Assembly: GCA_001604565.1 (NCBI GenBank)
Contig: LVBV01000018.1
Span: 102,458 to 166,457 of the forward strand
Direction of reading: 5' to 3'
From: Puniceicoccales bacterium Verruco_01
GTDB lineage: Bacteria; Verrucomicrobiota; Verrucomicrobiia; Opitutales; Oceanipulchritudinaceae
Length of the DNA: 64,000 bases
Positions 1-64,000 of this stretch are shown piece by piece. Both the position numbers and the translations under genes were made by a program. The notes under the pieces were generated by a model that saw only the letters and a program-made list of their open reading frames with translations, had not been told where the DNA came from and ran no database searches. Position 1 is the stretch's first letter; each line of letters starts with the position of its first letter.

Positions 1-757
1 ACCCGCGCGGCGCCCAAGTGTGGAACGGAAAGAGCGAAACAAGGACGCCGAAGCCGATGAGGAGCAGGCCGTACACCCACTTCTGCGTGACGAGCGAGAG
101 CGGATTGGCCGCAAGATAGTCGCGCAGAGTAATGAAGTCGAACGTGGCGATTCCCGAACCCACGTAGAGCGCGACCAGTCCCGCCAAGACCAGCATCGCG
201 CCGAGAGTCAGGTAAATCGTCATTTCGATCGCCGCGACCCTGCGCGCAGTGCCGCCCCAGATGCCGATCATGATGAAGGTCGGGATGAGGGCCAGTTCGT
301 GAAAGAAGTAGAAGAAGAAGATGTCGATCGAGGCAAAGAGCCCGAGGACGCCGCCCGCCATCGTGAGCAGGAGGGCCAAGTAAAGCTGCTGGCGGTCCTG
401 ATTGCCCGCGATCGCGTAGATGCCCGCCGCGAAGGAGACGATTGCCGCCATCGCGAAGAGCGGCAGCGCAATGCCGTTCAGGCCCAGTTTGAGCGAGATG
501 CCCGCCGCGGGAAGGCCGAGGCTGGCGTCGCTATAAAAGGCATAGCCGGAAATTTTCACCGCGTCCGCGAACTGCGTGCAGAGATACAGCGCCAGAACCA
601 GAGGCACGGTGAAACCGATGGCGGCCATCACCTTGGCGACCATCTTCGGCACAGAGCCGAGGTAGAGCAGCGCCGCGCAGATGAGAGGCACGGCCACCGA
701 GGCGAAGAGCACGGCGCTCCCGACGTGGGTGAACGGGCAGGTGCAGGAAGTGTCCAT
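1..757 (-). CDS. nuoM: NADH-quinone oxidoreductase subunit M, 5' part only (runs off the left edge)
   Basis: Own translation of the minus strand from ATG at 757: MDTSCTCPFTHVGSAVLFASVAVPLICAALLYLGSVPKMVAK..., membrane protein; position directly downstream of nuoL. Confidence 0.8.
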   Translation of the reverse strand, partial: MDTSCTCPFTHVGSAVLFASVAVPLICAALLYLGSVPKMVAKVMAAIGFTVPLVLALYLCTQFADAVKISGYAFYSDASLGLPAAGISLKLGLNGIALPLFAMAAIVSFAAGIYAIAGNQDRQQLYLALLLTMAGGVLGLFASIDIFFFYFFHELALIPTFIMIGIWGGTARRVAAIEMTIYLTLGAMLVLAGLVALYVGSGIATFDFITLRDYLAANPLSLVTQKWVYGLLLIGFGVLVSLFPFHTWAPRG

Positions 758-760
758 GGC

Positions 761-2614
761 TTAAAGGATTCCGGAGGTGGTGAGCCAGAATGCGAGCACT
801 CCGGCGGCAAACCAGTAGAAGTAGGTGTTGAGGCTCCCGGTGTGGGCGCGGCGCGCGGCGAGTCCGATCAGGCCCGCGACTCCGCCGCTTCCGCGGACGA
901 GAACGCCCTGAATGACGACCAGTTCCAAGATGGCGACAAGGTTCGCCACCCTTTGCTGAACGGCGCGCACGTACCAGTCGTAGAGATTGTCGAACCACAG
1001 CTTTTCGCGCAGGACGCCATAGACGCCGGGCGCGGCTTTCTCAAAGGTGTCGGTGTTCTTTCCCGGGCGGTAGTAAATGAAGAAGGCCGCGAGGAGACCG
1101 CCGAGGGACAGGATCGCGGAGATGAGGAGCATCGAGGCGTGCTCCGCGTGGGTCGGTTCGGCGATGTTGGCCTCAAGGTAGCTCGCGAGCGCATGCGGAT
1201 ACAGGCCCGTGTAACCGGCCAGCACCGCGCCGATCGCGAGGATCACGAGGGCGAAGAGCATGTCCGGACGGCTCTCGTGCGCGGCCTCCACAGCGTGGCT
1301 GCGGGCCTTGCCGAGGAAGGCGACAAAAATGATCCGGCCCATGTACGTCGCAGTGAGGAAGCTCGTCACGACAAGGAGCCAGAAGGCCGCGGGATTGGCG
1401 TGCTTGGCTAGGAGCAGAATCGCGTCCTTGGAGAAGAAGCCGGAAAGATAAGGAACGCCCGCGATGGCAAGGGTGGCCAGAAGGAAGGTGACAAAGGTGA
1501 CCGGCATCTTCTTCCAGAGGCCGCCCATCTTGTAGATATCCTGCTCGTGGTGGCAGGCGTGGATCACCGAGCCCGCGCCGAGGAAGAGGAGGGCCTTGAA
1601 GAAGGCGTGTGTCGTCAAATGGAACTGCGAGGTCGCCGCGCCCTCAGAGCCGCCCGCCAGCGCGAAGGCCACGACCATGAAGCCGAGCTGCGAGAGCGTG
1701 GAATACGCCAGAATCTTCTTGATGTCCGTCTGGCCGAAGGCGAACAGGGCCGAGAGGAAGGCCGTCGCAAGCCCCACGGCGAGGATCACCGAGAGAGCCT
1801 GCGGATTGAAGATGAAGGCCACGCGGCCAAGAAGGTACACGCCCGCGGCCACCATCGTGGCGGCATGGATGAGGGCGGAGACCGGCGTCGGGCCCGCCAT
1901 CGCGTCCGGCAGCCACACATGCAGAGGCATCTGCGCGCTCTTGCCCATGACGCCGCAGAAAAGAAGCAGGCCGATGAAGGTCAGCGTGCAGGCGGCGACC
2001 GGCGAGGCGGAGAGAGCCTGCGGGAGCTCCGCGAGGGAAACGGTCCCGAACTGCCAGAAGCACCAGATAATGCCAAGGAGGAAGCCGAAGTCACCCACCC
2101 TGTTCACGATAAAGGCCTTCTTGGCCGCCGCGCTCGCCACATCCGTCAGGTAGTGGCCGATCAGCATGTAGCTGGAAAAGCCGACGAGCTCCCAGAAGAT
2201 AAAGAGCATGAAAAGGTTCTCGGAGAGAACGATGCCCGTCATCGAGAACATGAAGATGGAAAGACCGCCGAAGAAGCGCCCGCGCGCCTTGTCGTCGTCG
2301 GAATACCCCACTGCGAAGACGTGGATGAGGAAACCCACGATCGTCACGACGCCAAGGAGCAACGCCGACATCTGGTTGAAATAGAACCCGAGGTCGATCT
2401 GTAGCTCGCCGAGCGTCAGCCACGTGGCGGTGTCGCGGAAGGTGGAGCCGTCCCAGCCGCCTCCCACGAGGAGAAACAGGGTGAGCGCGGCCTGAAGACC
2501 GGCGCTCGCCACGGAGATCGCTGCGGAGAGGCGACCGCGCCTGCGCCCGAAAAGGGCGATGAGCGCCGCCGCACAGAGCGGGGAAAGAAGAATGGTCAGG
2601 AGTGTCCGCGTCAT
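761..2614 (-). CDS. nuoL: NADH-quinone oxidoreductase subunit L
   Basis: 617 aa; LFIFWELVGFSSYMLIGHY, KSAQMPLHVWLPDAMAGPTPVSALIHAATMVAAGVYLL signature. Confidence 0.96.
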   Translation of the reverse strand: MTRTLLTILLSPLCAAALIALFGRRRGRLSAAISVASAGLQAALTLFLLVGGGWDGSTFRDTATWLTLGELQIDLGFYFNQMSALLLGVVTIVGFLIHVFAVGYSDDDKARGRFFGGLSIFMFSMTGIVLSENLFMLFIFWELVGFSSYMLIGHYLTDVASAAAKKAFIVNRVGDFGFLLGIIWCFWQFGTVSLAELPQALSASPVAACTLTFIGLLLFCGVMGKSAQMPLHVWLPDAMAGPTPVSALIHAATMVAAGVYLLGRVAFIFNPQALSVILAVGLATAFLSALFAFGQTDIKKILAYSTLSQLGFMVVAFALAGGSEGAATSQFHLTTHAFFKALLFLGAGSVIHACHHEQDIYKMGGLWKKMPVTFVTFLLATLAIAGVPYLSGFFSKDAILLLAKHANPAAFWLLVVTSFLTATYMGRIIFVAFLGKARSHAVEAAHESRPDMLFALVILAIGAVLAGYTGLYPHALASYLEANIAEPTHAEHASMLLISAILSLGGLLAAFFIYYRPGKNTDTFEKAAPGVYGVLREKLWFDNLYDWYVRAVQQRVANLVAILELVVIQGVLVRGSGGVAGLIGLAARRAHTGSLNTYFYWFAAGVLAFWLTTSGIL

Positions 2615-2621
2615 GGTGATA

Positions 2622-2945
2622 CTACTTCTTAAGCGCGGTTAAATCGTCGGTCATCACGGTCGAACGGCGGCGGTAGAGCGCCACAACGATCGCCAGACCC
2701 ACGGCCACTTCAGCCGCAGCCACGGTGATGACAAAGAACACAAAGGCGTTGCCGTCCATCAGCGGATGTTCCGGTGTGGCGTTGAAGCGGGCGAAGGCGA
2801 CGAGCGCGATGTTCGCCGCGTTCAGCATCAGCTCAAGGCACATGAGGACGATGATGAGATTGCGGCGGACGAGCACCCCGGCGAAACCGGTGGCGAAGAG
2901 CAGGGCCGCGACAATCAAATAGTGGTTCAGGGCAATGGCGTGCAT
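2622..2945 (-). CDS. nuoK: NADH-quinone oxidoreductase subunit K
   Basis: 107 aa; [27 protein letters not shown] motif. Confidence 0.95.
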
Positions 2946-2957
2946 GCGGCAAATCGG

Positions 2958-3476
2958 TTATTCCGCCTCCGTGGTTGTGTCGCCGGAGTCGGGACGCTTC
3001 GAGATAAAGATCACGCCGACCATCGCTGCGAGCAGGAGAAAGCCCGTGATCTCGAAGGCGAGCTGGTACTTGGTAAAGAGAATCATGCCGAAGTTCGCGG
3101 CGCTGGAGGCGGGGGAAACAGGCAGTGCGTCCGTCCCTACCCCGGTCTTCGCGATCGCGGCAATGCCGAAGAGGCTGAGTAGGACAAAGACGCCCGAGGC
3201 AAGCGCCATGTTGCGGAAGTCGCGTTTGGCGAGCTTCGGGCTCCCCGCGCCCACTAGCATCGCGATGAAGAGGAAAAGGACGATCACCGCGCCGACATAG
3301 ACGACCACCTGCAACACAGCCAGCAGGTACGCCTGAAGCAGCGCGAAGAGCGCCGCCGTGCCGATGAAGGAAAGGATCATCAGCATCGCGCTGTTCACGC
3401 TCTTGCGGGAGAAGACGAGCGCCACTGCGGGCAGGATCGTCAGCGCCGCGAAAATGTAGAAGAGAATGTCTTGCAT
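2958..3476 (-). CDS. nuoJ: NADH-quinone oxidoreductase subunit J
   Basis: 172 aa; VFSRKSVNSAMLMILSF, VVYVGAVIVLFLFIAMLVG motif. Confidence 0.93.
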   Translation of the reverse strand: MQDILFYIFAALTILPAVALVFSRKSVNSAMLMILSFIGTAALFALLQAYLLAVLQVVVYVGAVIVLFLFIAMLVGAGSPKLAKRDFRNMALASGVFVLLSLFGIAAIAKTGVGTDALPVSPASSAANFGMILFTKYQLAFEITGFLLLAAMVGVIFISKRPDSGDTTTEAE

Positions 3477-3512
3477 CGCATTCGGCTCCGGGGAGCGGTT
3501 AACGGGAAAGGG

Positions 3513-4058
3513 TTAGTGGTGTCCTCCGGCGGCCTTGTCCGCAGCGGCCTTCTTTTTGTCCCACTTCATGATCTTGTCCGGGAGGGTACCGCCAAGTTCG
3601 TAGAGCTTGTCCTTGTGGAGGACCACTTCCTCGCGGGTTGCGGCGTTGAGGCTGTACACATTCTGCAGGACGATGGCCCTCTCCGGGCAGGCTTCCTCGC
3701 ACAGGCCGCAGTAAATGCAGCGCAGCATGTTGAGCTCAAAATCCTTCGGCGCCTTCTCCACATGGGCCGTGGCCGAATCGGCGGGAATTTCGCCAGGAGT
3801 GATGCGGATGGCCTTCGGCGGGCAGACGAACTCGCAGAGCTGGCAGGAAACGCATTTCTCGCGTCCGTTCGGATCCTTGACGAGGGTCGGAACACCGCGG
3901 TAGCCGCGCGGAATCGGCGGCTTCTGCTCGGGGTATTCGAGCGTCACCCTGCGGCCAAACATCTTGCGGAACGTGACCCACAGGCCCGCCGCGATCTGCG
4001 GCAGGTAGGTGCGCTCGGCAAGTGTGAGCGGCTTTCTTTCGAGGATTTTCGTGGCCAT
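3513..4058 (-). CDS. nuoI: NADH-quinone oxidoreductase subunit I (2x 4Fe-4S); start may be 4097
   Basis: CVSCQLCEFVCPPKAI and CIYCGLCEEACPERAI ferredoxin motifs. Confidence 0.94.
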   Translation of the reverse strand: MATKILERKPLTLAERTYLPQIAAGLWVTFRKMFGRRVTLEYPEQKPPIPRGYRGVPTLVKDPNGREKCVSCQLCEFVCPPKAIRITPGEIPADSATAHVEKAPKDFELNMLRCIYCGLCEEACPERAIVLQNVYSLNAATREEVVLHKDKLYELGGTLPDKIMKWDKKKAAADKAAGGHH

Positions 4059-4072
4059 CGGTTTGAAAAGGT

Positions 4073-4897
4073 TTAGTGGTTCCCGGCCAAGTTGCAATCA
4101 TTGCCGTTTTTGGGCGCCGAATCCGTCGCCGCGCCCGCGGCAAGAGCGGCCTTGAGGCGCTCGTTCTCCGCGCGCAGGGCCTCGGCTTCGGAAGAGGCGG
4201 GGGAATTGTCGATGTGCAGGAGCGAGAGGACCGACGCGGTGATCGCGCCGAACATGCCGACGCCGAAGATCATCGTCATGACACCGATGCAGCGCCCGAT
4301 GCTCGTCACCGGATAATAATCGCCGTAGCCAACGGTGGAGATCGTCTCAAAGACCCACCAGATGGCGCTCCCCGCCGTCTTGATGTTGGCCTCCGGATTG
4401 CCGCTCTCGGCGAAGAGGATCGCGGGGGCGCAGATCATCATGATCGTGTAGAAGAGGAAGAACGCCAGGACGGGCGCGCTCACCTTCTTGCCCGCGAAGA
4501 CGTGGCCATGCAGCATCCGCACGCCCTCCACGGCCCGCAGAAGCTGCAGCACGCGGAAGAGCCGGATGCTCCGCCCCCAGCGCAGGAACGGGAAAAGCGG
4601 AATGCTGGCGAGCAGGTCGATCCAGCCCCACTTCCAGAAGCGCAGCTTGTCCGGCGCCTTGCGGAAGCGCACCACAAGATCGAAAAGGAAGAGTCCGCAG
4701 AGGGCAAGGTCCGCAATGGAAAAGAGCCTCTCCTCCTCCGGTGAAAGCTTCACGAAGATGCCGACAAGAAGCAGCACGATTGAGTACAGCGCCACGAACC
4801 CGACATACACGTCGAGCGGACCGATGCGACCGGCCTCTGCACTGCGAGAATCCCCCCCCATATGCACCCCTCGTTGAGACGGACTAGCCCTCGACAA
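4073..4897 (-). CDS. Voltage-gated-like K+ channel (ion_trans family), embedded in nuo operon
   Basis: Selectivity filter TISTVGYGDYYP, six-TM-like hydrophobic pattern, C-terminal coiled coil SSEAEALRAENERLKAAL. Confidence 0.88.
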   Translation of the reverse strand: MSRASPSQRGVHMGGDSRSAEAGRIGPLDVYVGFVALYSIVLLLVGIFVKLSPEEERLFSIADLALCGLFLFDLVVRFRKAPDKLRFWKWGWIDLLASIPLFPFLRWGRSIRLFRVLQLLRAVEGVRMLHGHVFAGKKVSAPVLAFFLFYTIMMICAPAILFAESGNPEANIKTAGSAIWWVFETISTVGYGDYYPVTSIGRCIGVMTMIFGVGMFGAITASVLSLLHIDNSPASSEAEALRAENERLKAALAAGAATDSAPKNGNDCNLAGNH

Positions 4898-5990
4898 GGG
4901 CCAGAATCACGGCATACACCGCGAGGTTCACCACCGCCAGCGGCAGCAGAATCTTCCAACCGAGATCCATCACCTGATCGTAGCGGAAGCGCGGGAGCGT
5001 CCAACGCACCAGCATGATGAAGCTCATGAGGATCACGGTCTTCACAAAGACCACGCCCACCGAGACCACCGCCCCGAGGAGCCCGACCGGCATCGCGTCC
5101 ATCGAAACGAACGGAATGCTCCAGCCGCCGAGGAAGATCACGCTGAAAAGGATCGCCGCGAGGGTCATGTGGGCGTATTCGCCGACGAAGAAGAGGCCGA
5201 ACTTGAAGGCACCGTATTCGGTGTGGAAGCCTCCGACAAGGTCCGTCTCGCTCTCAGCCATGTCGAAGGGAAGGCGGTTACTCTCCGCAAAGAGCGCGAC
5301 AAGGTAAAGGAGTGCCGAGACCGGCATGATGCAAATGAACCACTTGGGCAGGCCGAAAACTCCGCCGCCGACCACGCCGCCCTGCTCGCGAACGATGGAG
5401 AAGAGGTCGAGGGTGCCGCCCGTCCACATGAAGACCGGCAGGAGCGCGAGCCCGATCGTCAGCTCGTAGCTGATGAGCTGGGCACTCGCGCGAATGCTGC
5501 TGAAGTACGGGTATTTGGAGTTCGAGGCCCAGCCCGCCATGATGATGCCGAAGACCGAGATCCCGGAAACGGCCATCACAAAGAGCATGCCGACATCGAA
5601 ATTGGTGATGGCCAGCGGCACCGCCACGCCGTCACTCCCCACGTACTGGCCGAAGGGCACCGCCGAGAGCGCCGCCATCGCGGGCACGAAGGCCACGACC
5701 GGCGCCACGAGGAAATACAGCTTGTTGACGTGCGCGGGCGTCGGCTCCTCCTTGAAGAAGAACTTCGCACCGTCCGCCCAGAGCTGGAAAAAGCCCATGC
5801 GCCGCAACCACCAGCCGACGACCGGGATCGACCCGAGGATCGGGACGGTCGTGCGGTTCGGACCGGGGCGTTCCTGCACCCAGCTGGCAATCTTGCGCTC
5901 GCCGACAACGGCGTAACCGGCGACAGCCATCACAAGGGCCACCACGACGACGGCCTTCACAAGAACGATGAGTAAATACATCCAGTCCAT
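4884..5990 (-). CDS. nuoH: NADH-quinone oxidoreductase subunit H
   Basis: 368 aa; GERKIASWVQERPGPNR, AESNRLPFDMAESETDLVGGFHTEYGAFKF. Confidence 0.96.
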   Translation of the reverse strand: MDWMYLLIVLVKAVVVVALVMAVAGYAVVGERKIASWVQERPGPNRTTVPILGSIPVVGWWLRRMGFFQLWADGAKFFFKEEPTPAHVNKLYFLVAPVVAFVPAMAALSAVPFGQYVGSDGVAVPLAITNFDVGMLFVMAVSGISVFGIIMAGWASNSKYPYFSSIRASAQLISYELTIGLALLPVFMWTGGTLDLFSIVREQGGVVGGGVFGLPKWFICIMPVSALLYLVALFAESNRLPFDMAESETDLVGGFHTEYGAFKFGLFFVGEYAHMTLAAILFSVIFLGGWSIPFVSMDAMPVGLLGAVVSVGVVFVKTVILMSFIMLVRWTLPRFRYDQVMDLGWKILLPLAVVNLAVYAVILALVEG

Positions 5991-6014
5991 GATTTTGCCT
6001 GATGGAGGAAAGGG

Positions 6015-7709
6015 TTAGGCGTTGGCCGGGGCGTAGTGGAGGGTCTTGCCCTCGCGGAATTTCTCATTCGCGAAGGCGGAGCCGTCGATCACGACGCCCT
6101 CCGCCGGAATCTTCGCGTAGGATTGGTCCTTGAGAGGGGCGACCTCGGCGGAAAGGGCCGCCCAGACCGCCGCGAGACCGCCCCCGCGCGTCGCCGGAGA
6201 GCCCATCGCCGCGAGAAGCGCCGCAAAAAAGTCCGCATCGGCAAGAACCCCCGCGGGGCCGGGAACGGCCTTGGCAAACTTCTGAAGGCGCCACTGCTGG
6301 TTCACGAAGGAGCCCTCGCGCTCGAAGACGGTGAGAAGGGGGATCTCGATCGCGGCGTACTGGCTTGTCTGATAGAAATGGGTGCCGAGGCTCACGTACT
6401 TGATCTTCTTCAGGTCCTCGATGCCGAGGCCCGCGCTCGTGACGGACTCGTTGACCGAGAGGACCGTGTCCACCTCGCCCGCGTCCACGGCGGCCTTGAG
6501 GGAGGACATATCCGTCTGCGCGAGGCCCTTGATCAGGCCCGTGACGAGAGCGCCGCGCAGGTTCGGTGTGCGGTCCGCCGAGATGAGCAGGCCGTCACCC
6601 TCCGCATAGTGCGGGGCCACATACACGAGCTTCTTCGCCGCCGGAATCGCCTGGGCGAGCTTCTTTAACAGCCACTGCTCCTCGACGCTGGAAAACGCGC
6701 TGGCAATGAGGGCCACGCCCTTCGAGGCCTTGAGGAGCGCCGCAAGTGCCTTGAGGGCTTCGTCGCTCTTCACGGGACGGCCCTCGATCGCGTAGGCGCT
6801 CGTGCGGTTCTCCGCCGCCACGGCCTTGTACAGGTCGCGCGCGGTGTCGCTCATCCAAGAGTCGTTCACCGCCTCGTTGCGGCGCGGTGTGATGCGGTAG
6901 ATCGTGCCCTCGCGGCTCCAGATCGTGGTGTTCACGCCGACGCTGGATTCCGTGCTGATGGACGGGGTCTCCTTGAGGAACCACGTGCGCATCTTGAAGC
7001 GGAAGTCCACGCTCGTGAGCGCGCCCACCGGGCAGATGTCCACCACGTTGACGGAGTAATTGTTGGAAAGGGTTTTTCCCGGGAAGCAGTCGATGGAGGA
7101 GTGGCTGCCGCGCTCGGTGAAGCCGAGAACCTCGTCTTTGGCGATTTCCTTGCAGAAGCGCACGCAACGTCCGCAGAGGATGCAGCGCTCGTTGTCGAGG
7201 ATGACGCGCGGCCCGATCATCTTGCGCTTGGGCTTGACGTTCTTCTCCTCCACATAGCGGCTGTAACCGCGACCGTACTGGTGGGCGTATTCCTGCAGAT
7301 GGCATTCACCCGCCTGATCGCAGATCGGGCAGTCCAACGGGTGGTTCACAAGGAGGAATTCCTCCACACCCTCGCGGCAGTCCTTGACAAGCTTGGTCGT
7401 CGTGCGGATGTGCAGGCCCGGCGTGGCGTTGGTCGCGCAGGCGATCACGGGCTTGGGCATCCACTGGATGACCTGCTTGCCGTCGGGGCCCATCACGGGG
7501 GCCTTCGTCACGCGGTCGAAGGCGGGCGTGCCCATCTCCACAAGGCACATGCGGCAGTTGCCCGCCACGGAGAGGTGCCGGTGGTAGCAATAGTGCGGGA
7601 TTTGAACGCCGGCCTTGCGGGCGGCTTCAATCATGTTCGTCCCCGGCAGCACCTTTACTTCGATGCCGTCGATGAACACGCTGATGAGCTTGTCTGCGTT
7701 CTCTGCCAT
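6015..7709 (-). CDS. nuoG: NADH-quinone oxidoreductase subunit G / 2Fe-2S and 4Fe-4S binding
   Basis: CYHRHLSVAGNCRMCLVEMG, CPICDQAGECHLQEYAHQYG, CILCGRCVRFC. Confidence 0.94.
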   Translation of the reverse strand: MAENADKLISVFIDGIEVKVLPGTNMIEAARKAGVQIPHYCYHRHLSVAGNCRMCLVEMGTPAFDRVTKAPVMGPDGKQVIQWMPKPVIACATNATPGLHIRTTTKLVKDCREGVEEFLLVNHPLDCPICDQAGECHLQEYAHQYGRGYSRYVEEKNVKPKRKMIGPRVILDNERCILCGRCVRFCKEIAKDEVLGFTERGSHSSIDCFPGKTLSNNYSVNVVDICPVGALTSVDFRFKMRTWFLKETPSISTESSVGVNTTIWSREGTIYRITPRRNEAVNDSWMSDTARDLYKAVAAENRTSAYAIEGRPVKSDEALKALAALLKASKGVALIASAFSSVEEQWLLKKLAQAIPAAKKLVYVAPHYAEGDGLLISADRTPNLRGALVTGLIKGLAQTDMSSLKAAVDAGEVDTVLSVNESVTSAGLGIEDLKKIKYVSLGTHFYQTSQYAAIEIPLLTVFEREGSFVNQQWRLQKFAKAVPGPAGVLADADFFAALLAAMGSPATRGGGLAAVWAALSAEVAPLKDQSYAKIPAEGVVIDGSAFANEKFREGKTLHYAPANA

Positions 7710-7865
7710 GATGCGAAAGTGAAAGTCCTGATGTAAATCAGCCTGCTAGAAAAGAGCAAGTGCCCCCTCCGACGCAAACCCAAATCGGAGTTTTGCAGGT
7801 TCCGGCGCCTCGAACACGCGAGCGAATTTCTTTACCGTCGCCGGAAGGAGGCATAAAACGAATGC

Positions 7866-8825
7866 ATGGCGACGCAAACCATTCTGGTCACCGGAGCGGC
7901 GGGAAACCTCGGCAGCCACCTCGTCCGGCATCTGGCGGAACGGACCGGGCATTCCGTGCGTGCCATGATCCACCGGAAGGAGCTGGATGCGGAAACGGCC
8001 TCGCTCCCGAATGTGAGAAGCGTCCGCTGCGACCTCGCAAAACCGGAGACTCTCGACGCCGCCTGCGATGGCGCGGACTGCATCGTCCACTTCGCCGGGC
8101 TCCTCTTCGCGCCGAGACCCGAAAAATTCCTGCCGGAAACCAACGTCACCTACGTGAAGAACCTCCTCGTCGCCGCGAAAAAGGCCGGGGTAAGCACGTT
8201 CATTCTCGTGAGCTTCCCGCACGTGGAGGGTGTCTCGACGCCGGACAATCCCGCGCGCGGAGGCATGGACGGCGCCCCGGATTCGACACACGCGCGGACA
8301 CGGCTGGAGGCGGAGAAGGAGGTGTTCGCCGCCGGAAGGGAAAGCGGCATGCGCTGCATCGCTCTGCGCGCGGGCATGATCTACGCGAAGGACATCCTGA
8401 TGATCGACGCAGCCCGGTGGCTCGCGCGGCGGCACCTCCTTGGCGTGTGGAGGAGCCCCACGTGGATTCACCTTCTCTCCCTGCCGGACTTCAACCGCTG
8501 CGTTCAGGCGGCGATCGAAAACGCTTCGGCATCCGGGGTGTACGGTCTCGGCGACGACCGTCCCCTCACCCTTCAGGAATTCCTCGATACGGCCTGTGCG
8601 CACTGGGACTGCTCCAGACCCTGGCGCGCGCCGGGCGGTCTCTTTCCGCTGGCGGGGGCGCTCGTCGAAGGCTGGGCTCTTCTCACTGGCTCGCGCGCTC
8701 CCCTCACCCGCGATTTCATACGGATCGGGATGGCTTCCTACTGTTCCGACACGGCGCGGATGAAGAGGGACCTCGTGCCCGCTCTCAAACACCCCACGCT
8801 CGAAACCGGCCTCCGACTTCTGTGA
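7866..8825 (+). CDS. NAD(P)-dependent epimerase/dehydratase (extended SDR)
   Basis: N-terminal TILVTGAAGNLGSHLVRHL Rossmann motif. Confidence 0.85.
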   Translation: MATQTILVTGAAGNLGSHLVRHLAERTGHSVRAMIHRKELDAETASLPNVRSVRCDLAKPETLDAACDGADCIVHFAGLLFAPRPEKFLPETNVTYVKNLLVAAKKAGVSTFILVSFPHVEGVSTPDNPARGGMDGAPDSTHARTRLEAEKEVFAAGRESGMRCIALRAGMIYAKDILMIDAARWLARRHLLGVWRSPTWIHLLSLPDFNRCVQAAIENASASGVYGLGDDRPLTLQEFLDTACAHWDCSRPWRAPGGLFPLAGALVEGWALLTGSRAPLTRDFIRIGMASYCSDTARMKRDLVPALKHPTLETGLRLL

Positions 8826-9001
8826 GCGGCGCCTGAATGCACAAATCCGGAGGATAGAACGGACGGGCGCGGTCGGATTCCACCGGTCGCAAGATGCGTC
8901 CGCTCGATTGCAGCAGTGCAATTTCTTCTTATCCCCGTGCCGCGTTTGGGAAAACTGGCCGGGTTTCTCTGTCATAAAAACGCCTTTTCAGCCTCAACCC
9001 A

Positions 9002-10420
9002 ATGAAAGCTCTCTCCTTTACCGGTCTTGCACTGGCTCTTTTCCTGCCTGCGGCACTCCTTAACGCCAACACCAAACCGGGGTATTTCCTCATGGGCACG
9101 GGCATCTGCACCCACGGGCAACTGGGCGTTCCCGGCACGGACAACGCCTATTTCCCGGTCGAGGTGGCGGAACACGTGACGGCCGTCGCCGCAGGCAACG
9201 CACACGCCGCCTTTCTGACAGAGAATGGCGACCTCTTCGTGATGGGCAGCAACACCTACGGTCAGCTCGGCGACGGCACGAGGATCGAGAGGACCACTCC
9301 GGAGCAGATGGCCGCCGGCGTGGCGACGGTCGCCACGGGCACTTTTCACACCCTCTATATCACCAACGCGGGCGATCTCTATTCCGTGGGACTCAACGAA
9401 AAGGGCCAGCTCGGCGTGGACCTCGGCAAGACGCCAGCGGACGATGTCATCGTCACGACGGACATGCCGCATTTCGTCGCAGCGGACGTGGCTGCGGTTT
9501 CCGGCGGGAACTCGCACACCCTGTATCTGACGACGACGGGCGACCTCTACTCGATGGGTAGCAATTCCTGCGGCCAGCTCGGCTACGGGACGCACGACTA
9601 CAACACGCATTACGCCCCCCAGAAAGTGTGCTCCGGCGTGAAAGCGATTTCCGCGGGCAGCATGCACAGCCTCTACGTGACGACGAGCGGTGACCTCTAT
9701 GCCATGGGCAGCAACACCTACGGTCAGCTCGGCGACGGCACGACGACCGATCGCGCAACCCCGGTCCTAGTCGCTTCGGACGTGGCCGAAATCGCCGCCG
9801 GTTACAATCACAGCCTCTTCATCAAGACGAACGGCGACCTCTACGCCATGGGCAGCAACCTCTCCGGCCAGCTCGGCGACGGCACGAAGGCCAACCGCTC
9901 CACGCCGGTCCGGATCGCCACCAACATCGCCGCCATTTCCGCCGACTACGACCAGAGCATGTATGTGACGACAAGCGGCGACCTCTACACCGCGGGCTTC
10001 AATTTCTACGGCCAGCTCGGCATCGGAAAGACTGCGGAATATAATGTGACGACTCCCGTGCTTGTCGCGGGAGGCGTGAACGCCGTCGCTGCAGGCAACG
10101 GCTTCAGCCTGTATCTGACAGGCGACTGCACGTCGGCCTACTGGCCGAGCGGGGAGCTCGGCGCCAAGTGGGACGCCACGATGGGCTGGATCGACGACAC
10201 CAATTTTCCCTGGGTCTGGAGCTACACCGGAAGCAACTGGTACTACCTCTACGACGCATTGAAGGCCGAGCCCGCGCGCAACGGCTACTGGATCGCCTAC
10301 TACACCCCCGACTTTTCCGACTACGGCTGGGGTTACGTGTGGCCGGGATACGGCTGGTACTGCTTTGCGAGCGACATGAGCTGGACCTGGCTCGGCGTAG
10401 GGGAAAAGCAGCCTGAATAA
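9002..10420 (+). CDS. Secreted RCC1-repeat protein with W/Y-rich C-terminal module
   Basis: Signal peptide; repeated GDLYAMGSNTYGQLGDGT units; C-term GWIDDTNFPWVWSYTGSNWYYLY. Confidence 0.88.
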   Translation: MKALSFTGLALALFLPAALLNANTKPGYFLMGTGICTHGQLGVPGTDNAYFPVEVAEHVTAVAAGNAHAAFLTENGDLFVMGSNTYGQLGDGTRIERTTPEQMAAGVATVATGTFHTLYITNAGDLYSVGLNEKGQLGVDLGKTPADDVIVTTDMPHFVAADVAAVSGGNSHTLYLTTTGDLYSMGSNSCGQLGYGTHDYNTHYAPQKVCSGVKAISAGSMHSLYVTTSGDLYAMGSNTYGQLGDGTTTDRATPVLVASDVAEIAAGYNHSLFIKTNGDLYAMGSNLSGQLGDGTKANRSTPVRIATNIAAISADYDQSMYVTTSGDLYTAGFNFYGQLGIGKTAEYNVTTPVLVAGGVNAVAAGNGFSLYLTGDCTSAYWPSGELGAKWDATMGWIDDTNFPWVWSYTGSNWYYLYDALKAEPARNGYWIAYYTPDFSDYGWGYVWPGYGWYCFASDMSWTWLGVGEKQPE

Positions 10421-10477
10421 GCGCGTCCGAAACGCAGCCGCACGGAAAAAGAACCCCTTCGAGGGAACAGGAACGGC

Positions 10478-13156
10478 ATGATTGCTGTTCCAATCCTATT
10501 GCCATTTTTCCGCGCGCCCCCGTTTTCCCTTGCGCCCGGTGCCCCCTCATCGAATACCATTGTGCCCGTGTCTCTCAAAGCCCGTACGAACATGAAATCT
10601 AGTCCCGCCTCGTTTGCCCACCGCGTCCGCGGCTCCCTGCCCGTCCTGATCGCCGCAACGGCGATCATGCCGCTCTTCGCCTTTTCGGCCCGCGCCGCAA
10701 CGACGCGGCTGATGGGCACGGGTTCAACCTACGACGGCCAGCTCGGCATCGGCGTCATCGGCGACTTTTCGACACCGGAACACGTGGCCGACAATGTGAT
10801 GTCCGTCGCCGCGGGCAACGGCTTCACGTATTTCATCACCACCTCGAACGATCTATATACAATGGGATCGAACGTGGTAGGTCAGCTCGGCGACAGGACT
10901 TACCAAGACCGCGACTACGCGGAGAAACTCGCCTATTCCGTCGCCTCCGCCTCGGCGGGAACCTATCACGGTTTCTTCGTCACGACATGGGGCGATCTCT
11001 ACGGCATGGGCGACAATTATTATGGCGAGCTCGGGATTGACCTCGGCACGGACGATGGCGAACCGATTCAGAACATTCCCGATTTCCGGATCATCTCGCA
11101 CGACGTGGCACAGGCCGTGGCCGCGGACGGTTTCTCCCTGTTCATCACAACGAGCGGCGACCTCTACGGCATGGGCTACAACGGCGACGGCCAGCTCGGT
11201 GTCGATCTCGGCACGGACGGCGGCGGCTCGCCGGTCTTCTGCGCCTTTTCCCCTGTGAAAATCGCCTCGAACGTGGCGTCGGCGTCGGCGGCGGGCGGCC
11301 AGTCGATCTACCTGACCGAGGCCGGCGACGTGTATGTGACGGGCGACAATTCCTTCGGCCAGCTCGGAAACGGTTCCACCACGGCGACCAAGATTCCCGT
11401 CAAGGCGGCCTCCGGCGCGAAGGCTGTGGCGGCGGGTCACGGCAACCTGTATTACCTTGCCACTTCCGGCGATCTCTACGGCGCGGGCGACAATCAGTAC
11501 GGCCAGCTCGGCGTGACGCTCGCAGGCGGGGCCACGCGCAGCACCTCCTTTGTCCACATCGCCTCCGGCGTCACAAAGATGCAGGCCGGAGAGGGACATC
11601 TTCTCTACCTCACCACGGCAGGCGACCTTTACGCGACCGGACTCAACTCCAGCGGCCAGCTTGGCGACGGTTCGCAGGTGAACCGCCCCACGCCCGTACG
11701 GGTGGCTCAGAACGTAGCCGACATGGCGGCGGGCGCGTTCCATTCCCTTTACCTGAATGACGAGGGCGTCCTCTACGCCTTCGGCGAAAACGAGACCGGT
11801 GCTCTCGGCATCGAATCCGCCCTGTACAAGCGCCGCACGCCCGTGGACATCGCGGCCTTCACTGTCACCTTCCCGCATTGCGCCTACAAGACGAATCTGT
11901 ACCTCAGGGACAACACTCTCTACGGATTCGGCGACAACAACTACGGCCAGCTCGGCGACGGCACCACGAGCGATCGCGCGACGCCGGTCACCATCGCCGC
12001 GAATGTCACGGCGGCGGCGTCGGGCCTCTGGCACACCCTGTATGTGACCAGTTCCGGCGACCTCTACGCGGTGGGCGACAATTCGCGCGGCCAGCTCGGC
12101 GACGGCACCACCACCCAGCGCAAGAGCCCCGTCAAGGTGGCCTCCGGTGTTTCCAAGGTGGCCACGGGCGGACGCTCCAGCTACTATATCACGACTTCGG
12201 GTGACCTCTACGCGATGGGCGACAACCAGTACGGTCAGCTCGGTGCGGCGGTTTCGACCAATTCCGGTCTTTACACGGCAACCCCGGTCAAGGTGACGGG
12301 CTCCGTCTCGGCGGTTGCCGCCGGGCGCAACTTCGCGGCCTACCTCACCACCTCGGGCGACCTCTACACGATGGGCGACAACCAGTACGGTCAGCTCGGC
12401 GTGGATCTCGGCAAGGATACCGACAAAAACGCCATCGTGAAGACCACCACGCCCGTCAAGGCCGCGAGTTCCGTCTCGGCGATTTCGGCGGGCTGGTATC
12501 ACCTGCTCTACCTCACAAGCGCCGGCGATCTCTACTCCGTCGGCTCCAATCAGTTCGGTCAGCTCGGCGTGATCCTACAGGACAACTCGAAAGACGGCGA
12601 CACCGGCGAGGTCTATCCTTGGTACACCGTCACCCCGCAGAAGGTGGCCAGTTCCGTCACAAAGATTTCCGCGGGCACCACGCATAGTTGCTACCTGACA
12701 AGCGCGGGCGTGCTCTACGGCATGGGTCAGGGCCGCGACGGACGCCTCGGCGTTTCCGGCGAGGCGTCGCACACCACCCCCGTCCTCATCGCCGAAAGCG
12801 TGAGCGACGTTGGCGCGGGCTACAACACCACCCTCTTCCTTACCACTGCGACGGATGTCTCGGCCTTCTGGCCGCGTTCCAAGAAGGGCGCCAAGTACGA
12901 CATCACCTTCGGCTGGATCGACGACACCTACTTCCCCTGGTTCTGGAACTACCAGAACGGGAACTGGTTCTACCTCTACGGCGGGACGAGCGTCATCCCC
13001 GACCTCAACAATTACTGGGTGGCCTACTACCTGCCGAACTTCTCCAGCTACGGATGGGGCTACGTCTATCCGAACATCGGCTGGTGGTGCTTCGACAAGG
13101 ACATGAAGGGCCGCTTCCTCTGGCGCACCGACAAGATCGTCACAAGCAGCAACTAA
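10478..13156 (+). CDS. Large secreted RCC1-repeat protein, paralogue of the upstream gene (start may be 10592)
   Basis: Many GDLYxxGDNxYGQLG units; C-term GWIDDTYFPWFWNYQNGNWFYLYG. Confidence 0.87.
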   Translation: MIAVPILLPFFRAPPFSLAPGAPSSNTIVPVSLKARTNMKSSPASFAHRVRGSLPVLIAATAIMPLFAFSARAATTRLMGTGSTYDGQLGIGVIGDFSTPEHVADNVMSVAAGNGFTYFITTSNDLYTMGSNVVGQLGDRTYQDRDYAEKLAYSVASASAGTYHGFFVTTWGDLYGMGDNYYGELGIDLGTDDGEPIQNIPDFRIISHDVAQAVAADGFSLFITTSGDLYGMGYNGDGQLGVDLGTDGGGSPVFCAFSPVKIASNVASASAAGGQSIYLTEAGDVYVTGDNSFGQLGNGSTTATKIPVKAASGAKAVAAGHGNLYYLATSGDLYGAGDNQYGQLGVTLAGGATRSTSFVHIASGVTKMQAGEGHLLYLTTAGDLYATGLNSSGQLGDGSQVNRPTPVRVAQNVADMAAGAFHSLYLNDEGVLYAFGENETGALGIESALYKRRTPVDIAAFTVTFPHCAYKTNLYLRDNTLYGFGDNNYGQLGDGTTSDRATPVTIAANVTAAASGLWHTLYVTSSGDLYAVGDNSRGQLGDGTTTQRKSPVKVASGVSKVATGGRSSYYITTSGDLYAMGDNQYGQLGAAVSTNSGLYTATPVKVTGSVSAVAAGRNFAAYLTTSGDLYTMGDNQYGQLGVDLGKDTDKNAIVKTTTPVKAASSVSAISAGWYHLLYLTSAGDLYSVGSNQFGQLGVILQDNSKDGDTGEVYPWYTVTPQKVASSVTKISAGTTHSCYLTSAGVLYGMGQGRDGRLGVSGEASHTTPVLIAESVSDVGAGYNTTLFLTTATDVSAFWPRSKKGAKYDITFGWIDDTYFPWFWNYQNGNWFYLYGGTSVIPDLNNYWVAYYLPNFSSYGWGYVYPNIGWWCFDKDMKGRFLWRTDKIVTSSN

Positions 13157-13172
13157 AGCTGCTCACTTTCAT

Positions 13173-13210
13173 ACCGCCGCACGGAACCTCCCGCGCGGCG
13201 GTTATGTTTT
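13173..13210 (+). terminator. Hairpin ACCGCCGC...GCGGCGGT followed by a T-rich tract
   Basis: 8-bp inverted repeat 13173-13180/13195-13202 then TATGTTTT, just after the RCC1 gene stop. Confidence 0.5.
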
Positions 13211-13222
13211 CTAAGGGACCGG

Positions 13223-14803
13223 TCACGCCAAGCGCGCGGCCAGCCCGCTCGAACGGCGGCACTGGCGCGGCAGCGCGGCGCGCAGGACCGCAGGAGTTGC
13301 CAGCACTTTCAGTTCCCGTCCCGCGCGGCTGATGCCCGTGTAGAAAAGCTCGCGCGAAAGCATCGGATGATCCTTCTCCGGCAAAAGGAGCGTGACGCCG
13401 CCGTATTCCGAACCCTGCGCGCGGTGCACGGTGATGGCATAGGCGCTCTCCACCGGCGGCAGTGCGGCAAGGGAGATCTCGCGCACGCCCTCAAACCCCG
13501 GGAAGTATGCACTGAGGGTCCCGCCCCGGCGCAGAACGACACCCGTGTCACCGTTGAAGAGGCCGCTTGCCGGATCGTTGCGGGAAACGATGACAGGCAG
13601 GCCGTGGAAAAACCGGGCCGTCCCCGCCCGCATCCTCTCCGCCGCGAAATTGAAGGCCGCCGCGTTCACCGCCTCCGCCCCGCAGGAGCCCTGACGCAAC
13701 ATGCAGACGAGTCTTTCCGACGAGGCGGCGGCTAGAGCCTCCTGTGGCGACGCGGCGTTGGCGATGCGTTCCACGAACGAGGAGAGATTGCGCCGCGTGA
13801 AGGCGGCAAGCTCCCGGGGCGAGGGCGGCGGCTCCATCGACACGGCACCGCCTTTGTCCAGAATCGCGAGCGCCGCCTCCGCATCGCCCCCCTGCACGGC
13901 GGAAATGAGCGCGGCCAGTTCCGGCGCGGCAGAGCGGTGATTTTTCTTGAGCTCCGTCAGGCAGGGGAAGAGCGGCGAAGACTCGTTGGCCGCCGCTGCC
14001 ACCATGTCCGCCAGAACGCTGCCTGTGTGAATCGCCGGGAGCTGCCCGGAGTCGCCAAGCAGGATCAGGCGCGTCGTGGCGGGGTCCGTCGCATCGGCAA
14101 AGCGCGCCATGAGCGGCAGGTCCATCATCGAGGATTCGTCGAGCACCACGATGTCGGCGGGGAGCGGGGTTTCCGCATCGCGGCGGGGCTTGGTGGGATC
14201 GCTCCCGATGCCGAGAAGGGAATGCACCGTGCCGTGCAGGAGTTTGACGTTCAAAATCCCATCCAGCGCGCGGGAGACCGATTCCTTCAGGCGCGCGGCG
14301 GCCCGGCCCGTCGGCGCGGCCAGAATGACGGAAAGCGTTCTCTCCGGCGCCTCCTCCGCGAGAAGCCGCAGGAGCCTCCCGGCAAGGAAGGTCTTGCCCG
14401 TCCCCGGTCCGCCGGTCACAAGGGCCAGACCGTGACCCAAAAGGGATGCGAGTATCCCCTCTGCCTTCGCGGGAAGCCTTGTCCGGACGGCGGCGAACTG
14501 CTTGAGGCGAGCGGCAAGGGAGGTTTCCAGCACATGGTAGCGCTGGAAGTAGGCATTGCCCCCGTCCAGAATCAGCGGGTAATTCTCCCCCGCCCTTCCC
14601 GCAACGGTACTTGCCAGAAGCCGCGTCTCCACCTCCGCCGCCTCGCCCAATTCCGCAAGAGGCAGGCACGAGCCGCCCTCCTCCAGAACCTCGAAGAGCC
14701 GCGCGGCGCAGCGATCGACAAGATCTCCCTCCGCCTTCGCGGCAACCCGGAGCAGCTCCCGGGCATGCCCGGCAAGCGGTTGCAGTTGGTGTTCCGCCTT
14801 CAT
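13223..14803 (-). CDS. recD: Exodeoxyribonuclease V alpha subunit (RecD-like)
   Basis: GLALVTGGPGTGKTFLAGRLL Walker A; VVLDESSMMD; AYAITVHRAQGSEYG. Confidence 0.93.
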   Translation of the reverse strand: MKAEHQLQPLAGHARELLRVAAKAEGDLVDRCAARLFEVLEEGGSCLPLAELGEAAEVETRLLASTVAGRAGENYPLILDGGNAYFQRYHVLETSLAARLKQFAAVRTRLPAKAEGILASLLGHGLALVTGGPGTGKTFLAGRLLRLLAEEAPERTLSVILAAPTGRAAARLKESVSRALDGILNVKLLHGTVHSLLGIGSDPTKPRRDAETPLPADIVVLDESSMMDLPLMARFADATDPATTRLILLGDSGQLPAIHTGSVLADMVAAAANESSPLFPCLTELKKNHRSAAPELAALISAVQGGDAEAALAILDKGGAVSMEPPPSPRELAAFTRRNLSSFVERIANAASPQEALAAASSERLVCMLRQGSCGAEAVNAAAFNFAAERMRAGTARFFHGLPVIVSRNDPASGLFNGDTGVVLRRGGTLSAYFPGFEGVREISLAALPPVESAYAITVHRAQGSEYGGVTLLLPEKDHPMLSRELFYTGISRAGRELKVLATPAVLRAALPRQCRRSSGLAARLA

Positions 14804-17800
14804 CGCGTCCCTCCTTCCGCCTGAAAAGCCTCCGCAAGGCCGTCCAGCAGACGCGCCGAGGGCCGGAAGGAGAAAACGCCGCTCCCGGGCCTCTCCTTCT
14901 CCACGCCGCGAAGGAACACGTAGTATATGGCGCCGAAGTCGCGAGAATAGTCCCACTGCGGCGCGCGGAAGGCCATGCACTTTTTGAAGGCCAGCGCGTA
15001 GAGGGCACCCTGAAGGTAATAGGAGTTCTCCACCATCGCGCGGTGCAACGCCTCCGGGGCGTAGTCCGCCGCCGAGGGACCCAGCCAGTTGCTCTTCCAG
15101 TCTAGGATATGGAAGCGCCCCTGCGAGCGGAAGAGAAGGTCCACATAGCCCTTGAGATACCCTTCCACCTCGCGCGGGGCCATCCGCCGCAGCCGTCCGG
15201 CAAAGTCGGCAAGCGGCCCCTCCTCCGCCGCGAAGGCGTCCGCCATTTTTCCGAAATCGACGCCCCTCGCCGGGAAGTAGAATTCCTCCTCGCGGCGCAG
15301 GTCGCCCGGCAGGCTACCGTAGAGGATCGGACCCTCCGGGGCGAGCGGCGTCTGCAAAACCGAGGAGAGGCAGTCGAGTGCCGCCGCCGGATCCGCACCG
15401 TCCAGCCCCGCCGCCGCCATGCAGGAACGGATGACGCCCTCCCATCCCGAGCTTTCCGCAAAATCCATTTTCTCCAGCGCGGAGTGGAAGAAGGTGCCGA
15501 CCTCCGGCCCGCGCGGGAAGGCCGCGATGCCGAAAAGCGGTTCCTCCGAAGCGACCGGGACCGAGCGGGGGGAATCCGCCTTGTCCGGCGCCTCGCCCTC
15601 GCCGCCCGCACAAAGACCGGTGAAGCTCGTGACGAAGGGTTTTTTTGCGATTTTCCCGGCAAAGGGATGAAAGGATAGTTCGGGAATTTCGCCGTCCTGC
15701 GCCAGATGGGGTTTTTCAACCGGGTCGTCCTCCCACAGGACGGAAATCGAGCCCGTAGCGGCGGCGCAGGCTTCCAGGGCCGCGCCCGTCCCATCCCAGT
15801 CCGTCGCGCCGAGGACAGCGCGGAGCAATCCGCCGAAGGAGCCCTCCTCCAGTGCGTCCTCCGCCAGATACACCGTGCAGCGGCTGCGCGAGCGGGTGAG
15901 AAGGACGTAGAGGAGCCGCGTTTCCTCGCGTAAGACCTCCGCCATCTCCGCCTCAACCACCTCCGGTGAAAACGAGCCCTGCGCCGCAAAATGGAGGACG
16001 GGGCGCGCCCCGCCGCGCCGGACGGCAAAGCGGCCCTTCAGCGCCAGAAGCCGTCCGCCGAAGAACGGGGCAAAGACAATGGGGAATTCGAGGCCCTTGC
16101 TCTTGTGACAGGTGATGACGCGCACGGCGCCCCCGTCGCTTTCAAGGCGCAGCTCGTCCCCCTCGCGCGGACGGCTCCGCTTGTCGGCGATGCGGAGGGC
16201 AAGCCAGCGGCAAAGGCCCTGCGCGCCCAGCTTTTCCTCCCGCTCGGCCCCGCTGAGCAGCTCCTCAAGATGCAGGAGGTTCGTGAGACTGCGCTCCCCG
16301 CCTTCCGTTGCCAGCAGGCGTGCGCGCAAGTCCGTCCGACGCTCCAACCTGCGGAAGGCCGCCGCGAAGCCCTCATCCGCAAGAACCTTGGAAAATTCGT
16401 GTAACGCCGCGCCCGAATCGTTCGCCCCATCCGAATCGAGGATTTCCCGTGCGGAGCAGCGGAAAATATCCCCCGCCAGAACCCGCCGCAGCCCCCCTGC
16501 ATCAGACGGGTTCTCCGCCGCCGTCAAGAGGTCCAGCAACGCCCTGGCCTCGTCGCTGTCGAACACGCTGGCGTCGGACTCCTCCACGGCGCGCACGCCC
16601 GCCGCGGCAAGGGAGCGCACCACCTCCTGCGCCTGCGCATGACGGCGGACGATGACGGCAATGTCGCCGCCCGCAACCGGACGGGAACCGATCGTCGCGC
16701 CGGAAGAGAGGCATTCGCAGACATCCGCCGCAAGGCGCGCCGTCATCCATGCGGAAGTGGGCAGCGTCCCGTCGCGGCGCAGGACAAAGCGCATCGGCTC
16801 CGGCGGCAGGCTCCCCGGGGAAAACACTTTCTCCGGTTTGGTCTTCCCGCCGCTTTCCACAGGGGTGAAGGCGATGCCAGCGCCGAAGGGCTTTTCCGTG
16901 GCGGAAAAGAGGGAATTCACGGCGCGAACAAGGGGTTCGTCGCTCCGCCAGTTGACGCCGAGGCCATACCGCCGGGGAGCCTCGCCCGCCGCGCGGAGGT
17001 ATGCGTCCACGTCCGCTCCCCGGAAGCGGTAGATCGCCTGCTTGGGGTCGCCGATCATGAAGAGCGAGTGCTCCGGATCGTCGAAGAGGGTGCGGAAAAT
17101 CTCCCACTGGAGAAGGTCCGTATCCTGAAACTCGTCCACGAGGCCCACACGATAGCGCGCCTTGAGGAGGCTCCGCAGCGTGCCAGGGCCCTCCCCTCGC
17201 AAGGCCTTTGCGGTCAGGAGGATCAGGTCGTCGAAATCGAGACAGCCGCTCTGGGAGCGCAGCTTGGCAAGCAGAGTCCCGCTCTCTGACAGGAAAGCGC
17301 CGAGAACCCCGGCGAGAAAGCGGTCAAGGAAGGTCATCACCTCGCCGCAGAGGGCGAAGAGCGAGGTTTGCGGAGCCCCCTCCTTCGAGCGCTTGTTGGT
17401 ATTTTCCGCGATGTTTTCCGGGGTGAGGTGGCGGAGTGCCGCAAAGGCGCAGGCCTCTGGAACGCCGCCGCCCGCAAGCGACTCCATGCCCCGGAGGATC
17501 GTGTCCGCTGCTTTGCGCAAATCGCTCTTGGCGCGCTTCTCGTCCCGCAGGAAGGCCGTGACTGCATCCGCACAAAGACCCCACTGACGCGCCACCTGCT
17601 CTAGCAGCGCCTCCAGAGCGGCGTCGCATGACGGCACGTCCGGCGCGGGCACGGCGGGGGAAAGCGGCATCTCAGCATCCGCGCCGCGCATCCACAGGGC
17701 CTCGGCAAGGATCTCCGCAAGGTTCTGCCCGCAAAGGCGCAGGGCAAGGCAGGTCTTCGGCGCGCGGACGGCCAACCGGCGCGCAAAGTCAGCGGCTGCG

Positions 17801-18237
17801 ACGCGGGAAAGCTCGCCGGGATTGTCCGCAAGGGTGGCACCGAAACCCGTGCCGCTCTCGAAGGCGTGCTCGGCGAGCACCCGGCTGCAAAAGCCGTGAA
17901 TCGTGGAAATGCGGGCGCAGTCGAAAGAGGCCGCCGCCGTGGCGAGGCGCCTGCGGACCGTCTCTTTCCCGAGAGCTTCCTCCGCCACCGCAAGGACCGG
18001 ATCGCCGCCGGCTAGGGCCGCGAGGATTCGGGAGCGGATTCGCGTGGAAAGCTCGCGCGTGGCGGCATTCGTGAAGGTGCAGACGAGGATTTCCGGCACG
18101 GGGACGCCTGTTTCCGCCACAAAGCGCAGGTATAGGCCCTCGATCGCATAGGTCTTGCCGGTGCCCGCGCTGGCTTCAAGGAGGGTGACGCCCGTGGCAA
18201 GCGGCGTCCGCGCGGTATCGAAGGCCGGGTAGCTCAT
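14800..18237 (-). CDS. recB: Exodeoxyribonuclease V beta subunit (RecB-like)
   Basis: LLEASAGTGKTYAIEGLYLR; LVDEFQDTDLLQWEIF; C-terminal nuclease FHILDWKSNWLG. Confidence 0.94.
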   Translation of the reverse strand: MSYPAFDTARTPLATGVTLLEASAGTGKTYAIEGLYLRFVAETGVPVPEILVCTFTNAATRELSTRIRSRILAALAGGDPVLAVAEEALGKETVRRRLATAAASFDCARISTIHGFCSRVLAEHAFESGTGFGATLADNPGELSRVAAADFARRLAVRAPKTCLALRLCGQNLAEILAEALWMRGADAEMPLSPAVPAPDVPSCDAALEALLEQVARQWGLCADAVTAFLRDEKRAKSDLRKAADTILRGMESLAGGGVPEACAFAALRHLTPENIAENTNKRSKEGAPQTSLFALCGEVMTFLDRFLAGVLGAFLSESGTLLAKLRSQSGCLDFDDLILLTAKALRGEGPGTLRSLLKARYRVGLVDEFQDTDLLQWEIFRTLFDDPEHSLFMIGDPKQAIYRFRGADVDAYLRAAGEAPRRYGLGVNWRSDEPLVRAVNSLFSATEKPFGAGIAFTPVESGGKTKPEKVFSPGSLPPEPMRFVLRRDGTLPTSAWMTARLAADVCECLSSGATIGSRPVAGGDIAVIVRRHAQAQEVVRSLAAAGVRAVEESDASVFDSDEARALLDLLTAAENPSDAGGLRRVLAGDIFRCSAREILDSDGANDSGAALHEFSKVLADEGFAAAFRRLERRTDLRARLLATEGGERSLTNLLHLEELLSGAEREEKLGAQGLCRWLALRIADKRSRPREGDELRLESDGGAVRVITCHKSKGLEFPIVFAPFFGGRLLALKGRFAVRRGGARPVLHFAAQGSFSPEVVEAEMAEVLREETRLLYVLLTRSRSRCTVYLAEDALEEGSFGGLLRAVLGATDWDGTGAALEACAAATGSISVLWEDDPVEKPHLAQDGEIPELSFHPFAGKIAKKPFVTSFTGLCAGGEGEAPDKADSPRSVPVASEEPLFGIAAFPRGPEVGTFFHSALEKMDFAESSGWEGVIRSCMAAAGLDGADPAAALDCLSSVLQTPLAPEGPILYGSLPGDLRREEEFYFPARGVDFGKMADAFAAEEGPLADFAGRLRRMAPREVEGYLKGYVDLLFRSQGRFHILDWKSNWLGPSAADYAPEALHRAMVENSYYLQGALYALAFKKCMAFRAPQWDYSRDFGAIYYVFLRGVEKERPGSGVFSFRPSARLLDGLAEAFQAEGGTR

Positions 18238-21200
18238 CGCGCCACCTCCTCCGCATGGTCGTAATACCCGTCCCAGACCCGGTGGGCAACTTCGAGGAAG
18301 CCGGAAGATGCGACGATCGGCTCCGCGCCGCGCCAGACGAGCCGGTTCCAGGGGTCCTCGTCCTCATAAGTCCTCTCCACGCGGTTGCCGGGCGGGCGGT
18401 GCCACTCGGCGAGCGCGCGTTCGAGCGGGGTCTTTTTCGTGCGGGCCGTCTCCGTCACCGCCGCGAGAGAGCTTTCCGGAAAAAACGGCAGAGGAAGGCA
18501 AAGTCCCGCACGGCGAAGGGCGACGAGGTCGTCCAGCCGGGCAAGGGCGTTTTCCGGCGCGCGGACCGTGAGGAGGGCGTCGCGCGTCAGGAAAACGACG
18601 CTGCCATCCGCAACTCGCGCACCGGTTTCGCACAGGGCGCCGAGGAAGAGTGCAGAGAGCCACGCCTCCAGCCGGTCCGCCGCGCGGAGCTTCGCCGTCT
18701 TCCAGCGGACGAGGTTCGTCCCGTGGAGCGGATGCAACCTGCCGCGCAGGGAAAGGCGCGTTCCCGGCAGAAGGACCTCGCCCGCGACGCTTTCCTGCGG
18801 AGCCGCCAGAAGGGGACGCGCGGCGTTGGCAAAGACGAGAGCCTCGCCCGCCGCATCCGCCGCCGCGGATTCCCCCGCGAGGCCCCAAGGCAGGATGCCG
18901 CGCGCAAGGGCCTCCGCACGAACGCCCGCAGCGCCGCCTCCGGCAAGGAATTCCTCCACCATTCGCCGGGCTTCGCGGGAAAAATCGCGCCGGTCCATTT
19001 CGAGCGGTTCTTCTTCCTGTGGCAGTTCCTCCCCGCGAGCCACCGTAATGCCGAGATTTTCCGCAAAGAGGCGCGAGGGATTGCAGAGAGCCCGGCAAAG
19101 ATCGGCGAATTCAAGCACCGCCCCCTCCCCTCTTTCCGGCAAAGCCTCCGCCGCGAAGGCCGGGACGGGCCCGGGGGCAAGACCCGCACGCGCCGCCTCG
19201 AAATCCGCCCGCGAATAACTGCGGAAGGCCCCGCCGGAAAAATACGCGCGGGAAAAGCTCTGGAGGGGATGGCGCACGATTCGCGACTCGGGTCTGCCGG
19301 GAGAAAGGTATTCCAATAGTTCCGCGAGAACCACCGAGGGCGGGCTGTCCGCCGCGCCGTGCTGGGAGACGCCGGAGTAACTCACGTACAGCTTCTGCCG
19401 GGCGCAGAGGAGGGTTTCCAGGAACAGATACCGGTCGCCCTCGCGCACGGAACGGTCGCCCGGGCGGTGCTCGCACGCCGTGCGGTCAAAGGAGAGGGGT
19501 TTGTCCTGTCGTGGAAACGCCTCCGCATCCATGCCGAGAAGGCAGAGCACCTTCGCCGGAACGCTCCGCATGGGCTTGAGCTCCGCAAAGGTCACCCCGC
19601 CGGAGAGGAAGCCCGGCGGCGAGTCGCTCTCCGCAAGAATTTCAGCGAGGGCATCGGCCACGACGCGCGCATCGACGACGTCGCTCCCGGCGCCCCGCAC
19701 CTGTGCCCGCAAAATCTCCACCGCGCCGAGAACCCTGTCCGCGCCACGCTGAAGGTCGCCCTCCGCACCCGCCACGGTGAGGAGCGCCGCCTGACGCACC
19801 CTTTCGGGCCACTCCGAGGGCGAAAATTCCCCGTCCAGAAGGCGCAGGGCCTTCCTCGCGGCCTCGAAAAGAGCCGCCGCCTTCGCCGCCACGGCGAGAG
19901 CATCGCCCTCCGCCGGACCGTAGGCCGCCCTTCCCGCAAACACCGCGCCCGGCTCCATCATCGCCCCGAGGGCGAGACTGTCCACGCCGCTCTTCCACGA
20001 GTTGTTCGCCTCGGGACCGAAGCCGAGCGCCTCGCGATCCTGCGCGTCGATCCCCCAGCGGACGTTCGTCGCCGAAAGCATCACGCGCATTTCGGCGGTC
20101 TCCTCCGCATCGAGGCCGAAGTGCGCCGCCACGGCGGGATGCTCGCAAAAGGCAAGGATTTCCGGCAGCGTCCGGCGCGAGGCATGGAGGGCGAAGAGCC
20201 GCGCAAAGGCGTCCACCGCCGGGATCTCGCGCACGCGGCGGTCCGCCACGGCGAAGGGAATGCGGCAATCCTCCTCTCCCTGACCGAAGACGGCCTCCAC
20301 AAGGGCGGCGTACTTCCCGACATCGGGAAAGAGAACGAGGACGTCGCGCGGGGAAAGTTCCGGATTCTCCTCGAAAAGGGCGAGGAGTCGCTCGCGCAAT
20401 ATCTCCACCTCGCGCATCGGACCTGCTGCGGAGACAACCTCGATCGAGCCGTCCGAGTCTCCCTCATGGGCGCTCTTCATCCACACGATCTCCTCCTGCA
20501 GGCGGGCCAGTTCCGATTCGCCGGAGGGCGCGGGATAGCTTTCGGACGCCTGTTCAAACCCGGCATCCACCAGCATGCCGAGGAATTCGCTCCCCTGCCT
20601 GCCCATCGAGGAAAGCAGGCTCTGCCCCTCCTCGTCCGCGTTCCCGAGGATGCGCTCCACGGCGGCGGCGCGGCGGCGCGGCAGATCCCCCCACCACAGT
20701 GCGCAGGGAGAGAAATGGAAGAGGTGCACCTCCACGCTCCTGCCGAGAATGCGGATGAATTCGAGGTAGAGCTGCGGGAGCGTCGAGAGGGCGAAGAGAT
20801 GAATCCGCTTCGGGAAGTCCGCAGGAAGGGGCGCGTTTTCAAGGTCCTTGAGGCGTCTGGCGAGATTCGCACCGGCCAGATCGGGCGCGAGGGCCCGCCA
20901 GAGGTTCGCCTGCCAGTCGTCCGGCTCGGCCCCTGCCTCCCACGCGGCGGCCAGTTCCGGGCGGTGCGCAAGGGTGCGGTCGCAAAGGTCCGCGACGCGC
21001 ACGGCAAGCTGCCACCGGGCGAGGGAGTCTCCTGAAGCGAGGTAACCGGCCAGTTCCCCCGCGGCGGACTTTTCCGCCACAGAGGGTAGCGCCGCGAAGA
21101 TTTTCCACGCGAGCGCCTGACGGTCCAGCCCGGCGGGCTTTTCCGCCCCGAGGAGCTTTCCCGCCGCCCAATCGACAAAGTTCTTCGGGAAGAGCGTCCG

Positions 21201-21389
21201 CATCCCCATCGCGCAGCCCAGGTGATCCGCAAGCCGCAGGGCCAGCCAGCGCGCCACACCCGGAGTCTGCACGACCACCACGTCCGGTGCCAGCGGATCG
21301 GCCCGCACGCCCGTCTTCATCAGGGCCGCGAGCATCGCCGCGAGGTCCTCCAGACGGCTGGAGCTGTGCATGAAAAGGCCGGGCTGCAT
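18234..21389 (-). CDS. recC: Exodeoxyribonuclease V gamma subunit (RecC-like)
   Basis: MHSSSRLEDLAAML, VVVQTPGVARWLALRLAD, HLFALSTLPQLYLEF; 4-bp overlap with recB. Confidence 0.92.
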   Translation of the reverse strand: MQPGLFMHSSSRLEDLAAMLAALMKTGVRADPLAPDVVVVQTPGVARWLALRLADHLGCAMGMRTLFPKNFVDWAAGKLLGAEKPAGLDRQALAWKIFAALPSVAEKSAAGELAGYLASGDSLARWQLAVRVADLCDRTLAHRPELAAAWEAGAEPDDWQANLWRALAPDLAGANLARRLKDLENAPLPADFPKRIHLFALSTLPQLYLEFIRILGRSVEVHLFHFSPCALWWGDLPRRRAAAVERILGNADEEGQSLLSSMGRQGSEFLGMLVDAGFEQASESYPAPSGESELARLQEEIVWMKSAHEGDSDGSIEVVSAAGPMREVEILRERLLALFEENPELSPRDVLVLFPDVGKYAALVEAVFGQGEEDCRIPFAVADRRVREIPAVDAFARLFALHASRRTLPEILAFCEHPAVAAHFGLDAEETAEMRVMLSATNVRWGIDAQDREALGFGPEANNSWKSGVDSLALGAMMEPGAVFAGRAAYGPAEGDALAVAAKAAALFEAARKALRLLDGEFSPSEWPERVRQAALLTVAGAEGDLQRGADRVLGAVEILRAQVRGAGSDVVDARVVADALAEILAESDSPPGFLSGGVTFAELKPMRSVPAKVLCLLGMDAEAFPRQDKPLSFDRTACEHRPGDRSVREGDRYLFLETLLCARQKLYVSYSGVSQHGAADSPPSVVLAELLEYLSPGRPESRIVRHPLQSFSRAYFSGGAFRSYSRADFEAARAGLAPGPVPAFAAEALPERGEGAVLEFADLCRALCNPSRLFAENLGITVARGEELPQEEEPLEMDRRDFSREARRMVEEFLAGGGAAGVRAEALARGILPWGLAGESAAADAAGEALVFANAARPLLAAPQESVAGEVLLPGTRLSLRGRLHPLHGTNLVRWKTAKLRAADRLEAWLSALFLGALCETGARVADGSVVFLTRDALLTVRAPENALARLDDLVALRRAGLCLPLPFFPESSLAAVTETARTKKTPLERALAEWHRPPGNRVERTYEDEDPWNRLVWRGAEPIVASSGFLEVAHRVWDGYYDHAEEVAR

Positions 21390-21477
21390 CGCGGGAAAAG
21401 TGGATGCAGACTAACGACCCGCCACCGTCACAACAAGAACGTTTGCGCGAAGCCGTGCCGGAAGGACCGGGCATGTC

Positions 21478-23142
21478 CTACCGTTTCGCGGCGAGGATTT
21501 CCTTCGCGCGGATGAGGGCCGCGTCGATGTCCGGGCAGATGTTCTCGATGCCGATGCGTTCGATGAACCCGGCCTTCTCCATCGTGTGCAGCGGCTGCAC
21601 CTGCGGGGCGGAAATCACCATCGCATGGCCGCGCCGGGCGAGCTTCTCGCGCAGGTTTTCGAGGGCGTTGAGGCCCGTGGCGTCGAGGGCCATGACCTTG
21701 CGCATCCTTAAGACCAGCACGTCCGGCTCGCTCTTCACGCGGGAGAGGATCGTCTCCAGCTTGCTGGCCGCACCGAAAAACAGCGCGCCCGCCATGCTGT
21801 ACACCATGACGCCCTCGGGGATCACCTTGCCGTCAAGGGAGTGCTGGCGGCCTTCCTCCTCCCTCTTGTTATCGACAAGCGTCACCTCGCTCGTCTCGGA
21901 GACGCGCTTGATGAAGAGCAGGGCCGCGAGGACGACACCCACCTCCACCGCCGCCGTGAGGTCGATCACCACAGTGAGGACGAAGGCCGTGACGAACACC
22001 GCCGCGTCGCTCGCGGGCCAGCGGAACATCGCCTTGAAGTTCCGCCATTCACCCATGTGGAGAGCCACGTTGAGGAGCACGGCGCTTAAGGCGGCAAGGG
22101 GCACGTACGCCGCGTACGGCGCCGCAACAAGAAGGATCACAAGGAGCACGATCGCGTGCACGATGCCCGCCACAGGGGTCTTCGCGCCGCTTTTGACGTT
22201 CGTCGCCGTTCGGGCGATGGCGCTTGTCGCCGCGATGCCGCCGAAGAGCGGGCAGGCGATGTTGGCAATGCCCTGAGCGACCAGTTCCTGATCGCTGTTG
22301 TGACGGCCGTCGGTCATGCCGTCGGCCACCACGGCGCAAAGGAGGCTCTCAATGGCGGCAAGGAGCGCGATGGTGATCGCGGGCTGCACGAGGCTCGGCA
22401 GGTTTGCCCAGTCGATCGTGGGCAGGCTCGGCGCGGACAGGCCCTGCGGGATGGCGCCGAAGCGGCTGCCGATGGTCTCCACGGGCAGGTGGAAGTAATA
22501 GGCGACGAGCGTCCCGGCGATGATCGCCACGATCGTCCCCGGCACGCGGTGAGCCAGCGCCTTGGGCCAGTAGCGGATGAAGAGGAAGGTTGCGATCGAA
22601 AGGATCGTCGCGGAGAGGGAGAGGCCCGGCATGGCCTTCACGAGGGCGATCACCTTTTCAAAGAATTCCGAGGGCACCTTTTCTACCGGCAGGCCGAAGA
22701 AGTCCTTCACCTGCGTGGACATGATGAGGACGGCGATGCCGCTCGTGAAACCCATCGTCACAGGGTACGGGATGTACTTGATGATCTTGCCCAGGCCCGT
22801 GACGCCGAGGACGACGAGGAAAACGCCCGCCATGATGGTGCAGAGCATCAGGTCGTTCCACCCGTGTGCCGCGCCGATCCCCGCGAGGATCACGACGAAC
22901 GCGCCCGTCGGCCCGCCGATGCAGACGTCCGTCCCGCCGAGGAAAGAGATGAGGAAGCCCGCGACGACCGCCGTCACGATGCCCGTCTGCGGCGGCGCGC
23001 CGGAGGCGATGGCAAAGGCCATGGCCAGAGGCAGCGCAACGATGCCGACAGTGAGGCCCGCCGCGAGATCCGCGCCGAAAAGACGCTTGTTGTATCCCCG
23101 GATCGTCTCGAAGAATCGTGGACGAAGATGCGAAATTTTCAT
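21478..23142 (-). CDS. SulP-family anion permease with STAS domain
   Basis: FGADLAAGLTVGIVALPLAMAFAIASG; C-terminal STAS domain. Confidence 0.93.
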   Translation of the reverse strand: MKISHLRPRFFETIRGYNKRLFGADLAAGLTVGIVALPLAMAFAIASGAPPQTGIVTAVVAGFLISFLGGTDVCIGGPTGAFVVILAGIGAAHGWNDLMLCTIMAGVFLVVLGVTGLGKIIKYIPYPVTMGFTSGIAVLIMSTQVKDFFGLPVEKVPSEFFEKVIALVKAMPGLSLSATILSIATFLFIRYWPKALAHRVPGTIVAIIAGTLVAYYFHLPVETIGSRFGAIPQGLSAPSLPTIDWANLPSLVQPAITIALLAAIESLLCAVVADGMTDGRHNSDQELVAQGIANIACPLFGGIAATSAIARTATNVKSGAKTPVAGIVHAIVLLVILLVAAPYAAYVPLAALSAVLLNVALHMGEWRNFKAMFRWPASDAAVFVTAFVLTVVIDLTAAVEVGVVLAALLFIKRVSETSEVTLVDNKREEEGRQHSLDGKVIPEGVMVYSMAGALFFGAASKLETILSRVKSEPDVLVLRMRKVMALDATGLNALENLREKLARRGHAMVISAPQVQPLHTMEKAGFIERIGIENICPDIDAALIRAKEILAAKR

Positions 23143-23425
23143 GCCTGCTTACCCCATCCCGGTGTCGGCTGTAGCGGGAAAAGGCTCGTGCCCCGTCCCG
23201 GCGGTCAGGCATCGGGATTTGTCTCAAAAAGACTGTCCGAATGGCGGAGGACCCCTCCCCCGGATCAGACAGCCCATAGTCAATATCCCTGCGTGAAAAA
23301 AATGGGAAAAGTTACGGGGATTGCGGTGCCATGCAAGAAGATAATTCCGGAAGCGGAATTCGCATACCGCTGACGAGGGAAAAACGGGATCGGCCCGCCG
23401 TACGTCCTCGTTTCTCGTACACAAC

Positions 23426-23453
23426 AAGCGGACGCCCCAAAGAGCATCCGCTT
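23426..23453 (-). terminator. Stem-loop downstream of purH
   Basis: AAGCGGAtGC/GCgTCCGCTT inverted repeat just after the purH stop on the minus strand. Confidence 0.4.
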
Positions 23454-23475
23454 GAAGAGGATGGACTGACCGCGC

Positions 23476-25035
23476 CTAGTGGCGGAAGTGGCGGTAGCCG
23501 GTGAAGACCATCGCCATGCCCGCGTCGTCGGCGGCCTTGATCACCTCGTCGTCGCGAACAGAGCCGCCGGGCTGGATGCAGGCCGTGGCGCCCGCCTGCG
23601 CAGCGGCGACAAGGCCGTCGGCGAAGGGGAAGAAGGCGTCGGAGGCGATGACCGAGCCCTTGAGGGAAAGGCCCGCCTCGCCCGCCTTCCACACCGCAAT
23701 GCGGGAGGAATCCACGCGGGACATCTGGCCCGCGCCGATGCCGAGGGTGCGCTCCGGAGCGGCATAAACGATGGCGTTGCTCTTGACGTGCTTGACCACC
23801 TTCCAGGCGAACATGAGGGCCCGCCACTCGTCCTCGGTCGGGGCGCGCTTCGTGGCCACCTTGCACTCCTCGCGCTTGACAACCTTGAGGTCGCGGTCCT
23901 GCACGAGGACGCCGCCGACGACGCTGCGAATGTCCTGCATCGCACTCGCGTCCAAGTGGCCCTTTGCGATCATCAGGCGCAGGTTCTTGCGCTTGGCGAA
24001 CATCTCCTTCGCCGCCGGGGTGAAGTCCGGGGCAATGACGATCTCGCAGAAGATCTGCTTGATGCGCTCGGCAAGGTCCGCGTCCACGGTGCGGTTGGCG
24101 ACGATGATGCCGCCGAAGGGGGCCTGCTTGTCCGTCTCGAAGGCCTGATCCCAGCAGGTGCAAAGGTCGTCCGCACTCGCCACGCCGCAGGGGTTGGTGT
24201 GCTTGAGGATCGCCAGAGTCGGCTTCTGGAACTCGCCGACGAGAAAGGCCGCCGAGCTGATGTCGATGATGTTGTTGAAGGAAAGCTCCTTGCCCTGGAG
24301 CTGCTCGAAGGCGTCGTGGAAGGAGCCGTAGAGGGCGGCCTTCTGGTGCGGATTCTCGCCGTAGCGCAGGCTCTGCGCCATGGGGTAGGAAACGGAAAAC
24401 GTCTTCGGGAAGCCCGCGATCTCGTCAAGGTTCGGCGCGCCCTTTTCCTCGGCAAGGTGCTTGGCAAGGTAGGCGGAGATCGCCCCGTCGTAGGCGCTCG
24501 TGCGGGTGAAGACCTTGAGGGCCAGTTCCTTGCGGAGGGCCTTGAGGGCAGCAGCATCGTTCATCGCGGCGAGGACACGGGAATAGTCCGAGGGATCGCA
24601 CACCACCGTCACACTCTCGTGGTTCTTGGCCGCGCTGCGGAGCATGCTGGGCCCGCCGATGTCGATGTTCTCGATCGCCTCCTCGAATTTCACGTCCTTC
24701 TTCGCGACCGTCGCCTCAAAGGGGTAGAGGTTGACGACGACAAGGTCGATCATCGAGATGCCGTGTTCGGCGGCCTGCGCCATGTGCTCCTCCTTGTCGC
24801 GCCGGCAGAGGAGACCGCCGTGGACCTTGGGGTGCAGCGTCTTCACGCGGCCCTCCATCATCTCGGGGAAGCCCGTGTATTCCGACACGTCGGTCACGGG
24901 CAAGCCCTTGTCGCGCAAGAGCTTCGCGGTGCCGCCGGTGGAGAGCAGCTTGAAGCCGTGGTCCTTTACGAGGCTAGCCGCGAAATCGGCGAGGCCGGTT
25001 TTGTCGCTGACGGAAAGAAGTGCGAGCTTTTCCAT
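23476..25035 (-). CDS. purH: Bifunctional AICAR formyltransferase/IMP cyclohydrolase
   Basis: [42 protein letters not shown]. Confidence 0.97.
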
Positions 25036-25138
25036 CCCCTATTTCAAAAACCTGAAAAGGCGGTTTGCAAGCCGACTTTTGCATCCTGGTACTTGCAGCG
25101 TTGCGCAAGATGCGCGTCCGCCATAAAGTTGGGAAATT

Positions 25139-26545
25139 GTGAAGGCCCCGACCCGCAACCTCCTCCCGAAGGCGCTGGAAAGCGACTGCCGCCGTATTGC
25201 CGCCGCCGTGAAAAGCGCGGGCGGACACGCCTATATCGTCGGCGGGGCCGTGCGGGACGGCCTCCTCGGCATACCGGTCAAGGATGCGGACATCGAGGTT
25301 TTCGGCATCGCTCCTGACAAACTTCGGACACTTCTGCGGGCGGATTATTTTGTTATCGAGGTCGGGTCGTCCTTCGGCGTGTTCAAGCTGCGCGGGATCG
25401 ACATCGACGTATCCCTCCCCCGGCGCGAGGCCAAAAGCGGCGTGGGCCACAAGGCCTTCACCGTGGAGGGCGATCCGGGGATGCCGCTTGCCGAGGCGGC
25501 CCTGCGGCGCGATTTCACCATCAACGCCCTCTACTACGACATCGATAAGGACGAGGTGCTGGACCCTCTCGGCGGCCTGCCGGACCTTGAAAAGCGCCTG
25601 CTAAGACATTGTGGACCCCGCTTTGGCGAAGATCCCCTGCGAGTCCTGCGCGCGATGCAGTTCATCGCCCGCTTTGACCTTACCGCTACGCCGGAGACGA
25701 TTGCAATCTGCCGCGCCATGACGATGGAGAACCTGCCCACAGAGCGTCTCTACGAGGAATGGCACAAGCTGATCGTCAAGGGAGTGAAGCTCTCCAAGGG
25801 GCTCGCCTTCCTCAAGGACTGCGGCTGGATCGACTACTTTCCGGAACTGGCAGCTCTCGTCGGTTGCCCTCAGGACAAACTCTGGCACCCGGAGGGCGAC
25901 GCATGGGTGCACACCCTGAGTTGCATGGACGCCTTTGCAGAGCTGCGCGTCGATGACGATTACGAGGACACGGTGGTGGGCCTTGCCGTCCTCTGCCACG
26001 ACCTCGGCAAACCGCTCACCACATTCACCGACGAAACGGGCCGCATCCGCGCCTTCGGGCACGACATCGCGGGCGAGGCACCCACCCTTTCGTTCCTTGC
26101 CCGCATCACCCGGCAGAAGCAGCTCATCGCGGACGTGCTGGCCCTCGTGAAGGCGCATATGCAGCCCGCGATGCTCCACAAGAATCACGCGGGGCTTGCC
26201 GCCGTCCGGCGCCTTGCCATGAGGGTGCGTATCGACCGCCTCGTGCGGGTGGCGCGCGCGGACATGAGGGGCACCCCGCCCACCCCGCACGACGAGGCGC
26301 CCTGCGACTGGCTGCTGGAGAAGGCGCGCGAAATGGCCGTGCAAAGGGAAGCCCCCAAACCCCTCGTGATGGGACGCCACCTGATCGGGATGGGGATGAA
26401 ACCGGGCGGCCACTTCACACCAATCCTGCGGCGAATCTTCGAGGCGCAGCTGGAGGGGGAATTCTCGGATCTCGACGGCGGTCTGGAATGGACGCGGCGC
26501 CATCAAGACGAGTGGCGCGCCGGTGGCGAAAAACCGGCCTCATAA
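25139..26545 (+). CDS. CCA tRNA nucleotidyltransferase / HD domain protein (GTG start)
   Basis: AYIVGGAVRDGLLGIPVKDADIEVFG; RRDFTINALYYD; LCHDLGKP. Confidence 0.92.
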   Translation: MKAPTRNLLPKALESDCRRIAAAVKSAGGHAYIVGGAVRDGLLGIPVKDADIEVFGIAPDKLRTLLRADYFVIEVGSSFGVFKLRGIDIDVSLPRREAKSGVGHKAFTVEGDPGMPLAEAALRRDFTINALYYDIDKDEVLDPLGGLPDLEKRLLRHCGPRFGEDPLRVLRAMQFIARFDLTATPETIAICRAMTMENLPTERLYEEWHKLIVKGVKLSKGLAFLKDCGWIDYFPELAALVGCPQDKLWHPEGDAWVHTLSCMDAFAELRVDDDYEDTVVGLAVLCHDLGKPLTTFTDETGRIRAFGHDIAGEAPTLSFLARITRQKQLIADVLALVKAHMQPAMLHKNHAGLAAVRRLAMRVRIDRLVRVARADMRGTPPTPHDEAPCDWLLEKAREMAVQREAPKPLVMGRHLIGMGMKPGGHFTPILRRIFEAQLEGEFSDLDGGLEWTRRHQDEWRAGGEKPAS

Positions 26546-26603
26546 ACGCCGATCGCCCCGGTTCTTAGTGACTTGGGGACCAACGGAATCTTTGGGTGTT
26601 GCC

Positions 26604-27494
26604 ATGCGCCCGGCACGGGATTGGAACAGTTCCGTGCGTTTCTGCATCCTTGGCTCCTCCAGCGGCGGCAATTGCGGCCTTCTGCAAACACCGGGAAGCC
26701 GCGTCCTCATCGACGCGGGCTTTTCCGCACGCCGCACGCGCGCAATGCTGGCCGCCTTCAACCAGTCCCTCGACGACATCGACGCCGTCTTCCTCACGCA
26801 CGAGCATTCCGACCACGTGAATGGCCTGCGGGGTCTTGCGAAGCTGGAGAACATCAAGGTCTTCGCCACCTATGCGACAAGCTGCGCCGTGCAGAGCGCC
26901 ATGCCGGAAGTGAAGATCCGCTGGCAGATCGTCGAGCGCGGCGCGTCCTTTTCCTTCGGCGACCTCACAGTGCGCACTTTCGCCGTGCCGCACGACGCGA
27001 TGGACACGGTGGGCTACCTCTTCTCGACCGGCGACGGCAGCGCGGAAAATCCCGCCCGCAGCCTCGCGTGGATGACCGACCTCGGGACCGTGACGGAAAA
27101 CGCCGCCCGCAGCGCGGCCCTCGCGGACATCCTCGTTGTTGAGGCGAACCACGACATCAGGATGCTGGAGGAATCCAGCCGTCCCTTCAGTCTCAAGCAG
27201 CGGATCCGCAGCAAGCACGGGCATCTTTCCAACGCCCAGACGCTGGAATACCTGAAAAGCGTCCGAAGCCCGCGCTGGAAGCACATCTACCTCGCCCACA
27301 TCTCGCCGGAATGCAACAGCGTGGGCCTCGTGCGCGAAATCTTCGGCGAGGCGCTGGACCCGGAGGGCGCCTGCCCGATCAGCATCGTCGATCCGGCAAG
27401 CGGCTGTCCCGATGTGACGGAGATCGGCCCGTGGCAAAGAAGCAACCCGGACCCCGAACGCACGCGCGTCGTCCGCCAGCCGGAGATGTTCTGA
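26604..27494 (+). CDS. MBL-fold metallo-hydrolase (YycJ/WalJ-like)
   Basis: FCILGSSSGGNCGLLQ, FLTHEHSDHVNGLRGL; probable ATG at 26604. Confidence 0.85.
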   Translation: MRPARDWNSSVRFCILGSSSGGNCGLLQTPGSRVLIDAGFSARRTRAMLAAFNQSLDDIDAVFLTHEHSDHVNGLRGLAKLENIKVFATYATSCAVQSAMPEVKIRWQIVERGASFSFGDLTVRTFAVPHDAMDTVGYLFSTGDGSAENPARSLAWMTDLGTVTENAARSAALADILVVEANHDIRMLEESSRPFSLKQRIRSKHGHLSNAQTLEYLKSVRSPRWKHIYLAHISPECNSVGLVREIFGEALDPEGACPISIVDPASGCPDVTEIGPWQRSNPDPERTRVVRQPEMF

Positions 27495-27512
27495 AGCCGG
27501 CGCTTCGCCGAT

Positions 27513-28703
27513 CTACACTGGTTTCTCGCGGTCGAGCCAGATGAGCCTGCGCCAGAGCGTCTCCAGCGGGCCCTGCTTGTGCCGCGCGAGCCACCAGTGC
27601 GAGAAGGCGATCTGCCCGCAGAGAATCACAAAGCCCGCCACGAGGCTCAAGGTGCTGCCGAAGTAACGGTGCATCCCAAGACCGTAGTTGTAGTAAAGAA
27701 AGGTTCCGAGCGCGGCCTGCGACATGTAGTTTGTCAGGCTCATCCGCCCGTAGGGAACAAGGACGCGGAAGAGCCTTTGCCCCACCCCTGCCCGCCAGAG
27801 AAGGACAAACGCCGAGACGAGGAGCAGCATCATCGCCACGTCGCCATAGGCATCCAGCGTGCGCAGACAAAGGCCCTTCAGCACCTCGCCACCAATGCCT
27901 TCCGCAAAACCCCGAACCCAGCCGATAGCTAAGAATGCCGCAAGCGCGCACGCCGCCAGCTTCGCCCACGAGCGCGTCATCATCTCCGTGAAGACCTTGC
28001 GCCGGGCGGCCAGCATCCCAAGGAGGAACAACCCCGGGATGTGGAAGGCTCTGCCCACCTCCCAGGTCCAGAGGACGTTGGCGGGCAGTCCGCTTGTCAC
28101 GTCCGCCTTCACGAGCTCCCACAGACTGCCCGCGGACTGAGCCGGGGCCAGCTCGCCCCAGAAGCGCCAGTTCATTTCCGGTGGCGGAACGAAGGAGGGC
28201 TCCAGAAGCACCCGCACGATCTCGTACAGGTTGAGCGGCAGGGAAAGAAGGAAGATGGAAAGACAAAGCACCGTGCGATCCCCCCATCGCCGCGCCGGAA
28301 TGAGCAGAAGGCCGAAGAAGGAATAGAAGATGAGCAGATCGCCCGAGTAGTAAAGAGAGTGCACGAGGCCGAAGCCGAACAAAAGGAAGAGCCTCCACGC
28401 GAATCGCGAGCCGAAGTCATACCCCTTCTTCATCAAATTGCTGAACATGATGAAGAAGCTCAGGCCGAAGAGCATCGAGAAGATCGCGTATGCCTTCCCG
28501 CCGAAGAGGAAGAACGCGCCGCTCCAGACATAGGGGTCGAGAAAGTCGAGAAAGGGAATCTTCTTCTCCGGGGTGTGGTAGAAGTTGAACTGCTCCAGAT
28601 TGTGCAGGAGCATGATTCCGGAAAGCGCGAAGCCGCGCAGCGCGTCAATCGAGTCGATTCGTGCGGAGGGTGCCGGGGAGGGGTCGGGCATTGGGAAAGG
28701 CAA
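27513..28703 (-). CDS. DUF418-family membrane protein
   Basis: IDSIDALRGFALSGIMLLHN; GRMSLTNYMSQAALGTFLYY. Confidence 0.87.
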   Translation of the reverse strand: MPFPMPDPSPAPSARIDSIDALRGFALSGIMLLHNLEQFNFYHTPEKKIPFLDFLDPYVWSGAFFLFGGKAYAIFSMLFGLSFFIMFSNLMKKGYDFGSRFAWRLFLLFGFGLVHSLYYSGDLLIFYSFFGLLLIPARRWGDRTVLCLSIFLLSLPLNLYEIVRVLLEPSFVPPPEMNWRFWGELAPAQSAGSLWELVKADVTSGLPANVLWTWEVGRAFHIPGLFLLGMLAARRKVFTEMMTRSWAKLAACALAAFLAIGWVRGFAEGIGGEVLKGLCLRTLDAYGDVAMMLLLVSAFVLLWRAGVGQRLFRVLVPYGRMSLTNYMSQAALGTFLYYNYGLGMHRYFGSTLSLVAGFVILCGQIAFSHWWLARHKQGPLETLWRRLIWLDREKPV

Positions 28704-28855
28704 GTCCGGCCACTCAAGAACGGCAAGTCAAACCGGACAGGTGGCCGTAGCAAAGGACAGGCGGCGCACGTCCTCAACCATCACCGCGGAACAGGAAGAC
28801 GCGCGCCGAAACCTTTGAAACCAGCTCCCATCTTTCGGAACGCAGCGTCAGCAGG

Positions 28856-29716
28856 TCACTTCTTAATGCAAAAACGCCCTGGAGACACCCCGAAACATTT
28901 TCGGAAGACCCGGGAGAAATGGAACACGTCCGCGTACCCGATCTCGGCGGCGGCCTGTTTCACCGGGATGTTGTTCTGAAGCAGGAGCTGAGCCGCGTGA
29001 TCCATTTTCAGACGGTCGAGAAAGGCTTTCGGGGACTCGCTGGCGAAACGGGCGAAGAGACGCGAAAGGTACGCCGGGGAGACACCGCACGCCTCCGCCG
29101 CAGAGGAAAGGCTGGTCAGTTGCAGATAATTTTCGGACAGGTAATTGCGGCATCGTTCAAACGACTTTCTGGCCTGGGTGATCTGCACGTCCCCGCCAAG
29201 ACTGACCGGCAGGCGGACCAGAATCAGCTCCAGTGTCATGCGCGCCAGCTGGCTACGGGAGGCAACATCGAGGAATCGAATCTCCACAAGCTGGTCAAAA
29301 AGTTCCCGGAGCCAGCGGTGCTGTGCGACCATGCCGTAACGCCCCGGCTCAAGTCCCGTGCACCGGAGAAGTTCTAGGGCCGAGCTGCCCGAGAAATCAA
29401 CGAAATACTTGGAGAGCCAGCTTTTGCACAATGGGCGCAGGGAATAGGAAAGCCCCGGACCGTAACTGAAGACCGCGCCGGGGCCGATGCGACACTTTCC
29501 CTGCGGCGTCGTCAGTTCCCAGTCACCGGAGGCGACGTATTCAAGCGCGAGGCAAGGGAAATCCGTCCGGTCGATCCGGTATTCCGCGCTGCAATCCTCC
29601 CATCCCGCGCAGACGACCTTCAGTTCCTCCCGGGGGGATTCGCCGCCTTCCGGGATCAGGTAGAAACCACGGTTGACCTGCTTGGAAAGAAAGGCAGGCG
29701 CTTCGGGCTTTTCCAT
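28856..29716 (-). CDS. AraC-family transcriptional regulator
   Basis: C-terminal double HTH: AAEACGVSPAYLSRLFARFASESPKAFLDRLKMDHAAQLLLQNNIPVKQAAAEIGYADVFHFSRVFRKCFGVSPGRFCIKK. Confidence 0.93.
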   Translation of the reverse strand: MEKPEAPAFLSKQVNRGFYLIPEGGESPREELKVVCAGWEDCSAEYRIDRTDFPCLALEYVASGDWELTTPQGKCRIGPGAVFSYGPGLSYSLRPLCKSWLSKYFVDFSGSSALELLRCTGLEPGRYGMVAQHRWLRELFDQLVEIRFLDVASRSQLARMTLELILVRLPVSLGGDVQITQARKSFERCRNYLSENYLQLTSLSSAAEACGVSPAYLSRLFARFASESPKAFLDRLKMDHAAQLLLQNNIPVKQAAAEIGYADVFHFSRVFRKCFGVSPGRFCIKK

Positions 29717-29734
29717 GCGGGATTAGGTAAAATT

Positions 29735-29790
29735 CGTCCATACTCCTGTCAAGCGCGTCCATGTCCCGGTGTGGCGAAACATGTTATGAT
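29735..29790 (+). promoter_or_regulatory. AraC/AKR divergent control region with two CGTCCAT direct repeats 21 bp apart and a TATGAT -10-like element
   Basis: CGTCCAT at 29735 and 29756; TATGAT 29785-29790 upstream of ATG 29815. Confidence 0.45.
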
Positions 29791-29814
29791 CCGCCAGCAC
29801 CCTTTCTCTACCCC

Positions 29815-30822
29815 ATGACAGAGAAGATCGACCCCGCTTCCGTAACGCGCCGGGAGATGCCGAAGGGCTCCATGCCCATGATCGGCCTAGGCACCTTCGG
29901 CTCGGACCACGTCACTCCCGCAAAGATGGCAGAAGCCGTCCTTTTCGCCGCCGAGGTCGGCTACCGGCACTTCGACTGCGCGGAGGTGTACGGCAACGAG
30001 AAGGAACTCGGCGGCGCCTTCCGCCAGATCCTCGCGGGCGGGGTGAAGCGCGAGGACCTCTGGATCAATTCCAAAGTGTGGAACAACCACCACAGGCCCG
30101 ATGAGGTTGTCGCGGCGTGCGAGCGCTCGCTGGAGAATCTTGGGCTGGATTACCTCGACCTTTATTTCGTCCACTGGCCCTTCCCGAATTTCCATCCGCC
30201 GGGCTGCACGGTGGATTCCCGCAGCGCGGACGCCCGTCCCTACATCCACGCGGACTTCATGAAGACGTGGGAGGCGATGGAGTCGCTTCTGGCGCGCGGG
30301 CTCGTCCGCAACATCGGCACCTCGAACATGACGGTGCCCAAGCTGAAGATGTTATTGCGCGACGCTTCGGTGAAGCCCGCCTGCAACGAGATGGAGCTGC
30401 ATCCGCACTTCCAGCAAGCGGAACTGTACGATTTTGTGGAGGATCAGGGGATCGCGATCATCGGTTACTGCCCGATCGGCAGCCCCGGACGCCCGGAACG
30501 CGACCGCACGCCCGAGGACACAGTGGACCTTGAAGACCCGGTGGTGGTGGAGATCGCGAAGGCGCACGGGATTCATCCCGCCGCCGTGTGCCTCAAGTGG
30601 GCCGTCCAACGCGGCCACGCGCCGATCCCGATGTCCACCAATCCCAAGAACATCGCTGCGAACCTCCGCGCCGTAACGGAGGACCCGCTCACGCCCGCCG
30701 AGATGACGGCGCTCTCCCGCATCGACCGCCGCTGCCGCCTCGTCAAGGGGCAGGTCTTCCTCTGGCAGGGCGCGAAGGGCTGGGAGGATCTCTGGGACGA
30801 GGACGGGACCATCGCCCGATAA
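29815..30822 (+). CDS. Aldo/keto reductase
   Basis: MPMIGLGTFGSDHV, GYRHFDCAEVYGNEKELG, LDLYFVHWPF. Confidence 0.92.
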   Translation: MTEKIDPASVTRREMPKGSMPMIGLGTFGSDHVTPAKMAEAVLFAAEVGYRHFDCAEVYGNEKELGGAFRQILAGGVKREDLWINSKVWNNHHRPDEVVAACERSLENLGLDYLDLYFVHWPFPNFHPPGCTVDSRSADARPYIHADFMKTWEAMESLLARGLVRNIGTSNMTVPKLKMLLRDASVKPACNEMELHPHFQQAELYDFVEDQGIAIIGYCPIGSPGRPERDRTPEDTVDLEDPVVVEIAKAHGIHPAAVCLKWAVQRGHAPIPMSTNPKNIAANLRAVTEDPLTPAEMTALSRIDRRCRLVKGQVFLWQGAKGWEDLWDEDGTIAR

Positions 30823-30858
30823 CCCTTCTTTCACGCCAACTCACCTTTCGACAACCGT

Positions 30859-31938
30859 ATGAGCACATCCATTCCCGACCGCATGCTGGGTGCCATTCTG
30901 CCCGGCGACAGTACGACAGTTCTACGCGAGTATCCGGTGGCCAAGCCCGGGCACGGCGAGGTTCTCCTGCGTGTCAAGGCCTCCACCATCTGCGGGTCCG
31001 ACATCCGCTGCATCTACCACGAGCACCTTGGCAAGGGCCCGGAGGGGTACCAGGGCGTGATCGCGGGCCACGAGTCCGCGGGACAGGTCGTGGCCGTGGG
31101 TCCCGGCTGCCGGGGCTTCAGGGAGGGCGACCGCGCCATCGTCTATCACATTTCCGGCTGCGGCCTGTGCAACGACTGCCGCCGCGGCTACATGATCTCC
31201 TGCACGGATCCCGTCTATCGCCGCGCCTACGGCTGGCAGCGCGACGGCGGCATGGCGGGATACCTTCTTGCCGAAGAGAAGGACCTTGTCCGCCTTCCCG
31301 ACGAACTGACGTACGCCGACGGCGCGCAGGTGGCCTGCGGCTTCGGCACGGTGTACGAGGGTCTGGAAAAGATCGGCATCTCCGGCAACGACGCAGTGCT
31401 CATCACGGGCCTCGGCCCGGTGGGGCTTGCGGCGGCGGCACTTTGCAGGGCCCTCGGCGCGCGCAAGATCATCGGCGTGGACGGCATCAAGGAACGCCTC
31501 GACATCGCAAAGAACCTGAATCTCTGCGACGAGGTGCTGACCGCCGGTCCCGACAACGAGAAACAGGTCCGCTCGCTCACGAAGGGCATGGGCGTCGAAA
31601 GGGCCGTGGAATGCTCCGCTAACCCCGCCGCGCGCAACACGGCGATCCGCGCCGTGCGCAAGTGGGGGAAGATGGTGATGCTCGGCGAAGGCGGCCCGAT
31701 GAGTTTAAATCCCTCGCCCGACATGATTCACGACCAGAAGACCCTTTACGGGAGCTGGGTGACAAGCACATGGAAGATGATGGAGCTCACCGAGCGCCTC
31801 GTGGAATGGAACCTCCATCCCGCCGAACTCATCAGCCACCGTTTTGACCTCGACCACGTGGCCGACGCCTACAAACTCATGGCCTCGGGCAAGTGCGGCA
31901 AGGTTGCAGTGTGCTTCGACGAGGAACTCCAACACTAA
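30859..31938 (+). CDS. Zinc-binding medium-chain alcohol dehydrogenase
   Basis: GHESAGQVVAVG, CGLCNDCRRGYMISC structural-zinc motif. Confidence 0.92.
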   Translation: MSTSIPDRMLGAILPGDSTTVLREYPVAKPGHGEVLLRVKASTICGSDIRCIYHEHLGKGPEGYQGVIAGHESAGQVVAVGPGCRGFREGDRAIVYHISGCGLCNDCRRGYMISCTDPVYRRAYGWQRDGGMAGYLLAEEKDLVRLPDELTYADGAQVACGFGTVYEGLEKIGISGNDAVLITGLGPVGLAAAALCRALGARKIIGVDGIKERLDIAKNLNLCDEVLTAGPDNEKQVRSLTKGMGVERAVECSANPAARNTAIRAVRKWGKMVMLGEGGPMSLNPSPDMIHDQKTLYGSWVTSTWKMMELTERLVEWNLHPAELISHRFDLDHVADAYKLMASGKCGKVAVCFDEELQH

Positions 31939-31950
31939 CCGCACCCCGTC

Positions 31951-32379
31951 ATGCTCAAGGGAATCCATCCCGCCATCAGTCCGGAACTTCTCAAGGTCCT
32001 TTGTGAAATGGGCCACGGCGACGAGATCATCCTCTCCGACGCCCATTTTCCCGGACACACCGTGAACGCCCGCGTGATCCGCGCGGACGGCCTTTTCGTC
32101 GCCACGCTTCTGGACGGCATCATCCCGCTCTTCGAGCTGGACAGCTACGCCCCGCCGCTCGCCATGATGTCCGCAAGTCCGGGCGACACACTGGACCCCG
32201 CAGTCGAGGCGCGCTACATGGCCGCCATCCGCCGCCACGCACCCGGCGCCCCGGCGCCCGAGCACGTCGAGCGCTTCGCCTTCTACGAGCGCGCGAAGAA
32301 GGCCTATGCTGTTGTGCTGACGGGCGAGACGGCCAAGTACGGGAACCTCATCCTGAAAAAGGGTGTGACACCCGTTTGA
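31951..32379 (+). CDS. RbsD/FucU-family sugar mutarotase
   Basis: [69 protein letters not shown]. Confidence 0.93.
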
Positions 32380-32430
32380 CGCCCGGGCGGAAGCCCCTCC
32401 GCCTAATGTTCCTTCACCACTCCCCGCATC

Positions 32431-33783
32431 ATGGAAACCCCAGCAAGCTCCGCCGTACCCGCCCCCCAGTCCAGTTTGACAACCCCGCCCGCGACCATCG
32501 CGCGGACGTTCCTTGGCTCCTTCTGCCTTGTCACCTTTCTCTTCTCCCTGTGGGGGTTTGCCAACGACGTGACCAATCCCATGGTCGCGGCGTTCAAGAA
32601 CATCCTGCTCATCAGTAACTTCGAGAGTTCGCTCGTGCAGTTCGCCTTCTACGGCGGCTACTGTCTGATGGCGATTCCCGCGGCGCTTTTCATCAAGAGG
32701 TTCACCTACAAGAGCGGCATCCTGATGGGGCTGGCCCTCTATGCGGCGGGATGTCTCTTGTTCATCCCGGCGGGCATGATGACGGCCTTCTGGGCCTTCC
32801 TGCTTGCGTACTTCATCATGACCTGCGGTCTCTCGTTTCTCGAAACGAGCGCGAACCCGTACATCCTATCGATGGGCGACGAGCGCACCGCCACGCGCCG
32901 TCTCAATTTTGCGCAGGCCTTCAACCCGATGGGCTCCATCACGGGCATGTTCGTGGCGCAGATGATCATCCTCGCCAACCTGAACCCGACAAAAGAGGCG
33001 GAGCGCCGGGTTATCAGCCAGAACGATCCCTCCGCGTTCGACGCCATGGTGCAGCACGATCTTTCCGTCATCATCGGGCCGTACGTGACGCTGGGACTTG
33101 TCGTTCTGGCGGCGTTCATCGTCTTCGCCCTAGTGAAGCTTCCGAAAACCGCGGGCGAGGAGAACAACGAGATCGCCCTCATCCCAACCCTCAAACGACT
33201 CTTCCACAACAAACGCTACATCGAGGGCGTGGTGGCGCAGGCCTTCTACGTCGGCGCGCAGATCATGTGCTGGACCTTCATCATCCAGTACGCCATGAAC
33301 GAACTGGGCATGACGGCCAAGGAGGCGCAGGGCTACAACATCGTGGCGATGGCGATCTTCGTCTCCAGCCGCTTCATCTGCACCTACCTTCTCAAATACA
33401 TCACCCCGGGGCATCTGCTTCTGTATCTTGCCATGGGCGGCGCGACGCTTGTTCTGGGCGTCATGTTCGTGCCCGGGATGGCGGGGCTCTACTGCCTGAT
33501 CGGCGTCTCGGCGTGCATGTCTCTCATGTTCCCGACGATTTACGGCATCGCGCTCGACGGCCTCGGCGACGACGCCAAGCTCGGCGCGGCGGGCCTGATC
33601 CTCGCCATTGGCGGCGGCAGCCTCATGCCACCGATGCAGGGCGCGATACTGGACATGGACAACTTCGGTTTCCTTTCCAGTACCCGCGCCTCCTTCATCC
33701 TCTCCTTTGTCTGCTTTGTCGTCATCGCGATCTACGGCTACCGCGCCTTCGCGGTGCATCGCCCGCCCTCGGAAACCACATAG
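32431..33783 (+). CDS. fucP: L-fucose:H+ symporter-like permease (MFS)
   Basis: LVTFLFSLWGFANDVTNPMVAAFKNI; LETSANPYILSMGDERTATRRLNFAQAFNPMGSITG. Confidence 0.92.
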   Translation: METPASSAVPAPQSSLTTPPATIARTFLGSFCLVTFLFSLWGFANDVTNPMVAAFKNILLISNFESSLVQFAFYGGYCLMAIPAALFIKRFTYKSGILMGLALYAAGCLLFIPAGMMTAFWAFLLAYFIMTCGLSFLETSANPYILSMGDERTATRRLNFAQAFNPMGSITGMFVAQMIILANLNPTKEAERRVISQNDPSAFDAMVQHDLSVIIGPYVTLGLVVLAAFIVFALVKLPKTAGEENNEIALIPTLKRLFHNKRYIEGVVAQAFYVGAQIMCWTFIIQYAMNELGMTAKEAQGYNIVAMAIFVSSRFICTYLLKYITPGHLLLYLAMGGATLVLGVMFVPGMAGLYCLIGVSACMSLMFPTIYGIALDGLGDDAKLGAAGLILAIGGGSLMPPMQGAILDMDNFGFLSSTRASFILSFVCFVVIAIYGYRAFAVHRPPSETT

Positions 33784-34144
33784 GGACGCACGAGCTTCGG
33801 TCTCTTCAACTGACGGTTCGTGCAAAGGAGGGACTTCCCGGCGGAAGTCCGACGAATTCATCCGCACGCCAGACGTGTTCGCACGACTGGAAAAACCCCT
33901 GCCAGGCCCGGCCACCCCTGTCCCACTCCCGCCACATTACCAGCCGTAACGATGCGATCATCACCCCGGCAGCGCCGCCCTCGTTGATACCCTTCGTAAC
34001 GAAAGACCATCAAAGCCGATTTTCATTCGCTCAACCCACACTCTCATGCTCCCCTTCTCGCGTTTCCTGACATCCCTCAATGCCGCACCCGCAACCGCTG
34101 GTGCGGAACAAATCAACCCCGGCAGGAATGCGCAAGGAAGCTCC

Positions 34145-35308
34145 ATGCGGTCCGAGTCTCCACATCCGACGCATTCAGGCAGATATTACCGCCCCGAGCT
34201 GGACATTCTTCGTTTCCTTGCCTTCCTCTGCGTCTTTGTCACACATCGCCTTGATCTGGCGCGCTTCGATGAAGGGAGTCATTACTGGAGCTATCACATC
34301 AGCCTCGTGGGCGTGTTCGGGGTTCCCGTGTTTTTTCTCCTGAGCGCATTTCTGATCACGGAACTGCTGACCCGAGAAAGGGAGCAGACCGGGAAAATTC
34401 AACTTGGGGCATTTTACTTGAGACGCGCGCTGCGCATCTGGCCCCTCTACTTTTCCGTGTTCTTCGGGCTTGTCCTTTTGACACATTTGGTTCCCGCCTT
34501 CGGCTGTATTCCTTCCGAAACATGGCTTCCCTTTGGCCTGTTTGCCGGAAACTGGTACGTCAGCACGCATTTCTGGATTCCTTCCTATCCGGTTAACGCA
34601 CTATGGAGCATTTCCGTAGAGGAACAGTTTTATATTCTCATCCCGCTTCTTGCATGGTTTGGCGGCAACCGCGGGTTAAAAATCTTCAGCGTCGCCTGCA
34701 TCGTCGCGGCGTACGCCTTCATTGCTCTGTACGCCAGCCACCCCACCGCTGGCTTCAACAGCGAGTGGACCAACAGTTTCGTCCACTTTCAGTTCTTTTC
34801 GGCGGGAATACTGCTCTCCCTTTTCCTCAAGGGACGGCAGCCCCGCATGCCGATCGCAATCCGCATCCTGATGGCAGCCGCCACACTTGGATGCTGGCTC
34901 GCTGCCTCGCTTGTTTTCGGCATCAATGCCGACGCCCCGCATCTTTCCTCCATCCCCGCGGCACTATGTGGCTGGATGCTGGTGCTCCTCGGCGCGGTGT
35001 TACTGCTGTTGGGACTGCTGGGGACCCCCGACCGATTCATCCCCCGACCCATCGTCTATCTGGGCCGCATTTCCTACGGGCTCTACGTCTTCCACGCGAC
35101 CATGTATTTTCTCGTTTACTCGCTGTTCAAGGAGGCTCTCATGCGTTTGTGCGAATCACTCGGGATCGGTCCCTGGTGGGGCGCCGTCGGCATGGTCCTG
35201 TCGCTTGCCGCAACCATAGTGGTCGCTTCCCTGTCCTACCGGTACTTCGAACGCCCGTTCCTGAACCTGAAGAAGCGCTTCACAATCGTCCCTTCGCGCC
35301 CCGATTAA
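34145..35308 (+). CDS. OafA/YrhL-type acyltransferase
   Basis: YYRPELDILRFLAFLCVFVTHR; LWSISVEEQFYILIPLL; RISYGLYVFHATMYF. Confidence 0.9.
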   Translation: MRSESPHPTHSGRYYRPELDILRFLAFLCVFVTHRLDLARFDEGSHYWSYHISLVGVFGVPVFFLLSAFLITELLTREREQTGKIQLGAFYLRRALRIWPLYFSVFFGLVLLTHLVPAFGCIPSETWLPFGLFAGNWYVSTHFWIPSYPVNALWSISVEEQFYILIPLLAWFGGNRGLKIFSVACIVAAYAFIALYASHPTAGFNSEWTNSFVHFQFFSAGILLSLFLKGRQPRMPIAIRILMAAATLGCWLAASLVFGINADAPHLSSIPAALCGWMLVLLGAVLLLLGLLGTPDRFIPRPIVYLGRISYGLYVFHATMYFLVYSLFKEALMRLCESLGIGPWWGAVGMVLSLAATIVVASLSYRYFERPFLNLKKRFTIVPSRPD

Positions 35309-35638
35309 GCTGCGTTTTGAGATCCAGACGACCGGGGCAACGGCATTCATTTTCGGCGAAAAACAGATCGTGTGGAAAATCGAGATTCTCCGATCCGGAT
35401 GAGCAGCCTTTTCGCACAATAGACGCCTGCTTCCTGACGGAAGTCTTGTTACAATAAGCTCTTCCGACTTCGCGAGCAACCCTGGAGGTGGCTGGACTCG
35501 GCCACGTTTCTTAAGTCGCTTATTTCCAATGATTAAGCAACTCGTCGCTTTGCCAGTTTAGGCAGAGTTAATACCTTTGAGTCGATTCCAGTAGCGTTCG
35601 CGTGCCTGCGGTTCTCCGATTTTCATCGTTTTCGGGCC

Positions 35639-35815
35639 TCAAGCAGCCACTTTTTCCTCCTTTCTGTCGGTTCCATCCCCCACCCTCGGGTCATCAGCCC
35701 GGTAGTAGTAGTTGAGCAGCCCTCCGAGCTGTGCGCGTTTTACGATTTCACCCGTATTTCGGTAGGTTTGCGCCTCCGGTTCGATGCTCCGGTTGTCGAT
35801 GCCCTGATGGGGCCG
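35639..35815 (-). pseudogene. C-terminal fragment of a DDE integrase-core transposase, truncated at the CRISPR array
   Basis: RPHQGIDNRSIEPEAQTYRNTGEIVKRAQLGGLLNYYYRADD...; upstream part of the frame is CRISPR repeat sequence. Confidence 0.7.
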
Positions 35816-38800
35816 CGGGGGTTGGCCCGCGGATGGAGGTGAGCAGGCTAGCAAGGCCCTCCATTTTCTCCTCGCTTCAATGGGGCCGCGGGGGTTGGCC
35901 CGCGGATGGACGACTCAAACTCCATAAGCGTCCCAACAAAGGGGCCGCTTCAATGGGGCCGCGGGGGTTGGCCCGCGGATGGAGGCGTTCAAGAGGTTCG
36001 CCCGCGAAGAGCTGTCGCCGCTTCAATGGGGCCGCGGGGGTTGGCCCGCGGATGGTCGCTCGAAGCCCCACGTCTACTACGTGCTCACAGGGCTTCAATG
36101 GGGCCGCGGGGGTTGGCCCGCGGATGGGCCACGAAGGCGGTCAATCGCCTGAAACAGGTCGCGGCTTCAATGGGGCCGCGGGGGTTTGCCCGCGGATGGC
36201 GCCGCTCTCGTCGCAGATCGGCAATCTGGCGCAGGCGCTTCAATGGGGCCGCGGGGGTTTGCCCGCGGATGGCGGTGTGAAAGCTGAGGCGATCCCTTGG
36301 CCGATCCCGATGCTTCAATGGGGCCGCGGGGGTTTGCCCGCGGATGGTTGTGTTTACCTAGAACAGGCAAAGCAAGAACAAATGCTTCAATGGGGCCGCG
36401 GGGGTTTGCCCGCGGATGGTCGACATCACTACTATCGACCATTTTTTGTTTTGTGTGCTTCAATGGGGCCGCGGGGGTTTGCCCGCGGATGGTTATTCCA
36501 TCGCGTCCGTGATTAGTGAATGCTGATAGTGCTTCAATGGGGCCGCGGGGGTTTGCCCGCGGATGGGAGGGCATCCGCCGTGTTCTGTGCGTTGTTGGCC
36601 GCCATGCTTCAATGGGGCCGCGGGGGTTTGCCCGCGGATGGGTGCATGTCAGAACCTAAGATTGCATCGAGCACGCCGCGCTTCAATGGGGCCGCGGGGG
36701 TTTGCCCGCGGATGGCATTCTCCGGAACGTTCGTCAGGCTCGTGCAGCCACGCTTCAATGGGGCCGCGGGGGTTTGCCCGCGGATGGGACGATCTGATCG
36801 GGCAGAACTTTAGCCCCTCCGATGCTTCAATGGGGCCGCGGGGGTTTGCCCGCGGATGGAAACAGATCGGCAATCTCGCTTCGGCGAATGCCGATCTGCT
36901 TCAATGGGGCCGCGGGGGTTTGCCCGCGGATGGTACCAGGGGGCTGAGCGCGTGCTGGCGCAAGTGGCGCGCTTCAATGGGGCCGCGGGGGTTTGCCCGC
37001 GGATGGCGCGATGGCGTGAAAATCCTTACTCCGTTCTGGCAGGCTTCAATGGGGCCGCGGGGGTTTGCCCGCGGATGGTGCCGCGATGGCGTGAAAATCC
37101 TTACTCCGTTCTGGCGGGCTTCAATGGGGCCGCGGGGGTTTGCCCGCGGATGGAGGCTGCGCTTGGTGTCCTTGTCCCCGCCGTCCGAGTAGCTTCAATG
37201 GGGCCGCGGGGGTTTGCCCGCGGATGGCATTTCTAGCGGGTCGGAAAGAAAAAATGCGCCCGCAGCTTCAATGGGGCCGCGGGGGTTTGCCCGCGGATGG
37301 TTTATCCTGGGCATATCTTAGTGGGGTTGGGTTATTGCTTCAATGGGGCCGCGGGGGTTTGCCCGCGGATGGCACAAGGGCGACAAGGGGGGATTCATCG
37401 AGACAGAAGAGCTTCAATGGGGCCGCGGGGGTTTGCCCGCGGATGGCGGGATGACGCCTTTTATGGCGCCGCCAAGCGAGGTGCTTCAATGGGGCCGCGG
37501 GGGTTTGCCCGCGGATGGTCCATCGGCGGAACGACCCATGCCATCGATTCCACGGTGCTTCAATGGGGCCGCGGGGGTTTGCCCGCGGATGGGTAATATT
37601 TGGCACCACTTCGGCACCACTCAACCGAGCTTCAATGGGGCCGCGGGGGTTTGCCCGCGGATGGTTTGCTGCCTATCCAGAGCATGAACCACCATTGCAG
37701 GCTTCAATGGGGCCGCGGGGGTTTGCCCGCGGATGGAAGATCAACCGCTTTCTTGCCGTCACCTGTAACTGTGCTTCAATGGGGCCGCGGGGGTTTGCCC
37801 GCGGATGGCTGAATGAGGCCGACGCGCTTCGCAAGGAGAACGAGGCTTCAATGGGGCCGCGGGGGTTTGCCCGCGGATGGTCCAAGAAAATCGCCTCATT
37901 CCGCAGTTTTGTGTGCGAGGCTTCAATGGGGCCGCGGGGGTTTGCCCGCGGATGGCGATTCCTGCAACAGAAACAGTCGATTCCTGCAACAGCTTCAATG
38001 GGGCCGCGGGGGTTTGCCCGCGGATGGCACGGTCACCGGCATCCTTCCCGAGGCCGAGGCGATCGGCTTCAATGGGGCCGCGGGGGTTTGCCCGCGGATG
38101 GACAGGTCCGCAGGATGCGGACGCTCTTGCGCTACGCTGCTTCAATGGGGCCGCGGGGGTTTGCCCGCGGATGGACCGGTCAGGAATCGACATATCCGGA
38201 TTATTATTCTCGTGCTTCAATGGGGCCGCGGGGGTTTGCCCGCGGATGGCTCGTTGGGTGCTCCTGACTCTGACGGTTGATCCAAAGCTTCAATGGGGCC
38301 GCGGGGGTTTGCCCGCGGATGGCATACTCAATACCATACGGAATGCACCATATAGCCAGCTTCAATGGGGCCGCGGGGGTTTGCCCGCGGATGGAGGCAA
38401 CTCTGACCGCTTGAGCTTCCGCAAGTTGACAATGCTTCAATGGGGCCGCGGGGGTTTGCCCGCGGATGGTCTGTTAATACGTCACACTTCTTCGCAGCCA
38501 TACTCGGCTTCAATGGGGCCGCGGGGGTTTGCCCGCGGATGGCATGAATATTACGGCTTGCCCGATTGGGTTTTAGACCGGCTTCAATGGGGCCGCGGGG
38601 GTTTGCCCGCGGATGGCCAATGAAAGTGTAAGCGCCGGTTGTGGTGTTATAAGCTTCAATGGGGCCGCGGGGGTTTGCCCGCGGATGGTCGCAGGCTTGA
38701 GACGAGGGAGTGGGAAGCGAAAGGCTTCAATGGGGCCGCGGGGGTTTGCCCGCGGATGGGTCAGATACTACGAACTTGAAGATCTCTGCTGGTTGCTTCA

Positions 38801-41800
38801 ATGGGGCCGCGGGGGTTTGCCCGCGGATGGCGGATATGGAAGCATAAGAAACAGCGCCATAGGGTCGGGCTTCAATGGGGCCGCGGGGGTTTGCCCGCGG
38901 ATGGCCTCAGGATCAGTGCCATCACCTTCATTTTTTGACCAAGCTTCAATGGGGCCGCGGGGGTTTGCCCGCGGATGGTATGTCGTTCTAGCGACGTGCC
39001 TGTTTTCCGGTTGTCGCTTCAATGGGGCCGCGGGGGTTTGCCCGCGGATGGGACAGAATTGGCGTCATAGTTGTATGTAGTCCCTGTGCTTCAATGGGGC
39101 CGCGGGGGTTTGCCCGCGGATGGAGGATTTGACGTTGCCGCGCTCAAGAAGATTTTCACCGCTTCAATGGGGCCGCGGGGGTTTGCCCGCGGATGGTCCA
39201 ATGAGGACGCACGGACTGTAAAAACTCAGCGGCTTCAATGGGGCCGCGGGGGTTTGCCCGCGGATGGAAAACGCCTGCGGTTGGATTCGCCAGCAATGCA
39301 CCGCTTCAATGGGGCCGCGGGGGTTTGCCCGCGGATGGTACATGGCCCGTCGTGGACAGGTCAGATGGTTTCCAAGAGCTTCAATGGGGCCGCGGGGGTT
39401 TGCCCGCGGATGGGCCGAGAAGGTGGCGCAGGCGGAGGCCAAGCTCGAGCTTCAATGGGGCCGCGGGGGTTTGCCCGCGGATGGGCGGCGAATCCAGGGC
39501 TGGCGGAACTCGGGCCGGTCTAGCTTCAATGGGGCCGCGGGGGTTTGCCCGCGGATGGCTACTGCGCCGGATTCAGCCTCGCAGATCGAATAATTGCTTC
39601 AATGGGGCCGCGGGGGTTTGCCCGCGGATGGGCGTTCGCGGACCGGGAATCGAGAATACGACATGGCGGCTTCAATGGGGCCGCGGGGGTTTGCCCGCGG
39701 ATGGGCTTTCTGCAACAGCCACAAGGGCCAAGGGCAAGCCCGGCTTCAATGGGGCCGCGGGGGTTTGCCCGCGGATGGCCGCCTTCTTCGCGTTGTGACG
39801 CGCGAAGAGGACGCCGCTTCAATGGGGCCGCGGGGGTTTGCCCGCGGATGGCTGGTGGGCATGGAAGATCCGCACCGGCATCCGAGAGCGGGCTTCAATG
39901 GGGCCGCGGGGGTTTGCCCGCGGATGGGCGTTTTGACACGCTTGCTTTTTCGCAAGCCTTGTCGCTTCAATGGGGCCGCGGGGGTTTGCCCGCGGATGGC
40001 CGCGATGGATTCCGTAACCTTGACAAGAACCTGACGGCTTCAATGGGGCCGCGGGGGTTTGCCCGCGGATGGGGGTGGATCGGTCCCGGGTGAAGAAGAA
40101 ATCAATAAGGCTTCAATGGGGCCGCGGGGGTTTGCCCGCGGATGGCCGTCCTGCTCCGCCAACAACCACCGACGAGGGCAGCTTCAATGGGGCCGCGGGG
40201 GTTTGCCCGCGGATGGCGTGTGCGTTGGGCTTGTCCCGGTCGTGGAGTCGATATGCTTCAATGGGGCCGCGGGGGTTTGCCCGCGGATGGGCGGAAGATA
40301 TTACTTTCCGCCAGCTCATCAACACGCTTCAATGGGGCCGCGGGGGTTTGCCCGCGGATGGCTCGTTAAGCACCATGCTGACGCACGCGCTTTCGCGGCT
40401 TCAATGGGGCCGCGGGGGTTTGCCCGCGGATGGACCGACGGCTTTCGCACGTCGAAGCGCGCGTACTGAGCTTCAATGGGGCCGCGGGGGTTTGCCCGCG
40501 GATGGTGCGTTGGCAATCGACGACGAAAAGCTGGCGAACTACCTTCAATGGGGCCGCGGGGGTTTGCCCGCGGATGGCCGCGACTCATCGCCTCCATTGC
40601 GGAACGGTATTCGCCTTCAATGGGGCCGCGGGGGTTTGCCCGCGGATGGTTGGAACATCGGGAAAGACCCGTTGCATCGGTACCGCCTTCAATGGGGCCG
40701 CGGGGGTTTGCCCGCGGATGGACGGCGGCTGGAGCGGCGGGCGAACAGGATTTTGACCCTTCAATGGGGCCGCGGGGGTTTGCCCGCGGATGGGAAGCGA
40801 TGTCGTGTATGACCACCACGCGACGACCGGACCTTCAATGGGGCCGCGGGGGTTTGCCCGCGGATGGATGAACACATTTTTCCTTGCGCGCGCGGGGCAG
40901 TATCCCTTCAATGGGGCCGCGGGGGTTTGCCCGCGGATGGTCGCGTCAGGCGCTTGTCGATGTCGCGGGTCTGCCCGCCTTCAATGGGGCCGCGGGGGTT
41001 TGCCCGCGGATGGATGCCTCGTCTCTCCCACGCCCGGAAAACAGTCTCTTCCTTCAATGGGGCCGCGGGGGTTTGCCCGCGGATGGGACGGCACGGGCTG
41101 CAGCGGCGGGGGGAAACTCGCGTCGTTCCTTCAATGGGGCCGCGGGGGTTTGCCCGCGGATGGATTCGACGATTGAAAAGGGCCGCCTGCTTGTCCGCAA
41201 GCCTTCAATGGGGCCGCGGGGGTTTGCCCGCGGATGGCGTATCGGCGTCATGGCGCACGGGGTGTGCCGCGATCCTTCAATGGGGCCGCGGGGGTTTGCC
41301 CGCGGATGGACGAACCCATGAGCACCAAAGAAGCAGCTGAAAAGATCCTTCAATGGGGCCGCGGGGGTTTGCCCGCGGATGGCTTACAAGATCGGACATT
41401 TCGCGCAGAAAGTCAACACCCTTCAATGGGGCCGCGGGGGTTTGCCCGCGGATGGCCCGCACCCCCTTCCTCTGATGCTGTCTCCCGGACCCTTCAATGG
41501 GGCCGCGGGGGTTTGCCCGCGGATGGGTAAAAAGCTAAAGGGTTATGATGATGTATATATCCCTTCAATGGGGCCGCGGGGGTTTGCCCGCGGATGGCTG
41601 CCTAGCTAGAACTAATCTACAAATATATAGCTTCCTTCAATGGGGCCGCGGGGGTTTGCCCGCGGATGGTTACCGTTACGGGGCTTGGCAAGTTGCCCGT
41701 GGGGGCCTTCAATGGGGCCGCGGGGGTTTGCCCGCGGATGGGCTCGGCGTTACAGCGACGCCGTTTCGCTCTGACAACCTTCAATGGGGCCGCGGGGGTT

Positions 41801-42753
41801 TGCCCGCGGATGGGCGTAGCCGGTGGCTCCTCCATTCCGGCTTGCTCCCCTTCAATGGGGCCGCGGGGGTTTGCCCGCGGATGGCACTAAAGGCAATGGT
41901 AAGGGTTGTAAGTAAAGCAACCTTCAATGGGGCCGCGGGGGTTTGCCCGCGGATGGGGGCGGAACCTTGTCGCATTGGACAAGGTTATCGACCTTCAATG
42001 GGGCCGCGGGGGTTTGCCCGCGGATGGCTGTGCTATCATGGCAGGTATAGCCTTATAGTGATAATCCTTCAATGGGGCCGCGGGGGTTTGCCCGCGGATG
42101 GACCAATAACCCGTGGACTTCCACCAAGAAACCAACATCCTTCAATGGGGCCGCGGGGGTTTGCCCGCGGATGGAATAATTCAGATTCCGAATATTCTTT
42201 AGTAGAATACCTTCAATGGGGCCGCGGGGGTTTGCCCGCGGATGGCAAGACGAAATGTCCGGTAGAATTCGACGGCAAGACCTTCAATGGGGCCGCGGGG
42301 GTTTGCCCGCGGATGGGTGTTCGTCAGTCTGCCTCTTGATAGGGAGAAGGAGTTCCTTCAATGGGGCCGCGGGGGTTTGCCCGCGGATGGTCACCGATGG
42401 TCTGCGCGTATTCTGTCCGCCATTCCCCTTCAATGGGGCCGCGGGGGTTTGCCCGCGGATGGATCGCGGAAGCCGGATAGATCAAGCATCATGTCAGCCC
42501 CCTTCAATGGGGCCGCGGGGGTTTGCCCGCGGATGGGCGATACGCGGTCGGAGTGCCAAAGCGGTCGTATGCCTTCAATGGGGCCGCGGGGGTTTGCCCG
42601 CGGATGGATCTAACAGACCGCACCTCCCGGTTTCCCTGCGTCCGCCTTCAATGGGGCCGCGGGGGTTTGCCCGCGGATGGGGATTGACTTCCTTCTCACT
42701 GGTTTTGTATCGCAAGGCCTTCAATGGGGCCGCGGGGGTTTGCCCGCGGATGG
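35801..42753 (-). CRISPR. CRISPR array, 96 repeats (36 bp) and 95 spacers (about 34-39 bp); crRNA-sense repeat CCATCCGCGGGCAAACCCCCGCGGCCCCATTGAAG(C/G)
   Basis: Hand-counted repeats; internal palindrome CCGCGGG-6-CCCGCGG; ATTGAAGC/G 3' end in the minus orientation; degenerate repeat at the left (distal) end; cas genes beyond the right end. Confidence 0.99.
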
Positions 42754-43059
42754 TCCGCGCTCGCAAGCTGTTGTTGCAGAGAGTCCTGCGCTGGCGATTG
42801 CGAGTGCGGGCGTGAAGAGCGTGGTTTTGATGAGGAGAACTGTCACAGAATCTGTCGGCGTGGTTCGGTAGTATTTTACAGTCAGACACATCGAGAGCGG
42901 GTTGGCTTTGGCGCATCACCGCCGCGCTCGCGTGCCGTGTGCTGTCAAAGACCGTTCGCGCCAGTGAATGCAATATAACCAGTCGCCAGTTTCAACACAA
43001 CCTTGTTTCGGTCACCGGGCATCCATCACAAATCGGCATCCGGCCATGACAAGATCGAT
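42754..43059 (-). promoter_or_regulatory. Putative CRISPR leader between array and cas2
   Basis: Non-coding region flanking the intact, leader-proximal end of the array. Confidence 0.75.
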
Positions 43060-43350
43060 TCACAGCACGAAACACGGAACCTCCACCTTGGCGTATTCCT
43101 GCCCGAGGGCGATGATGCGCCTCTCGCCACGCGTGTGACTCGGCCCCAGTTCGATGAAGAGGATCTGATCCTCGCTCCGGTCGATCAACTCAACGAGCCG
43201 GTGCTCCAGCTCCAGACGTTCGCGCTCGGTGAGATCGCACTCGAAGACCGAGTACTGCAAGTGCACCCCGTAATCCTTGCACGCGCGGTGCACGCGCCGC
43301 AGCCGCTTGGGATCACACACATCGTAGCTCACAATGTAGTTGGTTCGCAT
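43060..43350 (-). CDS. cas2: CRISPR-associated endonuclease Cas2
   Basis: MRTNYIVSYDVCDPKRLRRVHRACKDYGVHLQYSVFECDLTE. Confidence 0.97.
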   Translation of the reverse strand: MRTNYIVSYDVCDPKRLRRVHRACKDYGVHLQYSVFECDLTERERLELEHRLVELIDRSEDQILFIELGPSHTRGERRIIALGQEYAKVEVPCFVL

Positions 43351-43430
43351 CGCTCCACCCTTCCCTATCCGATCGCTTGCCATCCATACGAACACTCCAC
43401 CATTCACCAGGAAGCAGGCCTTTGCCAGAC

Positions 43431-45299
43431 TCAGCGTGTCGTGAACGGCACATACTGCTGGATCTCGCCCCCGAGCACCCGCGCCAGAAGGCGGAATTGC
43501 AGCTCCAACGCACGCCGGTAACTCAGCTTGTAATCGAACACCGGATGGTTGACCGTCGCCGCCATGCGCTGCTCGTATGCCATGAAGAAGGCCCGCCGCC
43601 CGTTCGCCGAAAGTGACACCGAATCGCCCGCTCGCACGAAATCCCCTTCGTTCACGCGCCCGTTGTTGATGAGCGAAATCACAATCGAGTCCACAATGAT
43701 GGCGCGGAATTCCTCCATCACGTCCAGCGCCAGTGCCGGACGCCCGAAGCGAGGCTGATGCAGGAAACCCACGTACGGATCGAACCCGCAGGCATAGGCC
43801 GCCAGAGTGCAGTCCCGCGCCAGCAGGCTGTAGCCGAGCGAGAGCATCGCGTTGACCGGATCGCGCGGAGGGCGGCGGTTGCGCGAATTGAAGTCAAACG
43901 ACAAGCCCTGCTTCGACGAGGGCGCCGCCCTGCCCTCCTCGACATCCTCGTTTCCGCGTGGCTTGAGCATACCCTGAAAATGGCTGAAGTAGGCCAGCGC
44001 CCCCGCGCCCTCGATGCCCATCAGCTCGGTGATGCTCCCAGCGCCGAGCGCCGCCTGCGCCGCAAACTTGAGGCGCTGGAGCACCTCGCGCGGCGGGGCA
44101 ATGTGATTGCGCATCAGGAGAGTGCGCTGGTTGCGCAGTTTGCCGTGCACAAACAGGCGCGCGTGGCTCAGCCGAAGCTCCGCATCCCCCGCCTGACGGA
44201 ACTGCTCGATGCGCGTGAAGACGTTCGTCAGCGAGTGCCCCCGCGTCATCCCGTAGAACCAGCCCCCGAGCGTGAAGTAGGTGATCGGGATGTCCTTCTC
44301 GCACAGCGCCTGCACGGCGGATGCCGAGAGCTGGATGGCGCCGAAGAGGGCCAGATGGTGCAGGTCCATCAGGCGGAATTCCCCAACCGGCGCTTCCTTT
44401 TCCTTTACGACGAGCGTCTCGCCCTTCTTGGAAACATACATGTGCGGGCTCTGCAAATAGAGGGCCTTCGTGTCGTCGCCCGGCGTCAACAGGCGCCGCA
44501 CATCCTCGCCCGGTTTCATCGGGCGGAGCTTGATCTCCGGCCAGCTCATGAACGGCCCGCCGCTCAAGCGGTCCACATCCACGCCCGCCACCTGCATCGG
44601 CAGCTCCATCTGCGCCGCCGGGGCATAGTCCGCCAACTCCTCGCCGCCACCGAGGGCCTCGGCAAGGTAGCGCGTCTCGTCCGGCAAGCAATGGCCCACA
44701 TGCGAACAACGCGGGCACTTCCAAGAGTGATCGAGTGGCGGCGGCAGTTCGCCAAAGCCCACACGGCGCGCCTGCGAAACGTTGTCCAGCACCCACGCCT
44801 CCAGCTCCTCCGTCAGGGCCAAGAGCACGCGCTGGCGGGTCTCGCGATAGTAGATGAACCCGGTGTCGCAGCGGTAGCCGTTGTCGCGCAGGAGCAGCAT
44901 CTGAAGGCCGAGCTGCATGCGGTCGGCCTCCCATATCTCGGGCTGGCCGTCCTCCCCGGCTTTTGGCGCACCCTTCTTGTATTCGACGGGCGAAAGCTCC
45001 GGCGGCTGCCCGTCCCCGCCCGGCTTCACTTCCACAAGATCCAGCTTCGCCGTCACGCCAAGTCGCTCCGAGGCCAGCGCCACCGAGCGCGAATGAATCG
45101 TCTCCTCCACCGCTTCGCCGGGCGCCGCGAGAGCTCCCTTGCCGGAATCAACGCGTTCGTGCTCCTGCTTGCCCTGAATCGTGTCCGCATTATGGACGAA
45201 AATCCCGAGAACAAACTGGTAATAGTAGAGCCGGGGACAGTAAACGAACTCGTTCAGCTGCCGGGCGGGAATGACCAGAGTATCGGGCGTCTCGTTCGT
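43431..45299 (-). CDS. cas4-cas1: Cas4-Cas1 fusion; N-terminus extended beyond the ORF-track GTG at 45110, start codon uncertain (candidate ACG 45299 or CTG 45278)
   Basis: Own translation upstream of 45110: TLVIPARQLNEFVYCPRLYYYQFVLGIFVHNADTIQGKQEHERVD (Cas4); Cas1 part LMDLHHLALFGAIQLSASAVQALCEKDIPITYFTLGGWFYG. Confidence 0.92.
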   Translation of the reverse strand, partial: TNETPDTLVIPARQLNEFVYCPRLYYYQFVLGIFVHNADTIQGKQEHERVDSGKGALAAPGEAVEETIHSRSVALASERLGVTAKLDLVEVKPGGDGQPPELSPVEYKKGAPKAGEDGQPEIWEADRMQLGLQMLLLRDNGYRCDTGFIYYRETRQRVLLALTEELEAWVLDNVSQARRVGFGELPPPLDHSWKCPRCSHVGHCLPDETRYLAEALGGGEELADYAPAAQMELPMQVAGVDVDRLSGGPFMSWPEIKLRPMKPGEDVRRLLTPGDDTKALYLQSPHMYVSKKGETLVVKEKEAPVGEFRLMDLHHLALFGAIQLSASAVQALCEKDIPITYFTLGGWFYGMTRGHSLTNVFTRIEQFRQAGDAELRLSHARLFVHGKLRNQRTLLMRNHIAPPREVLQRLKFAAQAALGAGSITELMGIEGAGALAYFSHFQGMLKPRGNEDVEEGRAAPSSKQGLSFDFNSRNRRPPRDPVNAMLSLGYSLLARDCTLAAYACGFDPYVGFLHQPRFGRPALALDVMEEFRAIIVDSIVISLINNGRVNEGDFVRAGDSVSLSANGRRAFFMAYEQRMAATVNHPVFDYKLSYRRALELQFRLLARVLGGEIQQYVPFTTR

Positions 45300-45319
45300 G
45301 AGGGAGCCGGAGTGGAATG

Positions 45320-47080
45320 TTAGGACGGATCGGGCGCGGGGACGAACAGGCCAAGGCCGAAGTGTGCGCCGTATCCGGAGACAATTGGACCGCGCACCTT
45401 CTCGCTGAATGTCAGCCGAAGGCCCGTGCCGAAGGCGTGTGCCGTGCGGCTGCCGTGCGCATCGGGTTCAGCGGCGTTGCCTCGCTCGCGCGTGGTCTTG
45501 AATTGGAGCCAATGAAAAGTCCGACCATCATCGAGAGAAAGAAGCTCCAAATTCTCCAGTGCGGCAATGTGCACCTTGTCCGGATCTATCTGCCCGCCCT
45601 CGCCCATCGCATTGCCGTCCTCGTGCAGCAGGCGCACCAAGTCGTGCTCCGGCGAGCCGACGGGCAGCGTCAGGCCGCCAATTTCGCCCATCTTCGCCTC
45701 GCCGTTCTTGCGCGTCTTGGGGTTGCGCACGGGCACGAAGGGCGTGAGCGAGGTCCACGACTTCGATTCGCCGAACAGCGCACAGCTTTGAAAAAAGTCC
45801 TCCGGCTGCCCTGCGGCGAGCTGCACGAGCTTCGGAGCCAGTTTGCCCGTGCCGAGAAGGCCGCGCAGGTGCGTGGCGAGGCGGCTGTGTTCGGTGAAAG
45901 CCGGATCGTCCAGACGGTTCAGGCAATCGAGCGCACGAAGGGCATCGCGATCAAAGCCGTGGCGGGAGTAAACAGTGATGTATTCAATCGCGCCCGTGCG
46001 GGTGTTGCACTCCGGCAGGATGTAGGCGTGCGAATGCGCGCTGACTCCCGTGCTGTCATTCGGGTTGCGGTCCGCGTCGCAGCCAGTGAAGGCAAAGTTC
46101 CCGGGTGCTCTGGCGCAGAGAAGTTTGTGGATCACGTCCGTGATGAGGAGCGTCTTGGTGATCTGCGGCGGCACGGTGCTGACAAGGGCGAAGCGGACGA
46201 CTTTGGGCTTGTCGCCGACCTTGCCGCGCGCCGCGCCGGGCTTGAAGCGGAAGGGTTCGGCGGGGCGTGCGTACGTCACCCAGCGCGAGCCGGGCGGCTG
46301 GCTCCAACCGGCGGCGCGCAGGGCGCCGGTCTCCGCCTGAAGGGCCACATAGATGCGGGACGGCAGGGCGTTCGCGGTCTTGGCCCTTTTTCCCTTGGCG
46401 GTGGGCGGAGTCTGCGCGGCGAGCCACGCGGCAAAGGCGTCCGGTGACTCCGGTGCCAGCAGGCGCAGGGGCTCGCGGGAGCGTCCGGCGTCGGCATCCG
46501 CGGCAAGCGGCTCGACAAGCTGCTTGCGCGGCACCGCGTCGGGGGAGATTTCCAAAAGATCGGCGTCTGCCAGGGCCTCGGCGCGGCCAAGGTAACTGAG
46601 TGAACGCAGCAGTTCCCGCAGGACGGCATTCTCCCGTTCCTCAAGTTCCACGGGCCAGAAGACGATGAGCGGCCAGAAGGCGAGCATCTCCGCCGAACTG
46701 GCGTTGACTGTGGGAACCGCCGCCCCGTTGGTTCCGGGACCGCCCACATGCACGAAGGCGTCGATCAACTTCACCGGCTTGCCGTTCACGGGCATGTAGT
46801 GCCGCGTGTGTGCGGCGGCGGTGTCCGGACTCACGCGATAGCTCGGGAGCGCGGCGGCGAGCTTTTCGACAAGGGCCGCAAAGGCGTCTTCCGACAGCGC
46901 GGGGGCAAGCTCCGGATGGACGCGTTCGACAAAGCCGCGCTTGTGGTACCATGACGCGATGAGGGCGCGCAGGATGCGCCAGGGCGCGGGCGGCCACTCG
47001 GGCACGGCCTCGTTGGCGTGCGTGCCCCATGCGGAGGAATGATACCGCCCCGAGAGGAAGCGGAAGGCAAGTGCAATCAT
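45320..47080 (-). CDS. csb2: Type I-G Csb2 (GSU0054 family, Cas5-Cas6 fusion)
   Basis: MIALAFRFLSGRYHSSAWGTHANEAVPEWPPAPWRILRALIASWY. Confidence 0.92.
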   Translation of the reverse strand: MIALAFRFLSGRYHSSAWGTHANEAVPEWPPAPWRILRALIASWYHKRGFVERVHPELAPALSEDAFAALVEKLAAALPSYRVSPDTAAAHTRHYMPVNGKPVKLIDAFVHVGGPGTNGAAVPTVNASSAEMLAFWPLIVFWPVELEERENAVLRELLRSLSYLGRAEALADADLLEISPDAVPRKQLVEPLAADADAGRSREPLRLLAPESPDAFAAWLAAQTPPTAKGKRAKTANALPSRIYVALQAETGALRAAGWSQPPGSRWVTYARPAEPFRFKPGAARGKVGDKPKVVRFALVSTVPPQITKTLLITDVIHKLLCARAPGNFAFTGCDADRNPNDSTGVSAHSHAYILPECNTRTGAIEYITVYSRHGFDRDALRALDCLNRLDDPAFTEHSRLATHLRGLLGTGKLAPKLVQLAAGQPEDFFQSCALFGESKSWTSLTPFVPVRNPKTRKNGEAKMGEIGGLTLPVGSPEHDLVRLLHEDGNAMGEGGQIDPDKVHIAALENLELLSLDDGRTFHWLQFKTTRERGNAAEPDAHGSRTAHAFGTGLRLTFSEKVRGPIVSGYGAHFGLGLFVPAPDPS

Positions 47081-50440
<3,360 letters not shown>

Positions 50441-50444
<4 letters not shown>

Positions 50445-53185
50445 ACGGCGGCCTCCTTGTTTTCCGGAGTGTCGGCTTCCTTGGAGGCCCGTGCGTCGGC
50501 GGCGCGCAGGAGCGTTTCCAGCAGGGCGAGGCGGAAGGGGCCGATGCGGTTGCGCAGTTCGAGAGTCATTTCCAGCCACGAGGGCCGGTTGTACGAGCCG
50601 CTGCCCATGCGCATCGGCGACAGGTCGAGGGAAATCGGCTTGTCCACTACGAGCCGCCCGTCCCTGCCGTCCGGCAGTTCCATCGGCAACTGGCCAACGG
50701 CGGGCAGCGTGTCGTTCTGCCAGATTCCGCGCGCGAAAAGCGGTTCGCCACCGGCGGTGTTTGCCGGCACGGCCTCGCCCGGCATGGAGCGGAGGGAGAG
50801 GCGCACCTTGCCGTGGTGAGCGGCGATGAGGTAGGCGACAAGGGCGCGCGTCTGCGGATCCAAATCCTTTGCGGCATCCGAGCCGAGCCAGCCGAGCGCC
50901 GAGGCCAGCTCGTGCCGGAACTGTTTGCGGCAGTAGCGGGCCATCTTCGAGCGGCCCGTATCATCCTTCCCGCTCTTGGCGAGGATGGGCTGACCGGAAA
51001 GGGATGCCGCCGCGATCTCATACACGGCATCCGGCTCAAGCGTCTTTCCGCCTTCGTCCTTATCATATCCCCGCACGGCGAGCTGGAAGACCGGGTGGGC
51101 CTTGCCCGCGTCGTGCCAGATGGCCGCCGTCCGCAGCGCCGCACGCTCCGCATCGCTCACGGCGAGCGTCGCCATCACGCGGGAAGTTTCCACAAGCACC
51201 GCGCGCGTGTGGTCGAAGAGTTCCTGCGCATCCCGTGCGCCGCCGCTGGCGTATTCCTCGCCCGCGTTGTGCTCCCGTCCGAAGGGAATGCCCGTGTCAT
51301 CAGTCGGACGTATCCACTCGGGCATGTTGAGCCGCTCGACCGCGCCACTCTTCTTGTTCTTCTTCTCCTCGCCGACAAGGCCTGTCCAGCCGAGCGCGTC
51401 CTCATAGCCGCCCGCAAGGCGCGGCAGTAGGTACATGCGCCCGGCAACGACATTGTCATATTCGCCCACGCTGCGCCATTCGCCCTCGACGGCGTCCCAG
51501 GTCCATGCGTTGAGGCTCTCCGCCGGCTTTGCGTGCGTCTTGCCGAGCTTCTTGACAAAATCCTTGAAGCGACCGATGCCGACGCGGCAGAGTTCCGCAC
51601 GCACCGGTTGCATGATTTCCTTCGCATTCAGATCGTCCGCCTTCACACCGCGCGGCAATTCGCGCCAGAACACGAACACGTCCGCGCTCTCCGCGTCGGC
51701 ATCGCGCACGTAGCGCGATACGTCGATGTCCGCGCCGGAAAGGTCCGGCGTCGTGTCGAAAAGGTCCAGCAGGTCTTTGCGCCGCAGCACGGGGCGCACT
51801 TTGGTTTCAGGCCTCGCGGTGATGGCGGTCAGGCTCGCGGGCCCGGCGTCGCCCCCCTCGCCCATCCCGACGAGTAGCGATCGGCATTCGGCGATGCGAT
51901 CGGCATCGTACGGCAGGGCAAGTTCCACCGCCGCCTTGTCGTCCGTCTTTTCAAAGTCGATCCAGAAAATGCGCGCGCCCTCGATCCTGCCCCGGCGGTT
52001 GCAACGCCCGGCCCGCTGCACAAAGCTGCTCCACGGGCAGAGTTCCGTGAAGAGAGTCGTGGCGGAGAGGTCGAGCCCCGCCTCCACCACCTGCGTTGCA
52101 ACCACGACGCCCGCAAAGGGAGGCTCGCCCGCAAGCCGTTTCATGAAGGCGTCGCGTTCATTCGGGCGGAAGCGGGAATGCAACAGCAGACACTCGTCCG
52201 CCCGGTTCGCCCCCAGAAGCGCCTTCACGCTCTTGAACACCTCCTGAGCGCGGCTGACTCGGTTCACGATGACAAGCGTCAGACCTGGTTTTTCCGCGTA
52301 AGCCGCGCACACCTTCTCCGCAAGGGCCTTGGCATAGCCGGTTTCGTCCTTCGGGGTCAGCTTCACACCCGCAGCGTGCAGGGCCTTGGCCGCGTTGAGC
52401 CGCGTCGCCACATCTGGGATGGCACGGTCTTCCGGCTCAAGTTCCACATGCTTAACCATCGTCAGCGAATCGCGGAAATCCACCGTAGCCAGCCTGCCCG
52501 CGTCGAGCGTCGCGCTCATCCACCAGGTCGCACACCCCGTACCGCCGATCTTCTCCCTCAAACCCTGAAGCTGCGCGCCCGTCTCAACGCCCACGCCCAT
52601 CAGCTGCACCTCGTCCATCACCCAGAGGCAGTCGTTGTTGAGCAGCGCAAAGTGCATCGGCCAGCGGTGTGAGTTCATCGCATAGCCACGATTCAGCGCG
52701 CGGGAAAGGAGCATGTCCTGGGTGCCGATGATGATGGCCGGAGCTTCCGGCGAAAGATCCCAGTCACGGGAATCCGCGGAGGACTCGACACCGCCCATGA
52801 GGACGATCGGGCCGCGTGCGACAAGCTCCGCAAGCAGCTTCGCCGCACGTTCACCAAGACCCAGCTTACCGTTACGCTGTGCTGCGGAGAGGTTGGCGAG
52901 CCACAGCGCCACATCGGCCTGCGTCTGCTCCACAAGCGAGCGCATCGGCAGGCAGTAAACAAGCCTGCGCGGCCAGAGAGAGGCCGCATCGTCACCCAGC
53001 TGATTCCAGAGCCAGGCAAGCACAACCGCCGCCGTCTTACCCATGCCGGTGGGGACATTGATCCGGCAGTTCGGAACGCTGTGACCAGGGTTCGACTGCA
53101 AAGCGTATGCGAGTTTCTCCTGAAAGGCGAACGGATGTGCGCCGCCATATGCGGCAGAAAAGAAAAACGCATATTCAACGCTCAT
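50441..53185 (-). CDS. cas3: Cas3 helicase with C-terminal HD nuclease domain (type I-G arrangement); ORF opens at 53230
   Basis: NVPTGMGKTAAVVLAWLW, WVMDEVQLMG, STTLFTELCPWSSFVQRAGRCNRRG; C-term AAIWHDAGKAHPVFQ. Confidence 0.93.
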
Positions 53186-53196
53186 CTTGCCAACGT

Positions 53197-53224
53197 ATGA
53201 TACAGGCTCGCGGATTATTGTCAA
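53197..53224 (-). promoter_or_regulatory. Sigma70-like promoter of the cas operon: TTGACA-16-TATCAT
   Basis: Minus-strand TTGACA (53224-53219), 16 bp, TATCAT (53202-53197), 11 nt before ATG 53185. Confidence 0.65.
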
Positions 53225-53424
53225 TAACACACCTCATGTTCTGTTGCAGCATGTGGTCACCTCGAACAACTGGTTTCGTAGCGAGAACGAGGATTTGCTG
53301 ATGAATGGCAAGGCTTCGGAAGTGAGTCGTATTGGAGGAAATCCGGCGAACTTCCGAAACGCCGCCGGCCACCGCAAAGACCGTTCGCAGCAGAAATCAA
53401 GGTTGTTCGGGTTGCCCCAATTAA

Positions 53425-54779
53425 CAGTCTGCTGAAAAAGTCGGCGATAGCGGCGGGTTGAGATTGCCTGCGACGAGGCGGCGTGAGACAAATTCTCATG
53501 CGAGGAAGAGCTGCGATGGAAACGGGACAATCTGCCTGATCAACGTGGAGGCGCGGCTTGGCGCCGACCATCCGCTGCGGGAAGTGAAGCGGATGTGCAA
53601 AGAGGTGTTGAAGGCGCTGGAGCCGGACTTTGCGCGGATGGTTGCGGCGAAGGGCAGGCCGAGCATCCCGCCGGAGCGGCTGTTGATGGCGTGAGTTCTG
53701 ATGTGCCTGTACGGAGTGCGCTCGTGCCGGAGATTCGCCGAGGAGCTGCCGTTCAATCTGCGCGTGCAAGTGGTTTCTGGACATGAATCCGGACGAGGAG
53801 GGCTTCGACGCGTCGAGTTTCTCAAAGAATCTGGGACGAATGCGGACGGGGCACCTCAAGCGAGCTGTTTTTCGCCAAGGTTGTGGAACTGGCGAGGTCA
53901 CACGGCTGGGCGAGCGACGAGCACTTTTCGGTGGACGGGACGCTGATCGAGGCGTGGGCGAGCGTGAAGAGCTTCCGCAGGAAAGACGAACCGCCGCCGC
54001 CGCCCGGGCAGGGCAACGGGTGGGTGGATTTCAAGGGCGAGAAGCGGAGCAACGAAACGAACGCCTCGACGACCGACCCGGAGGCGAAACTGGTGAAGTA
54101 CAGCGCCGGCGACGCGGCGAAACTGCGCTACGCGCTGCACGCGGTGAGCGAGAACCGCAACGGGCTGCTCGTGCTCCTAGACGTGAAACAGGCGGTGGGC
54201 GAAGGCTGCGCGGAGCACGAGGCAGCGAGCGATCAGCTGGACGAACTGACGTATCGCGGCTTCAACGTGCAAACGGTGGGAGCGGACAAGGGGTATCACA
54301 CGAAGGCTTGTGTGCAGGATTGCCGCGACCGTGCAATCGCTCCGCACGTGGCGCGGGTGAAAGGGCGCAAAACGCCGGGCCTCGACGGACGGACGGCACG
54401 GAGCACTGGCTACAAACTGAGCCAGCGGCTGCGCAAACGGATCGAGGAAAACTTCGGCTGGATGAAGGCGTTCGGGAACTTCCGCAAAAGCCGGTGGAAA
54501 GGGGCGGAGAAGACGAACTTTGTGGCGCAGTTTGTTGGGGCTACGTGCAACCTGATGCGGATGGCGAAACTGTCGCTTGCGGAGGCAAACCTGCCGCTAC
54601 AACCCGCGGCGGCATGAAGCCGCTATAGGCTCCGCCATGCCCCGATGCCTCGAAAACGAGGCAAATCGGGCAGGAAAACCCAGAAAACACGACGTATTGC
54701 TCCAAAATCGGTCTCAAACACGTTTCATTGAGAGCACGGTCCCATCGTCGCGACTGATTGGGCATTTTTCAACGGACTG
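53425..54779 (+). mobile_element. Decayed IS5-superfamily insertion sequence with imperfect terminal inverted repeats
   Basis: IR-L CAGTCTGCTGAAAAA 53425-53439, IR-R complement CAGTCCGTTGAAAAA 54765-54779; flanks TTAA and CTAA. Confidence 0.75.
53458..54617 (+). pseudogene. IS5/IS1182-like transposase with in-frame TGA (53692) and two frameshifts
   Basis: Fragments RRFAEELPFNLRVQ / WFLDMNPDEEGFDASSFSKNLGRMR / VVELARSHGWASDEHFSVDGTLIEAWASVKSFRRKD...RIEENFGWMKAFGNFRKSR lie in three frames. Confidence 0.85.
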
Positions 54780-55186
54780 CTAACATTGCAGGTGGTCCGA
54801 CTGCTGCATCCCGGTCAGTATTTCATCGGCTTTGGTTGTCATGAGACCCCGTCCTTCCGCTCGCGTCCTCTGGCGTCATGACGATTGAGGCAACACAGCC
54901 GGGCCGATCCGCGCGCGGATTTGCTTGCCTTGACGGGCCTTCCGGGATTTAAGTGATCCCTTCACGTCGAGAACGGGAAGGCTGCTGCCCGACCGTTCCG
55001 CCGCCGGGCTCCCGCGAGGGGGCTTTAGACGGCATCCTCGGCCCGGGCCGCATCCAAAATCACAAGTGATTGCGGTCCGAACTCTTGCGCAAGGGCGCGG
55101 GAGGGCTGGGATGCACCGGGAAAGGGGTTTGCGCACGAAGCGGAAACCCTCCGCCGGACGGGGGTGAGGAAAAAAATACAGACAAC

Positions 55187-55450
55187 ATGAGTTCTCCAGA
55201 CAAGTCCGGCATCATTGCCCAGTTCCGCCAGAGCGAAAACGACACCGGTTCCAGCGAGGTCCAGATCGCGCTTCTTTCCGCGCGCATCAAGCACCTCACC
55301 GAACACCTCCGCACCCATGCGAAGGATTTTCACTCCCGCCGCGGCCTGATCGCCATGACGAGCCGTCGCCGCAAGCTCCTCGACTACCTCAAGCGCAACC
55401 AGCTTGAGAAATACAACGAGATCGTGAAGAGCCTGGGCCTGCGCCACTAA
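55187..55450 (+). CDS. rpsO: 30S ribosomal protein S15
   Basis: [50 protein letters not shown]. Confidence 0.97.
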
Positions 55451-55647
55451 TTTTCGTGGACAAGTCCGCTCGTAGATTCTTTTGAACCCCCGGCGCATGG
55501 AGCGGAACCCATTTCGCTCCATGCGCCTGTTCTCATTCAGGCCCGTGGATTTTCCGGAAGGGGTGGCAGGCAACAGTCCCCTCGTCCCCGGGCCCAACGA
55601 CGAAACAAACAGGACGCCGCAATCCGGCGGCGCCAAATGAAAGACAC

Positions 55648-58293
55648 ATGCTGCAGCATAAGTATTCTGTCACGGTCGAAGACCTTGGCATCACGATAGG
55701 CACGGGCACGATTGGCAAGCAGGCCAACGGCGCCGTAATGATCTCCCTTGGCGAAACCACCGTTTTCGTGGCCGCCGTCGCCGCCGCGTCCGTCAAGGAC
55801 GGGCAGGACTTCTTCCCCCTCACCGTCGATTACCGCGAGCGTTTTGCCGCCGCGGGCCGCTTCCCCGGCGGCTTCTTCAAGCGCGAAGGCCGCCCGACCG
55901 AGAAGGAAATCCTCACCTCGCGTCTTTGCGACCGTCCTCTGCGTCCGCTTTTCCCGAAGGGCTTCATGAACGAGGTTCAGGTGCAGGGCCTGCTCCTTTC
56001 AGCCGACGGCGTGAACGATCCGGACATGCTGATGGTGAACGGCGCCAGCGCGGCGCTCCTCTGCTCCGACATCCCGTGGAACGGCCCGATCGGCGGCCTG
56101 CGCGTGGGCCTCATCGACGGCCAGTTCATCGCGAACCCGACGCACGAGCAGATGTTCGACTCCGACCTCGACCTCGTCTACGTGGGCAACGAGAAGGAGA
56201 TGATGATGATCGAGGGCAGCGCCGAGCAGCTTCCTGAAGTGGAGTTCATCCGCGCCCTCGAATTCGCGCAACGTCAGGTCGTCAAGATCATCGACGCGCA
56301 GAAGAAGCTGGCCGAGATGTACCACAAGGAGAAGGCCACCTTCAAGCTCTTCGTCTGCACCGACGAAAACCTTTCCTTCATCCGCAACCTCGTTGGCAAG
56401 CGCCTCTTGGACGCCGTGTTCCAGGAGAGCAAGGTCGCCCGCAACAAGGCCGTCGAGGCCCTGAAGGACGAGGCCGCCGAAGCCCTCAAGGCCAAGGTGG
56501 GCGAGGAAGCCTTCGACAAGAATCAGGTCATGCTGGCCTTCGAGGTTCTTCAAGAGGAAGTGTACCGCGACGCGATCCTCGACGAGGGCAAGCGCGCGGA
56601 TGGCCGCAAGATCGACGAGCTTCGTCCGATCACCGGTCAGGTGGGCGTTCTGCCCCGCGTGCATGGCTCGGCCATGTTCCAGCGCGGTGAAACGCAGAAC
56701 ATTGCCATCGCCACCCTCGGCACGACGAGCGACGTGCAGGAGATGGACGGCATCACCGGCGGACCGCGCGAGAAGAGCTTCATTCTCCACTACAATTTCC
56801 CGAACTACTCCGTGGGCGAGACAGGCCGCATTTCCGGTCCGGGCCGCCGCGAGATCGGTCACGGCGCTCTTGCCGAGCGTTCGCTCCTGCCGGTTCTGCC
56901 GAGCGAGGACGATTTCCCCTACTCGATCCGCGTCGTTTCGGAGATCATGGAATCCAACGGCTCGACCTCCATGGCGAGCGTCTGCGGCGGCTGCCTTGCC
57001 CTCATGGATGCGGGCGTGCCGATCTCGGACATGGTTTCCGGCATCTCCTGCGGTCTTGTGACCCGCCGCGATGACAAGGGCGAGATCGTCAAATACGTGG
57101 TGCTGACCGACATCATCGGCAGCGAGGACCACTTTGGCGACATGGACTTCAAGATCTGCGGCACGCGTAACGGCATCACCGGCTTCCAGCTGGACCTCAA
57201 GATCGAGGGCCTGCCGCACGACATCGCCATCGAGGCCATCCGTCGCAACACCGAGACGCGCATGAAGATCCTCGACATCATGGCCGGCATCCTGCCGGAG
57301 CCGCGCAAGGAGCTTTCCGCCCACGCGCCGCGCATCCAGCAGATCCAGATCGAGCCGGACAAGATCGGCCTTCTCATCGGTCCCGGTGGCAAGACCATCC
57401 GCCGCATCACCGAGGTTTCCGGCGCCCAGATCGACATCAACGAGGATAACTCGGGCCGCGTGAACATCTACGCCACGACCAAGGAGTCGATGGACCGCGC
57501 ACTGGAAGAGATCGGCCTCTTGACCGCAGAGATCGAGATCGGCAAGACGTATCACGGCACCGTCCGCGGCGTGAAGGAATTCGGCTGCTTTGTCGAATGC
57601 CTGCCCGGCAAGGAAGGCCTCGTGCACGTCTCGGAGCTGGCCGACTTCCGCGTCAACCGCGTGGAGGATGTCTGCGCGATGGGCGACGAGATGTGGGTCA
57701 AGTGCGTCGGCATCGACGAAAAGGGCCGCGTGCGTCTTTCCCGCAAGGAAGCCATGGCCGAGCGCGATGGCGAAAAGGACGGACTTTCCGAGAAGCTGGA
57801 GGCCGAGAAGGCCCGCAGCGCCGCCCGTGGCGACCGCGGCGAACGTCGCGACGACCGTGGCGAGCGCCGCGGGGATCGCGGTGAACGTCGTGGCGGTTAC
57901 GATCGCGGCGAACGCCGTGGCGACCGTGGCGAACGCCGTGGTGGCGACCGCTACCGCGACGACCGCGGCCCGCGCGACGACCGTCGTGACGACCGCCCGC
58001 GCGACGACGACCGCCCGGCCCGTGATGACCGCGACGAGCGTCCGGCACGCGACGATCGTGACGAACGTCCGGCCCGCGACGAGCGTGACGAACGCCCCGC
58101 GCGTCGTGATGACGACCGTGACGAACGTCCGGCCCGCGAGGAAGAGGCTCCCCGCGAAGAGCGTTCCGACGCTCCCCGCGCCGAGGGCGATTCCTCCGAG
58201 CCCCGCAGCGAGGGTGGCGAGCGCCGTCCCCGCCGCGACGGCGACGGACAGCGTCACCACCGCCGCAGCAGCCGCCGCGACGACCGCGACTAG
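55648..58293 (+). CDS. pnp: Polynucleotide phosphorylase with KH, S1 and a long R/D/E/G-rich C-terminal tail
   Basis: [48 protein letters not shown]1 domain; tail from about residue 720. Confidence 0.96.
58024..58137 (+). repeat. 27-bp coding repeats (DDRDERPAR) in the pnp tail
   Basis: Units at 58024, 58051, 58078, 58111. Confidence 0.8.
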
Positions 58294-58355
58294 GGCCGAA
58301 AGGCCCTAGGACCCGCCGATGCGCCTGCAGGCGCATCGGGAAGGGCTTCGCCCTT
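58290..58355 (+). other. Three consecutive hairpins after pnp, the first spanning its TAG stop
   Basis: CTAGGGCC-GAAA-GGCCCTAG; GATGCGCCTG/CAGGCGCATC; AAGGGC-TTC-GCCCTT. Confidence 0.75.
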
Positions 58356-58367
58356 ACGCTGGCTAAA

Positions 58368-58507
58368 GCGCGCTATCCTGAAGAGGAGGCGGCAGGTTAT
58401 TTCAAGAGGCTCTCCGGAATCATCCGGAGGGCCTCTTTTTTGTCGGGGAAAAGCATCGGGTGCCGGACCGGCAACCTTTTCTTCCCTCGCGCGCTATTCT
58501 GAAGAGG
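58368..58507 (+). repeat. Two 19-bp direct repeats GCGCGCTAT(C/T)CTGAAGAGG 121 bp apart
   Basis: 58368-58386 and 58489-58507, 18/19 identical. Confidence 0.85.
58405..58441 (+). terminator. Intrinsic terminator 1
   Basis: AGAGGCTCTCCGGA-ATCA-TCCGGAGGGCCTCT then T-run. Confidence 0.8.
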
Positions 58508-58573
58508 GGGGGGCTGGAACTCTTCGGGCGATGCGGAAGCATCGCGGGTGAAGGGGTTATCCCCCTTCCTTCG

Positions 58574-58607
58574 AGAACCCTCCGGATCCTTCCGGGGGGT
58601 TCTTTTT
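58574..58607 (+). terminator. Intrinsic terminator 2
   Basis: AGAACCCTCCGGA-TCCT-TCCGGGGGGTTCT then TTTT. Confidence 0.75.
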
Positions 58608-58690
58608 GTACTATTTCGGGAATAAACCGGCGGGAGTTCCGGATCAGATGCGCCTTGACCGTTCCCGCGCTTTGGCTCCAGATTCGGGCC

Positions 58691-59215
58691 ATGACCGAGG
58701 TTCCGCCACCCATCGCCCTTCCCGGCAGCGTCAACTTGATCGCTGCGTGCGACGAGAACCGACTCATCGGCAACAAGGGCCGCCTGCCGTGGCGTATTCG
58801 CGAGGACTGGCTCTGGTTCCTCGCCAACACGACGGGCGGGGCCTGCGTCATCGGGCGCCTTTCCTTCGAGGCGATGCTCCGGGGCTCCAGCGTGAACGAG
58901 AAGCGCCGCTTTTTCGTCGTTTCCAAGAATTCGGGGCTGTCCGGTTCCTTTTCGGAAGTCTTCCCGGATTATCCGGCGGCTCTGGCGGCGGCAAAGGCGT
59001 CCGGCAGGCCCGTCTGGATCTGCGGAGGCGAGCGTATCTACGCGGAAAGCCTGGCCTCCTGCGACCGCCTGTACCTCACGCGCGTCCACGCTAGGTTCGA
59101 GGGCGACGCCTGGCTGCCGGACTGGTCGGCGCAGTTCCCGGGGAAGCCCCTCTGGAAGCGCGACGGCGCGGACGGCAGGTGCAGCTACTCCTTCGAGGTG
59201 TACGAGCGGCGCTAG
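58691..59215 (+). CDS. folA: Dihydrofolate reductase
   Basis: NLIAACDENRLIGNKGRLPWRIREDWLWF; VWICGGERIYAESL. Confidence 0.9.
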   Translation: MTEVPPPIALPGSVNLIAACDENRLIGNKGRLPWRIREDWLWFLANTTGGACVIGRLSFEAMLRGSSVNEKRRFFVVSKNSGLSGSFSEVFPDYPAALAAAKASGRPVWICGGERIYAESLASCDRLYLTRVHARFEGDAWLPDWSAQFPGKPLWKRDGADGRCSYSFEVYERR

Positions 59216-59258
59216 AGAAGACCAGTCTGGGCGGCTCCCACGTCGCGCGCGCGTGGGC

Positions 59259-60107
59259 TCATCTGACGAGCGTCGGCTTATAGAGCGGGTAGGAAGTTCC
59301 CGGGCGCGCTTTGAACGTTTCCAGCCACTTTTGACAGGCTTCCATGTCCTTGGCTCGGAAGCCGGTGGCGTACATCGCGTAAATCAGTTCGATGTCGGCA
59401 ATCAGGTGCTTTGCCCCGATGGTGGTTTTCCTCTCGCGTCCCACGCGGCGCAGGACGATGTCGAAGGGCAGGGGTTTGGGACCGGCGGGATCGGCGTCGA
59501 TCGCCTCGGGCGTGCGGAAGTCCGGCTGCAGGTAGCCGAGGTGAGCGCCGAGGGCCCAATACCCCGCGCGCTCGAAGGAGGTGCGGCGGATCTTGTTTGC
59601 GGGAATGATTAGGTCGATCGGTTCCATTTCGGCAAAGAGGGTGACGGGGGCCTCCGGTCTGCCAAGCAGCGTGGCGGCGCGGCGCGCCGTGACAACCGGC
59701 ACGGTGCGCAGAATCGCCGCAAGGCCCTTGCGGCGCCACTTGGGCGTCACAAAAGCGTGCGAGAGGTGGACGACAACTTCCTCGTAATCCGCTCGCAGGA
59801 TCGCCGTGTGGTCGCAGAGCGCCACGATCTCGCTGCCCACCATGAGGAGCATCAGATTGTAGAGCATCCCGCAGCCGTTCTGCGGCACAACGGGGTTCCA
59901 CAAGAGGCGCTGTGCGAGAACAGAGCGCGTCTCCATCTCGCCCTTCGCGCCAAACTCGCCTTCAAGTAGAAGAAACGCAGCCTCGAAGAGCGGATCGCAG
60001 GGGGACTCCACCACATGCAGCTTGAGCCCCTTGGGAAGGGCGGGATGCGGCGAAGAATCCCCGGGGGCGAGGTCTTCCGGCGCGATGAATCGGGGCCAGT
60101 GTGACAT
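59259..60107 (-). CDS. GNAT-like hypothetical protein
   Basis: VVVHLSHAFVTPKWRRKGLAAILRTVP resembles an acetyl-CoA-binding segment; weak. Confidence 0.5.
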   Translation of the reverse strand: MSHWPRFIAPEDLAPGDSSPHPALPKGLKLHVVESPCDPLFEAAFLLLEGEFGAKGEMETRSVLAQRLLWNPVVPQNGCGMLYNLMLLMVGSEIVALCDHTAILRADYEEVVVHLSHAFVTPKWRRKGLAAILRTVPVVTARRAATLLGRPEAPVTLFAEMEPIDLIIPANKIRRTSFERAGYWALGAHLGYLQPDFRTPEAIDADPAGPKPLPFDIVLRRVGRERKTTIGAKHLIADIELIYAMYATGFRAKDMEACQKWLETFKARPGTSYPLYKPTLVR

Positions 60108-60241
60108 GGGTTTCACTTTACGCGCCTTGCACAGGCAAGGGCAAGCCGTGCACCCTGCGGCAGTTCCGGGATGACGTGTTCCGGTCGCTAGCCGAAGCCC
60201 GCCTGAACCGTGCAAGTCCCTTCTTTGCGAGTGCCGGGGCG

Positions 60242-60301
60242 TAATGATTGATTAATGATTCAGTTTGATTTTCGGCGTATGTCGTAATACATTGTGACAT
60301 A
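60242..60301 (+). promoter_or_regulatory. Candidate autoregulatory operator of the RES-Xre module
   Basis: TAATGATT direct repeats 11 bp apart (60242, 60253); TATGTC-N12-GACATA (60278-60301) touching the start codon. Confidence 0.5.
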
Positions 60302-60810
60302 TGGCAAAGAGAACCACCGTTGTGACACGGGCTGGCATCACGGGAAAATATGTTTGCCTGCCCCTGCAGGGAGACAAGGTTTCTCCACAGGTGAAAAAGA
60401 CCATGCCGCTCTCTTGGATCCACGCGGACATTCCTCCGATCGCCCAGGTGGAGATAATCCGCAAGGGATTGGACGCCAGTGTAATCGGAACACTCTCCGA
60501 GGCAGTGGGTCTGCCTGCCTACAAGTTTGCCCAGACGCTCAACATCAGTCCTCGAACGCTGGTTCGACGGAAGAATGGGAGCAAACCTCTCGACCCTTCC
60601 CAGAGTGAGAAGATGCTCCGCGTTCGCCGGGTTCTTCAGGAGGCGATCAATGTGGTCGGTCGGCGCGATCAGCAGAAGGCGGTGGCATGGCTGAACCGTG
60701 AGGAGGTTGCTCTCGGCGGGGTGACGCCTCTCTCGCTCCTAGATACTTCCGCAGGCGAACAAGCCGTGATGAATGTCCTCGGCGCAATCCGCGAGGGGAT
60801 CATCCTGTGA
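60301..60810 (+). CDS. Xre/MbcA/ParS-type antitoxin
   Basis: LPAYKFAQTLNISPRTLVRRKNGSKPLDPSQSEKMLRV; C-term LSLLDTSAGEQAVMNVLGAIREGIIL. Confidence 0.88.
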   Translation: MAKRTTVVTRAGITGKYVCLPLQGDKVSPQVKKTMPLSWIHADIPPIAQVEIIRKGLDASVIGTLSEAVGLPAYKFAQTLNISPRTLVRRKNGSKPLDPSQSEKMLRVRRVLQEAINVVGRRDQQKAVAWLNREEVALGGVTPLSLLDTSAGEQAVMNVLGAIREGIIL

Positions 60811-61274
60811 GGGTGTATCGGGTTGTTCTGCGGGAATATGGTGCGCCGGATCAGGCTTTCGGCGGGAAAGGCGCTGTTCGTTATCCGGGGCGTTGGCATC
60901 ACGCGGGGCGCCGTGTGACGTACACGGCGGAAAGTATCGCCCTCGGTGTTTTGGAAAAACTCGTGCATGTGGGCGACGCTGCCCTTCTGGAAGAATATGC
61001 ATGGCTTTCCGCAGACATTCCCGACGAGCGGATTGAGACACCGGCTTCCTATCCCGAAGGTTGGGATGCTGCCGTCGCCACGAATGTCTCGATGGATTTC
61101 GGAACCGGGTGGCTCGATTCTCAGCGATCTCTCGCTCTCGTCGTGCCCTCCGTGATCGTTCCGGAGCGCAATGTGCTGATCAATCCGATGCACCAAGACT
61201 TTCCCGCGATAAAAATCGAGGGACCGTTTCCGATTCAATGGGATGGCCGGTTCGGCAGACTTTTCGAGCGTTAG
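60807..61274 (+). CDS. RES-domain toxin
   Basis: VYRVVLREYGAPDQAFGGKGAVRYPGRWHHAGRRVTYTAESIALGVLEKLVH; overlaps antitoxin stop. Confidence 0.9.
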   Translation: MRVYRVVLREYGAPDQAFGGKGAVRYPGRWHHAGRRVTYTAESIALGVLEKLVHVGDAALLEEYAWLSADIPDERIETPASYPEGWDAAVATNVSMDFGTGWLDSQRSLALVVPSVIVPERNVLINPMHQDFPAIKIEGPFPIQWDGRFGRLFER

Positions 61275-62788
61275 TAGCTCTTCGCCCAAATGACGCGCCG
61301 CTGGCTCGGCTTGCCGGAGAAGGGATCGATTCCCGCCTCTGATGGCATATTGAGCGGGATGCAGCGAATCGTGACCTTGAGGTCCTCGCTGATCTTGTCT
61401 GCGGTCTCCTTGGTGCCGTCCCAGTGGGTGAAGGCGAAGCCGCCGTGGATCTCGGGCTTCTCCGCGTTCTTCGGGGTGAAGAAGGCGTAGAACTCGTTCT
61501 TGCTGTCGATCTTCTTGATGTTCTCGTCGCGGAAGGCCTTGGCCTTTTCAAAGATCGCCTTCTGCATGTCGGAGAGCATCGCGCCGATCTTCGCGACGAA
61601 CTCGGCGCGCGGGAGCGATTCCTTCGCGAGGGTGTGGCGGCGGACGAAGAACACGCTGCCGGATTCCACGTCGCGCGGGCCGATCTCCACGCGGATCGGC
61701 AGGCCCTTCTTGACCCACTGCCACGCCTTCTCGCCGCCGCGGATATCACGGTTGTCGATCTGCACCTCCAGCTCGCGTCCGTCCCAGACGACGGCCTTGA
61801 GCTCGTTCTTGAGGCTTTCGCAGTAGTCGAGGACGGCCTGCTTGCTCTCCTCCTTCGGCGTGACGGGCAGGATCACGATGTGAACCGGCGCGAGGCGCGG
61901 GGGGATGACGAGGCCGTTGTCGTCGGCGTGGGTCATGATGAGGCCGCCCACAAGGCGCGTGGAAACGCCCCAGGAGGTGGTCCACGCATACTCCTGCGTG
62001 CCCTTGTCGGAAAGGAACTGGATGCCGCTCGCCTTGGCGAAGTTCTGGCCGAGGAAGTGGCTCGTGCCCGCCTGCAGGGCCTTTTTGTCCTGCATCATGG
62101 CCTCGATGCACATGGTGGAGACGGCTCCGGGGAAGCGCTCGCCCTCGGTCTTCTCGCCCTGAATGACGGGCATCGCCATGTAGTTTTCCGCAAAGTCCGC
62201 ATACACGGCCAGCATCTTGCGCGTTTCCTCCCATGCCTCTTCGGGAGTGGCGTGCGCGGTATGGCCCTCCTGCCAGAGGAATTCCGCGGTGCGCAGGAAC
62301 AGGCGGGTGCGCATCTCCCAACGGACGACGTTCGCCCACTGGTTGATGAGGAGAGGCAGGTCGCGATAGCTCTGCACCCACTTGGCGTACACCGCGCCGA
62401 TGATCGTCTCCGATGTCGGGCGGACGATGAGGGGCTCGTCGAGCTCGCTTGCGGGAACCAGCTTGCCCGTGCCGTCCGCCTGCAGGCGGCTGTGCGTGAC
62501 GACCGCGCACTCCTTGGCGAAGCCCTCGACGTGCGCCGCCTCCTTTTCCAGAAAACTCTTCGGGATGAAGAGCGGGAAGTAGGCGTTCACGTGGCCGGTG
62601 TCCTTGAACTTCTTGTCCAGCACGCGCTGGATGTTCTCCCAGATGGAGTAGCCCCAGGGCTTGATGACCATGCAGCCGCGCACGGGCGAGTTCTCCGCCA
62701 TGTCGGCGGCCTTCACCACCTGCTGGTACCACTCGGGATAATCTTCGGCGCGCGTCGGCGTGATTGCAGTGCGTTCGGGTTTGGCCAT
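61271..62788 (-). CDS. proS: Prolyl-tRNA synthetase
   Basis: GCMVIKPWGYSIWENIQRVLDKKFKDTGHVNAYFPLFIPKSF; VRPTSETIIGAVYAKWVQSYRDLPLLINQWANVVRWE. Confidence 0.96.
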   Translation of the reverse strand: MAKPERTAITPTRAEDYPEWYQQVVKAADMAENSPVRGCMVIKPWGYSIWENIQRVLDKKFKDTGHVNAYFPLFIPKSFLEKEAAHVEGFAKECAVVTHSRLQADGTGKLVPASELDEPLIVRPTSETIIGAVYAKWVQSYRDLPLLINQWANVVRWEMRTRLFLRTAEFLWQEGHTAHATPEEAWEETRKMLAVYADFAENYMAMPVIQGEKTEGERFPGAVSTMCIEAMMQDKKALQAGTSHFLGQNFAKASGIQFLSDKGTQEYAWTTSWGVSTRLVGGLIMTHADDNGLVIPPRLAPVHIVILPVTPKEESKQAVLDYCESLKNELKAVVWDGRELEVQIDNRDIRGGEKAWQWVKKGLPIRVEIGPRDVESGSVFFVRRHTLAKESLPRAEFVAKIGAMLSDMQKAIFEKAKAFRDENIKKIDSKNEFYAFFTPKNAEKPEIHGGFAFTHWDGTKETADKISEDLKVTIRCIPLNMPSEAGIDPFSGKPSQRRVIWAKSY

Positions 62789-63300
62789 ATCGGGAAACGA
62801 AGAATTTTGAACCGCTGATTGCGCGGATTGACGCAGATTGGAAGAGGTCAAAGCGCGCACCGCGAAGGTGACGGAAAGCGCGTCATTCTGCCACTTCCCG
62901 GAAAACGCTCAAGAAAAAGCGGCGGGGGCTTACGATGCGAGCATGGGATGGTTACGTGCGATGCTGCCCTTTCAGGGCATGGAAAAAGAAGAAGAGCTGA
63001 ATGGTTATGCCCGGGTTCCCAGGGTTCCGGCTTCGCCTCCACCCTTCTCTGTCCCATGACGCGACGTTGGCGCTTGTGAAACCGTACTGCGCTCTGAACT
63101 CCCACCGGCGCCTTCGAGAAAAGCTGCATGACGGCGACTCCGGCGGGTCAGGAACCCATCCTCGAAAGGGCTTCACGGCATCCCCGGCAGTTTTGAATGC
63201 GGGAAAACGCCCATTCGCGCATGCATGTGTCCGCGATTCGGATTGCTGGGGCTTGAGGGTCTCTTCGCGTGGAAACACTGCTGCTTCTCGGCAGAAGGTT

Positions 63301-63350
63301 TGAAAAAGCCTGAAATACCCTGAAAAACCTTGAAATAGACTGAAAATCAA
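63301..63350 (+). repeat. Five 10-bp-phased TGAAA units
   Basis: TGAAAAAGCC TGAAATACCC TGAAAAACCT TGAAATAGAC TGAAAATCAA. Confidence 0.85.
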
Positions 63351-63600
63351 GGGGTTGCGAAGGCCTCTTCAACGTGGTTGCAGGTTTGAGAATTTTGCCC
63401 CTTTTCTTTGCGGAATTGCACAGGTTTGAAAGAGATTTTCGACCCACTGCCGTCTCGTCCCGCCGCCCTCTTCGAACAGGATGCGGATGATTCGCCCGGT
63501 CGTGTGTCGGTCATTTTTCATTCGGGTCGTCTTTCCTTTTCAGTCGGTTTGTGCCCGAATTTCTCTCTTTCACTTTGGTCGTCTTGCGGGGGTCCAATTA

Positions 63601-63987
63601 CTATGGCTGGCACTGGGGCTCATTTATAGCATATCTCATTTTGCATATCGATGCTAGCGAAACGCCGGAAATTATCAAGACAACAATACCAAAGATAATA
63701 ATAATGTAATCACTACTGTTCGACCCTACAACCAACACTGATTGACTAGGGATTCCCGGATTTACGTATATCGTAATAATATCACCATGTTTTTGTCTAA
63801 TATAATCATAATTAGCATCACTAAATCCATAGCGAACACGTTTGCTATAGTGCAGATGACCTTTAAACATATACAAGTATTCAATATCAGCAGCCGTTAC
63901 GCTTCCAGAATCTCCGTTAATTTCGTTAGTAGAACTATAGGTCACCTCTAACAACTTGACGTGCAACCGCTTGTGCAATATATACAA
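63601..63987 (-). CDS. Small predicted membrane protein, DUF3592-like
   Basis: 128 aa; YGFSDANYDYIRQKHGDIITIYVNPGIPSQSVLV then a hydrophobic segment; AT-rich context. Confidence 0.5.
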   Translation of the reverse strand: MYILHKRLHVKLLEVTYSSTNEINGDSGSVTAADIEYLYMFKGHLHYSKRVRYGFSDANYDYIRQKHGDIITIYVNPGIPSQSVLVVGSNSSDYIIIIFGIVVLIISGVSLASICKMRYAINEPQCQP

Positions 63988-64000
63988 TCATGCGCTACAA

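Follow-up and report, generated by a model that had tools for sequence, protein, structure and literature searches.

The leader-distal end of a type I-G CRISPR array is joined to the tail of an insertion sequence (IS) transposase gene, within a 10-nt word, GCGGCCCCAT, that both partners share. The array lies in the window (the whole stretch of DNA analysed, 64,000 nucleotides), which lies on contig C46 of a 2.5-Mb assembly in 61 contigs. A short-homology (illegitimate) deletion between an array repeat and an IS beyond the array is the probable origin of this end, and older spacers were possibly removed with it.

The CRISPR-Cas locus is of type I-G; the genes beside the array for Csb1, Csb2, Csx17/Cas8g, Cas3g and the Cas4-Cas1 fusion all score above their NCBIfam cut-offs (Table 1). 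The array itself is regular, with 96 repeats of 36 nt separated by 95 unique spacers of 35–41 nt. Numbered in window order, the repeats fall into three strata: 1–5 with TTGG, 6–65 with the consensus sequence and 66–96 beginning with CC (5, 60 and 31 repeats, respectively). In this two-step change along the array, mutations that became fixed in the leader-proximal template repeat are cleanly recorded. The adjacent spacers 17 and 18 (37007–37042 and 37079–37117) have the same sequence with a 3-nt shift, 34 nt being identical, as if one protospacer had been acquired twice with slipped ends.

Table 1. Features of the CRISPR-Cas locus and of the joint at its array end (window coordinates)
Feature	Position	Strand	Remarks
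IS remnant, whole, 334 bp	35483..35816	-	From junction to IS right terminus (CCACCTCCA on minus strand)
rve_3 (IS3/IS481-like) transposase gene, last 58 codons and stop	35639..35815	-	5′ part missing
Chimeric leader-distal repeat, 30 nt CRISPR repeat and 6 nt transposase gene	35801..35836	-	From repeat table and alignment with IS copies
Junction microhomology, 10 bp, GCGGCCCCAT	35807..35816	-	Present in repeat and in transposase gene
Type I-G CRISPR array, 96 repeats and 95 spacers	35801..42753	-	Leader side from 42754 upwards
cas2	43060..43407	-	
cas4-cas1 fusion (Cas4g/Cas1g)	43431..45110	-	
csb2 (cas5-cas6 of type I-G)	45320..47080	-	
csb1 (cas7g)	47081..48286	-	
csx17 (cas8g)	48108..50579	-	As listed, with provisional ORF start, overlapping next gene
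cas3g	50441..53230	-	Provisional ORF start

When all 96 repeats were extracted, 95 were found to begin on the plus strand with GCTTCAAT or CCTTCAAT; the sole deviant, first in window order, begins with GCCCTGAT, confirming the first-pass annotation in its claim that the last repeat is altered. Over 30 nt this terminal repeat is equal to repeats 2–5, sharing their TTGG variant, and it is a member of the oldest stratum. Its outer 6 nt read GCCCTG on the plus strand, against GCTTCA in its neighbours, and from these 6 nt out to 35483 the sequence is that of an IS transposase remnant.

Read on the minus strand from 35815, this flank encodes RPHQGIDNRSIEPEAQTYRNTGEIVKRAQLGGLLNYYYRADDPRVGDGTDRKEEKVAA (RPHQGIDNR...KVAA-stop), the stop codon ending at 35639. 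The same frame had been taken at first pass for a transposase C-terminus, and intact homologues bear this out: full-length transposases of 393 aa (C29) and 390 aa (C26) from the same genome, and one of 390 aa from a sister metagenome-assembled genome (MAG), all contain RPHQGIDNR in frame, the intact 393- and 390-aa genes reading EYMVHYHMERPHQGIDNRIIEPEAQTYRNTGEIVKRARLGGLLNYYYRADDPRVGDGT. The frame stands as first described, but the remnant does not stop with it, since IS homology goes on past the stop codon to the right terminus. What remains is 334 bp out of a roughly 1.35-kb element, with ∼1.0 kb missing at the 5′ end. DNA relatives of 35483–35816 in the same genome (C29, C26 and C41) have 90–92% identity (E-values 5e-117 to 2e-126) and intact transposase genes match the 58-aa tail at 91–95%, so that its identity as a transposase is far beyond chance. 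Copies of the IS, their right ends identical in position, occur on these three contigs and also in two sister genomes, G001 and G002. The remnant is still an open frame, and its private changes (three nonsynonymous and two synonymous) are too few to date the event.

A Pfam search with the 65-aa fragment alone gave no match; the family is therefore recognized only through the full-length homologues. In one of these (L002) the rve_3 integrase core PF13683 scores 48 bits (cut-off 26.5), NCBIfam transpos_IS3 88.1 bits (below its cut-off of 160) and transpos_IS481 84.3 bits (below its cut-off of 224). Judged by these matches, the transposase is related to the IS3 and IS481 families while lying under both NCBIfam cut-offs. 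With IS3/IS481-like rve_3 transposases it has in common the integrase core above the Pfam cut-off, a single ORF of ∼390 aa and ends of the form TG...CA; it differs from them in its scores under the two family cut-offs, and in the window no more is left of it than the last 58 codons and the right end.

The joint can be placed precisely by aligning intact IS copies (CACATGGAGCGGCCCCATCAAGGC), neighbouring repeats (CCCCCGCGGCCCCATTGAAGC) and the window (CCCCCGCGGCCCCATCAGGGC). From GCGGCCCCAT outwards the IS copies agree with the window, whereas towards the repeat they part from it at once (ATGGAGCGGCCCCAT versus CCCCCGCGGCCCCAT). At 90–92% identity, the homology of C29, C26 and C38 has one common starting base, and it breaks off abruptly within the repeat. 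A junction at microhomology, as claimed at first pass, is thereby well supported, although the shared word had been counted as 9 bp and is in fact 10 bp. Homologues with RPHQG in this frame were found, and none of them has independent sequence over the full length of the repeat. Both partners of a short-homology junction are thus identified, the change of homology between them is abrupt and the shared word lies at the joint.

Ordinary degeneration would make the last six bases point mutations of an old terminal repeat, with the transposase tail merely adjacent. Changes at the 3′ end of terminal repeats are indeed very common at CRISPR trailer ends (PMC8047081, PMC2886076). The six bases here, however, correspond to in-frame codons of the transposase, CAG GGC (all copies have CAR GGC), and they are contiguous with the 334 bp of IS homology; we consider this reading scarcely credible. 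It is also very improbable that the joint is an artefact in which the metagenome assembler connected array and IS at their shared word. Although the assembly is in 61 contigs and both partners are repetitive, the joined IS copy differs by 8–10% from every other copy found, which argues against a collapsed assembly repeat, and the 10-bp overlap is shorter than usual assembler k-mers.

The joint lies at the best site available to the two partners: GCGGCCCCAT is the longest direct-orientation word common to the repeat and each of three intact IS copies, words shared in inverted orientation reach 8 nt at most, and random array/IS junctions had a shared word of at least 10 nt in 28 of 200,000 trials. 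That such a word exists is unremarkable, as ∼5% of shuffled, Markov-simulated IS-like sequences share one of 10 nt with the repeat; what is remarkable is where it lies, at the joint.

In the deletion that we favour, an IS of the rve_3 (IS3/IS481-like) kind would have been situated outside the array, past its leader-distal end, and oriented in the direction in which the array is transcribed. The two would have been fused by recombination at the 10 bp common to the CRISPR repeat and the RPHQG codons, through replication slippage or through end-joining at short homology. The intervening DNA would have been lost: six terminal bases of the repeat, whatever older repeat-spacer units there were, the trailer that the array first had, and ∼1.0 kb from the start of the IS. 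We infer a simple deletion, one presumably independent of RecA. The missing 5′ part of the IS is not elsewhere on C46, and no repeats lie beyond the IS, which together argue against insertion of one partner into the other. That the CRISPR locus had inserted into an IS was rejected because the contig has no 5′ IS half, and an IS-catalysed adjacent deletion because the break is inside the transposase gene rather than at an IS terminus. Apart from the joint the terminal repeat is unchanged, which fits a former internal repeat and is no proof of one. An older part of the array, present before the deletion and lost with it, would fit this unmutated repeat, the missing 5′ IS part and the lack of repeats past the IS. 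The first-pass annotation had claimed a deletion or recombination that removed both the older part of the array and the 5′ part of the transposase; of this, the junction is well supported, the deletion is plausible, and a removal of older units would be in keeping with the array end. The event is a clean case of known processes, ordinary in its mechanism.

Among relatives, the nearest with the same repeat is G001, whose array contig is present in GTDB as the MAG Puniceicoccales bacterium Verruco_02. Its main array contig has 43 repeats, ends before the distal end and trailer, and has no spacers in common with the window array. No unjoined array was found in G001, G002, 86 further relatives or the GTDB contigs, and only G001 has the repeat, which is absent from G002; the order and orientation of the partners before the event are accordingly a reconstruction. 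A search for the empty site in the sisters found the left flank (33800–35480) to be absent from G001 and represented in G002 only by one short stretch at 72%. The genes to the left and right of the locus are in G001 on separate contigs, beside other genes, and different genes follow the shared MFS gene downstream. A second, two-repeat mini-array is found on contig C85 of G001 (L093, 187–306); its repeat is diverged, GCTTCAATGGGGCCGCGGGTTGATTCCTGCGGATGG, it adjoins a leader copy 87–88% identical to the leader in the window, and an ORF on the same contig (1069–1470) resembles a transposase remnant.

The absent flank and split contigs indicate that the surroundings of the locus have been rearranged in the genus, and they speak for an origin in which inversion, translocation or horizontal transfer placed the array, or the whole CRISPR-cas locus, beside the IS through the same microhomology, with no older spacers lost. 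Transfer into an IS should have left the 5′ IS half at the other border, and there is none on C46; a deletion, moreover, covers all the missing pieces with one event. We therefore hold such a rearrangement to be unlikely.

A deletion could also have been provoked by the system itself, a spacer against the IS, since lost, having led to degradation by Cas3 and closure of the gap at the microhomology. A complete type I-G system with Cas3 does adjoin the array, yet a comparison of the 95 remaining spacers with the IS copies and with the window gave nothing more than short chance words, leaving only a lost spacer as the possible guide, and we give self-targeting very little credence.

The deletion, however it was provoked, would probably have left the last spacer functional. 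In the RNA, the 7-bp stem of the normal repeat is preserved in the chimeric one. Going by the general scheme of type I crRNA processing, bases that follow the stem in a last repeat would serve only as 5′ handle for another crRNA, and here there is none, so that processing of the last crRNA is probably intact and the oldest remaining spacer usable. The cost of the event was probably at most lost memory.

Compared with degenerate terminal repeats described before (PMC8047081, PMC2886076), the change is likewise confined to the 3′ end (in the sense of transcription) of the last repeat, but here the altered bases come from an identifiable donor, the IS transposase gene, making this end a recombination joint and not a set of point mutations. 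As in illegitimate (short-homology) deletions in bacterial genomes, unrelated sequences meet abruptly at a direct repeat, here of 10 bp; the difference is that one partner is a CRISPR repeat, and that we infer the order before deletion. Spacer loss is usually ascribed to recombination or slippage between repeats (PMC8047081, a review; PMC11472070, a model). There too a CRISPR repeat recombines and array content may go, whereas here the partner is not another repeat, the array is cut at the old end, and its last repeat is turned into a hybrid. In the part of the literature covered, fusion of a terminal repeat with an IS is nowhere described, which is weak evidence of novelty.

Arrays are oriented and dated by means of their terminal repeats, in which changes at the 3′ end usually count as point mutations. 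Bases traced to a donor show that degenerate ends are, at least in some cases, recombination joints, and the length of an array and its ‘oldest’ spacer therefore need not reflect the first acquisitions. It is a doubtful but conceivable extension that a sizeable share of 3′ ‘degeneracy’ in terminal repeats consists of scars of short-homology deletions with flanking DNA rather than of mutations. Such scars would be tolerated since the hairpin of the last repeat survives, and truncation at the trailer end would be a general route of array shortening missed by repeat-repeat models. The present case, one scar in one metagenome-type assembly, is of limited importance.

The IS copy on C41 is likewise 5′-truncated (L029 2313, corresponding to L002 1064; G000 C41:139812), with a break 4 nt from the edge of the word shared at the CRISPR joint. 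It adjoins unrelated DNA that has no counterpart in the sisters and contains an ORF resembling, by sequence only, a histidine kinase. That the two breaks are so close may be coincidence or may reflect a fragile site, between which two cases cannot decide. We rejected the view that the C41 copy is an IS with a replaced interior: the piece to the left is a short element in its own right, with tmRNA-like sequence at its end, and after it come unrelated DNA and a second truncated IS.

In every copy the right end of the IS is similar to the final 21 nt of the host tmRNA, GTTCAACTCCCGCCACCTCCA (tmRNA in L082 near 1833). These ends are at 35483–35503 (minus strand) in the window and at L002 1383, L028 1779, L029 925 and 2631, L030 1234, L031 125 and L032 1618; that of the separate short element, at L029 925, matches the tmRNA tail exactly. 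DNA past the IS end in C41 and in G001 C43 is also like the DNA downstream of the tmRNA gene. Either the terminal repeat of the IS is derived from the tmRNA tail or the insertions occurred at tmRNA-like sites. The window also contains, at 53255–53420, a dispersed repeat of ∼150 bp with dozens of copies at 80–94% in G001 and G002, resembling a MITE or REP family.
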